A stretch of 64,000 nucleotides of DNA, from assembly GCF_028858725.1 (NCBI RefSeq), contig NC_084790.1, positions 34,017,031 to 34,081,030 of the forward strand, given 5' to 3'. The notes under the pieces are model-generated. The model did not search any database. It was given only the letters and a program-made list of their open reading frames with translations, and was not told the origin of the DNA. Shown here piece by piece: positions 1 to 64,000 of the stretch (position 1 is its first letter; every line of letters begins with the position of its first letter). The stretch is from Colius striatus. Lineage: Eukaryota; Chordata; Aves; Coliiformes; Coliidae. The position numbers and the translations under genes were made by a program.

Positions 1-122
1 TTTGTACCTATCAGGAGTGCCTACTAGCTAGGACACCGCTCTTGCAAGAACGCTTTATAAAAGTGCTTCACTGCAGAGTCTGACCTGAGTCTTTCCCGAG
101 AAAACTTGTTTTGCTTCTTACA
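1..122 (+). mobile_element. 3' end of an LTR (ERV-B family), cut by window edge
   Basis: The first 122 bases match the end of both ERV-B LTRs (27445-27563 and 33835-33953). They share CCTACTAGCTAGGACA, the stretch around the polyadenylation signal (here TTATAAA instead of AATAAA), and a tail ending in ACA. The sequence that follows is not a primer-binding site, so this is either the 3' LTR of a provirus lying to the left or a solo LTR. The 5' part is outside the window. Confidence 0.85.
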
Positions 123-125
123 AAC

Positions 126-511
126 ATGGCCTCCATGGGCTGCAGGGGCAGGGCCTCCCTCACCATGGGCTGCACCAGAGGCTGCAAGGGCATCTCTCTT
201 TCAGTGCCCAGGCACCTCCTCTCCCTCCTTCTCCAGTGACCTTGGTGTCTGCGGAGATGTTCCCACTCACAGTCTCACTCCCTTCTACTGCTACTGCAGT
301 TTTGCATCTGCACAGCAATTTCTTCCCCTTCTTCAATACATTAATCACGAAAATGTTACCTCCATCACTAATTGGCTCAGCCTTGGTCAGTGGTAGGTCC
401 ATCTTAGAGCTGACTAGCACTGGCCCTGTGAGATACAGGGGAAGCTTCTGGCAACTCCTCGTTTAAAGAAGCAAAGAAGCCACCCCTGTAGCCCCTTGCT
501 ACCAAAACCTG
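126..511 (-). mobile_element. LTR fragment, minus strand
   Basis: Read on the minus strand, this stretch runs from a degenerate LTR start near 511 (GTTTTGGTAGCAAGGGGCTAC) through a proline/glycine-rich open stretch at 160-420. Its composition, and phrases such as GTGCAGCCCATGG, resemble the U3 regions of the larger LTRs in this window. It directly abuts the LTR end at 122. I see no target duplication. It is probably a truncated avian ERV LTR of a different subfamily; the family assignment is inference. Confidence 0.5.
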
Positions 512-520
512 ACCAAACTA

Positions 521-964
521 CCCAATATAATTAGTAAGTCAAATTATTGAGAATTACAAAGGAATGAGGAGTTGCTTGCAAGACATCTGAAAACACTTCT
601 TATAGGATAGCTGAAGTAATACATTGTGCAACTCTTAGCATGCAGCATGTCTACTTACCTCTGCTATGGTTATTCAGAAAGTAGCTACTTTAAAGGAAGC
701 AGGGAAGAAAATTATAGGTACTAACAAAAACATACCACAGTGATGTGCTGCAAAGATTCACTATTATACAAGCAACAACACCATTTTTTCAGTCATTCCA
801 CAGGTAAGACAGCATGGATTTAATGGCACTCATGGCCCACTTTAGTGCTTTAGTGAAGTACTAAAGAAATATTATTTTCTGAACAGATCTAAAGTAAGCT
901 GAAAACCTTCTGTGTCATAGTTTAGGAAGCCATTTCCTGCCATTAGAATTTATCATCCAGACCA
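521..964. other. AT-rich stretch without recognised features
   Basis: No open frame, repeat end or RNA gene is recognised. It probably belongs to PIGG intron 1, since PIGG is transcribed leftward from 4367 and its second exon is not found in this window. Confidence 0.4.
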
Positions 965-969
965 ACAGA

Positions 970-1939
970 TGTTGGCTTAGGCCCATCAAAGAACAAAAGA
1001 CCACGATTAGCCTCCAGTACCGAAGAACTGAGGATTGGCAAAGGGCAGGGAGGGCTTAATTGCCACTTATCCTCCAGGACAAAACAGACCAGGCTACTTG
1101 GCTTGGGGAAGAAAACAGAAAATAATTTAATGCAACACCAACTAAAGCATAACCATAAAACCCCAAAACATAGCGAACACAAAACAGTACAGAATGGTGA
1201 AACAATGAAGAGTACAACTAGCCCTTTAAAATCACCTTCTCCCCACTCCTCCCCTGATCCATGTGTCTTTTATATCCTCCCCTGCTGAATGGCTTAGGGG
1301 GGCAGGGAATGGGGGTTTCAGTCAGTCTATTTCTGATGGCTTCTGCCCTTTGCCTTTCCTCAGGACAGGTGGGCTCTGCACCAGTCCTCCTTGCACCTCT
1401 GTGGGGTACCTCACACACATGGCAGCCCTGCACAGGCTGCTCTGACATGCGTTCATCCCAAAGGCTGCAGCTCCTCTCTGCCTCTCGTGTGGGGCTGCTC
1501 TGCGGCGCGCAGGCTCTCCAGCGCAGCCTGCGCCATGGCCACCCCCTCACACAGTCCCTCACCCATCCAGGTGCACTCATACGGAGCTGCTGGTGGCTCT
1601 CAGTCCTGCCATTGCCCTCCATGGGTTGCAGGCGTACAGCTTGCACTCTCATCATGGCTTGGAGAGGGGTCTCTGGTCTGGTGCTCTTCCTTCCTTCCTC
1701 TTCTCTGACTGTGGAGTCTGCATGGCCACCACCATCTTGTATCACTCTTACACCTCCCCCTAAGCACTTCAGATTCCTGTCCTTAAATAGTGATCACAGA
1801 GGCACCAGACTGGCCCACAGGCCAGAGGTGAGTGTCAAACCAGGAGTTGGGGGAAAGTCCAAGAACTCTTTACTGGGTCTTCACTGCAACCCGCTCCCCC
1901 TGTTACCAAGCAAAAGCAGCTCCTTGCTAAACCATGACA
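970..1939 (-). mobile_element. Solo LTR, ~970 bp, family L1 of this window
   Basis: This solo LTR lies on the minus strand. The plus-strand ends are TGTTGGCTTAGGCC and AAACCATGACA, inverted versions of each other as in LTRs (TG...CA). It is flanked by a perfect 5-bp target duplication ACAGA at 965-969 and 1940-1944. It is colinear with the LTRs at 8912-9906, 21731-22723 and 23189-24125. No internal retroviral sequence is attached, so it is a solo LTR, presumably left by LTR-LTR recombination. It carries an open frame of 175 codons on the LTR sense strand (1218-1745), discussed under findings. Confidence 0.92.
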
Positions 1940-1944
1940 ACAGA

Positions 1945-2239
1945 TCACTCAGCAGACAAATTGGAACTAAAGAACTATGAAGTATTCTTCCACTGTCATT
2001 CCATTTTTACCTACCCATACTGAGGATTACTGGTGACATACCTAAGATCAAACTGTTTGTAGAGCCCCCAAGTACAGACTTATACTTTTCAACTCAAACC
2101 AGTCGTTTACAAAGCTCAATTGTCTGACACTCTGCCCTCCCACCTTGTCAGTCTCTTGCTAATAATCACATGCAAATGCAACATTTCACTCAGCTGCCTA
2201 CCAAACATCTGTGACAGTCTTGGTAATCCCCAGCTAAAA
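1945..2239. other. Intronic stretch without recognised features
   Basis: Short single-copy-looking sequence between the solo LTR and the CR1 element; nothing recognised. Confidence 0.35.
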
Positions 2240-2925
2240 AGCAACCTGCAGAGAGAGACCTAAGGGTGCTGGCTGATAACTAACCATGAGCCAGCAATGT
2301 GCCCTCCTGGCCAAGAAGGCCAATGGCATCCTGGGATGCATCAAGAAGAGTGTGGCCAGCAGGTCGAGGGAAGTTCTGCTTCCTCTCTACTTTGCCCTGG
2401 TGAGGCCTCATCTGGAGTCCTGTGTCCAGTTCTGGGCTCCTCAGCTCAAGAGGGACAGAGGTCTTCTGGACAGAGTCCAGTGCAGGGTCACCAAGATATC
2501 AGGGGACTGGAACATCTTTCATACAAGGAAAGGCTGCGGGAACTGGGGCTGTTTAGTCTAGAGAAGACGATACTGAGGGGAGATCTCATTAATATTTACA
2601 AATATCTAAAGGGTGGATGTCAGGAGGTTGGGACATCCCTTTTTTCTATGGTATCTAGCAACAGGATGAGGGGTAATGGGATGAAGCTGGAACACAAAAA
2701 GTTCCATTTAAATATAAGAAAAAACCATTGCACTGTGAGGGTGACGGAGCACTGGCACAGGCTGTCCGGAGGGGTTGTGGAGTCTCCTTCCTTGGAGGTC
2801 TTCAAGACCCACCTGGACATGTTCCTACGTGACCTGATCTAGGTTGACCTGCTTCTGCAGGGTGCTGGACTAGATGATCTCTAAAGGTACCTTCCCACCC
2901 CTATCATTCTATGATTCCATGAACC
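2240..2925 (+). mobile_element. CR1 LINE, 5'-truncated, 3' end intact
   Basis: This is the terminal part of CR1 ORF2 followed by the CR1 3' UTR. Frames starting at 2286 and 2297 encode the end of the reverse-transcriptase protein (phrases [29 protein letters not shown] and CVQFWAPQ) with a frameshift near 2500. It ends with the usual CTAGATGATCTCTAAAGG and TCATTCTATGATTCCATG run near 2925. It was copied by target-primed reverse transcription and truncated at the 5' end, as most CR1 copies are. It is inactive. Confidence 0.9.
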
Positions 2926-3815
2926 TGCCCATTGGGCAGCATCCACTCAGGTCTGTTATCAGATTGGATTCTTTCAGTGCTCCTGCTTAACTCATATCAG
3001 CACACCATGCTCTAAATAACAGAATCTTCTCTTCCCTCCACTTTTTATCACAATTTAAGTAAGCCTGTCCCAACAGTCGTTAACATCATACAGTTTAGAA
3101 ACAACAATAACAAAAAGCAGTTCAAGAACCAGTATGGCAGTTGCAGTCCTGTTCCACCACTTTAACTGTAAGTAGATGTCCTGAGAAAGAGCTTTGTATG
3201 TGCTATTTGCTGGAGCCTCACCCCACAAGCTCCAAACACTGGTGAAGAACACTCAAGTACACATTGCTCTTCTTCACAGTAATTCAATCTCTGACCAGAC
3301 ATAAAAGATAGTCACCTATCATATCTGCATGCAATCTACCAGCTCTTCAGTAAAAAGATGCTTGAAAACTTTCATTTCACAATTTCTGCAGAGGAACAGA
3401 GCGGGTCCTGCAGAAATCGTAATTTCAGAGAAACAGTAAAGAGACTGTAATACTGTGCACTTTGCAAACTGATTGGACTATGAAGGAAACCCACCTCACT
3501 ACAGAGATGCTGAAGTCTCACACGCATACCACAGTGAGCATCACAAAAATAGTAATTCTCAAGCACAACATTAACACAGCACTTGAACCGTTTTAACGGA
3601 AATTGTATTATTTAATGCAAACAACTTACCATTAAAGAGCATGGGTATGACAGTTGTGCCAGAGTTAGGGAAAGGGGAATAACACGACAGAAATGCATAT
3701 CCTCCAAAAACATGACCGCTGATGCTCAAGGCTTTTTGTGACCATGTGGAGACACTGCTGGCAGTGATCGTTAGCTACCTGCAAAACTAGTTAAGTTCTA
3801 AACTATTTCGGAAAC
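2926..3815. other. PIGG intron 1 sequence, nothing recognised
   Basis: Moderately AT-rich sequence left of the PIGG CpG island. I looked for the second PIGG exon on the minus strand (start of the phosphodiesterase-like domain) and did not find it. Short open frames here have no recognisable motifs. Confidence 0.5.
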
Positions 3816-3819
3816 AAGT

Positions 3820-4650
3820 CTGGAAGTGGGACGGCGCTACACAAAGCTGTCCTGTGGCACCGGAGGGCCTGGCTCGCGGCACGGGGCTCGCCCCGGCAGC
3901 TCTTGCCTCCGCAGTCTCGCAGCCCAACACAAACCGACGGCAAAAGGACCACCAGTGAGCCAGACACCCAGCCCCACCAGGGCGCGGCCATGTCCCTCAA
4001 CCCGCCAGACTCTGGCTGAAGAGGGAGCGCAGACGGGGCCCGCCAGGCCAGGCTACGGCAGGGAGTCACCGCGACAGATGCGGGAGGGGATGCGAAGAGG
4101 GCACAGGACGGGAGGGGCGGTTGCCCTGGTGACCAGGAGCCGCCCGTGTGGGACCACGGGGGAGGGAGTAGCCTGACGACCTGCGGAGGGGCGGGCTGTC
4201 GCGTTACCTGTGCCGGACGGGGCCGGCTCGGCGGGAGGATTTCCGCGGGCCTCTCTCCGGGGAAGGGTCCTGACGGGCACCGGGAAGAAGCCGCGGAGGA
4301 AAAGCGCGACCCCCAGGGCCTCCACCAGGAGGCAGGAGAAGGCGAAGACGCCCGAGCGCATTCGCATCCTCCCTAGCAGTGACGGCCCACCGCGTCCCTA
4401 CACCCGTTCTGCTCCTCGCTATCTCCGCACCCCCCCTGCTGCCTCTCCCCGCCCCTACTCTGACGCCAGCCAACCACCGCTCACTATGCCTGTCCACTGA
4501 GCTCCTACTATTGGTTGCAGGTCAGCCAACCCCTCGGAGGGAGGTGTGACCTCGAACCGGAAATAGGCTCCTGCACTAGCGCTGACGGGCAGGCGGAGCG
4601 GGATGGGCTGTGTTTCCCAGTAGCCTCCACTATGGGGCAGCACAGGGCGC
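3820..4650. promoter_or_regulatory. CpG island / PIGG promoter region
   Basis: A block rich in G+C and CpG, sharply different from its AT-rich surroundings, spans the first coding exon of PIGG. It contains GC-box-like motifs (GGAGGGGCGG near 4110 and GAGGGGCGGG near 4185). There is a CCAAT box in the minus orientation near 4508-4516 (ATTGG on plus), about 145 bases upstream of the PIGG start codon. No clear TATA box is seen. This fits a housekeeping promoter. The transcription start is not fixed by the sequence but should lie between 4368 and about 4640. A CR1 element begins immediately upstream at about 4706. Confidence 0.75.
4208..4367 (-). CDS. PIGG: PIGG exon 1 (GPI ethanolamine phosphate transferase 2), partial gene
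   Basis: This is the first coding exon of PIGG, the catalytic subunit that adds ethanolamine phosphate to the second mannose of glycosylphosphatidylinositol anchors in the ER membrane. The start codon is at 4365-4367. The exon encodes 53 codons plus one base and ends at a good donor (CACAG|GTAACG, intron from 4207). The N-terminus MRMRSGVFAF, then a hydrophobic signal-anchor segment (about residues 7-28), then RGFFPVPVR matches my knowledge of the vertebrate PIGG N-terminus. The tail of the exon is proline- and charge-rich, as expected before the luminal phosphodiesterase-like domain, which would begin in exon 2. The open frame continues past the donor to 4053, but this is intron read-through. 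The exon lies inside a CpG island. The remaining exons lie beyond the left edge. The assignment rests on about 50 residues, so it is good but not certain. Confidence 0.8.
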
Positions 4651-4705
4651 GGGCTCAGGTTACGCGTCCAGTGGTGGTTGAGCTGCGGAGCGGGGACTTG
4701 GAGGG

Positions 4706-6170
4706 CTGATGAGCCTCGATCAGGTCACACAGGAATGCGTCCAGGCGGGTTTGAAAACCTCCAGAGAAGGAGACTCCGCAGCCTCGCTGGGCAGCCTGTG
4801 CCAGGGCTCCCTCACCTGCACAAGGAGTGAGGTTTATCCTCACATTCAAGTGGAAGTTCCTGTGTTTGAGCTTGTGCCTGATAACGTCTCGTTGTGTGAC
4901 TGGGTACCACAGAAAGACTTGTCTCATCCTCCTGACACCTATCCTTTAGATATGTATAAGCACTGATGGGATCTCCCCTCAGTCTTCCCTTCTCCAGGCT
5001 GAACAGCCCCAGGTCCTTCAGACTTTGCTCATATGGAAGATGTTCCAGTCCCCCGATCACCTTGGTGGCCCTGTGCTGGACCCTTTCTAGAAGCTCCCTG
5101 TCCTTCTTGAGCTGAGGAGCCCAGAACTGGACACAGGACTCCAGTTGAGGCCTTACCAGGGCAGAGGAGAGGGGGAGGAGAAGCTCCCTTGACCTGCTGG
5201 AAACACTCCTCTTGATGCATCCCAGAATGCCTCTGGCCTTCTTGGCCCTGAGGACACATTGCTGGCTCATGGTTCAGTTTATTATCAACCAAAACTCCCA
5301 GGTCCTCTCTACAGAGCTCTCCAGGAGGTCAATCCCCAGCCTGTACTGGTGCTTGGGGTTGTTCCTCCCCAGATGCAGCACTCTGCACTTGTCCTTGTTG
5401 AACCTCATGAGGTTCCTCTCTGCCCAATTCTCAAGCCAGTTGAGATGCCACTGAATGGCAGCACAGCCTTCTGGGGAATCAACCAGTCCTCCCAGTTTGG
5501 TGTCATCAGGGAACTTGCTGAGGGTGCACTCTGTCCCCTCATCCAGATCACTGATGAAGATGTTGAACAAGACTGGCCCCAGAACCCATCCCTGTGGAAC
5601 TCCACTGGCCACAGGCGTCCAACTCAGTACTGTGCCATTGATCACCACCCTCTGGGCTCTGTCATTCAGCCAGCTCTCGATCCACTTCACCGTCCACTCA
5701 TCCAAGCCACACTACCCGAGCTTTCTGATGACGATTGTTGTGGGAGACAGTGTCAAAAGCTTTGCTGAAGTCAAGGTAGATGACATCCGATGCTCTCCTC
5801 TCATCTAGCCAGCCAGTTATGCCCTCATAGAATGCTATTAGGCTGGTCAAGCAGGATTTCCCGTTGGTGAATCCATGTTTACTCCCCCTGATAACCATCT
5901 TTTCCTTCCTGTGTTTTGAGATGGTATCCAGGTTCCATCACCTTTCCAGAGAGGAAAGAGAGTCAGCCAGTGAGGTTGACTGGCCTGTAGTTTTCTGGGT
6001 TGTCCTTCGTGCCTTTTTTAAGACTGGAGTGACACTGGCCTTCCTCCAGTCCTCAAGCACCTTACCTGTGTTCCACTATCATTCAAAAATTACAGAGAGC
6101 AGCTTAGCAATAACATCAGGCAGCTCCCTCAGCACATCCAGGTGCAGCCTATGAAGACCATGGATTTTGA
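4706..6170 (-). mobile_element. CR1 LINE fragment with ORF2 remnants, minus strand
   Basis: A long CR1 fragment on the minus strand carries broken pieces of the ORF2 reverse transcriptase. At 5698-5898 the frame reads KAFDTVSHN (RT block with the catalytic Asp). At 5274-5705 it carries [18 protein letters not shown] and an altered active site (FPDDTK in place of the usual YADDT). At 4812-5270 it carries the C-terminal [10 protein letters not shown] and [12 protein letters not shown] region. Frames change between pieces. The 3' end stops near 4706 in the last part of the 3' UTR and lacks the terminal octamer repeat; the 5' end fades near 6170. It sits directly upstream of the PIGG CpG island. 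Confidence 0.9.
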
Positions 6171-7364
6171 AGCATACATAACAACTCCTTAGCTTTATCT
6201 GCCAAGTGGCAGTTTTTTCACTACTCTGACAAGTACAGTGCCCCTAGAGTTTCTGTCTGTCGGCATCCCGAGCTTAGCTCATTGTCTTTTTTTAAAACAC
6301 AAAGCTGCACTGCAACAGCTTGATGCCATTGTAGTACCTCACCTGTTTACAGCCATCTTCTCATAGCTATTGATGAGACTCTATAAGCACCTTATAACTG
6401 GATTCTAGATCAGTTTTCCTTATGGGCTGTTTCCCTCGACATAAAAAAAGATGGTTTGTGTGAAGATAAGCCAAATGCATTTTGCCATGTTTTTAAGAGT
6501 GCTTTTTCACTTAGATTGGTCGATTTGTGCTTCATACTGAGCTTTTGAACAGCTGTCATTAAGCAAAGCTGCCTTGATGTAAAAGGCATATGTGAGTAGG
6601 TTCAAGATAAAAGCTTTGTATAACTTTATATCCCTCAAAGTCTTTCCTAAGGCCTCCAGAGAAAAAATCATCAAGGAGCCTGTGTCCAGTGGATCATGGT
6701 TATGCAACAGATTGGGTAATAAATCTCTGAGTACCGTTCTATGTTTAGGCCACATAAGTGCTTTTTCTGGTCCATCTTACCACCTTATGCTTCTATTCAG
6801 ACTGTTTGTAATATTTCTATTCCTTAAGAAGATGCAAAGCCATTATGTTAAAAAGTAACCACATTTCTTTTTAGACATGGTTCAGTTGTTTCTTTCCAGA
6901 AGCACAGCTTTCAAGACCCATGAAATTAGTATTCAGTCGTTAACTGCACTTGGCTGTGGACAGGGCAATGAAGTTCAGAGAAAACATGCAAGGCTTTAAA
7001 TAGGTAGGAAAGAGCAAAAGGAAACTTCTGTCTTTTAGTGCACGCCATTGTATGGGCTCACTGAAGCAGTAAGAACACATTTCCTTGAGCTCTTTGTAAA
7101 CAACACAATGCATCCAGGTGATGCTGTTAGTCTCTCTGGCATCCTGTTACCAAAAATCCCGTTACCAAAACAACTCTCCAAACCAAGTGATAGTTTAGAA
7201 AGCTGACATTAGATTATTGCAGTGCTGGGTGCATGGCAGAATTTCTCCTCCTAGCATGCCTCTTTTTAACACAACCCATGCAAGTTCCAAAAACAGTTAT
7301 GATTACGACTATGAAGATTATTCCTTCCAAGCCAGACAGACTTAAAAGTCTGTTCATAGAACAG
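6171..7364. other. Intergenic, nothing recognised
   Basis: Mostly AT-rich single-copy-looking sequence. The open frames at 6507-6858 are short and carry no motif that I recognise. Confidence 0.4.
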
Positions 7365-7412
7365 AATCATAGAATGGTAGGGGTTGGACCATTAGAGATC
7401 ATCTAGTCCAAC
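7365..7412 (-). repeat. CR1 3' terminus, minus strand
   Basis: About 48 bases match the reverse complement of the CR1 3' end: AATCATAGAATGGTAGGGG, then AGATCATCTAGTCCAACCCCC. It is a severely 5'-truncated insertion. It lies next to the env end of the old provirus ERV-0. Confidence 0.8.
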
Positions 7413-7429
7413 CCCCATTTATTAATTTT

Positions 7430-8117
7430 ATTAAGCTAATAACTTTCAGCTGCATCCCCATTTCCTCCAATATTTTCTGATACTTTTCTCATCTAATTGT
7501 TCCTGCAAGTTACTGGTTATATTTGAGATGTGGATGCAGCGGTGTTCTTCGTCTACTTTAAGATATCCACATACTCCTTGTTCTTTCACTCATAGCAAAT
7601 CTAAAGCTAGTCTACTTTATAGTCTCATTTTAGTATTAACTTAGACTTATTTCTTAATAATTTGGAATCCTTTTTGAGTGGCTCTTGACAAAGTTTCTAC
7701 TTGCCAAATTAAATTTGCTATCAATACTTGATTTTCTAAAACCATTAGCCCTGGTAATAGGAAACTCTGAAGTCTCCAACTAGGTTACACTGCTGCAGAA
7801 GGCCCTGTCCAAGTATCAGGGTCTTTCTTAGTTTTATTATCTATTTTAATTTGTCCTAAATATCAGGCCTAGATTGGACTCCTTTTCCATGTAAGACATA
7901 GGATCAATAATCCTTATGTTGCTTATCTAGTTATTGTGCTAATCTGCAGTAAGATAGTCCAATATACACCTGATATGACCCATGTCATGTAACCTGGGTA
8001 TGGAATTTCTAGTTCGTAATCTCTATTTGAGTTTTTTATTTCTTGCAATATTCCATCATCCAACAAAGTAAAATTTAGGATTGATGTTTTACTATGATTT
8101 AAGGCAGTGAGGCACAT
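7430..8117 (-). pseudogene. ERV-0 envelope remnant (TM subunit)
   Basis: On the minus strand the frame at 8117-7923 looks like the end of an envelope surface or early TM region. Further left (about 7680-7480), partly in other frames, lie the TM hallmarks: a heptad-like ALDLLL stretch followed by a GVCGYLKV cysteine motif and CIHISN. The cysteine spacing is C-x9-(R)C, like the C-x9-CC of ERV-A; the first Cys of the usual CC pair is changed to Arg. There are several stops and frame changes, and no membrane span remains intact. The retroviral origin of 7430-7700 is fairly clear; the 7923-8117 part is inference. Confidence 0.55.
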
Positions 8118-8469
8118 CCAAGTGGCTCTGCTAATGTTATAATTAGACTCTGCTAATGTTATAATTAGGCTTTTTGTCCCAATTAAACTACCAATCTACA
8201 TCTCCTATATACTTCCAATACCGTTCCAAAGGTTTGGTCCAAGTTTTGAGATCCTTTCTAAGGTACATTCCAGAGCAGAGGTAACATTAGATACTGCTAT
8301 TATTTCTGTTATTAGTAAGACAGAGACTCAATAATTCTGCAGCCTGTCCACTGGAGGCTGAAAATGCTATTGGTAAAAACTAGGCATTTGAGGATTGGGG
8401 TCCTCTGGGACATTGTTCCTCTAAACACCTCTAGAACACTGTTCTGTTATCTGTTTGACTTTCCACTGC

Positions 8470-8850
8470 TTCTTTTGCAGCTTTATTTGCCATACAGTTC
8501 CTGATGTGTTCTAGACTATTCCCAAATTCATGCATCTTGCAATGTATGATTGCCAATAGATTAATTGCTTGTAATAATTGTTGGATTGTTGGCCCATATT
8601 TTACTAGGGATCCTTGATATGTTAAGAATCCCCTTTTTTTCTAAATGGCTCCATGGGCATGGACTATTCCAAAGGCAAACCTCAAATCTGTCCGTGTATT
8701 GTTTATTCTTTGGCAGTTCTAGTGCTCTTAGTAAGGCTCTTGGTTCTTCTTTCTCAGCCAAAGTGTTAGATGACAGAGCTCTGTCCTTGATTACTTCCTT
8801 ACTGGTCAATACTGTGTATCCTGCTTTCCAAGTTCATCCTGCATGAAACT
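8470..8850 (-). pseudogene. ERV-0 RNase H remnant
   Basis: The minus frame 8809-8561 resembles a retroviral RNase H domain: an RALELP helix, then a TDR segment at the place of the TDS catalytic block, then a SHLEKKG stretch like the HGxxWKERG block. Just left of it (about 8520-8450) a NCMANKAAKEA stretch matches the C-terminal LADxAAKEA block. Catalytic residues are partly altered. The solo LTR at 8912-9906 separates it from the RT. Confidence 0.6.
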
Positions 8851-8911
8851 GCGACTACCAACAAACAGGTTCCAGTCTGTTTCCCATCAGCATATCTTCT
8901 GAGTCTACTCT

Positions 8912-9906
8912 TGTCATGGTTTAGCAAGGAGCAGCTTTTTCTTGGTAACAGGGGGAGTGGGCTGCAGTGAAGACCCGGTAAAGTTTGTGGACTCTCCCCT
9001 GGCTCCTGGGTTCACACCCACCTCCGGCCCGGCTGGGCCAATCTGGCGCCTCTGTGATCACTATTGAGGGACAAGAAATTGAAGCGCTAGCAGGAGGTGT
9101 AAGAGTGATACAAGATGGAGGCAACCACATGGACCCAACAGTCAGAGAAGGAGGCAGTAAGGAGCAGCACCAGACCAGAGACCCCTCTGCAAGTCGTGGT
9201 GAGAATGCAGGCTGTACCCCTACAACCCATGCAGGGCAATGGCAGGACTGAGAGCCACCAGCAGCTCCATGTTAGTGCACCTAGACAGGCGAGGGACTGT
9301 GTGAGGAGGCGGCCATGGCCCAGGCCGTGCTGGAGAGCCTGCACGCCGCAGAGCAGCCCCACACGAGAGACAGAGAGGAGCTGCAGCCTTTGGGATAAAT
9401 GCACATTGGAGCCGCCTGTGCAGGGCTGCCATGTGTGTGAGGTACCTTGTGGAGGTGCAGAGAGGACTGGTGTGGAGCCCACCTGTCCTGAGGAAGGACA
9501 AACAGCAGAAGCTATCAGGAACAGACTGACTGAAACCCCCACTCCCTGCCCCCCTGGGCTGTTCAGAGGGGGAGGAGGTAAAAACACCGGGATCAGGGCT
9601 CTGAGCCCGGGAAAAGGGGAGGGGTGGGAAGAAGGTGTTCTTAAAGGGCTGGTCAGACTCTTCGTCATTGTACTACTCTGTGTTGTTTTACTTTGGTTAT
9701 GTTTTGGGGTTTTATGGTTAGGCTTTAGTTGGTGTTTCATGAAATTATTTTCTGTTTTCTTCCCCAAGCCAAGTAGCCTGGTCTGTTTTGTCTGGGACCA
9801 TAAATGGCAATTGAGCTCTCCCTGCCCTTTGACAATTCTCAGGTCTTTGGTACTTGAGGCTAATCTTTTGTGGTCTTTTGTTCCCTGATGGGCCTAAACC
9901 AGGACA
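8912..9906 (+). mobile_element. Solo LTR, 995 bp, family L1 of this window, inserted in ERV-0
   Basis: It starts TGTCATGGTTTAGCAAGGAG and ends GGGCCTAAACCAGGACA. It is flanked by a perfect 5-bp duplication ACTCT (8907-8911 and 9907-9911). No internal genes are attached. It interrupts the old minus-strand provirus ERV-0 between RT and RNase H, so it is younger than ERV-0. It carries the longest copy of the LTR-internal open frame (9115-9888, 257 codons), discussed under findings. Confidence 0.94.
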
Positions 9907-10273
9907 ACTCTGCTGGCTTCTGCAAGATCAGTGGTTCAGAAGGCTGATGAATTCAGGATCATAGTTACTTTCAGCTACACATCATCTTGTTGTAAGAAAA
10001 CATCTTGATATTTCAGCATCCAGCTCAGTGACAACCAGTGTCTTCCTTTTTGTTCCAGAACCACTGTGGCTGCACACAACACACATACAGTTAGCTTTTG
10101 CCCAAGTGTTAGTTTCTGGGCTTGTTGAATCAGTAGTACTGATCGCTGCTACTGCTCAGAGATATGCTGAACATCCTTTGCTAACATTGTCTTATTGTTT
10201 GGAAAAGTACCCTGCAGGTGTTTTCCATGGTCCCTGTCTCTGGGCAAACATTCTTAAGGCAGTATGTAGTCTT

Positions 10274-10522
10274 TTATGTACAAATAGTTAAAACAATTTC
10301 TTTATATTCAGCAAACCTAGAGCCAGAGCACTCATTAAGTCCTGTTTCAGTTTTGTAAATGCATTTCTGAACTCCTGAGTCCAAACAAGGAGGTTTCCTT
10401 CCCCTTGCACAGCTTTGTATAGGAGTTTGGCAGTGAGCCCAACATTTATTATCTATAGGCGACACCATCTGGCAATTCCAAGAAACACTCTTGAGCTCTT
10501 GCTTCAGTTTGAGGTTCGACAG

Positions 10523-10563
<41 letters not shown>

Positions 10564-11170
10564 CCAGTTCAACTCTATGCTGACCCTGGGAAATTGTGAG
10601 CCCTAAATCTGTCACTTCCTGGATAATGTGTGTCTTTTTCTGGGACACGTTGTACTTTTCCAGCCCCAAAATATTTAGGAGGCCTGTTGTCATTTGCATG
10701 GAATCCCCTTTATTTCCTATTGCTAGCAGAATGTCATCTATATACTGCTGCAAGGTGATATTTTCATGCATCTTTTTCCAACCTTCTAATCCTTGGCTAA
10801 TTCACTTCCAAAAATCATAGACTTATTTTTAAATACTTCCTGTAACACTGTCCAGCATTCCTACCAGTCTAAGGGCTTTCCTGTTCGGAAGCAAACAGCT
10901 CCTGACTCAGCAGCAGGAAGGCAGAAGAACACATCTTTCAAACCCAAGACAGTAAACCATCTGTCCCTTTCCTTCAAGGTGGCCAAGAGAGTATACAAGT
11001 TTGTCACTCTTGGACATCGTGCACAACTTGATTTATAGCCCTTAAGTCCTGAACTAATCTATATTTTTCTGAATGCAGGTTTTAACTGGCAATATCAGGG
11101 TGTTGTATTCTGATTGATGCTCTCTTATGAACTCAAAATTTAAGAATTGTTCTACTCTTTTTCTTGCTCC
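10274..11170 (-). pseudogene. ERV-0 reverse transcriptase remnant
   Basis: The minus frame 10771-10274 contains the RT active site LQQYIDDILLA, followed by the expected downstream block with VTDLGLTISQG. Upstream (about 11170-10775), pieces of the N-terminal RT are visible in changing frames, including QYQIKLGARK and a LVQDLRAINQVVHDV block similar to ERV-A. A run of about 35 T on the plus strand (10528-10562, giving poly-Lys) lies inside the frame. Several stops and frameshifts make it non-functional. Confidence 0.75.
10528..10562. repeat. Poly(T) tract of about 35 bases
   Basis: A homopolymer of T on the plus strand (A on the ERV-0 coding strand). It is probably an expanded A-rich run within the RT pseudogene. 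The exact length is prone to assembly error. Confidence 0.85.
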
Positions 11171-11357
11171 TAGTTTAATTTGGTATTGCTTTTGTCTTAC
11201 CGGTCTTGGGTCTTGTGTCTGATATCAGCTGGGTCATTACCAGTTCTGCTGCTTGGGATCATCCTGATGTCCCTGATACTCACACAAGTGGTGTTACAGG
11301 GTTTTCAACTTCTGCTGGTATCTCCTGTAACTCACCTTCCTTCTGTAACACAAAGAC

Positions 11358-11690
11358 TTAGGCATCCAAACCTTTGTCTTCAGGAATATGAATTTGTATT
11401 TTGGCTTTCTGAAAAGTGATTTGGGCATTCAATTTATTTAATATATCCCAGCCTAATCGCAGTACAGGGCAATCTGGTTTATAGAAAAACTGATGGATTA
11501 ACACTCTTTCCTGATTCCAGACTCTAAAGGCTGGAAAACCAGAAAAACTTATTTTCACCCTGTGGCACCAATAATTTATGTGCTTTGATTACTCAGATTA
11601 CCCTTGCATGTATTTAATACACGAAGAGGTAGCTCCCATATCTACTAAAAATTTTACTTTCTTATTCCCCAACCTCACTATGACCAAGGG
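11358..11690 (-). pseudogene. ERV-0 protease remnant
   Basis: The minus frame 11906-11598 ends in a retropepsin N-terminus: VRLGNKKVKFLVDMGATSS, with the catalytic D-T-G changed to D-M-G. The rest of the domain continues in another frame at 11558-11358 with HQFFYKPDCP and LGWDILNKLNA, which align with HQFFYMPNCP and FGRDLLSLLNV in the ERV-A protease. It has a frameshift and an altered active site. Confidence 0.7.
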
Positions 11691-11694
11691 TTCT

Positions 11695-12150
11695 GTTAGG
11701 GAAGGTTCCAGCTCTCTTTGTCTTCTGTCCTTCTCCCATTTCTCCATCTGTGCTAGCATATCCTGCTCATTTCTCCTCACCCATTCTTGGTCCAGCCAAC
11801 ATCTCAACATCCTCTTCTTCCCATTTCTTCTTATATGTGTTACATTGCTTGCCAATGCAGCATGCTGAACAACAATGCTTAGGTGGTCTCCTATTTTCTG
11901 CTTCAAGCACTAACATGGCACTATCAACTTTCAACCAAACCATGTTCCTTATGTACACCATAGTCATTAAGCAATGTAAAGAACAAATCTACGTATGGAA
12001 TTTCATCCCCCTTTCCTTCTCAGAAGCAAACAATCCATTAATTGTAACACTGTATTATAGTTTATATTTCCATTTTTAGGCCATTTCTCCTGATCTTCTA
12101 AAGTACACAAAGGCCACCAATGACTAAAATATTCTATCAGCCTTTTCTGA
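11695..12150 (-). pseudogene. ERV-0 gag remnant (matrix-like)
   Basis: On the minus strand, segments near 12140-11950 read HWWPL...WPKNG and GDEIPYVDLF, which parallel HWWPL...WPLNG and GDEIPYLDLF in the ERV-A gag. They are followed by a cysteine cluster (CCSACC) parallel to the CSEC...CVKC cluster of ERV-A. After that the sequence passes into the protease through a charged, glutamate-rich stretch. I find no capsid and no CCHC zinc knuckle. Frames are broken. Confidence 0.55.
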
Positions 12151-12514
12151 GTGAGGGGGCTGTTCCCAAAGTTGCTCCAATGTCTTGAGGAAGAGCCCTC
12201 AAGGCTTTTCCTTACTAGGACAACAATTAAAAGCAGATAAGAAAGATGCTGGTGTGTCTTCTGTGAGGGAGGGGCACACCATCCTCCAACACTCTCTCAG
12301 ACCTGCATACATTAGTCAGTAGCCAGCATGTCTGCTTCCTCAGCTCTTCTCCTGATTCTTTTGCTTCCAATGTTTCACATTTTGACTGGAAAAAAGGGAC
12401 AAATCTTCCCCTCTTCTCCAGTTTGAGATGCAGTCAGTTTCTTCAGTTTCTTTTTCTTCTTTACTCTTCCATTACTTAACCTTATTTAACTGATTTCCTT
12501 TAGTCTTGCAGCTT

Positions 12515-13018
12515 TGTTAGCATTACTGTATATGGAAAGTTAGAAGTAGTTAGGCTAAGGTCTGTATCGAGGCCTAGTGAGCAGTGTGGGATGTTGATGT
12601 AACCTAGCAGTCTAGGGAACTAGTGGGGCATGCTGAGCTTGTGCATTCTTGCTTAAACAAAGCAAAGAGATTAGTGAAGAATACTGAAGGCTGAATCTTG
12701 TTTTTCTCAAAGAAATCGTTATCTCGAATGTTTACCTGTTTGTTATCTATGGAAATTTCTTGTTGTGGATTCAGATAAGCATAGTCTCAAGTAACTACAT
12801 GAAAGAGCACAACATAATCCTAAAGTCTAAGAAAACTGGTAAACATCACGGGGACCTGATGAAGTAATCATTTGTGGAAAGTATATAAACTCTGTGAAAT
12901 TTTTTGTTAATGGGGGCTCTGACTTTGGACACTAGTCCTCAGGTCCCTAGGGCCCTCAATAAAGCACCGCATAAAACGACCTCGGTTGTTTTGTGTTTTC
13001 CTTCGGGAACGGGCAGCA
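12515..13018 (+). repeat. ERV-A 5' LTR
   Basis: The LTR starts TGTTAGCATTACTG and ends GGGCAGCA. It carries a TATA box (GTATATAAAC at 12881) and a polyadenylation signal AATAAA at 12958-12963, which defines U3-R-U5. It differs from the 3' LTR at about four positions (G/A, T/C, A/G, G/C). Confidence 0.93.
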
Positions 13019-13024
13019 GTTTTC

Positions 13025-13042
13025 TGGCGACCGCGGCAGGAC
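13025..13042 (+). promoter_or_regulatory. ERV-A probable primer-binding site
   Basis: TGGCGACCGCGGCAGGAC begins six bases after the LTR end with the TGG expected to pair with a tRNA CCA tail. I could not assign the tRNA with confidence; it is not the proline or lysine type seen in the other two proviruses. Confidence 0.5.
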
Positions 13043-13438
13043 TCCGAGGGTGGCTGGGGCGGTTCGCGTGCTGATTTACTCCACGCCGGCACCGAGAGTT
13101 TCTCGGGGAGTCATCGGTTCGTGCCCGACCCCCGCACCTGGCGGACGACTGCTATAAGGTAAGCCCATAGGTGCTTTATTTTCTGGTATGGGTGCCTGCT
13201 CATAAGACGAGGCGGCGATCCTCGCTGAGTTGGGCTAAGACGTCTTGGTGGATGCCTAGGCGCCGGCTGTAAGACGCGGCGAAAGCTGCGCAGGTCCGGC
13301 ACTTGCCCCTTGCGGCGTCGAGAAGTGGCAAGTTGGTTTGGTACTGGTTATTGGTTTTGTGGTTTTTGTTTGTATCGTTACAGTGTTTGTGTTTGCTGTT
13401 ATTTTGTCTGCTGTTATTTTGTTTCGTGAATACTTGAA

Positions 13439-14343
13439 ATGATGCCGCTTAAAACTTTTAAGCCGTTAGTTCAGTCTAATAGTAAAATCCCAGGAAACAC
13501 CCCATTAGGATGTTTGCTGGGAAGATGGAGGAGTGCTGGATTTTATCAGGATTTGAATAAGGGTAAAACGATAAACTATTGTAATCATTGGTGGCCTTTA
13601 TATGAGTCAGAAGGGGGACCTGCGTGGCCCCTAAACGGTACGGTCGATCCGGGTATTATATCGCCTTTGATACAGTATTTACGGGACAATGAGAAATGGG
13701 GATGAGATCCCGTATTTGGATTTGTTTTATTATTTAGGGCGAAAACTGGATTGGCAGAAGGAATGTGGTATTTTAGTTTTGGAAACAAAGGAATTAGGGT
13801 GTAGTGAATGTAAGAAGAGATCTATGTGTGTTAAGTGTTTAGCTGCCTCCTCTGGTCCAGAGGAAGATTTATCGTTATTAGTTGCTCATAGTGGACAGGG
13901 TCCCTCTGCTCCACCCTATGTTCCACCTCAGATGGAACAGGATAGTGAGGACGATGATAATGAGGAGGAAGAAGAGGATGAAGATGAGGACACCAGGAAC
14001 TTGGATAAAATGTTAGAAGTTGCGTGGAAGGTTTATAATAGTAGGGGAAAAAGAATCAGCTAAGCGGCAACAAGCAGGTATATTGGCTGTAATTCAACAA
14101 TTAGGAGGACAAAGGGGCCGAGGTCCTGGTAGGGGAGGCTCTGCCCAAGGAAGAGGTGGTTATGGTCAGGGAAGAGGGGGATTTCGAATGGGAAACCTTA
14201 ACCAAGGAAAGCTAGGTTCTAATCAGTGTGCTTTTTGTCGACAGATAGGACATTGGAAAAATGAATGTCCTGTGAAAAATGGAATGGGGGGTGGCGCCGG
14301 GACAATGGGTAGTTATCCTATGCCTCAGGCAGATGTCGCCTAA
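13439..14343 (+). pseudogene. ERV-A gag, frameshifted and lacking most of capsid
   Basis: Gag pieces lie in three frames. Frame 13439-13705 starts MMPLKTFKPL and is matrix-like. It passes into frame 13689-14063 after a slip in a G run near 13700. The second part has a cysteine cluster (C-x2-C-x5-C-x2-C at 13800-13838), a late-domain-like APPYVPP, and a long Asp/Glu run. It continues directly into LEVAWKVYNSR, which looks like the end of a capsid domain, so roughly the whole capsid is missing. After another slip near 14050 the last frame runs to 14343 with an RGG-rich stretch and one CCHC knuckle (14227-14268, CAFCRQIGHWKNEC). It ends at TAA 14341. The product could not build a particle by itself. 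Confidence 0.8.
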
Positions 14344-14379
14344 GCCCTGGTTTTGGGGAATTACCAAAATCAGAGCTGA

Positions 14380-14949
14380 CTAGAGCAAGGGTTAAAGGTA
14401 AGGTTAGAAATAAATGGTAAAGAACAGGAATTCACAGTTGATACAGGAGCTACTTATTCAGTTCTCAACAAAAGACTGGGAACAATAAGTGATACCACCG
14501 TACAGGTGGTAGGGGCTATGGGTCAGCTGGAAGAAAGACCATTTTTGCAGCCTCTAAATTTGAAATTTGGGGGAAAGGAATTGGATCATCAATTTTTTTA
14601 TATGCCCAATTGTCCCAAGCCCCTGTTTGGAAGGGATTTATTGTCTTTGTTAAACGTGAAAATAATATTTGAAAATGGGAGAGTAAAATTGGAGATTCCA
14701 AATGAAGAAATTGGGAAAATTTTTGTAATAAAGGAAATAGAACCTACTCCCATTCCAGAAGAAATAGATCAGGCAGTTGTACCCTGGGTATGGGAAACAG
14801 GGACCCCAGGAAAGTCAAAAGCTGCCCAGCCTGTTGTTGTAGAACAGGAGAAAAAAAAAAAAGAAAGAAAAAAAAAAAAGGAGCCCAGCCGGTTAGGGTT
14901 AGACAATATCCAATTAAGTTGGAGGCTAGGAAAGGAGTGGCTCCACTGA
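14380..14949 (+). pseudogene. ERV-A protease region (pro)
   Basis: A retropepsin-like domain lies in the same frame as the end of gag, separated from it by TAA 14341 and TGA 14377. The active-site motif VDTGATYS is intact at 14437 onward. The second conserved block reads KPLFGRDLLSLL near 14625. The frame runs on into a lysine-rich A tract (14850-14880) where it loses register with the RT frame. A same-frame gag stop before pro fits the gammaretroviral arrangement, but this copy has two stops. Confidence 0.8.
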
Positions 14950-17932
14950 TAACCCAATTTGTGATTCAAGGAATTTTACAGGAATGTGAATCTGAGTATA
15001 ACACTCCTATTTTTCCTGTAAGTAAGCCTAATGGTAAATATAGGCTAGTGCAAGATTTAAGGGCCATAAATGAAATTGTAAAGGACATTCACCCAGTGGT
15101 TGCTAACCCTTATACTCTGTTAACATCTGTGTTGGAAAGGTTTAAATGGTTGACAGTAATTGATTTGAAAGATGCCTTCTTCTGCATCCCGCTGGCATTA
15201 CCAAGTAGGAAGTATTTTGCATTTGAATGGGAAGATCCAAGTTCAGGAAGGAAGAAACAACTGACATGGACACGGCTTCCGCAGGGTTTCAAAAACAGCC
15301 CCACTATTTTTGGAAATCAATTAGCCAAGGAGTTGGAGGAATGGAAGACCGAACAGGTAAGAGAATCTCCATTCTCTTATGTGATTTTGCAGTATGTGGA
15401 TGATATTCTGTTGGCAACTGAGGAAAAGGAAGTTTGCCTGAAGCTTACAATTGCCTTACTGAATATGCTGGGACAAGCAGGATATCGAGTATCTAAGGAA
15501 AAGGCCCAGCTCCTCAAAGAGAGTGTTCTTTATTTGGGATGTGAATTAATGCAAGGTCAGAGACGATTGGGCACAAACAGAATTGAGGCAATATGTGCCA
15601 TACCCCTTCCAAGGAATCATCAGGAACTGAGATCATTTTTAGGAATGACTGGTTGATGTAGACTGTGGATTCTAAATTTTGGATTGTTAGCCAAACCCTT
15701 GTATGAGGCTTTGAAGAAGCCCCAATTGGAATGGAGTCCACAAAGGAAAAGAGCCTTTCAGGAGCTAAAACAAGCTCTGAAAGAAGCGCCTGCCTTAGGC
15801 TTGCCGGACTTAAATAAGGATTTTCAGCTTTATGTAAATGAAAGGCAGAATCTGGCTCTGGGAGTGTTGACCCAGAAAATAGGGTCATGGAAACGCCCAG
15901 TGGGATATTTTTCAAAACAACTGGACAATGTTAGTGCTGGTTGGCCGTCATGCTTGAGGGCAGTTACGGCCACAGTGATCCTCATACAGGAAGCCCGAAA
16001 ACTGACTTTGGGAAGGAAAATGGAGGTCTTTGTGCCCCATATGGTCTTGGCTGTCCTGGAACAAAAGGGGGGTCACTGGTTATCATCCAGCAGAATGTTA
16101 CAATATCAAGCTATATTAAGAGAACAAGATGATGTGGAATTTAAGATAACTAACCATATCAACCCAGCAGAATTTCTTCACAGCAAACAGGAAGAAGGGG
16201 AGCTGGTTCATGATTGTGTAGAAACAATTGAACAGGTGTATGCGAGCCGAGCAGACCTAAAGGACACACCGTTAGAAGATTCAGATTGGGATCTCTTTAC
16301 CGATGGATCCAGCTTTGTGGAAAATGGAACCAGGTATGCGGGATATGCAGTGGTCACAGCTGCACAAGTGATTGAAGCAAAGGCTTTAGCCCCTGGGACA
16401 TCTGCTCAAAAGGCAGAGATAATTGGACTTACCAGGGCATTAATTTTGAGTACTGGAAAAAAGGTAAATGTATGGACTGACTCGAAATATGCCTTTGGAG
16501 TTGTACATGTTCATGGTGCCTTGTGGAAGGAACGGGGACTGTTAAACTCACAAGGGCCTATGATAAAACATAGATCGGAAGTTCTCGCCCTGTTGGATGC
16601 GGTACATAAACCAGAAAAGGTAGCAGTAATGCACATCAGGGGACATCGTAAAGAAGAAGGAAAGATATATCGAGGGAATGAACTAGCAGACATCACTGCT
16701 AAAGAAGCTGCTCGACAGGTTTGGACTCAGATGGCTTTAATACCAACCAAGGTGAGCCCTGTTTCTTGTTATATGATTCGGGGACCGAGCTATTCTGCTG
16801 ATGATGAGAAATTGGCGACATATCTAAAGGCCCAGAAGAATGCAATTGGATGGTATGTAACGACAATGGGACAAGTGGTGGTGCCCAAAAATGTTATGAA
16901 GTCCATATTAGAGACTGAACACAATAAATGCCATTGGGGAGCAGAGGTGTTGGTAAAATTTTTGAAAAAGGAAATAATTTCCAACCAAATGTTAATGCTG
17001 GCGAAAAGGGTGAATGCCATGTGCCCAGTTTGTTTAAAGAATAATCCTATTGTAAGGAAATAGGTGCAGTTGGGAAAATTACAAATAGGACCAGAGCCTG
17101 GAGATTATTGGCAGGTTGACTTTTCAGATCTTCCAAGGGCTCAGGGACTTAAATACCTGTTGGTGTATGTGTGCACCTTTTCGGGGTGGCCAGAAGCCTT
17201 CCCTTGTGGAACAAACCAAGCAAAGGAAGTGGTGAAAACATTGTTGAAAGAAATAATACCTAGATTTGGAGTACCACTGGGATTATCATCAGATAGAGGC
17301 CCACATTTTGTGGCAGGGATAGTTCAGGAGGTGGCTAGGACGTTAGACATTACCTGGAATTTACACACTCCATGGAGACCCCAGTCTAGTGGTCAAGTAG
17401 AAAGGATGAATCAAACATTGAAAAATCAGATCAAAAAGATATGTCAGGAAGCCAAACTTCAGTGGCCCCAAGCTTTGCCGTTAGTGTTACTTAGGATTAG
17501 GATAAAACCTAGGGAAAGGATAGGAGTAGGTGCGTACGAGATACTGTACGGCAAGCCTTATCATGCCACCGTGTTAAAAGGAGACCCGCATGTATTGGGA
17601 GACCAGGTGATTTTAACTATGTTATGTTGCTCAATAGAGTTCTCAACGCCTTACGGGGTGCCCTTCAATGGAATTGGCTGCTCCTGCTGGAAAATCCAGT
17701 GCATGATATTCAACCGGGAGATCAGGTCTATGTGAAGAATTGGTTCACAGACTCACTGAGAGAGACATGGGACGGTCCCCATCAAGTGATCTTGACAACT
17801 TTCACAGCCATAAAGGTAGTGGGAATCGACGCTTGGATCCACTACACTCGAGTCAAGAAGGTTCCAACCGAATGGGAAACCCAAGTGGTATCCCCCAGTC
17901 GAATGATATTTCGAGCCAAACAGCATTCTTAA
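14883..17932 (+). pseudogene. ERV-A pol: RT, RNase H and integrase, interrupted
   Basis: RT (from about 14883) has VIDLKDAFF, LPQGFKNSP and the active site YVDD at 15393-15404. TGA 15654 interrupts the thumb region, after which the frame continues from 15684. RNase H begins with the TDGSS block (first catalytic Asp 16302), followed by the AEI block and TDSKYA, and all acidic residues look present. The integrase has a His-His-Cys-Cys finger (about 16919-17034), then TAG 17061, then the catalytic core in the same frame: Asp 17118, Asp 17292, Glu 17400. Near 17600 the frame shifts; the C-terminal SH3-like part (PGDQVYVKNW, WDGPHQVIL) is in frame 17624-17932. The enzyme fragments are clear; the polyprotein is not intact. 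Confidence 0.9.
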
Positions 17933-17997
17933 CTGTTGTACTGTTGATATTATTGAAAATGGTATCGGTCAATGGATTTGTATTTGTCACTGTTACA

Positions 17998-18300
17998 GAG
18001 CCTGTGGTTACTGTTATGGAAGGGATGGATGTCAATTTAACCTGTGACATTGCTGATGACCAAGGAGCTGGAGCCGAGGAAATAATTGCGATTTGGAAAC
18101 AAGGACAAACCAGATTGACTGCAAGTATTGTTACTGTTTGGAATAAGGATACCCAAAAAAGGAAGTGTTACCTTGCAATTGACTAATTTAACGTTAGGAG
18201 AAGCAGGAGTATACATGTGTTTGGTGTTAATTCGGGAAAATTTTGATTATAAGCGAATAGATTTGAGAGTGGTACCTTGGTCCCCGATTCAGTGGGGAGT
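17998..18300 (+). other. Ig-like domain 1 in ERV-A SU
   Basis: After the signal-like segment the frame reads EPVVTVMEGMDVNLTCDI (Cys 18043), then IAIWKQG (Trp 18094), and, after the frameshift near 18157, VTLQLTNLTLGEAGVYMC (Cys 18218), then a G-strand-like RIDLRVV. The B-strand Cys, C-strand Trp, and the L...(D/E)xGxYxC of strands E-F are the signature of an immunoglobulin V or I set domain. The Cys-Cys distance is about 58 codons. Similarity to a specific host protein is not determined. Confidence 0.75.
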
Positions 18301-18316
18301 AGAAGTAATACCAAAA

Positions 18317-18600
18317 TAGCTTCAATGGATATGTGGGATGGCCCACCCTTGAGGATAAAACTGCACTTTTACTTCACAAAGAGAATGTGAAGCCCCGGTT
18401 CAAGTTAAATGGTGGAAAATGGGACCTCAAGGATTGTGGGACAGGATCGAGCAAGGAATCAGTTGGTGGAATGTGGGGAACAGAGGGATAGGATGGCTGA
18501 ATTATACTCAACCTCTGTTGGGTAAGGTGGATGGACAATATCTATGTGTAGTTGTATGTGGACCCTACTCTAATTATGGAAAAAGAAATGTGCAGGGCCA
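18317..18600 (+). other. Ig-like domain 2 in ERV-A SU
   Basis: The segment has Cys at 18362 (NCTFTS), tandem Trp at 18410-18415 (VKWWKMG), and a final KVDGQYLCVVV with Cys at 18545. That is the DxGxYxC motif with a Cys-Cys distance of 61 codons. Three stops (18317, 18350, 18356) lie at its start. It is the weakest of the three domains in its N-terminal half, but the C-terminal motif is good. Confidence 0.65.
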
Positions 18601-18624
18601 ACCTCATTTGAATCAAGGAATTAG

Positions 18625-18892
18625 GGCCACACAAGGGGTGTATCAGGCCAACGAAGGGAAAATAGTTATTTTAACATGTAAAGTGAATCCCAGAATGAGT
18701 TTTTCAGATTTTGGGTGGCGGTTTGGAGATAGCAGTATACAGCCTGGAAGGAAATATCGGATAGAGAAGAGGTTAGGCGGCACCATAGTATTAATAATAA
18801 ATGACGTACAGTCAGATGATGAAGGGATGTATTGGTGTTGGATAGCCAAAGATGCGTGGTGGGCCCACTCTAGGATGTTAGTATCATTAATT
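18625..18892 (+). other. Ig-like domain 3 in ERV-A SU
   Basis: The best preserved of the three, uninterrupted in one frame: NEGKIVILTCKV (Cys 18677), FGWRFGD (Trp 18716), and IVLIINDVQSDDEGMYWC (Cys 18836), followed by a short G-strand. The Cys-Cys distance is 53 codons, which fits an I/C2-like or short V-type Ig fold. It lies upstream of the SU part that resembles other retroviral envelopes. Confidence 0.75.
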
Positions 18893-20598
18893 AGAGGCAA
18901 ATATAGCCGAAGGAGAATACGGGATCTAGGAAATGGGACAATAAACTTCCATCGAGATGAAGGACAGGAAAACTTAGTGGTCGGGTTGATTAGAGATTTT
19001 GGAATGATTCAGAATGTATCTAAGAGTACAGCATGTTTGCCACTACCTTAGGCTGCAGGTGAACCTATACCCTGGGGAATTATTCCAATAACAACCATGC
19101 CAGAAACCTCTGTTAATTTTACTTGGAACTGCAAGCAAGTATCAATAAAGTATGAAGAGTGGATAAATGGGTGTTTAATAAAGGGGGATTTAACGGAAAA
19201 AGAGTGTAGATCATTGCCGGAGTATTATAGATGGGTTAGAACAGGTCCTTATGGGAGAGGTGGCAATATTAAAGGTCGCTGTACAGTAGATAGTACTCTT
19301 CCAATAATTGGATATTGGTGTAGTAGCACAAAAATAAAAGTTGAAAAGATTAGGAATGAAGAGATCTGCCAGAATGTTACACAACAACAAACTTTCGAGG
19401 ATGAATGGGACACAGTATGGGGACCTGGTTTGTTGGAATTATATAGTTACCTAGGTCCAGTACAATGGTGTATACAATGGACAGGGGAGAAAGATCAGAC
19501 TCACGATGGTGTGATGGCTACATACACTTCCGTGAGACCATCCAGAGATCAGAAAGAAATATGGAACTGTACGAAAGTTTTTACTTGTGACTCTCCAGAG
19601 AGTCAGATAGGTTTAGTCCCTGTTAGAGTTCTGCTGAAATGGGGGTGTGAATGTCGGGGATACAATCATACGATTAAAGACTAAATAAAGGGAGATGTAC
19701 ATGAGAAAGGGATGTATGGAAAAAGGGTCATTAGTTGCAAATCCACTACAATCAGAAGTCCAGGAAACTTAGTTTGGGTTATGGGTCATGGGCAATGGAC
19801 CACCCATTTACCAGTTGATGGTCCAGTAACTCAAATAACATTGGGAGTTCCCACATTATGCCCATTTTGGAGACAATTATAGCTCGGAAGAAAAGGGAAA
19901 TAGGTGATGATATCAAGGTAGAAGATGAGTGGCATGAACCAAGTGATGGAGTAAAATTTGGCTGGGCTTTAGAGTCTTTGTTTGCACAGGTTGCATCTTA
20001 CCGTAATAGGGAAATATTGTATAAGCTACTGGGCCAGACTAAAAGATTAGCAGCAGCCACCAAGAAAGGGTTTAAGGATATGAATTTGCAGCTACAGGCA
20101 ACTAGCAGAATGACTTTGCAGAATAGAATGGCCTTAGATATGTTGCTGCTGTGGGAACATGGGGTCTGTGGTTACCTGAGCAAAAGAATTGATCACTGCT
20201 GTATCCATATTCCAAACATGACAATCGAAGTAGAAAAAGATATTTTAAAATTGGAAAAGGTTGAAACCGAAGCCAAAGAAATTGAAAAAGAAGCTCAACA
20301 TAATTGGATAGGAGCAATATTTGATTCATTGGGGCTCCAGGTCTCTGGGTGGATTTCCTCAGTCATCCAATATATAATTATGTTTGTTATACTATTGATG
20401 ATAATTTATATAGTTTACAAGTGTATTTTAGGAACCATTACCAGAGAAAAGCTCAACACCTGCAGATTAATGAATGCGATGACCAGAAATGGAACTGGAA
20501 ATGGGTCTCCTCCTCCATCATATAAGGAAACCACTACTTGAGACACGGACAATAAAGACAGATGATGTTGAGCATCCTTGCAAGATAGAAGAATGCTC

Positions 20599-20610
20599 AA
20601 AAGGGGGGAC
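20599..20610 (+). promoter_or_regulatory. ERV-A polypurine tract
   Basis: AAAAGGGGGGAC lies just before the 3' LTR. It would prime plus-strand DNA synthesis. Confidence 0.85.
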
Positions 20611-20611
20611 T

Positions 20612-21115
20612 TGTTAGCATTACTGTATATGGAAAGTTAGAAGTAGTTAGGCTAAGGTCTGTATCGAGGCCTAGTGAGCAGTGTGGGATGTTGATGTAAC
20701 CTAGCAGTCTAGGGAACTAGTGGGGCATGCTGAGCTTGTGCATTCTTGCTTAAACAAAGCAAAGAGATTAGTGAAGAATACTGAAGGCTGAATCTTGTTT
20801 TTCTCAAAGAAATCATTATCTCGAATGTTTACCTGTTTGTTATCTATGGAAATTTCTTGTTGTGGATTCAGATAAGCATAGTCTCAAGTAACTACATGAA
20901 AGAGCACAACATAATCCTAAAGTCTAAGAAAACTGGTAAACATCACGGGGACCTGATGAAGTAATCATTTGTGGAAAGTATATAAACTCTGTGAAATTTT
21001 CTGTTAGTGGGGGCTCTGACTTTGGACACTAGTCCTCAGGTCCCTAGGGCCCTCAATAAAGCACCGCATAAAACGACCTCGGTTGTTTTGTGTTTTCCTT
21101 CCGGAACGGGCAGCA
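20612..21115 (+). repeat. ERV-A 3' LTR
   Basis: 504 bp, colinear with 12515-13018 with about four differences. It ends CAGCA and is followed by the duplication GCTT (21116-21119), then by ERV-0 sequence. Confidence 0.93.
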
Positions 21116-21119
21116 GCTT

Positions 21120-21480
21120 TACCTGCTGTTGTCACCTTCTGGGGATCTGCAGTGTGCAATCTTGCTCTTTGAACTGCCTCTGGTATGCTCCCACTCTGAT
21201 CCTAATTTAATGGGATTTCACCTGTGAGTGTGTGTTTATGTGAAACTTGAACATTTCTTCCAAACTTGACAAAGTCAGGTATGTAACCATCTCTTGCTGG
21301 AGATTTGAATAAGGATCCCTTTTCTGTAATCAGAGTAGTAGTCTGAAACTTGCCCCTAAGCCACTCAATAATGTTTTTGGAAGTACCCAAGAGGACCAGG
21401 AATGCGGACAGTGGCAAAATTCACCATTTTAAGTAAGAGCCACCATTTTTACATACAAGGAGTGTGTAAGCATATCAGCT
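21120..21480 (-). mobile_element. ERV-0, probable leader or gag-start portion beyond ERV-A
   Basis: If ERV-A is removed, this flank joins the sequence left of 12511, which leads into the ERV-0 gag remnant. The minus frame 21417-21202 (with GTSKNIIEWLRGKF) could be a matrix-like gag start, but similarity is weak. The ERV-0 5' LTR was not found; the sequence becomes A-rich at 21485-21560. Confidence 0.4.
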
Positions 21481-21484
21481 GTAA

Positions 21485-21725
21485 TTAAAAAAAAAAATTA
21501 AAAACCCAACCAACAAAAAAAACCCAACCAACCAACTAAAAAACCCACAAAACTTTCCAAGGTGATCTGACACTCCTAAAGTTCTGCTATGTAGCTAAAA
21601 ATCCAGAAGGACATATAGTAATTTTTTCTCTCCTATCATTTCTGGGTTTTTCACTACCTGACAATTTGAATATATGTCAGGTCCATGCTGGTTTTAAACC
21701 AAGGTAAAACATTGAAGAATGCTAT
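21485..21725. repeat. A/C-rich low-complexity stretch and short unique sequence
   Basis: A run of A with AACCC and AACCAACC units at 21487-21550, then unremarkable sequence up to the target duplication of the next LTR. Confidence 0.6.
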
Positions 21726-21730
21726 CAAAG

Positions 21731-22723
21731 TGTCGTGGTTTAGGCCCATCAGGGAACAAAGACCACGATTAGCCTCAAGTACCGAAGAGGCTGAGAATTG
21801 CTCAAGGGCAGGGAGGGCTTAATTGCCGCTTAAGGTTCAGGACAAAACAGACCAGGCTACTCGGTTTGGGGAAGAAAACAGAAAATAATTTAATGCAACA
21901 TCAACTAAAACATACCCACAAAAACCCAAAACATAACCAAAACGAAACAACACAGAGTAATACGTCAATGAAGAGTCCAACCAGCCTTTTTAAGAACACC
22001 TTCCCGCCACACCTCCCCTCTTCCCGGGCTCAGAGCCCTGATCCCGGGGTTTTTACCTTGCCCCCCCCAATGGTTCGGGGGGGCAGGCAGTGGAGGTCTC
22101 AGTCAGTCTGCTCCCAATAGCTTCTGCCGTCTGTCCCTCCTCAGGATGGGTGAACTCCACACCAGTCCTCCCTGCGAGTCCGTGGGGTAACTCACACGCA
22201 TGGCAGACCTGCACGGGCCGCTCCAACGTGCACCCATTCCAAAGGCTGCAGCTCCTCTCTGCCTCTCGTGTGGGGCTGCTCTGCGGCGTGCAGGCTCTCC
22301 AGCACGGCCTGGGCCATGGCCGTCTCCCCACACAGTCCCTCGCCCGTCCGGGCTCACTCACATGGAGCTGCTGGTGGCTCTCGGTCCTGCCACAGATCTC
22401 CACAGGTTTCAGGGGCACAGCTTGCATTCTCGCCACGGCTTGCAGAAGGGTCTCCGGTCTATTGCTTCTCCTTCCTTCCTCCTCTGGCTGAAGGGTCCGC
22501 GTGGTCGCCTCCATCTTGTATCACCCATACATCTCCTGCCTCGTATTTCAAATTCCCGTCCCCTAAATAGTGATCGCAGAGGCGCCAGATTGGCCCAGCC
22601 GGGCCGGAGGTGGGTCTGAACCCAGGAGCCGGGGGGAGAGTCCGCAAACTCTTTACCGGGTCTTCACTGCAACCCGCTCCCCCTGTTACTAAGCCAAAAG
22701 CTGCTCCTTGCTAAACCAGAACA
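21731..22723 (-). mobile_element. Solo LTR, 993 bp, family L1 of this window
   Basis: Minus strand. The plus-strand ends are TGTCGTGGTTTAGGCCC and CTAAACCAGAACA. A perfect 5-bp duplication CAAAG is at 21726-21730 and 22724-22728. It is colinear with the other family L1 copies. The sense-strand open frame is at 22053-22514 (153 codons, starting MEATT as in the copy at 9115). Confidence 0.94.
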
Positions 22724-22728
22724 CAAAG

Positions 22729-23183
22729 GATGACTACTGAAGTGTGAATCTCCCTCCTTTACTCTGGTGCAATGCAAAGTCTCCAGAGGTTTGTAGATGC
22801 GGAGGCAAAAGGCAATGCAGAACAACCATCATTGTAAAACCCGCTTTTCATATCTGAGACCACATGGGAATTTCTGCACATACGAAATAATTAAACAAAA
22901 AAAAAAAAACATATTAAAAGAAGAATTCAGTAGTTTTATACAACTCAAATAAATGATTGTCTGTCTTTAGACACACACACACCCATGCACCCAGACACAG
23001 GGTCTACCTTCAGGTTTAGATAATTTGCACCCGTTGCTTTCAGAGTTTATGGGATTTGAGACTGGGGCAGCCAGGGATCACTGAAGAAGATAACCCTTGA
23101 TAACCTTTGAGGTTGTGAGCTGTAGGATGGCAAAGTCTGTTTTGTTAATATAGACAGCAGACTTACTCCTTGCTGCAATATGA
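22729..23183. other. Spacer between two solo LTRs, nothing recognised
   Basis: Single-copy-looking sequence with short A and CA runs (22896, 22972). The LTRs on its two sides have different target duplications and opposite orientation, so this is not the interior of one provirus. Confidence 0.5.
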
Positions 23184-23188
23184 AATTC

Positions 23189-24125
23189 TGTCATGGTTTA
23201 TCGAGGAGCAGCTTTTGCTTGGTAACAGGGAGAGCGGGTTGCAGTGAAGACCTGGTAAAGAGTTCTTGGACTCTCCCCCATCCTTGGTTTCAGACCCACC
23301 TCTGGCCTGGCTGGGCCAATCTGGTGCCTCTGCGATCACTATTTAAGGATGGGAGGAGATGTAGGAGTGGTACAAGATGGAGGCGACTACCTAGACCCCA
23401 CAGTTAGAGAAGGAAGAAGGAAGGAGCAGCACCACACCGGAGACCCCTCTCCAAGCCGTGGTGAGAATGCAGGCTGTACTGCAACCCATGCAGGGTGAGT
23501 GAGCCTGGACGGGCGACGGACTGTGTGGGGAGGCGGCCATGGCACAGGCCGTGCTGGAACCTCCGGGCCCAGAGCAGCCCCACACAAGAGGCAGAGAGGA
23601 GCTGCAGCCTTTGGGATAAATGCACATCGGAGCTGCCCATGCAGGGCTGCCGTGTGTGTGAGGTACCCCGTGGAGGTGCAGAGAGGACTGGTGTGGAGCC
23701 CACCTGTCCTGAGGAGAGGCAAACAGCAGGACTCATCAGGAATAGACTGACTGAAACCCCCACTGCCTGCCCCTCCTGGGCCGTTCAGAAGGGGAGGAGG
23801 TAAAAACGACTCGATCAGGACTCTTGAGCCTGGGAAGAGGGGAGGAGTGGGGAGAAGGTGTTCTTAAAGGGCTGGTCAGACTCTTCTTCATTGTACCACT
23901 CTGTGTTGTTTTACTTTGGTTATGTTTTGGGGTTTTATGGTTAGGCTTTAGTTGGTGTTTCATGAAATTATTTTCTGTTTTCTTCCCCAAGCCAAGTAGC
24001 CTGGTCTGTTTTGTCTGGGACCATAAATGGCAATTAAGCTCTCCCTGCCCTTTGGCAGTCCTCAGGTCTTTGGTGCTTGAGGCTAATCGTGGTCTTTTGT
24101 TCCCTGATGGGCCTAAACCGTGGCA
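23189..24125 (+). mobile_element. Solo LTR, 937 bp, family L1 of this window
   Basis: Starts TGTCATGGTTTATCGAGG and ends CCTAAACCGTGGCA. A perfect 5-bp duplication AATTC is at 23184-23188 and 24126-24130. Compared with 8912-9906 it has a deletion near 23490-23500, which breaks the N-terminal half of the internal frame; the rest is open at 23495-23803. Confidence 0.94.
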
Positions 24126-24130
24126 AATTC

Positions 24131-27060
24131 CCTGCTTTCAAAAGGGAAGCAAAGCTGCAGAACAAGAACTAATTTAATAAAGAGGCTGGTCCTTAGTTTT
24201 CCCCAGAGCTCTGCACTCAAACCTTCTATGCTTCTTAGCCAGATCTCTATTTCCCTTTCTCTTCAAAGGGTTTTACAGAGCCATAAACAGTCATTCCTGC
24301 CTAAGAAAGCCCTGGGTTTAGAACTGCATTTGTGCTCCCATCCAGGCAGGTTCTCTCAGACCTATAAGCACAGAATGGAGTGGTTAAGCCTGATCCCCAC
24401 AAGTGCTGCTAGTTGGAACTGATCTCAGGATGCTCTGATCCAATGTTGGTTTTTCACTCGGTCAAACTGAGATGAATAAAACACAGATGAAAATAATAAA
24501 TCCTCAAAGAAAACTTCCAAACTTGCGTAAGTAGGTGGATTGGTTCTGGTAGTATAAAAGCTTGAAACCCACCAAATGTCAGCAGACTTTATCACCTAGA
24601 GTAATGCTAGCCATCTAGCCTTCAAGGCAAGCACTGAGATGAGACAGATCAAAGCACAGCCAAACCAATAACTCTGCTTTACATGTGAAAACTGACCAGA
24701 ATCCCTCTTCTTTCTAATTTTGCCCCTTATTTTACTGCTTCCCCCTTCAATCCTGTTTCCTACTTTTCTTCTTGTTCCTAAAGAAAAAGCTTGAGCAACA
24801 TTGCTTTATGTTTGACAGACTCTCTCCTGCTCTTCCTGACAGCCTTAGCTCATTTCTAGAGAGGCAGTGAAGAGGGTTCCCAGTGATACAAGTTCCTTCC
24901 AGGTTTAATCACAACCTGAAAACTACAAATAGATACTATAGCGCTCCTACCAACAAAACCCTCTGTGCTCTAAGCTCACTCCTTAGCAAGTGCTAAAGAA
25001 CGCTCTGGGTAGTGGGAGAAAAGAGACGTGATACAAATATTGCAACCAGAATACATGCAAGAACCACATTTGCATTTTGGTCAGCAAGGAATCCAGTGAC
25101 TGCACCCAGCAACTACAGAAAACAGGACTGCCCTTTTCCTGCTTGGCTAGTGCCTCACCATGGCATTGGTACCTTTGTCCCCAGCATGCAAACAATGACT
25201 TCAACCCCTCCTTTTTTGTGTGATGTGACTACTGTAGTCATGTAGTCTTTGCTAGTTTAATTTCCAGGGTACCACAAACACCAAGACTACACAGTATAAT
25301 AGCTAGAACAAGAGGTCACTATTTTTTTCCTTTTTTTTTTTTTCCCCCCCCCCTCTGATATGTGTGGGTTTTAACTGGTAACAGTGATTAATCTCAGTCC
25401 CAAAAAGCTGTCTGTCACAACTCTTCAGGGAGGAACTCTTTATGACAAATCACATCTCTTTTTTCAAGCAAAATGGCACAGCAAGTTAGACGAAGGGGCA
25501 CCACTCAGCCACCAAAACCATCCCTTTCCCATCATCTTATATGCTGTCTTCCATAAATCTTGCACACACCATCTTGCTGTTATTCAGTCTTTTTAGGCTA
25601 TACTAAAAAGATTACTTGCAGTTGCTAGAAAGCTGCTTTTTTCCACTCTCAATGTATTTGCAATCCTATATTGATGTGCCAGCACTCCCTGTCACCCAGC
25701 TTAGCTCACCTCACTCCCAGCTGGTTTTCCACTCACCCCTGCACTGATGACTTTGTAGAGGACACTGTGAATACACCTCAGCCCCCTTCAGCTGAACTGC
25801 ACCCTCATTTGTTATCATTTGTTTCATTGGGCCTCATTTCAGTATGTTAAGTGTCCAGCACTGTACATAGTGTTTCAAATGACACCTCTATAGGTCATTG
25901 GGACTCTGAGGGTCTCTTTCTGTGCTGCTGGCAACGGCTATCCCATAGCTTAAGAGCTTCTTTTTGGTTATGCCCCACCAGCACTCTGATCACCTTGTAA
26001 CTGGCATGCTCTCACATGTTTCATTTCTCCTCTACCACTTCAGATTTAATTCCAGCTGAAAACAAAGATTCTGGAAGCTGGTTCTCTGTAGCATAATCTT
26101 CCCACTTTAGGTTGCTGAAAGTCACGTTATATCATTGCTCTTGTCTCCTTAAACAACATAGTTCTAATTCTTGTGCCAAAAATCATTAGTAAAAATGTGA
26201 ACAAGTTATGACCCATAGGACATCCTGGCCCAGTCTGGTCTGTGAGTGGCCTGTTGCAGTCAGCACCTACTGCCTCTGTCTTTCCTTCTCTAAATCAGCT
26301 ATCCCTCAATACCTTAAACCAGTAAGTCTGTCTTCCTTATTTAGTTGTTTTAACATGACTTTACTGAATGGATATTTTCTCTCTGAACCTCATCATCTTC
26401 TTTAGTAGACAAGCAAAATAGTCCTCTCCGCCTAAGAACAGGTTTCACTCTCACTGTGCTTCTCTCCCCGAATATTTCTGTCCATTGTGTTACCCTGGCT
26501 TTATCAGGTCCTATGTTCCCTTCCTGAGTACTGAATACAACAACAGAAACTATTTGGCTATTCCACAAACTATAGTAGTAGCAATCTTAGTAGTTATTAA
26601 AAGCTTAGAAGTCCATTATCAGTTTGCGACTCTACCTGGAGATAAAAAAATATCAAAGTCACCTTGGTTTTCTTTAGGTAGTTGAAGTATAACTTAAGAA
26701 TAGAAGCAACCATTAAAAAAAAAAAAAAAGACATCAAAAAAAGGAAAGAAATACAAACATCCTTGACAGTAGAAGTAAGGAAATTTAGAGCTGCAAAGAA
26801 AGATACCAGATTGTGAGTACAAAGCATCAGAATATACCCTCTGTCCAGGTATAGCACCATCTTCCTATCAGCCTCTTGGTGCCTGCTGTGCTTGAAGAAT
26901 ATTCAAAGGCAAAAAAGGGAAAAAACTGTCACAGGAAGGAGGGGTTTTGGGAGAGCTAAGCATTGTGAAACACTGACAGTCAGAAAGAAAAAAGCCATTT
27001 CTATGGAGGAAGCTCCAAAACCATGAAGATATAATCAGTCCCATCACTAAGCCATGGTTC
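24131..27060. other. Intergenic, nothing certain; possible ancient CR1 near 25850-26420
   Basis: No gene or intact repeat is recognised. At 26185-26240 the order of words (ATTAGTAAAAATGTGAACAAG, then a CCATAGGACATCCTGGCC-like phrase) weakly resembles the minus-strand CR1 sequence at 5541-5600, so a very old CR1 may lie here. T/C and A runs occur at 25321-25356 and 26714-26730. Confidence 0.35.
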
Positions 27061-27063
27061 CTA

Positions 27064-27094
27064 TGCTTTAGGATGCATCAAGGAGAGTGTGTCC
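27064..27094 (+). repeat. Short CR1 fragment at left flank of ERV-B
   Basis: GGATGCATCAAGGAGAGTG and the next bases match the CR1 ORF2 phrase seen at 2334-2360. The CR1 stops exactly at the ERV-B 5' LTR, and its continuation is not found right of the 3' LTR. Confidence 0.6.
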
Positions 27095-27563
27095 AGTGTG
27101 AGAAATATTGATGTTGCTTTTGCAGAATCCGAAAGAAATTAAGACAAGGAATTTTGACGGCTGTCTGCCTCTGTGTAATATAAATCGGTGGTCTAACCAT
27201 GACTGTTATCTGCCTCTGTGTAGTGTAAATCAGTGGACTAACCATAAGACTGTTATCTGTTTGTTTGTAATTAGAGTTTAAATCTTAGGATTGTGGGGGA
27301 ATCCACGATAAGATACAAAAACCAGACATCCTCTGAGGAGGATTTTAGGCGCCTCGAGAAGTTGTAAATCTTGGAGTACCTAATCAATGGGGAAACAAGG
27401 GAGGGACCTTGCGGCCGGGACAGGGAATAAAAAGCCAAATGTTGTACCTGTCAGGTGTGCCTACTAGCTAGGACACCCGCTCTTGCAAGAACGCTTAATA
27501 AAAGTGCTTCACTGCAGAGTCTGACCTGAGTCTTTCGCGAGAAAGCTTGTTTTGTTTCTCACA
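27095..27563 (+). repeat. ERV-B 5' LTR
   Basis: 469 bp, TGTGAGAAATATTG to TTTCTCACA. U3 contains two copies of a 45-bp unit (around 27185-27260). There is a TATA-like ATAAAAAG near 27427 and a polyadenylation signal AATAAA near 27496. Confidence 0.92.
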
Positions 27564-27565
27564 GT

Positions 27566-27583
27566 TGGGGGCTCGTCCGGGAT
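27566..27583 (+). promoter_or_regulatory. ERV-B primer-binding site, tRNA-Pro type
   Basis: TGGGGGCTCGTCCGGGAT lies two bases after the 5' LTR. This is the primer-binding site complementary to tRNA-Pro that is typical of gammaretrovirus-like elements. Confidence 0.93.
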
Positions 27584-28040
27584 ATGAAGTTGTCTTCCTG
27601 GGGGACCTCTGTCGCTGAAGGAGGGGAAGACGCGTCCTGTTGATTTCAATGGTCCCGTGAATCATCGACAGGGATTCCAGAGGAGACCGACCGGATCCTG
27701 AGACCAAGTTTTAAAGGCAGACCCAGTGAACCACAGGGGGGAAGGATAGGAATAGCAGGCACAATCATATTGACCAGGAAACACGGACCAAGGTAAGAAA
27801 ATTGACTATTAAGTATTACTTTGGTGGTCGGGTATCCATGGTAAGAAAATTGACTATTAAGTATTACCTGGATGGGGCATTCTGAGAGACTTTCTGTGTG
27901 CGTGTGTGTGCTTGAGACGTACCACAGGTATGAAGTGAGTGCGGAGTCCGGATCCGCGGTTCTGTTGTTCCGCTAGGAAAAGAGCTGTGAAAGGATTAAG
28001 CAAAAGCACAGAGTGACAGTAAAAGTCTCGGGAAGTCAGA

Positions 28041-29430
28041 ATGGGAAATAGAAGTGCCAGGCCTGAGGAAAATAAAAAGGACGAGGAAAAGGGTCCCAGG
28101 AACATTCCTCCAGATAGTCCGTTGGGAGGATGTTGAAAGCTGAGAAGACACGTCGGGTACTCAGGATACAGTACTGTTGCTTTACGTGGTCTAAAGAGAT
28201 GAGGAAACAAGTTTTGGCAGCATGAGTGCTTGTGGACCTTAGATTTTGTTGCCTCCAAGCATCCAATTATTGACATTGAGCGAGCTCACCTGAAAACTTT
28301 CGTAATATATAAATGATTACGTGTGTTGTTTTGTTTTGTCATTTTGTTTTGGTTTTTGTTGTTGTTGTTGCTCAGAGTGTAGTGGACTTTTTGTGGTGGC
28401 TGAATGCATTGTCTTGTTTTCTGTGACATTTTGACGTAGAGAGTAAAGTGGGACTGATCTTTTTGTTGATGTCTGCGTCTTTCTCATTGTCCCTGTCATT
28501 TGACAAAATAAATGTAGTGTCACAGAGAGAATTGTTTTATAAACTAAACGCATCAGTTCAACTTAACGTTCCTGAATGAGGAAAAAAAGAAAAATTAAAA
28601 TTGTCTATTGAAATAGAAAAGGATCTTGTGGGCTGGGGAAGATAAGAATTGATTTTGTTAACAGCATAGTGAAACCAGCTCCAACAAAAGGAGAAGGTGC
28701 TATTAAAACACTCATAGAATGACAATGAGATTTGTAAAGTCAAATTGTAATATCGCAATCTCAAAACAAATTGTTTTCTGATAAGTTAAACACTTATCAG
28801 ACTGTAGCCAAAAAAGCTGCAGTTCAGGTTGTCTGCTATAAATATTAGAGAAAAAAGAAAAAAATTAAGCTGCAGCAATTGTGTGTGTGCTCTTAACTAA
28901 AGGCACCTGCAGAGCCGGTCTCTGCACTGTATGTACGAGGAGTGTGTTTGTGTAAAATGGTTTGCAATCAGTGAGTGAGTTTTTGTGGAAGGTTTTTGAC
29001 CCCTTGATATACTATGTGTGTGTGAGGAAGTCAGTGTGTGTTATTTTTTTTTTGATGTTCAGGGTATAATCTAAAGTTGATGTTAAAATGTATGTGAAAC
29101 TTATTTTGTTTGAAGAGAAAGAACAGATAATTGACAGGAATGTGGGATGAAATTTTAATTTAAGCCTCAGAATGACTTTAGACTGGGATTATGGAAGTTG
29201 AGCAAATGGATAGAGTTTGTCGGATAATGGTTGGAAATTTGATGTTTGTGATTGGAATGTGAAGGAAGACAGGAGTGTATTGAATGGAACAAACAAAGAG
29301 GCACGAAAGGAGTCAGGGAAGAAATGTTGGGGGAAGGTAAAGGACAGCCTGGTCAGGCAATGTAGATGTTTCCTCCCCAGCGGGATGTTTTAAGTGTGGG
29401 GAAGCGGGGCACTTTGAGAGACAATGCCCC
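28041..29430 (+). pseudogene. ERV-B gag remnant
   Basis: Gag starts at ATG 28041 with MGNRSARPEE, an N-myristoylation-type MGN start, and stops after 31 codons at TGA 28134. Most of the following 1.2 kb shows no capsid that I can recognise. A CCHC zinc knuckle of the nucleocapsid (CFKCGEAGHFERQC) survives at 29386-29427, followed by a lysine-rich stretch. The protein is lost. Confidence 0.75.
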
Positions 29431-29519
29431 AAGTCGAAGGAAAAAGAAAAGGTGATGTCATTACTGTCTTTTGAAGATACTGAATGGAGAGGTCTGGGTT
29501 TCGTAATTAGAAGTCCCAT

Positions 29520-31320
29520 TGGCAGCCCTTGATAAATCTAAAGGTGGGATCCCAGGAAGAAGAAGTGGTCCTCTTGGTTGGCATGAGAGCTGCCAGAATC
29601 TCATTAAACTTTATACTCTATGGGGCAAAGTTATCAACAAATAAAACTCTCGGGAATTAAAGGAGAGACATTTTCTTTCCTTATGTTTAAACTGATGTTA
29701 TTAAGAAAGAATATAAGAACAAATAAATCTGAGAGTCCTTCTTCTGATGTTATTTTACTTCAGTATATTGTTGACTTTTTAATTTTGGGCAAAGAAAACA
29801 GTGTGGTAAAAGAAGCCACAGATTTGTTTGTTTGTTTGTTTGTTTTGTTGATTACTAAACTTTTTAGGAGAGCAGGAAGTATCAAAATCCAAATTGCAAT
29901 CTGTCAAAAAGGAAATTAGATATTTTGGACATTTTATTTGTGAAGGGAAACACAGAATGAATCCAGAGAGAATAAAGGGAGTTGTGGAATTGCCCTTCTT
30001 GCCAATAAATAAACAAAAAGGAATTAAGAAAATGTTTGTGATTGACTGTGGCCCTCTGTGGGTAAAACTGTTATGCACAGAAAACAAATGGGTTAGGTTC
30101 AAAATTGCTAAATGAAGAGACAAATGTTTTAACTTGGACAGAAGGAGAAGAAAAGCCAATCCAGGAATCAAAGTGTAATCACCACTCCTGTGTTAGCACT
30201 GTCATCCTTGGGTTAACTGCTTGTTTTGTTTGTCACAGTAGATAAGGGAGTGTTAACTCAAGAATGGGGGGGGTGAATGACAACCAATAGAACATATATA
30301 TCCAAACTTCTGGATCCCATATTGAGGGGATGACCAGAATATGTACAGGCAAAAGCTGCCACTGCCCTCTTAGTAGAGGAAAGCAGAAAACTAAAGTTTG
30401 GCGTGATATTAGTAATAAATACCTCCCAATAAGTGAAAACTCGAAAAGCTGAAAGGTGGCTAACCCATTCTAGAATATTGATATAAAAGACAATGTTCTC
30501 AACTTTAATCTTGATTACCAGCCCATGCCTTAATCCATCCACTTCCCTACGGGAGTCATGACATGTGAAAACTTTGAACACAATTGTTTAAGATATAATA
30601 GAAATATCTTTACATACAGGCCTTGAGAGTAATTCAAGGCAAAAGGCATAATGGCTATGCAATTATTGAAGGAATGAGTCAACAGCCAAGAGAAGCAGGA
30701 CAACCACCAAATACCTGGTCAGCCCAGACATGTGAATTATATGCTTTAAACAGAACCTTACAACTGTGAGAAGGAAAAGATGAACATTTTATATTGATTC
30801 AAGGTATGGCTCTGAAGTGGTATAAACTTTTGGAAAGGCATGAGAAGAAGTTTACTCAATAGCAAGGGAAAAGTATTAGTACATGGAGAAGTAATTAAAC
30901 AAGTATTAAAGAATTTATCACTTCCAATGAGATTGCAGTGGTCCATGTGAATGGGCATAAAAAATGGAATTCTTTTAGGGCCAGGGGAAACAGATTGGCC
31001 AATGAAGAAGCCAAAGAGGCAATATTAAGCCATGAGATTGTGAGTATGTATAATCTCACCTCCTAGGTATCTGCACCAAAGGCAACTCCTGTGTTCACAG
31101 AAAAAGAGACGTTAAATGAACAAGCTATGAGGGAAATAATGGCTATTTTACATCAAGGAAGTCACTGGGGTATGCAAGCAAAGTGTGATTTAGCTTTAAG
31201 AAAATATATATGTGTAGGAATGTACACAGTTGCCAAACAGATTTGTGAATGATGTGTGATTTGTAAGGAAAAAAAAAAAAGGTCCTGAGGAAATAACCCC
31301 CAGGAAGTAGAGAACCTGGC
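29520..31320 (+). pseudogene. ERV-B pol remnant (RT, RNase H, integrase finger)
   Basis: RT traces are LLQYIVDFLILG near 29755-29790 (YxDD altered to YIVD), a TTTG microsatellite at 29822-29850, and a KKEIRYFGHFICEGKHRMNP block at about 29910-29965. RNase H traces lie at 30600-31030 (CELYALNRTLQL, VVHVNGHKKW, NRLANEEAKEA). An integrase finger is near 31148-31265 (HQGSHWG, CVIC). Many stops and frameshifts. I did not find the DDE core of integrase, so it is probably deleted. Confidence 0.75.
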
Positions 31321-32458
31321 CTAAGGCCCTTTACTTTAAACCAAAAATATTTATTAAAAGAATTAGATACTGGGGTTTTATTTTGTTTTTCCTCAGGAAA
31401 AAAGGCTTTTGGCCCAAACAACACCCTCGAGTTTGCAGCCCACACCATCCAGCCTGAAGGGCAGATCCTGATCAAGTCCTGAAAAGGAACCAAACTACAA
31501 CCCGAATGACAAGGCCTGTTCCAGGTGTTACTGACCACTGAGACAGCAGTAAGAACAACTGAAAAAAAAAGGACTGGACTTATTACATCAGACTCAGAGG
31601 ACTAATGGGACTCTCCACTCGAGGATGGACAGTGGCACGTATGTCAGACTACAAACCCCTTGTGTCTTAAACTAAAGAAGCAATAAGAATCCAATGGAAA
31701 CAAGGACACTCATTAATGTTACTAACTGATGAGGTGATAGTAATAGAAATGTCATTAATTGTTGAAAATGAGGGAGATCATTGTAATTATGGGCTATTGT
31801 TTGTTGGAAATCCAGGGGACAGCATCATGGGGACAAAGTAGTATTTGGTTAAACTATGGATAAATGTAACTAACAGGGAGGCTCCACAAACTATACAGTT
31901 TAATGCTTGTCAGACAGAACCTATGAACTTGGAGTGGATATAAATGGAAGGGATTCAGGATTGTAGCGTAGAAATCAAAGAGGGGACTGAGCCGAAGGAT
32001 AGCAACTCCTACTAAATTACCTAAAATAAAACCATGAGACCCACCAAATGACTCAAAGATTGTAACTATAACTGAAGTAAATAATTTAACGTAAACATTT
32101 GAGACTGAAGCAAGATATGGAGATGCAAATGCCTGGATTGAATGGGTTTAAACATACAGTGTAGAGCCTGAATCATAGTAATTGCTATGCATGTGCCTCA
32201 GGAAGACCTACTGCACAAGTGGTTCCCTTTCCTTTAGGATAGAGTAAAGAACCACAGGGAACGAGATGTATGACTGCCCTATACCAAGAAAAGACTGCAT
32301 GGGGAAAAGAGAGCTGCGAGTCTCCCTCACTGTTATTCTCAGCTCTGCAGAGCAAAGACATCAAAGTATCTCCTGTTTTCTCTACAGTGGCCGGTAACCA
32401 CACAGCTTGTCTCTCATGACAGGGTGGAGGGGCTACTGGGTATCTCGGAGACCTGGAA
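31321..32458 (+). pseudogene. ERV-B probable env SU remnant
   Basis: Sequence between the pol remnant and the open TM region, where the SU gene is expected. Only short frames remain in the three forward frames. Unlike ERV-A I see no Ig-type Cys/Trp pattern, though decay is heavy enough to hide one. Confidence 0.4.
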
Positions 32459-33430
32459 ATGTGCACTGAGTCACTGAACGTGACTGAGGATAAAGCAGGA
32501 AATTACTCGGCTGTGAGTATCCCCAGGGCAGATCTGTGGTGGTATTGTGGAGGAAAAATCCTGAGGCCTGTACTCCCTCCAAATTGGAAAGGCACATGTG
32601 CCCTTGTTCAATTGGCTATTCCATTTACCCTGGCATTTGAAAGAGAAACATATATTTCAGGGAAAAGAATGAAAAGAAATCTGGGGGTGTCATTCGATGA
32701 CAGGATCTATACTGATTCAATTGGAGTTCCCAGGAGGGTACCTGATGAATATAAAGCACGAAATCAAATAGCAGCAGGGTTTGAATCCTCTCTGTTTTAG
32801 TGGGTAACAATAAATAAGAATGTGGATTGGATAAACTATATTTATTACAATCAGCAGTGGTTTATAAATTACACCGGAGATGCAATCAGAGGAATCACAG
32901 AACAACTAGATGCAACTAGCAGAATGGCATGGGAGAATAGAATAGTTCTAGATATGATATTGGCAGAAAAAGGAGGGGTCTGTGTAATGTTAGGAGACAA
33001 ATGTTGCACTTTCATACCAAACAATACAGCACCAGATGGAACCGTAACCAGAGCATTACAGGGACTTACCACACGAGCAGAGGAATTGGCTGAGAATTCA
33101 GGGATAGATAACTCTATTACAGGATGCTTGGAATCATGGTTCGGGAAATGGAAAGAAATGGTAATATCTGTGGTTACATCTCTAATAGTAGTTGCAGGGA
33201 TATTAATGGCAGTTGGATGCTGTATAATCCCATGTGTTAGGGGGCTTGTACAAAGATTAATTGAAACTGCGATATCCAAACAAATGCCCTTAGACCCGCC
33301 TCCCTACCATGAGAAAATGTTTCTCCTTAAGGAGCAGGAAGAAGATCAAGAAGAGATAGAATTAAAGAATAACTGTGAAATAATGTTATCTAACCTAGAA
33401 GAGTCACTGCAAAAGGCAACAAATGAATAA
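32459..33430 (+). pseudogene. ERV-B env: end of SU and TM subunit, one in-frame stop
   Basis: One forward frame runs from 32459 to 33430, interrupted only by TAG 32798. The first part holds the end of SU and a basic cleavage site KRMKR near 32665. TM follows with an ATSRM...IVLDMIL helix, a canonical C-x6-CC motif (32981-33007), FIPNNT, a membrane span (about 33165-33240) and an unusually long cytoplasmic tail. The tail has a DPPPYHE motif near 33293-33313 and a Glu-rich end. After the stop, 202 codons are open from ATG 32822. The whole is a truncated envelope; whether the 202-codon part is made is unknown. Confidence 0.82.
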
Positions 33431-33449
33431 AAAAAGAAAAGGGGGAATT
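33429..33449 (+). promoter_or_regulatory. ERV-B polypurine tract
   Basis: A/G run ending AAAAGGGGGAATT immediately before the 3' LTR. Confidence 0.8.
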
Positions 33450-33953
33450 TGTGAGAAATATTGATGTTGCTTTTGCAGAATCCAAAAGAAATTAAGACAA
33501 GGAATTCTGACAGCTGTCTGCCTCTGTGTCATATAAATCAGTGGTCTAACCATGACTGTTATCTGCCTCTCTGTAGTGTAAATCAGTGGATTAACCATGA
33601 CTGTTATCTGCCTCTGTGTAGTGTAAATCAGTGGACTAACCATGAGACTGTTATCTGTTTGTTTGTAATTAGAGTTTAAATCTTAGGATTGTGGGGGAAT
33701 CCACGATAAGATACAAAAACCAGACATCCTCTGAGGAGGATTTAGGAGAAGTTGTAAATCTTGGAGTACCTAATCAATGGGGAAACAAGGGAGGGACCTT
33801 GCGGCCGGGATAGGGAATAAAAAGCCAAATGTTGTATCCATCGGGTGTGCCTACTAGCTAGGACAACCACTCTTGCAAGAACATTTAATAAAAGTGCTTC
33901 ACTGCAGAGTCTGACCTGAGTCTTTCGCGAGAAAGCTTGTTTTGTTTCTCACA
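33450..33953 (+). repeat. ERV-B 3' LTR
   Basis: 504 bp. Colinear with the 5' LTR but with one additional 45-bp unit in U3 (about 33545-33645) and a 10-bp deletion near 33741. Ends TTTCTCACA. Confidence 0.92.
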
Positions 33954-34400
33954 CTGCCAATTACGGTTCCCAGCACAACACTCTTCTGCTACCTACAAGA
34001 AACAGAACAAAAAAGCAGAAACAGGGCAGGATGATGAAAAAACTACAAGCAACATTTTAAGATCTCCCTCTCCACTCTCAACATGGGCTCAGCTCATCTG
34101 TACCTCCTGCCCCCTTAACAGCTAGGGGGGAATTAGGGAATGGGGGATGTGATCAGTCTCTCACAGATGGTTTCTGATGCTTCTCTCTTCTCAGAGGAGG
34201 ATGTCTCCTCATTTTCTTCCCCATGGGGTCCCTCCCACAGGATGCAGTTCTTAAACTTTTCTGGTGTGGGTTCTTCCCAACAGCTTCTGTGAATATGGGG
34301 TCCCTCACATAGGATAATTCTGCAAAAGCTGCCTTCTGAAAAAGAGTACACACTTGCCTACTGCAGCAGTCTGCTTCCGTGATCATGCTTGTTGCTCTGA
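33954..34400 (-). mobile_element. LTR fragment, minus strand, same family as 57367-58643
   Basis: The reverse complement matches the 3' half of the LTR at 57367-58643, for example GGAACCGTAATTGGCAG, GAGAGACTGA followed by CACATCCCCCATTCCCT, and CTGTTGGGAA. It starts abruptly at the ERV-B 3' LTR, inside the element, so its 3' terminal part (about 150 bp) is missing. Confidence 0.75.
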
Positions 34401-35015
34401 AACAAAATGGACTCAGCTTGGTTAAACTGGATGGTTAAACCAAGAGCAAACATTACCTCAGACACAGTTGAACATGTGGATACAGGAAACACACAGGCCT
34501 GTGGACTCATATTAAAGGTACCAAACCAGAGATTACTTAGAAACTCACTAAATAATCAGCGGTATTGACCTTCAATTGCAAAGCGCATGGTATTGCAGGT
34601 TGAGTGAAGGACTCAATTCCTCAAGACTGTTAGAAAGTCATTACAAGGGAAAGTGGATGTTTGCTCACAACAAACATATCATTGGCACACAAGAATATGT
34701 GAAATCTCAGGTCTTATGAGGCCTTGGACTTATCTTTTCTCACTTAGAAATTGTAGCCTCAGCCATACTAATTACAGACCTCAAGCTATCAACATCAATT
34801 TTTTCTACACGACCTCAAGTCTTGTCAGGCCTTTAACCTGGCTTTGCATGTTTTCAGTCACCTCTGCCAAATCAGTTGATGCATCACCTGCACCTTGTCA
34901 TAGGATTAGATACATTGATGTAGAGCTTTATACTAACGTGCTAATAAACCTTACACTAACTTATTGCAATAGTATAAAGCTTATTTTTCAGACAAAGTTC
35001 ACACACAAGCTGTAA
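34401..35015. other. Intergenic, nothing recognised
   Basis: AT-rich. The open frame at 34653-35015 has no recognised motif. Confidence 0.4.
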
Positions 35016-35019
35016 AAAG

Positions 35020-35430
35020 GTGATGCTTATCTCCTCACACAATACCTCCGGGGTCCTCCAACTTCCTTGAGGGCAAAAACCAGTTCTGCGAGGGGCCAAG
35101 CGATGTCTGAAGATCAGGGGTGAGAAAGCCTCAGGACTTATCAGCCTTCATCTCCCAAGGCCCCAAAGACCATCACCGGCCATCACAGGGAGACAACACG
35201 CAAATGAAAGGAAGAAAAGACCTAATTTACATGCAAAAGAGGGGACAGGTTGTGTCTTTGTCTAGGCGGATAATGTCATCATATGATTTTGTAACTTTGT
35301 AACAAATATAAGTCAAGCAAGTTGCCGAGTCGGGTGCACACGTTTGTGGTGGAGCGATCCCCTGTGTGCCCAATAAACATACCTTCTTTATAACTCTTTG
35401 AGTTATAGAGTTTGATTCCGCAAGTCAACA
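35020..35430 (+). mobile_element. Probable solo LTR of another ERV family
   Basis: The 3' part looks like R-U5 of an LTR: a TATA-like AACAAATATAAGTC near 35303, GCCGAGTCGGGTGC, a polyadenylation signal AATAAA near 35372, a GT-rich stretch, and an end ATTCCGCAAGTCAACA at 35430. The left boundary is uncertain (possibly TGTAAAAAGGTG near 35011) and I found no target duplication. The layout is reminiscent of ERV-K-like avian LTRs; this is inference. Confidence 0.5.
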
Positions 35431-35503
35431 TACTGTCAAGCTTGTCCTAGCTGCAGCAGTAAAACTGTCTAACGGCCAGTGTTTGCTCTTGTCCCGTGGA
35501 TCT

Positions 35504-35523
35504 GGGGGGGGGGGGGGGGGGGG
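35504..35523 (+). repeat. Poly(G) tract, 20 bases
   Basis: Twenty consecutive G followed by CGGGAAGGGGGG. A possible G-quadruplex site; the length may be affected by sequencing error. Confidence 0.85.
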
Positions 35524-35779
35524 CGGGAAGGGGGGTTGCTGTTGTTCTACTGCCTAACATGCCTTTAGCATGTTTTGTTTACATTGTGCAGTTGTGTATT
35601 TCTCCCTTCACAACCAATTATGTCATACAAACAGCAAACCTGAGCAATCATGGTATCATTAACCCTGTGGGCTCACAAGAGAGGAGAGGGTATAACATGT
35701 TAGCAAATATGGGATTGTACACACAAAGATCATCCTAATTGTATCCAAAACCAAGAAGGACAAAATTGCCAACTATCAA

Positions 35780-36435
35780 CAGAGCATTTCTCCTGGCAAA
35801 GACCACGCTGGCTGAACAGAGATCTACTGCTAGAGCTCAGGAGAAAAAATAGAATCTATGGTCTCTTGAAGAAGGGTCAGGCAGCTCAGAAGGACTACAA
35901 GGAAGCTCTAAGGCTATGCAGGAAGAAAATTAGAAGGGTCAAGGCTTAACTAGAACTTAAGCTGGCCACTGCTGTAAAAGATAATAGGAAAAGTTTCTAT
36001 ATCAGCAACAAAAGAGGGCTAAAAGGAATCTTCACCCTTAAATGGATGGCAGGGGGAAACTTAGTGATCGAGGAAAAGGCTGAGGTACTTAATACCATCT
36101 TCACCTCAGTCTTCACTACTAAAACCATTTTTTCTCTGAGCACCCATCCACCTGAGTTGGAAGACAGGGGACAGAATAAGACCCCCTTAGTGCAAGTTGA
36201 AATGGTAACCTGCTGCTCCATCTCGACACACACAAGGGAGCTAGATAGGATCCACGTGAGGGTGCTGAGGGAGATGGTGGAAGTGCTCACTTAGCCACTC
36301 TCCATCCACCAGCAGTCCTGGCTCACCTGGGAGGTTCCAGAGGGCTGGAGGGTGGCAAATGTGACACCCATCTACAAGAAGGGCCAGGAAGAGGATCTTA
36401 GGAACTACAGGCCTGTCAGTCTGACCTTGGTGCCA
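35780..36435 (+). mobile_element. CR1 LINE fragment (start of RT region)
   Basis: Forward frames read WLNRDLLLELRRKNRIYGLLKK-like sequence in parts, then (36046-36294) the segment between endonuclease and RT, then VPEGWRVANVTPIYKKG and NYRPVSLT at about 36330-36425, the conserved RT entry block of CR1 ORF2. It is cut at 36435, before the catalytic RT motifs. It has at least one frameshift and stops (for example near 35946 and 36294). Confidence 0.85.
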
Positions 36436-36439
36436 GGTT

Positions 36440-37375
36440 TTACCTTCAGGTAAAACTCAAAACTTCACTTTTAAGGTCTTTATTGGCATCAACTCCTTGT
36501 GAATTGCTGTCATTTCAGCTAAATTTTATACCTTCCCACAGGAGGGAGTAAATAAATGCAGGTCAAATTTTCTTTGAAGCTGATGGCACCTTTTTCAGAC
36601 AGGACACTTCCTAAGGGCATTGAATTTGGGGAAAATTTTCTGGTGGTCATTTTGAGCTAGACTTTAATTTAGTTTGTCCATATATCGTCACAAATCACAA
36701 GTTTGCAATTTCGGCTTCCATAACTCACTCAGTAGAACTGGGATGCTCAGTAGTGATTGGCACCCAATTTGCCCTTTAGCACACACTTACTTCTCTTGTT
36801 TGTGCAGAGTTTGCACTAAGGAGTCTTTCCTCCTGTTCTTTGCATACTACCTACTTTGAGATCTTCACGAAGACTCACTTATCTGTCAAAAGGGGCTCCG
36901 TTACTCCGTTCCTTATGTCTTCACCTGCACTCCAAGCACTTGCATGTCTGTACTCAGGTCACTGCTCAGCCTGGGAATACACAACACACACTTCTGGGAT
37001 CTACCTTCTCACTGCTGAGCCCTTTGCTTTCCTGGGCTGTTTCCAGTCGTGTCAGCCCTCACCTCAATTCAGAGATGCTAGTGGTGCATGTCCATTTTTC
37101 TCTATCTCCAAGGCACTGATAGCAAGGTAGGCTACTTGCTATTTCTTCTGCTGATGTTGTGGTGGGGTGGTGTAGGCAGAGTCTGTGGGTTCCTGGAAGG
37201 AGAATGTGGTCCAAGTGCCCATGCTACTCCTCAGCCCCAGCCACAGGCAGTGGCAAGCCCTGCCTTGTGCAGCATCAGCTCCATGGATTCACATAGCTGA
37301 AAGCAGCTCCTCTTCTGCAGCATACATGTGCAAAACAATGGGCACATGTGAAATGATTAGTGTGTTAAGAGGTTT
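36440..37375. other. Intergenic, nothing recognised
   Basis: No repeat end or gene motif is recognised. Short frames around 36840-37300 look like chance. Confidence 0.4.
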
Positions 37376-37380
37376 GGTTA

Positions 37381-37825
37381 TGTCGTGGTTTTGCCCAGCC
37401 GGGAACAAAGAGCCACGAGGGTGCTCGCTCACTCCTCCCCTCCCGGTGGAGTGGGAAGGGGAACCAGAGAAAAAGGGGAAAAACCCGCGTAGGTTGAAAT
37501 AAGAACGGTTTAATAGAACAACAATAAGAATGAACAGGTTCAGGGGGAAAAAGGAACAGTTTTAACAGTACACGAGGGGAATATACAAAAGGAATGGCGC
37601 GTGCCGCGGCTGCTCACCACCCGGGACCCGACGCGACCCCTTCCGACGGGCAGCCCCGCCTGTGCTCCCGAAGCCCCGCCCTCGACTAGCTCCCTGCTTC
37701 TAGGTACTGGGCATGATGTCAGTATGGTATGGAATACCTGTTGGCCAGCCCGGGTCAGCTGCCCATGTTGTGCCCCTTCCTACTTCCTCATCAAAGTTAA
37801 CTCTATCCTAGCCAAAACCAGGACA
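37381..37825 (-). repeat. ERV-C 3' LTR
   Basis: Plus-strand ends are TGTCGTGGTTTTGCCC and AAAACCAGGACA, the same inverted ends as the solo LTR families in this window. The bases at 37826-37840 are purine-rich on the minus strand (AAGGGGTGGAA) and are the likely polypurine tract. Confidence 0.93.
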
Positions 37826-38179
37826 TTCCACCCCTTATTCTATACCATCTACATCATGCCTAGTTTCACAATATACGACATCTGAGCACCACATTTCCTC
37901 TCCCTGAAAAAAACATAGGGGCACACACAGAGAAGTATATCATTCCCTCAGTTTATAGGCCACCCCCCTAATTTTCCCCATTTGGCCATTTAGGTGTGTC
38001 TTATCTGTTAGTTGAAAGCACTGATCTTGAGGACGTCACTGGGCACCAATTCACATTCTGCTATTCTGTATCTTGCTTGTCCATGTCCATCTTTCGGTGA
38101 TCTGGGTGCTCCTTACTGTAGTGTCAGTGATATGGCATAGAGCAACTATGGTAATGACGACATATAACAACAATGTTAT

Positions 38180-39373
38180 TTAACAACATAATACAATTTG
38201 ATTCAACGAGCTATTCTCACCCAAAATCAATTTTCCTTGAGGTACACACTGGGTTGTCCCATCCTTACACATCACCCACCAAGTGTACCCAGGTCCCTGA
38301 GCAAAAACAATCCCACGAATGGGTTTACCTTTACCCAAGGTAGGACTCACCCATACTGCTTTCCCTAACAGATCTTTTACGTGCACTACAGGGACTTTAT
38401 CCCCTTCTACAGTATGTAAAAGTTCCGATTGGGATGGGCCAGCTCTGTTCACAGATCCTCTGGAGTTGACTAGCCAGGTGGCCTTTTCTAAATTTGTGTC
38501 CCAATGTTTGAATGTTCCACCCCCCATTGCTCTCAGTGTGGTCTTCAATAGTCCATTGTGTCGTTCAACTTTTCCTGAGGCTGGTGCATGATAGGGGATG
38601 TGATAAACCCATTCAATGCCATGCTCTTTGGCCCAGGCATCTATGAGGTTGTTCCTGAAGTGCGTCCCATTGTCTGACTCAATTCTTTCTGGGGTGCCAT
38701 GTCGCCAGAGGACTTTCCTTTCAAGGCCCTGGATGGTGCTCCGGGCGGTGGCATGAGACACAGGATACGTTTCCAACCAGCCGGTGGTCGCCTCCACCAT
38801 TGTGAGCACATGTCGTTTGCCTTGGTGAGTCTGTGGCAGTGTGATATAATCAATCTGCCAGGCCTCTCCGTATTTATATTTCTGCCATCGTCCTCCATAC
38901 CATATGGGCTTCCACCGCTTGGCTTGTCTGATTGTAGCACACGTCTCACACTCATGGACAACCTGTGCAATGGCATCCAAGGTTAAATCCACCCCTCGAT
39001 CATGAGCCCATTTATAGGTAGCATCTCTGCCGTGATGACCTGAGGTGTCATGGGCCCACCGAGCTAAAAATAACTCCCCCTTGTGTTGCCAGTCTAAATC
39101 TATCTGAGCTGCTCCAATCTTTGCAGCCTTGTCCACTTGCTGGTTATGCAGATGTTCTTCAGTGGCCCTGTTCTTAGGTATATGGGCATCTACATGGCGC
39201 ACTTTCACAACCAGCTTCTCCAGCCGAGCAGCAATGTCTTGCCATATTGGGGCAGCCCAGATGGGTTTGCCCCCTCGTTGCCAGTTGTTCTGCTTCCATT
39301 GCTGTAACCACCCCCACACAGCATTTGCTGCCATCCACGAGTCAGTGTAGAGATAAAGCCTTGGCCAGTTTTC
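38180..39373 (-). pseudogene. ERV-C pol: end of RNase H and integrase
   Basis: This frame is the same as the RT frame and is separated from it by TGA 39374-39376. It holds the last RNase H part (VRHVDAHIPK), then an integrase: a zinc finger with HDTSGHHG and CETC, and a catalytic core with Asp in WQIDYI, Asp in ESDNGTHF and Glu in GKVERHNG. All three acidic residues are present. The C-terminal part reads AVWVSPTLGKG. The stop is at 38180. 384 codons are open from 39334, so the integrase domain itself looks undamaged. Confidence 0.9.
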
Positions 39374-41081
39374 TCATTCAGCAATGTCTAAAGCCATCTG
39401 GATGGCTTTTACCTCTGCAAACTGGCTCGATTCACCCTCTCCTTCTGCAGCTTCTGAAACTTTGCGTAGGGGGCTCCACACAGCTGCCTTCCACCTCCGA
39501 TGCTTCCCCACAAGACAGGACCCATCGGTGAACAGGGCATACCGCTTCTCATCTCCTGGAAGTTCCTCATATGATGGGGCCTCTTCAGCAAGGGTTGCCT
39601 CCTTTTCTGGTGATATTTCACTGTCTTCACACTCTGGCCAGTTCGTGATCAGTTCCAGAATTCCAGGGCGGCTAGAACTTCCTACACGAGCTCGTTGTGT
39701 GATCAATGCGATCCACTTACTCCATGTAGCATCAGTTGCATGATGTGTGGAGGAGGCCCTCCCTTTGAACATCCAGCCCAGCACTGGCAGTCGGGGTGCT
39801 AGGAGAAGTTGTGTTTCTGTGCTGATCACTTCTGATGCAGCTTGAACCCCTTCATATGCCGCCAGTATCTCCTTCTCAGTTGGAGTGTATCGGGCCTCGG
39901 ATCCTCTGTATCCCCGACTCCAGAATCCAAGGGGTCGGCCTCGACCCTCCCCAGGTGCTCTCTGCCAAAGACTCCAAGTAGGGCCATTCTCCCCAGCTGC
40001 GGTGTAGAGCACATTTTTAACATCTTGTCCTGTCCGGACTGGCCCAAGTGCCATTGCATGAACAATCTCCTGTTTCATTTGTTCAAAACTTTGTTGCTGT
40101 TCAGGACCCCATTCAAAATCATTTTTCTTCCGTGTTCCGTGGTAGAGAGGGCGCACAATCATACTGTAATTTGGAATATGCATCCTCCAAAAACCCACAA
40201 CACCTAGGAAAGCTTGTGTTTCCTTTTTGCTAGTTGGGGGAGACATGGCTGCAATTTTGTTGATCACATCTATTGGGATATGGCAACGTCCATCCTGCCA
40301 TTTCACTCCTAAAAACTGGATCTCCTGCACAGGCCCTCTGACCTTACTTCGTTTAATGGCAAAACCAGCCTTCAGAAGAATTTGAATTATCTTCTTTCCC
40401 TTCTCAAGAACTTCCTCTGCTGAGTCACCCCACACAACAATGTCATCAATGTATTGCAGGTGTTCTGGGGCCTCGCCCTTCTCCAGCGTGGCCTGGATCA
40501 GTCCATGGCAGATGGTGGGGCTGTGTTTCCACCCCTGGGGCAGTCGATTCCAGGTATACTGAACCCCTCTCCAAGTGAAAGCGAACTGGGACCTGCACTC
40601 TACTGCCAAAGGAATTGAGAAGAATGCATTGGCAATATCAATGGTGGCATACCATTTGGCTGCCTTGGACTCCAGTTCATATTGGAGTTCCAGCATGTCC
40701 AGCACAGCTGCGCTCAGTGGCAGCGTGACTTCATTCAGGCCACGATAGTCCACTGTCAGTCTCCACTCTCCGGTAGACTTTCGCACTGGTCATATGGGAC
40801 TGTTAAAGGGTGAGTGGGTTTTGCTGATCACCCCTTGGCTCTCCAGTTGGCGAATCAACTTATGAATGGGAATCACTGAATCTCTGCTGGTGCAATATTG
40901 CCGCCGGTGCACTGTTGTGGTCGCAATTGGCACCCGTTGCTCCTCAACCTTCAGCAAACCCACAACGGAAGGGTCCTCTGAAAGGCCAGGCATGCTGGAT
41001 AGTTGTTCAATTTCCTCTGTCTCCACTGCAGCCACACCAAAGGCCCACCGGTACCCTTTTGGGTCCTTAAAATACCCTCTC
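39374..41081 (-). pseudogene. ERV-C pol: RT and RNase H, two in-frame stops
   Basis: Two open pieces in one frame, 41035-40793 and 40789-39377, are separated by TGA 40790-40792. The first leads into RT with VIPIHKLIRQLESQG; the second has WRLTVDYRGLN, ATIDIANAFFSIPL, RLPQGWKHSP and the active site YIDD (40442-40453). RNase H follows with LFTDGSC (near 39520) and the AEV block. The frame ends at TGA 39374-39376 inside RNase H and resumes in the same frame to the left. The length without stops is typical for an ERV RT-RNase H. Confidence 0.9.
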
Positions 41082-41387
41082 TTAAGGTAGTCTATGCCCA
41101 GGATAACACGGGGCTTCTGGGCCTGTCACAATGGGGTGTTTGTGCCACTCATCTCCAGTTAAACTCACTTCAGCTTCTAACAAGGTTAGCTGTTGAGATC
41201 CCCCTGTCACTCCAGAAATACAAACAGATTCTGTCCCTTTACAACTTGATGGCATCAGAGTGCATTGTGCTCCAGTATCCACTAAAGCCTTGTACTCTTG
41301 TGGGTTTGATGTGCCAGGCCATCGGATCCACACCGTCCAATAAACTCGGTTGTCCCTCTCCTCCACCTGGCTGGAGGCAGGGCCTCC
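41082..41387 (-). pseudogene. ERV-C protease region
   Basis: It continues in the gag frame directly after the gag stop TAG (41388-41390), suggesting expression by stop-codon readthrough in the parent element. It contains VDTGAQCTLMPSS, the retropepsin active site, near 41290. The C-terminal protease block is reached only after a frame change around 41105-41125, after which the RT frame continues, so the copy is broken here. Confidence 0.8.
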
Positions 41388-43118
41388 CTAGTACTGGCCA
41401 TGGCAGTCATTGGATACTTTTTGTAGAAAAGAGCTAGAAGTCCCCTCGAGGGGACTAGAATAGAGCTCAACCCTTCTATTCTGTCTAGGGAGTTGCTCAC
41501 TGGAAACTGGAGCAGCATCTTTCCAAGAGAAATTGCTCCTTGTAGCGGTTTTTCCCCGTAGCTGCCGTGCCCGTGCCCTTAAGGCCGAAGTAGGTTGCCC
41601 ATGCCACTTGTTCATGTTCTCTCCTTGGTCCCGCAGGTAAGACCACAAAGCACCTCGTGGTGTCTGCCCTCTATATTCCCTCTCTTGAACAGAGGGACAT
41701 CTACTAATGGCTGAAGTACAGACTCGGGTAGGTGGAGTGTGGGACATATCTTCCTTGAATTGGTGGAACTCTTTTGACATTTTATCTACAGCCGAGACAA
41801 CAGCCTGTAGGGAGGAAGACAGACTTTCTTCATATTGCCGAAGTTGAACACCCATTTCCCCCACTGTTTTCCCCTCGCCTTCTTTCCAGGAGATGACTGC
41901 CAATGAATTAGCATAAGATGATGGTGCACTTTGCAGAAATCTTCGCCACATAGACTGTGTGCACTGGACCTCATCTGGGTCTGTTGGTAACTGCTCATTA
42001 TAAATCATTTCCCACACAGCTAACTCCCTCAGGTACTGGATACCTTTGTCCATTGTGGTCCACTTGCCTGGGTGGCATATGATATCTTCTTTGAAGGGGT
42101 ATCTTTCCCTCACACCAGACAAAAGTCTTCTCCAGAGGCTGAGGACTTCTGTCTTCCTTCCAATCGCCTTGTCAATGCCGCCATCCCGGGACAGAGAGCC
42201 CAGCTGCCTGGCTTCCCTGCCCTCCAAGTCCAAGCTGTGGGCCCCATTCTCCCAGCATCGGAGCACCCAGGCAACAAGGTGCTCGCTTGGGTGGTGATTG
42301 TAATCTTTTCGCACTTCTCGCAGTTCGCTCAGGGACAAGGATCGGGTGATTAGCTCTGGCTCTGGCTCTGACTCTTCCTCCCGTTCCTGTGATGACACTG
42401 GTTCATCTTCATCCCTCACAAGGCGAACTGATTTTTTTGCGTATTTCTTTTTCTGGACAGGAGCAACTGACACTGCCACAGGTTGATCCTCTGATTCAGG
42501 ATCAGTGTCTGCTGTTGGAGTTAGGGCAGCAACAGCATCAGTTGCCTCAGTTTGAACAGCCACAGTGGTTGCTAGGGTGGCATTCCTAATCTGTACAAGT
42601 AAAAAACTCTTCCAATACCTGTTCATATTCTTCTGTATATCAATCCCTCCATAGCTGCCCAACCTCATAACAGTCTGGAAAACACATTTCACAACTCTAC
42701 CCAAGAAAAACACCCTACCTAGAGGACAGAGCAATAAAACCACAATGGTTGGGACATCCCAAGGGCATTCTGAATTGTCAAAAGCTATTGCAGTTAACTT
42801 GAATGAGTAAGGGAGGATGGAAAAAATGGAAAAATTACATCCCTCCATTTTTCCCATGAACTGAGTGTCATTACTGTCACTACATTCTGAAAATAAATGT
42901 CCAAGTTGCAGAAATGCCAACCCAGTCATGTACAAGTATTGGCCTAGCTCCATACCCAGTGATACAACCATACCATAAGCCAGTAACAACCAGTACATCA
43001 GAATGAGTGCTTTTGTCCCTTTTCCAAAGGACATAAACACTATCAGAGAGAATACATAGTGCATATGACAAATTATGGGCCAACAGCAGTTAAGCAAATC
43101 CATCAACATTGTGACCAT
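41388..43118 (-). CDS. ERV-C gag-like protein, 576 codons, uninterrupted
   Basis: An open frame of 576 codons from ATG 43118 to TAG 41388. About residues 1-150 contain several hydrophobic stretches (VFSLIVFMSF, ALILMYWLLLAYGMVV, VPTIVVLLLCPLG), unlike a usual matrix domain. Then come a Pro/Glu-rich linker, a basic KKKYAKK, and an alpha-helical region (SLSELREVRKDYNHH ... LHEL-like helices, RRLLSGVRERYPF, WRRFLQSAPSSY) that I take as capsid-like. A basic C-terminus (RARARQLRGKTA) follows; no CCHC zinc knuckle is seen. ATG lies only 36 bases after the primer site, so the leader is very short; a downstream ATG may be the real gag start. It is the only long gag frame in the window without a break. 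Function is inferred from position. Confidence 0.7.
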   Translation of the reverse strand: MVTMLMDLLNCCWPIICHMHYVFSLIVFMSFGKGTKALILMYWLLLAYGMVVSLGMELGQYLYMTGLAFLQLGHLFSECSDSNDTQFMGKMEGCNFSIFSILPYSFKLTAIAFDNSECPWDVPTIVVLLLCPLGRVFFLGRVVKCVFQTVMRLGSYGGIDIQKNMNRYWKSFLLVQIRNATLATTVAVQTEATDAVAALTPTADTDPESEDQPVAVSVAPVQKKKYAKKSVRLVRDEDEPVSSQEREEESEPEPELITRSLSLSELREVRKDYNHHPSEHLVAWVLRCWENGAHSLDLEGREARQLGSLSRDGGIDKAIGRKTEVLSLWRRLLSGVRERYPFKEDIICHPGKWTTMDKGIQYLRELAVWEMIYNEQLPTDPDEVQCTQSMWRRFLQSAPSSYANSLAVISWKEGEGKTVGEMGVQLRQYEESLSSSLQAVVSAVDKMSKEFHQFKEDMSHTPPTRVCTSAISRCPSVQEREYRGQTPRGALWSYLRDQGENMNKWHGQPTSALRARARQLRGKTATRSNFSWKDAAPVSSEQLPRQNRRVELYSSPLEGTSSSFLQKVSNDCHGQY

Positions 43119-43154
43119 TGTTTCAGCCTACTGTGTCTTATTTCAACCCTGCGG

Positions 43155-43172
43155 GCCCCACGTTGGGCGCCA
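43155..43172 (-). promoter_or_regulatory. ERV-C primer-binding site, lysine-type
   Basis: On the minus strand TGGCGCCCAACGTGGGGC lies four bases after the 5' LTR. It resembles primer sites complementary to tRNA-Lys, which I know mainly from ERV-K/betaretrovirus-like elements rather than ERV-L. Confidence 0.8.
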
Positions 43173-43176
43173 AATA

Positions 43177-43623
43177 TGTCGTGGTTTTGCCCAGCCGGGA
43201 ACAAAGAGCCACGAGGGTGCTCGCTCACTCCTCCCCTCCCGGTGGAGTGGGAAGGGGAACCAGAGAAAAAGGGGAAAAACCCGCGTAGGTTGAAATAAGA
43301 GCGGTTTAATAGAACAGCAATAAGAATGAACAGGTTCAGGGGGAAAAAGGAACAGTTTTAACAGTACACGAGGGGAATATACAAAAGGAATGGCGCGTGC
43401 CACGGCTGCTCACCACCCAGGACCCTACGCGACTCACCCTCCGACGGGCAGCCCCGCCTGTGCTCCCGAAGCCCCGCCCCCGACTAGCTCCCTGCCTCTA
43501 GGTACGGGGCATGATGTCAGTATGGTATGGAATACCTGTTGGCCAGCCCAGGTCAGCTGCCCATGCTGTGCCCCTTCCTACTTCCTCATCAAAGTTAACT
43601 CTATCCTAGCCAAAACCAGGACA
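43177..43623 (-). repeat. ERV-C 5' LTR
   Basis: 447 bp, colinear with 37381-37825 with about 2.5% difference by eye. Followed by the duplication GGTTA. Confidence 0.93.
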
Positions 43624-43628
43624 GGTTA

Positions 43629-46600
43629 CAAAAAAATAAAAGGGTGCAGCGCCTGTGAACACTTGCTGCTGCCAGCAAATGGCAAAAAAAACCACAGACA
43701 TAACTACTTGCTGGCAGGCATGGTCTATCAGAGCAAGCACTACACCTGTCCCCACCCAGAGGGGTGCAGGGCAGAGGGGAAGGGCTGTACCCTGCCCGCG
43801 GCCTGCCCCAGCCCTGCTCAGGGACCATTACCTACTGCAGAACCCAGAAGGCCGAGGACAGGCCCAGAGTGGCTGCCTGCATTAGGAAAAGCAGATCACA
43901 GGGCAGAGTCCTTTCTCACTCTCCCTCAAATTCCTAGCAAGATTTCATAGTCCTAGGAAACCCTAAACAGCCTTTTCAACATTTAACAGATGGTAACACC
44001 AAGTGCACCTCAACTCTCCCCGGAAGCTGTGCTCCTTGTGACACTTCACACTTAGAAGAAATGGGGAGGTCTGAGAAGGGCCTGTGCCTTCCACATAGTA
44101 GGGAAAAAGCTGCAGCAGGTGAGCACAGAAACAGAGGAGGAAGTTCCATGTCTAATATCTGTTAAACTCATGCTGGTGAGAGCAGCAGAAAAACTTGGAT
44201 GAGGAGTGGGAGAAAGGGAAGGCAGCTTTCATGATGAAGCAAGGTAGTTGTGAAAAAAAAAAAGACGGAAATAAACACCCTGCATTAATCCCTGGATTCA
44301 CCATGGGTCAAGTGAGGGCAGAAGAAGTAATTTCAGTCATCATATATCCCCAAAAAAGTATTTCAGAGTAAAATTATGCAGAACATGCACTGGTTCAGAC
44401 ACCTTCATTCAATCCACTGAGTCCAGTTCTCATTGCTCATACATCCTTATAACAAATCTGGCACCTTATTTGTCTCTAAGGAGAGCCACATGTAGGATAC
44501 ACATGCAGCAAGAAAGGAGAAGCCAGGACACATCACAGCTGCTCACTGCTGCAGGGTGACCATTTCTGGTTCTGCCCTGCTGAAGGTGTTTCTATATGAA
44601 GCCTGATGAATCCATTGCTTTAGAAACTCCAGAAGCCCAGAGGAAGTGTTGATCCAAAGACGACAGGCTCTGGATCAAGCACTTCATTAGTTGCTAAGGG
44701 GAAGGCATCACTTACAATGTGTAAGCTTCAAAATGAAAGTGATAGGACCTAGCTAGCAGGGATCAGGGGAGAATCAGACCCAGGGGAATCATCAAGCTCA
44801 GACAAACATGCTAGGGAACACGCAGCACTTTGCAGCACACACCACTCCAGTATGAACAGACACCAAGCACAACCAGGTCTCATCTTCCCCTATTTTGAGG
44901 CACTTCCATTCTCCTTCCTATAGAAGCTGTTCCACAAACAGAATATTCTTCCTTCCAAAGCCAACAAGGTTTAAGCTGGTACATCAATACTCACAGCTAT
45001 ATACTTCACTTTGTTTCACACAGGAGAAAAAATGAGATTTAGCAGCTGCAATCTTACACCTTTGAAGAGGCTTGTAATTTAAACTAGCTTCCTGAGCAAG
45101 CTGGATGAGCTGTGCCTTCAGGTTTCATTTGGTATATCAGAAGACTGCTGAATACGTTGCATGTTGCTTGTCAGGGACACTTGTCAGCACACACCATCCC
45201 ATCTCCTCGGAGTCCAGCCTGCAGAGTGCACCTGCTGTCACACTGTTCACCAGAGCAAAGGGCACTGACTGCACACAGCTTGGCAAGGCCTTCCTAAATG
45301 CCTGGCCTCAAATGCCCACAGACCATTACTGACTTGTTGGGTCTGCCAGCAGCATTACTCTGGAGAGCTGCACAGCCATTACTGTGTGTGCCTCCAGAGC
45401 TTTGATTAGTAGCAGAATCCACTCCAGGAGAAGAGATAGCACCATTTTACTGATTACAAGAGGTGAAAGATTCCTTACAGTTTACACAAAAAATGATCCT
45501 TCTAGTTAAAGTCTTTGCCTACCTCCACGCTCCCTTTCCCTTTCTGTGGTACTTCTTGCTCAGTTCTGCCACACAAGGTAAAAATCTACCAGGAGATCTC
45601 CTCTTGCCCTCACCACAGAGGTGGTGTTGAGGCAGGGTGAATCTCACAATCTTCAGCCCTCCAGAATCCAGATGAGGTGCCACAGAAGGCTTTGGCTGGG
45701 GTTGCTAGAGGCAACAGTGTTTCTGCTGCCTTTCTTTAATCCCTTATTTCCACTTGCCCTTTTGTTTGCTTTGTTTGATATTGAACTGAATGCCATACTA
45801 TTAATTTGTAAGTATATATTTCTTTGTTCATTCTGCCCACCTGGTGTAATTGCCCACTGATGCTTGGCAGCTTGACACTGCAGAACCTCCATCTCCTGCG
45901 GACTGTACTCCCAACTCAAGTGTTTCTAAGTACACATTCAGAGCATCCAGAGGCTTTGTATATGGCAAAGAAAGATCTGACTAACATTATCCTTCTTTGC
46001 TGCTACAGTAAAGTATCCTTCTTTGCTGCTACTTAGGAAGTAGGTATCAATCCATATTCCAGCACTTTGCACATTAAGAGTAAACAGATGAGTGAGAAAA
46101 GCTGCAGGATGCTCTGTATGGGATACAAGGAGAAGGGTCATTCTGCGAGAAGATGCTAGAAGACCTATCCTAAGGTCTTATGGACTAGTCAAGACTATTT
46201 GAAGTAATAAGCAGAATAAAAAAACATTACCAACAGCACTGGCCTTTCCCCAACAGAACACTGCTTTGTTTGCTTCTCAGCTTGACAATGCTTATTTTTC
46301 CTACACCATGCTTATCCCACCCATTCTCCTTTGGTTGTGCACTTCCATTTCCCATATCCTCCCTGCCTCCCTCCCTTCTCTTTGGGTATCCCAGGTGAAT
46401 CCTACACTACTATGCTTTTTTCAACAATCTTTCTCAATGTCAACAAGCGGTTTGTTCCCAACAGTAAAAGATCCACTTCCTTCATTCTTGTTTGAGAGCT
46501 TGGAGTCAAAACACACTTCTGGGCATCTCGTTAGTACTGTTTCAGCAGCAACTGCCCGTTCCCCAGCATTCACTCACAGATTTCCCTGATCTGCAGTCCT

Positions 46601-49600
46601 TTATCACCACACATCCTACTCCTACATCCTCTTTACAGGCTGCTCATTCTTCCATCCTGCCTCAGTCTTGGCCACGTGTCCATGATCCCCTTCCCTTCAG
46701 TTACTATCACACACCTACACAAAAGCTTCCCTCACAGGGAAGAGGATTACACTGCACTGCACCAGGCCCTTTTCAGGGGCCCAACACCAGCAGCAGCGTA
46801 AGAAATACAGCTGCCAAACCCCTGCAGGGACTCTTCTCCAACAGGAGAAGAGGCACTTGGTTTCCAGGAGGTTCCATCAACCTTAACATACTAATGAAAA
46901 CCATTTCTCTAATGCTTGCATATAGTTTTGCATGAGGGAGTGGAAATGCTTTGGGTATCTGAGTCAATTCTCACTTGCTAAAGAAAGAAACACACAAAGT
47001 AATTTTGTTTTTTTTTTAATTGATCACTTGTTAAGTTGTAATACATTTCAAAGCAAAATATTTTGAGGACACTGTGAAAACCATTAAGTCTATCTTTAAT
47101 CAAAGCTTAATTTGACTGTATTACCTTTATGTACAGGTATAATTTTCATTTCACTAGTAGCAAAATTATTCAATACATCACATTTCTTGAAAGATGGCAA
47201 AAAATAGGACTTGAATATCTATTCTGCCCTTCCACACACCTCAAACCAGAAAAATCATAGGTATAGAAAGTACAATCACAACTACAGGTAAATACAATAA
47301 GGACCTCAGAGTGAGCTGGAGATCACAATCACTTCTACAAGTCTACATTGCAAATATACAGTACATTCCAGTGAAGTGTTTTGGGAGTTCTCACAATGTC
47401 TCTTAATCCCCTTTTGATAATAAAAGCTTCTATGATAACATGTATCCTTCATAAAAATGGCTGGATTTGTATTTTTAGAGTATACATAGGAAGCTTAATG
47501 CAGTCTAAACTGCAATCTACAATAAGCTCGCACTGCAAGATGCATCAGGATCAGAACCACAGGTCAGCTGAGTCACCCTTTGCTCCTGGTCAAAAGGCAG
47601 CTGGTACCAGCTGGTACCAGTTGCTCTGCATCAGGGACAGATGCAAGGGGTGGGAAATGGTACATTCCTTCTACAGCTTCCACACCTTAATCACCTTAAA
47701 GTTCTTGACAGAAAATGTCAACTGACTCAAAGCATAGGCAATTGTATGGACTAATTTGAACTTATTTACAAAGCATTCATTACACTGCAGTTGTCAGACA
47801 ATTAAGGACACAGATAAGAAGCAACAAAGTTTCCACAGCTGCGCTTCCCCTGCAATAGTCCTGTAAGCAGCTGAGGATGCAGTGACCAGCAACAGTGCAA
47901 AAGTGCTGCTACTGCTGCAGGGAAACTGCACCTGGACCCTGGGAGATAGGATAGCACAGGCCACTCTGCAGTCTGAGGGCAGCAACACCTCTTCAGGCCA
48001 TAAAAGCAGCAACCCCATGCACATAGCTTGGAGATGGAGTCTGCATTCTGGAAAGAACTGTTACTCTCTGCTTGGCCAGACAATACTGGAGGAACTTTCT
48101 AGAATTATCAAGAAAATAGAGGTAAACAAGGCATTTTTCGTGAGCAATAGTTACTCTCACAGGTGCAATGCCAAGGACTTTGTCATCCATCCAAGTAAAA
48201 ATACTTCAATAGCACAGTTGTAGGTTTTCCATTCTGCACCTGCTGAAGGAAACTACCATTGATTACCAAATTATCAAAGCCTTATCCAAGCGACAAGGTA
48301 GAATAACTTTTACTCCCAGGCTTGATGCCTGGAAATCACTATCCACCAACAATACTGAGCATAACTGCATGGTTTAATATAGCCCATAACTGCTCCTTTT
48401 CTTTCTCTTCTCTGCTGTTAAGTTCAAGGAAATTTGACAGCACTGGGAAACATCAACAGGCCTCTCCATGGTTAAAGACACCAAATGATTTCCTCCAACA
48501 GTCACGTCATTCCTCTCAGTTTGGCAGGCTCTACTCACACTCTTAATGACAATTTTTCTTTACAGATCTTTGCTGGACTCTCCAAATCTAATAGCATGTA
48601 ACACAAGCAACTTAATTAAGAAATAACTAGTGGAAATTTGCTGTATCATTTTTTAAGTCCCACTCTATAGCAGCTTCTGCAAAAACACTTGTTACTGCTG
48701 CTTGTCTGTAGCCAGTCAGGGACTGTTCTAAAAGAAGTGGAAAAGCAAGCTACAATCTATGTTCTTTCCACTATTCTAGGCCTGTTTTTACCAGAGGTAG
48801 GAAGGAACAGGTCAATGAAGAGAGAATTAGAAACCAGAATTTGAGGTGTAGGTTCCAGATGTTCTTTCCTTAACCTAGGTTGCGTTGGTTTTTTTTTCCT
48901 CTTAAAATAATAATGTCAAGGTTCTCGTTTAAGAACTTGATCCTGATAGGCTGCAAAGAAGGCATGGTACCAGTCAGTTGTTAACAACTGACAAGGAAAC
49001 TACAACATGAGCCAAAAGGCACCGTGATCTGCTGCAAGTCAAGGTGCTTCACAACAGAACATCAAGTGCCACCTGTCAAGTCTGGCAGTAAGACCACCAA
49101 CTGACTGGCAGCATTCAGTTACCACAACCTCATGCTTCACAGTCAAGCAGAAGCAGATCAGTTCCAGCTTTCAAGTCCAGCTTGTTTCACTTCAACATCT
49201 CAAAACTTACCCATGCCATGAATAACAAGCAAGAATGGAAAATACACATTTTAAGCCCAGAGATAATTCAGTATCTAAGTCTCACCTTAATTTTTCTAAA
49301 AGCCTTTTCTAAAAGCTTTTCAATTTGTGGACATTAAGGGTAGAGGTGCAGTGCAATATGCATGCAAGTTTGGGTGCAGTCCTATCCCATATGGCAGACA
49401 ACCAATTGACAATGAAGTACAGAGCATAAAAAAGGTCAAAAAGCCCTCATTCCTGATGTTTTTCCATTTTTTAAACTACTGGTTTAAGATGAATTAAAAC
49501 AGAACTTTTTTCTTCTTCTAAATGACCTTCTCATTTAAAAGCAAAATTAAAATGTAATATATGTTTACATAAAATTACATTCACTTCCTTAATCTTTCCA

Positions 49601-52364
49601 GATTCCTATAACTAAAAACAAGCCTTTCACTATGAAACACCTTTAGTGGTCCTCATGTTGCTCTATGTTCTAAAGAAAACAAATCTTCAGTTTACTATGC
49701 TCATGCTGATTATAATTTGAGTTTTTGAAGTTTGCTCACATGGCCTTACAGAACCCAAACTTTTCACACATTCTTGTATGCAACACAGCTGAATGACAGT
49801 TACACACACACACCCCACATGTGCATGCACTGCCAAAATAATTTCACTGTTAAGATTTGAGAGTTTACCAGGCAGAGTGTCTCCTAGATTCTTAGCACCA
49901 AAATTCAAACACATCGAAAGGAGCAGGGCAGAGGAATCCAGCCAGTTCACCACTGAGGACCAGAGCTGGTTAAGCCAATAAAGTAAGTTGAGAGGTCCTT
50001 TCAATCTGACTGATGTTTCAGTAACTTTCAAATGGCTCTTGGAAGAATCTGCAGCCAAATGTCATGGTTTTCTATAATTTCAGAAAGGGGAAATCCATTT
50101 CAAGAGAGACGCAGTTCCAGATAAAACACCTGCACTCTTGTTCTCCTGATCCCTTAAAATCATATCTAAGGTTCCTCTCTAATATTAAAGAAAAACTTAC
50201 CAACAAGAGCAGAGAATTAAAAAGAGAGAAAGGTTTGTCCAGAAAGTGCTGCCAAACTTAGAAAGCAGAGGAAGATATTTTGCTCCCAATACACATTCTA
50301 AATTTTTATACATGTGTTTCAAGGAAAGAGTAATTCAAAATGTGTCCTTCAAAATGAAGTTGTTCATATGTGCTTTTAAGGAACATGCATTTTCTAAGCA
50401 GTCCTGCCTCACTAAAAGCAGCTTTCTTGGAAACACATTTATCACAGCTGTATCTAGGAGTGCAATCACAGTCACCATGTGTGTCTCTGTGAAACTGCAA
50501 CTACCTATCATTTGCCTTAGGACCGTAAAAAGCCAAGCAGGTCCCCAACAAACCTATCCTACCAGCAGAAGCCCATAATTTCCATGGATGCAGACCACAT
50601 AAACAAAGAATTAACAAAATGTCCCAAAGAAAAAAGGTTAGCTCTTAGCAATAAATCAAACAGCAGGTTATTTTTACAAAGAAATCTGAGATTTACTGAG
50701 ATTTAAGACTGACTCAAAGCAGTAACTGAAATACAACTGCAGCTATGAGTAATATACAACCTTGCTGATCCAGAACTGATCCTGGATTCCATCTTAATAA
50801 GAGAATCACAGTAGCTGAATATGGATGTGAATATGCACACACACAAAACCTTTTATCAGATGTTAATAAGTAACGGTATTACATCTGAGCTTAGAGAGTA
50901 TAACTTGTAACCTTTGTTTCTAAGTCTCTAACCCATCAGCTCTCAGGGTGGTATGGCAGTGGAAAACCTCATCCAAGACACTGCTCAGGTGGCATTAGGC
51001 TCCCACCGTTTCTGCTTAGATATTGCTCAGCTGAACAATTACCTCTGATACTTAACTGAGAGGTATGCACAATGTATAAAATGACAAGATGATAAAAATA
51101 TCCCCTTTAATGACCAACTGTACTGTTTTATGAGTTTGCTACCAAACCTTTAACATCACAACACTAATTTTCAACATTTTCAAGTTTTATATGAAAACTG
51201 TGTTTTGACATTACACTGACTATAACAGCCATTGGTCACTTGCACTCATTCACCCTGGCACTAGTGAAAATCTGCCTTCTGAATAGGGATGAGAACACAT
51301 GGCAAGTTTTGTCATGAAGTTGTCTCTACCCATTCTATGCAGTGCACGGAAGGCAGGACAGAAGAAATACAAGTATACCAACATACCCACATTTTCACGT
51401 ACACTGTTGCCATGCGTATCTCAAATACAGAAGTACAGACATGCAACAACATGTGTTAAAACACTTTAAATGCTCTCCAGATGACAATGAGTAACGTAGT
51501 ATTTACCCAGACAAATGAAAGCAGAGTAAAATGTTTTGTGCTTACACTTCAAGTTTCAGAATAACATTATTTGTATCAGAATGAAGTCCAATGGAAGGAT
51601 TTTCTACTGAAATTAGAAGCAAGAGACATCATTTAAAGAACCAGGAAAGTAAGCGCTGCCTTCCAAAGGTTCACAATAAATAACAAAACAGCAGGAAAGA
51701 TTTGTTTCTAGGTTCACGATATATTAAAAAAAACAAAAAAATCAGTAACTGATTTTTCAGTTAATCACAAAATCAGTGGCTGACTTTCCCACATTTGAGG
51801 TCTTTTTGGCTAAACAACTGTTACCTTATTGTAAGGAACATGGGTCTGGTCAGAAAACATTATTTACAGAGTGATTATCAGATTGAGGAAAATATACACC
51901 TTCAGGTTTGAGATAAGCCAAGCAAATTCACTGCTGACAACTAAAGCACTTTGAATGAAGTGACAGGCACCAAACACCAAAATCAAATCACAGAACTACT
52001 GAAAGTAACAGGCTAGTTGGGGAAGGCAGAGGTAAAGCATAGATCAGTTAAAGTGGAATGATTTATAACTAATATTAGTATACCAGAAATCATGAAGCTT
52101 CATTAAAATTATGGTTTACCATATGTAAAATTGAAAGGAAATCATTACTCCCTAGTTGTGATTTCTTTATGTACTGAGCAGCTGCTTTCTTAATGAATTT
52201 GCGTAATGCTTTGTACTCTATATCTAACAAAACCCATCACCACGTATAACTGATTAGAAATTCTGTTGTACTTGTGGAAAAGCACTCCATAAATCATAGG
52301 TGCAATAAAGTAACAACAATGCTCAGCTCCAGTTTTTTGAAGTAGTTCTATAAAATACGGAGTT
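43629..52364. other. Long intergenic stretch, including the GAK 3' UTR
   Basis: About 8.7 kb with no gene, LTR or CR1 that I recognise. Its right part (some length left of 52365) must be the 3' UTR of GAK, which is transcribed leftward; I could not fix the polyadenylation site. Left of that, several short frames (45105-45332, 46266-46935, 47381-47725) have no motifs. A 10-bp tandem duplication (CTGGTACCAG twice) is at 47589-47609. CA/CACA runs occur near 49802. I specifically looked for a complexin gene (neighbour of GAK in mammals) and saw none. Confidence 0.5.
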
Positions 52365-52466
52365 TTAGAAAAGGGACTTCGATCCCTGGTTTTCAAACTC
52401 TGACCATGCATCATTCAATTCCATGAAGATCATTTTGGCATACTGCTCATAAGGTTGTCCCGTGGC
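52365..52466 (-). CDS. GAK: GAK last coding exon (end of J domain)
   Basis: Cyclin-G-associated kinase, also called auxilin 2, is a clathrin-uncoating co-chaperone and kinase. This exon encodes [19 protein letters not shown] and the terminal GSKSLF, followed by TAA (52365-52367). It is the last helix of the C-terminal DnaJ domain. The acceptor is CCAG|GCCACG (exon starts 52466, phase 0). The end GSKSLF, together with the upstream exons, fits GAK better than its neuronal paralogue DNAJC6. Confidence 0.93.
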
Positions 52467-54073
52467 CTGGAAACAAACAGAACATATTAGAAGCCCCGAA
52501 ATACTAGGAATTATGTGGATTAGGAAAGGTAGCACCACTTCTACATTTGCCACCTTATTCAACAACTTTAGACTGCTACATGAATACAATTTTGCAGATA
52601 CATAGCTCTTCAATCATATGTAAAATCTGCCATGACTATTTTAAACAAAATCAAAGTCTTGGTTTCCTCACTTTACTCCAAACTTTTAGCATAATTAATA
52701 AATGCCTGCAATTTTAGCTACAAACAGTTTTTAAAGTTGCTCTTTTCATAACTAGTTTTATTATTAGTTCATGATCAAATCCAGTTATTTTTTAAATGCT
52801 CTCTGACAGACCCTCCAGTAGCACACAAGAAAAAAATTTAGGCACTACTTAAAACTACTGCTTTGGATGAGATTTTCTGGAGCAAAATCTGTTGTTGATT
52901 GTGTATGATGTTATGATTCAACATTACCAAAACTGAACTTGCTATGCATTTGCCTCCACACTCAAACAAAAGACAGTATGCTCCTGATTCCCTGCCCATT
53001 TCACAACAGCCCTGCTTTGCAGCACCACCATTAGTAAAGATCCAGTCCCATACAACCAGTCAATTTAGCAGGTTCTTTCCAACACAAAAGGGCAGCCCCA
53101 GAGCCCTCTCCAGTATCTTTCCCATTCTGCTGCTTGGCTTTTGCCATTTGCATTACTTTATACACCCTTTAAGGGACTGCTTTAACTCAAAGTGGTAGTA
53201 AAAAAAAAAAAAAAAAAAGACAAAAAAAAAGGAAAATACCTCGGCTCTGACACTGATGTGTTAATGTGGCTTATAGAAAGCACCAGAAAAACCCAAAAGG
53301 TGGAGGAAGCCACATGGCCAAGAACAAAGGATAAGGGGAATGAAAAGAACAAACAGGATTTTGGTCCTCTGTCATGGATTCAAGATGACATGGCACTTAC
53401 TACTGCTCACTGAACCACCAGTGAAGGCAAGCCTGAAAATTCAAATCAGTTATATTCAATGTTTTTTTATACCTAAAACACAGCTTAGAGCAGTGACTCA
53501 GAAAAAGAAGCTACCTTCATACATTTGGACACTTACAATGAGCAATGGAATGCATTAGGTATTAAAAGACAACTAGAACGTCATAGCCATCAAGTGTTTT
53601 TCGACTTTAGTAAAGTTTAGTATTTCTAGCTCCCAGTATAGCTTACAAAAGGAGGTTAAGCAGGTTTTTTTCCCCACTAGTTTTGCTGTAGCAGCTTCTG
53701 AATTTTCATGTACTGGTGAATAGTCCTAAAGTACCATCTGGTAAAAATAAAGCAGATTCTGCTAATCAGCATTAAGCCTGTCAGGAGTCAGTTACAACTC
53801 ACCATAACTGACTTTGGTACTCAGTACAAACTTCAAGAGACCTTTCAGATGTTAACATTTATCTGTTGAACTCCGTGCTCTGGTTGGATGATAAAAACAT
53901 ACTATGTGAATGCAGTAGGACATAACATTCAGAAGATAATGGAAGTAAAGTGAAGAGCACCTTAGGATGCTGATCAGGAAGCATGGCTGTGACCTCTGAC
54001 AGTGACTACTATAGTGTGGTAAAAGCAGTTTGTATTCCTTCTAAAGGAAAGAAGATCAGAGGAACACACTCAC
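52467..54073 (-). other. GAK intron, nothing recognised
   Basis: Contains an A-rich run (53201-53232) and short frames only. No repeat of known family is recognised. Confidence 0.6.
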
Positions 54074-54250
54074 CTTATCGGGATGAACTACAAGCACTGC
54101 TTTCCTGTAGTACTTCTTTACTTGTTCAGGAGTCACAAGATCTGCCATGCTCACTGGCTTCCACTTATTTTCCCCTTCCCAGAGCACAGTATGAAGAGTG
54201 GATATTAGTGCTCTGATATTTCTCTCTTTTCCTTCAATCCACTCAAGAAT
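54074..54250 (-). CDS. GAK: GAK exon: core of the DnaJ domain
   Basis: 59 codons, phase 0 at both ends. Acceptor TTTCTCAG|ATTCTTG, donor GATAAG|GTGAGT. It encodes [20 protein letters not shown] through AVLVVHPDK. The HPD tripeptide (54077-54085), which stimulates the Hsc70 ATPase, is intact. Together with the last exon this gives a complete auxilin-type J domain that recruits Hsc70 to clathrin coats. Confidence 0.95.
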
Positions 54251-54835
54251 CTGAGAAACACACATACATTTATACACATGTATACATTCATAAAACTGAA
54301 TTCAGCACTGCAAGCACTCTGACTTTATCAAGAAACATAACCTTCACTCTGTATAAAACTATGATTAAGACCCAAGTGCAGTTGTCTTGATGCACTTACA
54401 CCCCAAGTTCAGCTGTCTTACTACATTCCGTTTTCTAGCACCCAGATCATTATCCACTCAAAAGTAGCAGTTTGCATCTGACACTAATGAGTAATTCATT
54501 GTTATCAGTTTATTGGAGAAATTCTGTCATTACAACAGAAATTATTGAGATTTACATATTACAAAATCCTGTGAAAATAATGACAAGAGAACTGACAATT
54601 AAAAACATCTGTTACCATTATATCAGCTCCTTGTCAGGGCACAACATTAATTTCCTAAAATTCTTCCTTGGTTTGCACAGAAGTTTCAGATCATGTATGT
54701 TAATAAATACAGATAAACAGTTCATTCTGCTTTATCAGTTTGCTGTGCTGGTCATTGTATTCTCCTGCTCTGCTAGGAGCAGTTCTAAGCCTAAGCTCTG
54801 ATTTTCATTCAGATCAAAATCACTGTTAAACAAAC

Positions 54836-54984
54836 CTTGAGTTTCAAGGGGTCCACATCCTTAGACATTTCTTCTTTTCTCATCTCTGCAATGGTCTTTG
54901 GTCCCTTTTTATCCGATTTAGCTGAAAACCCTTGATTAGATAAGAGATCCTCAAAGTCATTTTCTGAAACTTTTGGCTTTTGAC
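54836..54984 (-). CDS. GAK: GAK exon upstream of the J domain
   Basis: 149 bases; acceptor TTGTAG|GTCAAAAG, donor CTCAAG|GTTTGT. It encodes QKPKVSENDFEDLLSNQGF through KKGPKTIAEMRKEEM and DPLKLK, the conserved linker just before the J domain. The first codon is completed by the last base of the preceding exon (G|GT). Confidence 0.93.
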
Positions 54985-56364
54985 CTACAAAAGAAAAAGA
55001 TTAAGATTCACATAGGAGAACACATTAACAGGGGAAATATTGCACTTAGATGCCATTTCTCACTACCATGATAAATATCCTTCAGCGGCTCAATGATCCA
55101 CAAGACAAACTGGAGGACAGGAAGAAAAAGGATCATTGACGAGCTTTCAGTCCAGGAGAAGAGTTAACCCCATGTGCATGCCTGTGACGAAATACTTGTG
55201 TGTCCTCTTTTTTCAGAAACTGAGTCAACCTGAGGGAGTACCCATCTACCTATTGGTGATTTTGTAAACAGTTCCATTTTTTTTCCACTAAAAACTAATT
55301 CTAACTGCTGTGCAGCAGTTTTTCAAGTGGCCACATTCTCAACACTCTAGTCAAAAGTATGTAGTCAACATTTAAGTATGTTGAAACTTCTGCAGAATAA
55401 TGAAGGGATAAAATATCAACATGAATAGTCATTACAGAACCAGCAAGCTTCAGAGAAATATAGAATAACTGAACTCTTAAGAGGCCTCTGGATGTTATGT
55501 AGTCCAAACCCAACTGAAACAGAGACAACTAGATAAATTTAGCAGGTTCTTGTCCAATTGTGGTCTAGCTGTTTTCAAAGACTGAAAAACCTTGCCATTT
55601 CATGATACTAATAGGAAGTTTTCCCCTGCTCTTCAAGCAGACGTTCCTGTGTTGCAACTTACACTCACTGCCTTTCCATCCTGTTGCCTCCTTCCAGATA
55701 CAGACCAACAGAATTTCAACTTTAAGTTGAAGCATCTGCTGTTTACTTACATGCAAGTTAAAGAGAGGCATAATCCTAATACCAACACATCAGCAAAATA
55801 AAAATTCTCCAAGAAGTTTAATGCTGAAGAGACCATCCCCATCCCTGTACCTCTGGGTTTGCCTATTCTGCTGGAATATATTAAGGGACTGGTTTCCAAG
55901 AAAAACTCCAACCACTCCCATCCCCATCCCTGTTTGAAACACAAGAATTTCCACAAAGTTTCACCTCAGTCTTTCTTAAGACTAGCTACTCTTCTTCAGC
56001 TAGGAAAAATGTTGCATCCTTTTAACTGTCTACCACAAGTGGATTAGAACAAAGAAATATGATTAACTGTCTCTTTCTGGACAGAACAAATTTACCCTTC
56101 TAACCCCACGTGAGGTGAGCGAAAAAAGCCTTGAGACTTTATGTCCAAACATGCAAACCCTTGGGCCATGACCAGCTTTTCCACAATATTCTAGTGTAGC
56201 TTTGCAAAAGCAGGACACCAGATTTGCCAAGCTCTCTTCCGATTTCTACTAGATACAACCTAAAAGTAAGTACAAAGATGAAAGTACAAGAATTTCTGCA
56301 GTTGATAGTGTATCTGAGTAACTTCACACAGATGGTTGTTAACTAATGCCTTTAGAAAACTTAC
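54985..56364 (-). other. GAK intron, nothing recognised
   Basis: Single-copy-looking sequence with short open frames without motifs. Confidence 0.6.
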
Positions 56365-56562
56365 CAAAGTTTGGGGTTCGGACTCCTCTTTCTTCTCGTC
56401 CTCCAATAACACTGAAGTTTACCGTGTAGTTAGGTTTAGCTGCTGTGCTGGATTTAGTCTGGGAATGCCATGAAGTACTTTGTGGTTTTGTGGATTTCTG
56501 CCACTGATTCCCCACCTTCTGAGATGGTACAGTCTTCTGACCAAAGCCACCACTGGAGGAAC
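56365..56562 (-). CDS. GAK: GAK exon in the clathrin-binding region
   Basis: 198 bases; acceptor TTGTTAG|GTTCC, donor CTTTG|GTAAG. It encodes GGFGQKTVPSQKVGNQW to NFSVIGGREERGVRTPNF. It is rich in Ser, Thr, Gln and Gly, as expected for the unstructured clathrin/AP2-binding segment. Both exon borders split a glycine codon after its first base (phase 1), the same phase as the next two exons upstream. Confidence 0.9.
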
Positions 56563-57361
56563 CTAACAATAAATACTAAATCAGTTGTTTACCACAGTGT
56601 CTGTCATCTGTTTAACACAAGGCAGCTTAGTCTTGACATCTAACCACATAGTTTAGAGTCACAGCACTATGTAAGAGTCACAGAAAAATGTGTGTAAAAA
56701 GTTAAGAGTCTCATTAGCAAGTAACTTGGATGGCAAGAGCTAGAGCCATTACTGAAAGCCTTACAGCCCCTTAGAACTCCAGTTCAATTGCCAATTTTAG
56801 CAGAAGCATTTAGTCTTATCTGATCAGTCAGGCATGTGTAAAGCTAGAAAATAATTTGTCAGTGACAGTAGTTCTGTCTCCTAGTTCATTACACTACAGA
56901 GAATAATATGCAGAGGATACTGAAAGCATTAACTGGAAAATATTCTCACTATATTACACTTTCTTGATCGTGTAATTAGTCATTTCTTGCACCATTGTTT
57001 AAGAAAGATGAAAAGATTATTCTACAACAGTATTTATAGGGAATGTTGCATGTGAGTAATAACAGGCACTGAAGTCTGTAGGAGATATTGTTGTAATAAT
57101 CCTGATGTGATCTGTAGGCCCAGTGAATATTATTTTGATACTCAATTTTAGTAACTCACTTCTCTCTATTAAATCAGTGTAAATAGCACTGCTTAGTAGC
57201 TTCACTTGCTACTCATTTTAAACACACAGGATCCTCTTGTCCACTCTACAATGTTCACTGTAAATGAATTTGAGCAGAATGAAGGACCAACCTTTTTAAA
57301 ATCCCTTTTCCCTTTTTTTGTCTCACTGATGAGACTTAACCTAACATTCTTTAATTCTAAA
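56563..57361 (-). other. GAK intron up to the inserted LTR
   Basis: Nothing recognised before the target duplication CCAAG at 57362-57366. Confidence 0.6.
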
Positions 57362-57366
57362 CCAAG

Positions 57367-58643
57367 TGTCATGGTTTAGAATTAACATGACATCCTTTTC
57401 TGGTAAGGGGGAAGGGACTGTAAAGATGGCTCCTGTAAGAAGTTGCTCGCAACTCTCCCCAGCTCTGGGGCTGAGCCAATTAGATGCCTCCACGATCACT
57501 TTTTAAGAAGAAGCCGGAAGGGGAGGTTTCTTCCTCCATCTTCTTCCTTCTTCTGCCCCTTCTTTTTCTTCTGGCTGGTGGTGGTGCAAGGAGTAGGAAC
57601 AGTGAGAGAAACAAGCATGTGGACTCCAAGGTCAGTGATGAAAGAGAGGAGGAGGTGTGCTGGAGCAGAGACTCCCCTGCATTCTATGGAGAGAACTGGT
57701 GAAGCTGAGATTTATTTTCATTTCTTTAAAGACCTCACATCAGCGGTAGAGACTCATTTTGATAATGAGCCCGTGTCAGGGGCAGTGACTCATTTTGCTA
57801 AAGCTGGCCCCAGACCAGGGGCAGCAATTCACTTCCTTAAAGGCCCAGAGCCAGGGACAGTGACTATGGCTGGAAGATGCTGTGTCCCCTGGGGGGGGGA
57901 CCCTGTATCACTACGGCCGGAGCAGGCTGTGTCCTGAGGAAGGGACACAATATCCACAGCTGTAACTGTGAGGAAGAACCCACGACAAAGCAGCTCATTA
58001 TACTTATGCCCAGAAGAGGCCTTGTCTCGAGAGAGGGACCCTGTATCTGCAGAAACTGCAACCGTGGCAAAGAATCCATACCAGAGATATTCACAAAGGA
58101 CTGTGTCCCGTGTGAGGGTTCCTCTATAGGCAGAAGTCACAGCTGTTGGGAACAACCCACACCAGAGAAGCTCGTTAAGGACTGTGTCCCGGGGGAGGAA
58201 CGCCCCATCTGTAGCAGAGCCCACCTGTGAGAGACTGACCACATCCCCCATTCCCTGCTCCCCCGAACCATTGAGGGAGGAGGAGGTAGAGATATCGGGA
58301 GCAGTGAACTGGGCCTGGGAAGAAAGGAGGGATGGGGGAGGGAGATCTTAAAGTGCTGGTTGTCATTTTCTCATCATCCTACTCCCATTTTGCTTTGATT
58401 CCATTCTGTTTCTTGTAGAATAAACTTTCTTACTTTCCTCTCTAAGTTGAGTACTGGAGTCTGTTTTGGCCGGAACCGTAATTGGCAGCGAGCCCTCCCT
58501 GCCCTTGTCTTAATCCACAACAACCTTGCTTATCTTTTTACTCCCATTTTGCTGGGGCCTCTGCCATCCTAGTGAGGGTGGGGGGTGAATGGGGACAAGA
58601 GACTTTCGTGGTGCTGCTGTGCTAGCTGGGCCAAACCACGACA
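57367..58643 (+). mobile_element. Solo LTR, 1277 bp, in a GAK intron
   Basis: Starts TGTCATGGTTTAGAATT and ends GGGCCAAACCACGACA. A perfect 5-bp duplication CCAAG is at 57362-57366 and 58644-58648. It has a polyadenylation signal near 58419 (AGAATAAAC). It is antisense to GAK. It shares the terminal sequences, but little of the interior, with the family L1 LTRs. A related fragment is at 33954-34400. Interior repeats with phrases like CAGTGACTCATTTT and GACTGTGTCCC recur (57740-57830 and 58100-58200). Confidence 0.93.
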
Positions 58644-58648
58644 CCAAG

Positions 58649-59425
58649 CCACCACTAAATTGCCCTTGACAGACTTCCTTTGGAATTACTCCTAGAAACT
58701 TGGTTCCCACAACAACTTGCACAGATCTGGCATATACTAACCAGAGGGAGGAAAAAATACAGCATAATGACTGAAATTATATACATCTAGATTTTTATGG
58801 AAGGGGAATATTTTATACTATGCTTATGGCATCCCAAAATAGATTAAGACCTCTTCATGTTGGAAGGCTTCCCTAAAAGTGACAGAACACGAACTCAAGA
58901 CTAGTGGTCAAATATAGTTAGACACCTAAAGCCAGCCAAGAAGTATGAATGAAATTCTGACACTTCAAAACCAGAAATCTTTATGATTCGGGATTTTTGT
59001 CATTCAAGACCATCTCATTGTTTCTTGGAGAAAGATGTGTAAGTATACACATCCTCATAGATGTTATTAGTCAGCTGCCAATGATTAGAACCTAAGTTTG
59101 AGCTCCAGTATATACCTTGTTTTCTTTCAATTTTGCCTCTTTAATTCACCCTAAAGCCTCAGAAAAGACAGTCAAGCTTGTCTGAGTACAGACAGCAATG
59201 CAAACTCTTTCAAAACTGGATCCGAACTGCTCAGCTCTATTTTGTAGGTGGTGCTTGTAATTATAACACCTGACATAGTTTGTATTGTCACTCTTGATTT
59301 CTCTAACAGAAAAGTAGGAGAGTGGTGTGAGGCCTCAGGGACATAACCTATCACAGAACAATACTGGTATCCTAACACTGCCCAAATGCACTACTACTAA
59401 CTACTATTAACTATCTTTACCTTCC
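58649..59425 (-). other. GAK intron, nothing recognised
   Basis: No motif or repeat recognised between the LTR and the next CR1. Confidence 0.55.
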
Positions 59426-59429
59426 TGCT

Positions 59430-59835
59430 TTACTGGGGACTGGAACATCTTCCTTATGAGGAAAGGCTGCGGGAACTGGGGCTATTTAGTCTAGAGGAGA
59501 GTACAGGGGGATCTCATTAATGTTTACAAAAATCTAAATGGTGGATGTCAGGAGGTTGGGGCATCACTTCTTTCTGTTGTATCTAGTGACAGGACAAGGG
59601 GCAATGGGATGAAGCTGGAATACAAAAAGTTCCATTTAAATGTAAGAAAAAACTATTTCACTGTGAAGGTGACAGAGCAGTGGCACAGGCTGCCCAGGGG
59701 GGTTGTGGAGTCTCCTCTGTAGGTTTTCAAGACCCGTCTGGATGTGTTCCTGTGCGACTTGGATCTAGGTGAACTTGCTTGGGCAGAGGGGTTCCCTAAA
59801 GGTCTCTTCCAACTCCTACCATTCTGTGATTGTTT
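59430..59835 (+). mobile_element. CR1 LINE 3' fragment in GAK intron
   Basis: Runs from GGGGACTGGAACATCTTCC through GTTCCATTTAAATGTAAG to CCATTCTGTGATTG. It is the same region as 2500-2920 and is 5'-truncated and non-coding. It is antisense to GAK. Confidence 0.9.
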
Positions 59836-60236
59836 CTGTTTATTTATAGCATTCCCAATTAAGCAGCCTTCATGCTCCTGATTCTTCTTTCAGATTAATG
59901 ACTTGTTTGAGAAGGCCAAAAAACTCCTACAAAAAATACAACACTAAGTCTAAACTGCAGCTCTGGTAACTTCCTGAAAAATCAGTTGAAGCCTTAGAGG
60001 GTTAAATAGCTCAGTGACACCTGGCTCCTTTTTCCTATTGAAAGTTACCCAGAAGACTAATGAATTGATCTAAATCCTGCTAAAAATCAATAAAATTTCT
60101 TTCTTTGGTTCAGTGTGTGTTATACGTGCTTCTTCCAGTGAAAAATAAGTTGATTTTTTTACTGTTACCCTATCTATCTATATAACAAGTCCTCACAGTA
60201 AAATTTGGTTGGTTTTTTGGTGGTTTTTTTTTTTTT

Positions 60237-60445
60237 AAATATAAGAAAAAACTATTTTACTGTGAGGGTGAGGGAGCCCCATCACAGGTTGACCAGGGGG
60301 ATTGTGGCGTCTACTTCTTTAAGGTCTTCAAGACCCGCCTGGACGCATTCCTGTGCAATCTGATCTAGGTAAATCTGCTTCAGCAGGGAGGTTGGACTAG
60401 ATGATCTCTAAAGGTCCCTTCTAACTCCTATCATTCTATGATTGT
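60237..60445 (+). mobile_element. Short CR1 3' fragment in GAK intron
   Basis: Starts AAATATAAGAAAAAACTATT and ends with CTAGATGATCTCTAAAGG and ATCATTCTATGATTG. About 210 bp, 5'-truncated. It is preceded by a T-run (60227-60236). Confidence 0.9.
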
Positions 60446-61176
60446 ATTATAGTAAACTAAATTATTATACTAAATTTTTTTATACATTGTTTATGGCAGA
60501 GCAGCCTTACTGGTACTATGTTAACACCAGAATTTTGCAAGTAATTACACACAGGCAACATAAAGAAGCCAAACATTGTATGTAACCTCGAGTTTAGAGA
60601 ATTCCATCAAGAGAGTATTCAATAAATAACTCTAATTGCCAAGGCAACGGGATAAAAACTGTCTGCTTCAAGATAGGGCAAAAGCACATTTCTGCAATTT
60701 TGCAAATCAGCAACTATAGGCAGTTCCCAAATAATTCCTTGGGACTCCTGGCAACTAGTCACATTTAATAGCCACAAATCAGCCATTTGCTATGGCACTG
60801 TGGTCCTGAAAGGCAAGAACTTCAGCTCTTTTTATTTCCCTTAGGGATTAGCCCTGCAGTATTCTCAAACACAAAAAACCCTGAGTTTGGGACAAGTTTT
60901 ACTCTGCAATGTATTATCTTCCGTAACTTCTTGTGCATACCACTGCCAACTGACAAATATTCATAATTGGTGGACTTGAAGTAATATCGAAATTTTATGC
61001 TAGATGTTTCAAACAATCTTTTCTTGTTACTTGTCTGCTCTCAGCAACTGCCCCAAGCTAGTTGTTAACAATTAAAAGGAAAACTCTTATACAAACTATT
61101 CAGTTATATTTATTGGGATAAAGAAGCAAATCAAACAACAGAGGCATTAAGTACAGTCTTAAAAGTAAGACCTCAC
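60446..61176 (-). other. GAK intron, nothing recognised
   Basis: AT-rich sequence; the open frame at 60822-61016 (-) has no motif. Confidence 0.55.
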
Positions 61177-61296
61177 CTGGAAGGACAGACCCAAGACTGG
61201 CAAGATCAGCGAAAGGATCAAAGTTCTGAGATTTAGCCTGGTTGAAAGACAGACCTGACGACACACTGGACTGGCTTGCTGTGGTAAAAGCTTGAC
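61177..61296 (-). CDS. GAK: GAK exon with DPF/DLL-type adaptor motifs
   Basis: 120 bases; acceptor ACACAG|GTCAAGC, donor CTTCCAG|GTGAGG. It encodes GQAFTTASQSSV to AKSQNFDPFADLASLG. The DPF motif (AP2 appendage ligand) and the hydrophobic-acidic DLASLG are typical of the clathrin/AP2-binding part of GAK. Phase 1 at both ends. Confidence 0.9.
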
Positions 61297-61528
61297 CTGT
61301 GTAACAAGAAAACACACTTAGTGTATTTGGAAATGGAAGAATTAACAGAAGTACAGTTTCCACAACACCTCTTGTAAGCCTCCCCAGCATTCTGCTCCAT
61401 GATTTTTTTTACAAGAATTGCCATTAGTACAAATAATGGAAGCTATTTGAATCCTCTGCCTTAAGCTTCTTCTGAAAAACTACAAGTGCCTTATTAAAGG
61501 GGCATTTAAACACAAGAGCATAGAGTCC

Positions 61529-62094
61529 TGTTGTGGTTTAACCTCAGGCAGCAACTAAGCACCATGCAGCCACTCACTTGCTCCCCCTCCTCCCAGTGAG
61601 ATGGAGAGGAGAAAAAGAAGCAAAACTCATGGGCTGAGATAAGAACAGTACAAGAAATAACATAACATAATATCAATAATGGTATTTTTTTTAAAAAAAG
61701 ATTAAATAAAAAAAGCTAAATTTTAAAAAAAAAGACAAGAGATGCTCAATGCCATTGCTGACCTCCTGCTGACCAATGCCTGAGCAGTGATCTGCCCCTC
61801 CCAGTCATATTCCCCCTTCCAGTTTACGTACTGGGCATGATGCTCCATGGCCTGGAATAGCCCTGCAGCTAGTTCAGGTCAGCTGTGCTGGCCATGCTCC
61901 CTCCCAGCTTTTTGGGCACCTCCTCACTGGCAGAGCATGGGAGACTGAAAGGTCCATCACTTAGGATACATCCTATTTAGTGATAACTAGAACATTAGTG
62001 CGTTATCAACATTACTGCCACACTAAATCCAAAACACAGCCCTGTATCAGCTACTAGTGAAAAAATTAACTTTGTCCCAGATAAAACCACGACA
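61529..62094 (-). mobile_element. LTR-like element (ERV-L type), in GAK intron
   Basis: Plus-strand ends are TGTTGTGGTTTAACC and ATAAAACCACGACA. The left part resembles the ERV-C LTR (AACTAAGCACC, ACTCACTTGCTCCCCC, GAGATAAGAACAGT), so the orientation is as ERV-C. About 566 bp with an A-rich interior (61685-61740). I could not find a matching target duplication, so one end may be eroded. Confidence 0.7.
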
Positions 62095-62185
62095 GGCATG
62101 AAGACATCTTGGGCAGTTTCCTGTGATTTAAACTAACTTTGGAGTATTACTTATCCCCTTCAAAGGGAATAATTTTATTTCATAC

Positions 62186-62320
62186 CTTCAAAAAGAGGCT
62201 TCAACTGTGATGATGTAAAGTTGCTGGTTGGTGTGGACTCTCCCCAAGAATCCCATCCACCTAAGAGATCTGGCTGGCTTGTAGATGATGATATTTTGGG
62301 TGGCTCGGGTGTCAAACTCC
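62186..62320 (-). CDS. GAK: GAK exon with clathrin-binding motifs
   Basis: 135 bases; acceptor TCTGTAG|GGAGTTTG, donor TTGAAG|GTATGA. It encodes SLTPEPPKISSSTSQPDLLG, then GWDSWGES and QLKPLFEG. The PDLLGGWDSW core is a conserved clathrin-box-like and WDxW-type motif of GAK. Upstream GAK exons (kinase, PTEN-like and C2 domains) lie beyond the right edge. Confidence 0.92.
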
Positions 62321-64000
62321 CTACAGAAGAAATATTTTTATTATTCTTTTAAAGAAAACCATCACAATAATGGCTATTTTGCCAATACAAATAGAATTGT
62401 GTACAATGGCCAGCTAATGTGGTTTCACGAAATGGTGCTCTGTATCACTCAGCAGTGTGCATGCCACACAGGTGGAGCCAGGTCACTTCAAACTGCAGGT
62501 TTGCCTCCCCCAGGCCTCATGTGACAAAGGGAGCTCTTGACAAACTAATAGCCCTTTTAGCTTCAATACATGAACAAATGTGTGCAGTTAAAGAACAGGA
62601 TACTAGAAGAGTGATTTCTGGGAAAAAAAAATTACAATCATTAGCTCCATGGATAAAAGCTGCAAATCCAAAGCTGCAAAGCTAAAGCACCATGCCAACT
62701 GACAACACAGCAATGAAACACAAAGGATCCAAGAGTGTTTCCACTAACTTCTAGAAAGTTTCACATCCAACACAGGGTTGTAACTGTCAGCCCTGGCACT
62801 TGCAAATGATTCCCCCTTTCTCACACACAGTAGGGGTTGAGCTAGTCTCAGAACGAGAGTTCTGAGCTCTGAGAGTTCTGCCAGCTCTGAGTGTTTGAGC
62901 ACAGCCTGTAGAGACTCAGAATGAAGCAGGTCAGCTTTTGAATGTATCCACTCCTGCAATGCTATGACAACAGTCAGTACTAAAGGGAGATGTTTTATTT
63001 CAGCAAAAACAGTATGTTTAGTGGTGCTCTAAGACATTTCAAAGGCCTAGAGCTCGGAAAGCTAACCCAGCCATCTTTACAATAATAGTGATATTTTGAT
63101 GTTTTGCATGTTTTAACTACTACATCACAGCTTTTCACTTCTCTCAGCTTCTCAACTTGACATTCTGAATATTGACACCAAATCACAGAAGCTATTTAGT
63201 CTCAGCACTCAGGACCCCAGCTATCCACTACACAGCTGTGTGACAGGCTACAAACGTCAAAATATCCAAAAGTATCTTCTCATCAGTTTAGAAATCTTCT
63301 GTACTATATGCTGCTCCCAAACATTAAGTGGGCCTTGAATTAATAGTAATATTTATTTTAAAGCTAGAAATCATTTTGTCTTATGGTTTCTGCAGGGGCA
63401 TGAGGAAGCTTAGAACCACTTACAGAAACTGTCATAAAACCAAATTGACAGAAATACAAATAAACTACAGCTGAACGCACTAGTAAGACTGAGGACAGTG
63501 TTTTATAAACACTGGTTTCAGGGCAGTCAAGTTCATCACTTCCCAAGCCCTGAACAAAGCAGAGACTAATCTACTGCTATGTACAGCAGTAAATTTGCTA
63601 TGAGAAGTACAAGCTCATAAACATCCACTACACTTATCAGAAAAATCTGAAACAACAGATTACAATTTACAACATGCTGAACAGATAAAGATTTTCCTCC
63701 TGGAACTGCACGCTATATGCTTCCCAGTTGTACAGTTTGGACGTTGAAGTAGATCTTAAGATCAAGAAACAGTCACCAACATGATACTCTGACTTCCATG
63801 TATTCTGAAGAGGTATGACAACGTCACATGCTGAATCCCTTATCTTTGTAACCTGGCACACTAGAAATCCTACAGCTATATTAAGCTAAAGGAGCAGAAC
63901 ATCTAAGAAAGAGTAAAACGTGAAGCACAGCTAAATATTACAAAAGCTGAAGGAACTGTGATCAGGGGTAAGCAGATCTATACTTGCTTGCCCCTTAAGT
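62321..64000 (-). other. GAK intron to window edge, nothing recognised
   Basis: No further GAK exon was recognised. The frame at 63667-63861 (-) has no convincing splice sites or similarity. Confidence 0.5.

What the first reader, a model, noticed from the sequence alone, without database searches (positions are those of the whole stretch)
17998..18892. Three tandem immunoglobulin-like domains inside a retroviral envelope surface protein
Seen in sequence: between a signal-like segment and the SU/TM remainder of the ERV-A env there are three segments, each with Cys, then Trp, then an (D/E)xGxYxC-type motif (Cys codons 18043/18218, 18362/18545, 18677/18836). They lie downstream of an integrase in genomic order and upstream of a furin-like site and TM subunit, with no introns, so they appear to belong to the provirus. 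Known: this pattern is the signature of Ig-superfamily V/I-set domains; typical gammaretroviral SU proteins do not show it. Inference: an ancestor captured host Ig-domain sequence (for example from a receptor cDNA), or evolved an Ig-type receptor-binding head. It could change receptor choice or decoy host ligands. I know no described precedent, but could not search.
Basis: partly seen in the sequence, partly recalled or inferred. Interest (0 to 1): 0.87.

Follow-up and report, generated by a model that had tools for sequence, protein, structure and literature searches.

The report
Retroviral envelope with cleavable immunoglobulin-domain head
A family of bird endogenous retroviruses carries three antibody-like (immunoglobulin) domains on the tip of its envelope protein, kept by natural selection and closely related to a stand-alone protein of a bird poxvirus, which suggests a detachable module for engaging the host immune system.

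Summary
Window 17977-18889 encodes three Ig-superfamily domains (D1-D3) inside the env of a provirus with both LTRs. D3 passes Pfam cut-offs and is predicted to fold as Ig; D1 and D2 are frame-broken here but intact in relatives. The array recurs in env proteins of passerines and a mousebird and in 96 of 150 scored host-genome matches, with dN/dS 0.09-0.24 between diverged copies. It behaves as a cassette of three, two, one or no Ig domains before a conserved SU core. An RxxR motif goes with it: 24 of 26 database relatives and 13 of 14 Ig-bearing host-genome places, against 0 of 7 Ig-less places. The closest non-retroviral relative found is SWPV1-183, a 3-Ig avipoxvirus protein that groups with suboscine retroviral arrays. 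D1 most resembles B7-family V domains in most, not all, searches. SU keeps its own hypervariable region, so I favour a detachable host-receptor or immune module over the entry determinant. Host donor, cleavage and partner are untested. Known gammaretroviral receptor-binding domains have Ig-like topology, so an Ig fold in SU is not new; a canonical tandem IgSF array is.

The parts
12515..13018 (+). 5' LTR (TG...CA), flanked by GCTT at 12511-12514; exact ends chosen among several that give a flank repeat
   Evidence: 4 mismatches in about 505 columns to the 3' copy
14017..14340 (+). gag end with zinc knuckle
   Evidence: PF00098 22.1 bits (cut-off 20.8)
14380..14946 (+). protease
   Evidence: RVP 40.2 bits
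14706..15653 (+). reverse transcriptase
   Evidence: RVT_1 105.8 bits
15657..17060 (+). RNase H and integrase zinc-binding part
   Evidence: RNase_H 82 bits; Integrase_H2C2 20.5 bits, below its cut-off
17064..17732 (+). integrase core
   Evidence: rve 62 bits
17872..17976 (+). env start codon and signal-peptide-like segment
   Evidence: residue 1 of relative P0003 aligns at 17872
17977..18274 (+). Ig domain D1 (V-set, B7-like), split over two frames (17977-18180 and 18155-18274)
   Evidence: C-terminal half alone V-set 17.1 bits, below cut-off 26; best solved match PD-L1; intact D1 in relative P0003 V-set 39.1 bits
18316..18604 (+). Ig domain D2, split over two frames (18316-18384 and 18359-18604)
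   Evidence: E 1.6e-28 for the main piece; strands in the model
18614..18889 (+). Ig domain D3 (I/V-set), complete
18911..18922 (+). R-R-I-R, candidate proprotein-convertase site between Ig head and SU core
   Evidence: motif only
18908..19183 (+). linker and conserved SU core, interrupted by one stop at 19049
19424..19876 (+). C-terminal SU part, in two pieces
19948..20484 (+). TM subunit with C-X9-CC
   Evidence: E 1e-99; TLV_coat 27.3 bits, cut-off 22.5
20612..21115 (+). 3' LTR, followed by GCTT at 21116-21119

Best explanation
Shown: the provirus belongs to a gammaretrovirus-like family of bird ERVs whose env encodes signal peptide, one to three canonical Ig-superfamily domains, an RxxR-bearing linker, a conserved SU core, a hypervariable region, a C-terminal SU part and TM. 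The Ig array was kept under purifying selection while virus lineages diverged, and is present or absent as a cassette together with the RxxR motif. Inferred: the array was captured from an IgSF gene, at least D1 from one of B7 type. In the secretory pathway a furin-like protease cuts it from SU, giving a third subunit that is shed or loosely held. Its main work is to engage host cell-surface Ig-family receptors (checkpoint or decoy type), while SU's own variable region chooses the entry receptor. The same module serves an avipoxvirus as a stand-alone secreted-type protein, most likely taken from such a retrovirus.
For: Ig identity: an Ig family above its Pfam cut-off in 18 of 24 database relatives scanned, one of them the poxvirus protein, and in the window; models of the window piece (61, 69) and of D1-D3 of relative P0020 (block means 70-91, below 50 after residue 376). 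One protein with SU and TM, Ig and TLV_coat both above cut-off: P0019, P0020, P0025; single open frames in the host genome. Selection: dN/dS 0.13 and 0.15 for D1-D3 (the 2 of 3 pairs with dS above 0.3), 0.09-0.20 for D2-D3 (7 of 10 pairs), 0.11-0.24 for D1 (9 of 15 pairs). RxxR: 24 of 26 relatives with the core against 7.8% of other 20-residue stretches; 13 of 14 Ig-bearing host-genome places read, 0 of 7 Ig-less. Stand-alone use: SWPV1-183 has a signal-like start and D1-D3, ends where D3 ends, is 50.3% identical to the Pipra array and groups with suboscine env at 93/96. B7 likeness. SU hypervariable region: 18% median identity against 82% (SU core), 55% (SU C-part), 67% (TM); in five 3-Ig proteins 17% against 43% for the Ig array; between P0010 and P0026 27% there but 87-95% in D1, SU core, SU C-part and TM.
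Against: No binding, cleavage or secretion data. RxxR is a minimal motif in a basic linker; 2 of 26 relatives and 1 of 14 places lack it in that form. B7 is not always first: for the poxvirus protein, D1 ranks OPCML and NEGR1 (3e-5) before CD276 (1.5e-4) and titin leads overall; multi-Ig chains (DIP-alpha, CEA, CEACAM1) stand between CD276 and PD-L2. D3 ranks with titin, CEA and contactin, D2 only weakly with PD-L2, IL-18R accessory protein and CD80. The N-terminal position is where known gammaretroviral receptor-binding domains sit (recalled), and these have IgV topology. The head might stay bound to SU.
Confidence: 0.5

Rival explanations
1. The Ig array is the entry receptor-binding head: it stays on the virion and docks to a host Ig-family receptor, with the number of domains tuning reach.
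For: It sits at the N terminus of SU in one protein and is under purifying selection. In database proteins that include the N-terminal region, D1 is present whole or as a remnant.
Against: Env frames without any Ig domain, with SU and TM in one open frame, exist in the same genome: two were read, 523 and 547 aa, and 14 rows have open frames of just these lengths. SU carries its own hypervariable region that differs even between near relatives. A conserved RxxR would separate head from SU.
Confidence: 0.3
2. The array is a divergent descendant of the ordinary gammaretroviral receptor-binding domain, with no host capture.
For: MLV, FeLV and EnvP(b)1 receptor-binding domains have IgV topology (passages of PMC12051499) and sit N-terminally in SU (recalled). 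The SU part of relative P0011, whose record starts in the SU core, shows no sequence match to a solved retroviral receptor-binding domain; its env matches lie in TM, so the ordinary domain was not located elsewhere.
Against: Canonical IgSF motifs reach host IgSF proteins in Pfam and PDB sequence searches. Three tandem domains, D1-D3 and D1-D2 profiles similar (95.5% and 92.2%). Ig-less relatives keep the SU core, so the array is extra.
Confidence: 0.07
3. The Ig module spread the other way: an avipoxvirus captured it from a host first and retroviruses later took it from the poxvirus, or both took it from the same host gene.
For: Avipoxviruses hold many Ig-like genes, and SWPV1-183 is listed at only 54% to canarypox CNPV081 (table passages in PMC5390406), so the pox gene is not new. 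The array tree is unrooted and its deeper fork is weak (81/49).
Against: SWPV1-183 joins suboscine env arrays (93/96), with an identity (50.3%) within the range seen between retroviral arrays (36-52%). Only one pox sequence was placed.
Confidence: 0.15
4. A chance or assembly artefact, or a single provirus next to an unrelated host gene.
For: None beyond the broken frames of the window copy.
Against: 96 of 150 scored host-genome matches cover the piece, the window included. Relatives occur in many other bird records with SU and TM. LTRs bound the element.
Confidence: 0.005

Closest known systems
SWPV1-183 of Shearwaterpox virus (listed opposite canarypox CNPV081, Ig-like domain protein)
   Same: Signal-like start and the same D1-D2-D3 array; 35-50% identical to the eight 3-Ig retroviral arrays compared; best viral structure match of the window piece, E 1.7e-17, 39% identity
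   Different: Stand-alone protein ending at D3; no SU core or TM
nectin-3 captured by CrocERV31 (PMC4299795)
   Same: Retroviral element carrying three Ig-like domains under purifying selection
   Different: There a host mRNA replaces env; here the Ig array is fused in frame to SU and TM, no single host parent was found, and it occurs in many birds
Gammaretroviral receptor-binding domains (MLV, FeLV, EnvP(b)1)
   Same: IgV topology (PMC12051499, passages); N-terminal in SU (recalled)
   Different: Single domain there (recalled); here tandem domains with canonical IgSF motifs that come and go while the SU core stays; no sequence relation was tested directly
B7 family (PD-L1, PD-L2, CD276)
   Same: D1 V-set: CD276 and, among short single-domain chains, PD-L2 and PD-L1 are the best PDB matches; the window's own half-domain hits PD-L1 first
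   Different: Three-domain array of other make-up; receptor binding untested; ranks other IgSF first for the poxvirus form
Gammaretrovirus-type Env (Pfam TLV_coat)
   Same: TM family match; TM sequence matches to syncytins, MLV p15E and filovirus GP2; env overlapping the end of pol
   Different: N-terminal Ig array, extra RxxR, C-X9-CC instead of the usual C-X6-CC (recalled), no CXXC in the database proteins read
Foamy virus Env leader peptide
   Same: A third, N-terminal Env subunit separated by a furin-type site (recalled)
   Different: Leader peptide is not Ig (recalled); no sequence relation tested

Membership tests
Immunoglobulin superfamily domain | Pfam Ig models above curated cut-off | tested here: met
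   D3 in the window; 18 of 24 relatives scanned, with D1 as best stretch in P0003, P0005, P0013, P0015, P0020. Below cut-off or none: P0002, P0004, P0010, P0026, P0027, P0028. D2 is not clearly seen by Pfam.
Immunoglobulin superfamily domain | Conserved Cys-Trp-DxGxYxC core | tested here: met
   Invariant C23, W40, L68, C83 in D1 (11 rows), C22, W35, L60, D69, G71, Y73, C75 in D3 (9 rows), C22, W39, G79, C83 in D2 (11 rows)
Immunoglobulin superfamily domain | Ig beta-sandwich fold | tested here: met
   Predicted models only:
B7 family | V domain closest to PD-L1, PD-L2 or CD276 | tested here: inconclusive
   Best PDB sequence matches of D1, not; no host-gene tree could be made
B7 family | V domain followed by a C-type Ig domain and a membrane anchor (recalled) | tested here: not met
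   D2 and D3 followed by RxxR and SU; D2 matches PD-L2 and CD80 only weakly
B7 family | Binding to a CD28/PD-1 type receptor | not testable with these tools
   Needs protein binding assays
Gammaretrovirus-type Env | TM matches TLV_coat | tested here: met
   27.3 bits against 22.5 for the window TM
Gammaretrovirus-type Env | CXXC in SU and C-X6-CC in TM (feature recalled) | tested here: not met
   No CXXC in 28 of 28 database proteins, many partial; C-X9-CC in the 12 proteins where the TM pattern was found
Gammaretroviral receptor-binding domain | Homology of the Ig head to MLV/FeLV/EnvP(b)1 domains | not tested
   Only the listed best 60 of 901 sequence matches of D1 were seen; no direct comparison made
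Avipoxvirus SWPV1-183 type Ig protein | Homologous three-domain array | tested here: met
   E 5.5e-85 against P0015; tree
Host-gene capture as in CrocERV31 | One identifiable host parent gene | tested here: inconclusive
   No host IgSF gene among the 24 hits (one is the query itself); own-genome host query unanswered
Three-subunit Env | Proteolytic cut between Ig head and SU | not testable with these tools
   Motif evidence only

The most novel reading that the evidence does not exclude
A retroviral envelope with three cleaved subunits in which a furin-released, B7/PD-L-like Ig module acts as a soluble checkpoint ligand or decoy, is gained, trimmed and lost as a cassette, and has been traded between bird retroviruses and avipoxviruses.
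Probability: 0.27. Interest if true: 0.93.

Novelty: new variant of a known kind. Interest (0 to 1): 0.8.

Why it matters
I know of no retroviral envelope with a canonical tandem Ig-superfamily array, and the listings of ten full-text searches of open-licence papers showed none fused to env (four papers opened in part). If the head works as an immune module, it would show a retrovirus adding a second function to its entry protein without losing entry, and would give a concrete route by which a poxvirus immune gene arose from a retrovirus. The soluble head can be tested alone, so checkpoint or decoy binding is directly testable.

Tried and rejected
LTR age: the repeat finder first showed 300 LTR bases at 100% (rounded); the fuller count is 4 mismatches in about 505 columns, so an early idea that identical LTRs contradict the broken frames was dropped. 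Seven of the first eight loci (L001-L007, the window among them as L002) show D1 and D2 split at the same places, and one is 99.97% identical to the window over 3690 bases, so the broken form itself multiplied; whether by new insertion or by duplication was not tested. Many of the 96 full matches lie close together on few contigs (C166, C26, C171), so they are not 96 independent insertions.

Polarity of the cassette: the trees favour loss of the array in the mousebird Ig-less group (four rows 98/98 among Ig-bearing rows; five rows 100/99 beside the mousebird Ig-bearing rows, fork 82/78), but the Ig-bearing rows as one clade are not rejected (p-AU 0.111). The five rows labelled Ig-less, one of them the degraded L012, as one clade are not rejected either (p-AU 0.16). 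Gain against loss stays open. The outgroup is one very long branch.

Domain losses: parsimony gives 7 changes for D3 on 18 rows and 6 for D2 on 19 rows. Most rows are NCBI gene models, which can skip broken parts, so I do not rely on these numbers.

Viral contigs: four scans for relatives of P0003, P0022, A3 and A5 gave no confirmed locus. PHROGs gave only E 0.045. No retroviral Env was named in the 50 rows shown from the viral structure library, which does not exclude one.

Host donor gene: not found. The SU part of P0011 matched no solved retroviral SU at E up to 10; apart from two unrelated chains its matches lie in TM or just before it.

Rows dropped: P0002 and rows with under 85 residues from the array tree, P0014 and rows under 150 residues from the SU/TM tree; P0011 (no SU core) from the alignment, and P0011 and P0022 from the RxxR count; P0004, P0013, P0014, P0016, P0017, P0023 and L022; P0001/P0002 from the D3 count and P0002 from the D2 count. 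The variable-region comparison used 12 of 16 rows offered; the other four, both Ig-less rows among them, lacked a boundary motif. dN/dS used 3 loci for D1-D3, 5 for D2-D3, 6 for D1 and 8 for SU_C plus TM, chosen because the stretch lies in one open frame. Close pairs had ratios up to 0.69 (dS 0.034); pairs with dS above 1 are saturated. Pfam was not run on P0009, P0011, P0014, P0023.

Change made on rechecking: host-genome RxxR counts are now by distinct place (L001/L026 and L003/L027 are the same places), P0027 was removed from the proteins with both families above cut-off, and the IgV topology of known receptor-binding domains were added, and the novel-case probability was lowered from 0.30 to 0.27.

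Full report
WHAT IS THERE. The window holds a provirus bounded by LTRs 12515-13018 and 20612-21115; several nearly equal choices of ends give a flank repeat, and I take TG...CA with GCTT. The LTRs differ at 4 of about 505 columns. Protease, reverse transcriptase, RNase H and integrase follow in order. The env gene starts at about 17872, overlapping the end of pol, and ends with a TM that passes Pfam TLV_coat (27.3 bits, cut-off 22.5).

IS IT PART OF THE VIRUS FAMILY. Protein searches gave 4, 17 and 24 hits (the last two include their query), 28 different proteins in all. One is a poxvirus protein, six come from unnamed contigs, the rest are bird records. P0019, P0020 and P0025 hold Ig and TLV_coat above cut-off in one protein. 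A predicted protein of the mousebird Colius striatus is 93.75% identical to the window over 496 residues, so the window's 1.21-Gb genome is probably a mousebird (inference). In that genome 150 of 288 candidates were scored and 96 of the 150 cover the 230-residue piece, counting the window. Many lie close together on few contigs. Long open frames with all domains exist there.

SELECTION. Within single open frames, pairs with dS above 0.3 give dN/dS 0.13 and 0.15 for D1-D3 (2 of 3 pairs), 0.09-0.20 for D2-D3 (7 of 10), 0.11-0.24 for D1 (9 of 15). SU_C plus TM gives 0.15-0.23 in the 6 of 28 pairs with dS between 0.3 and 1; pairs beyond that are saturated. Close pairs scatter up to 0.69. So the Ig array was maintained about as strongly as the rest of the envelope while the viruses diverged.

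CASSETTE. Twenty loci were picked from the range of matches, plus eight returned by the search. They are 26 distinct places, one of them the window. By profile, 14 places carry D1-D3 (several broken), one carries D1 alone (L011), and seven (L009, L010, L014, L015, L016, L023, L028) have a signal-peptide-like start followed directly by the SU core with no Ig match (L014 has only the SU-core match). Four (L012, L013, L017, L018) are degraded; L013 has a short non-Ig stretch with RKRR. In database relatives the array is 3, 2 or 1 domains long. An RxxR motif lies in the 20 residues that begin 28 before the SU core in 24 of 26 relatives, against 7.8% of other 20-residue stretches of the same proteins; the linker is basic, so this control is not matched for composition. 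It is present at 12 of 13 three-Ig places where the core was read, at the one-Ig place, and at 0 of 7 Ig-less places. The exceptions (Prinia, Catharus, L020) still hold basic clusters. So the motif goes with the head, as expected if it separates head from SU; cleavage is not shown.

THE POXVIRUS RELATIVE. SWPV1-183 of Shearwaterpox virus (332 aa) was hit at E 5.5e-85. It has a signal-like start and D1-D3 and ends at the last strand of D3. It is 50.3% identical to the Pipra array (306 columns), while seven retroviral arrays compare among themselves at 36-52%. In the array tree it joins the suboscine env sequences at 93/96 (two of those three rows hold D1 only); the next deeper fork is weak (81/49), the tree is unrooted and has one very long row. 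It is also the top viral structure match of the window piece. The genome paper's table lists it opposite CNPV081, an Ig-like domain protein of canarypox, at 54% (PMC5390406, passages); the word 'retrovirus' does not occur in its main text. I infer a retrovirus-to-pox direction, not proven.

WHERE THE DOMAINS CAME FROM. With a profile against all solved structures (901 matches at E 0.01, best 60 seen), D1's best is CD276 (1.9e-24, two stretches); multi-Ig chains (DIP-alpha, CEA, CEACAM1) follow, then PD-L2 (1.4e-11) and later PD-L1 (2.9e-9), the best short single-domain chains. The window's own half-domain hits PD-L1 first (1.1e-4), sharing a DYKRI.L.V end. P0003 hits CD276, then CEA, then PD-L2. 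Against this, the poxvirus protein's D1 ranks OPCML and NEGR1 before CD276. D3 ranks with titin, CEA and contactin as a profile and pIgR first as a single sequence. D2 is weak: PD-L2 0.009, IL-18R accessory protein 0.024, CD80 0.06. D1-D3 and D1-D2 profiles are similar (95.5% and 92.2%), D2-D3 only 33.9%. B7-type origin of D1 is a lead, not a test passed.

HOW IT WORKS. SU has a hypervariable stretch (71-104 residues, median identity 18%) between a conserved core (82%) and a C-part (55%); TM is 67% (12 rows, gaps counted). In five proteins with D1-D3 the Ig array has median 43% and the variable stretch 17% by the same measure. P0010 and P0026 are 87-95% alike in D1, SU core, SU C-part and TM but 27% in this stretch. 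That is what an entry-receptor determinant looks like, and it is separate from the Ig head. With the stand-alone poxvirus form, the linked RxxR and the Ig-less envelopes, I favour the head as a detachable module for host Ig-type receptors (0.5) over an entry head (0.3). Shown: anatomy, conservation, cassette, pox relation. Inferred: capture, cutting, release, partner.

LITERATURE. Ten full-text searches of open-licence PMC papers listed no Ig array fused to a retroviral env; subscription papers and preprints are not covered. Opened: PMC4299795 (abstract, passages, section 10), where nectin-3 with three Ig-like domains replaces env in a crocodilian ERV; PMC5390406 (passages); PMC12051499 (passages), which gives MLV, FeLV and EnvP(b)1 receptor-binding domains an IgV topology; PMC11287128 (one passage), where 'Ig-like domain' only names a predicted partner protein. 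The other papers listed were not opened. Statements on foamy virus, C-X6-CC, CXXC and B7 layout are recalled.

Noticed in passing
window 17977-18604; L001-L007: The frame-broken form of this env has itself multiplied: seven loci, the window included, share the same D1 and D2 splits, one at 99.97% identity over 3690 bases on another contig.
   Followed up: partly
loci L019, L022 (and L020): For the same pair of copies dS is about 1.6 in D2-D3, 0.43 in D1 and 0.26 in SU_C plus TM, which suggests recombination between virus lineages inside env.
   Followed up: no
P0010 and P0026: 87-95% alike in D1, SU core, SU C-part and TM but 27% in the hypervariable SU stretch, as if that stretch were exchanged.
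   Followed up: partly
L013, 1620-2006 on its minus strand: A degraded relative of the SU core with a short non-Ig N-terminal stretch followed by RKRR, possibly another kind of head.
   Followed up: no
window 32801-33430: TM of another gammaretrovirus-like env with C-X6-CC; used as outgroup.
   Followed up: partly
window 7488-8006, minus strand: Decayed env relative, about 29-33% identical to SU/TM parts of the family.
   Followed up: no
window 40172-41327, minus strand: Pol fragment 82% identical to part of a Hirundo protein (P0014) that in the database is joined to an Ig-env start, perhaps a nested insertion or a gene-model artefact.
   Followed up: no
window 9007-9777 and 23285-24000: Pair of direct repeats, 77-97% alike, on both sides of the provirus.
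   Followed up: no
TM of the family: The TM cysteine motif is C-X9-CC rather than C-X6-CC in the 12 proteins where it was read and in the window.
   Followed up: partly
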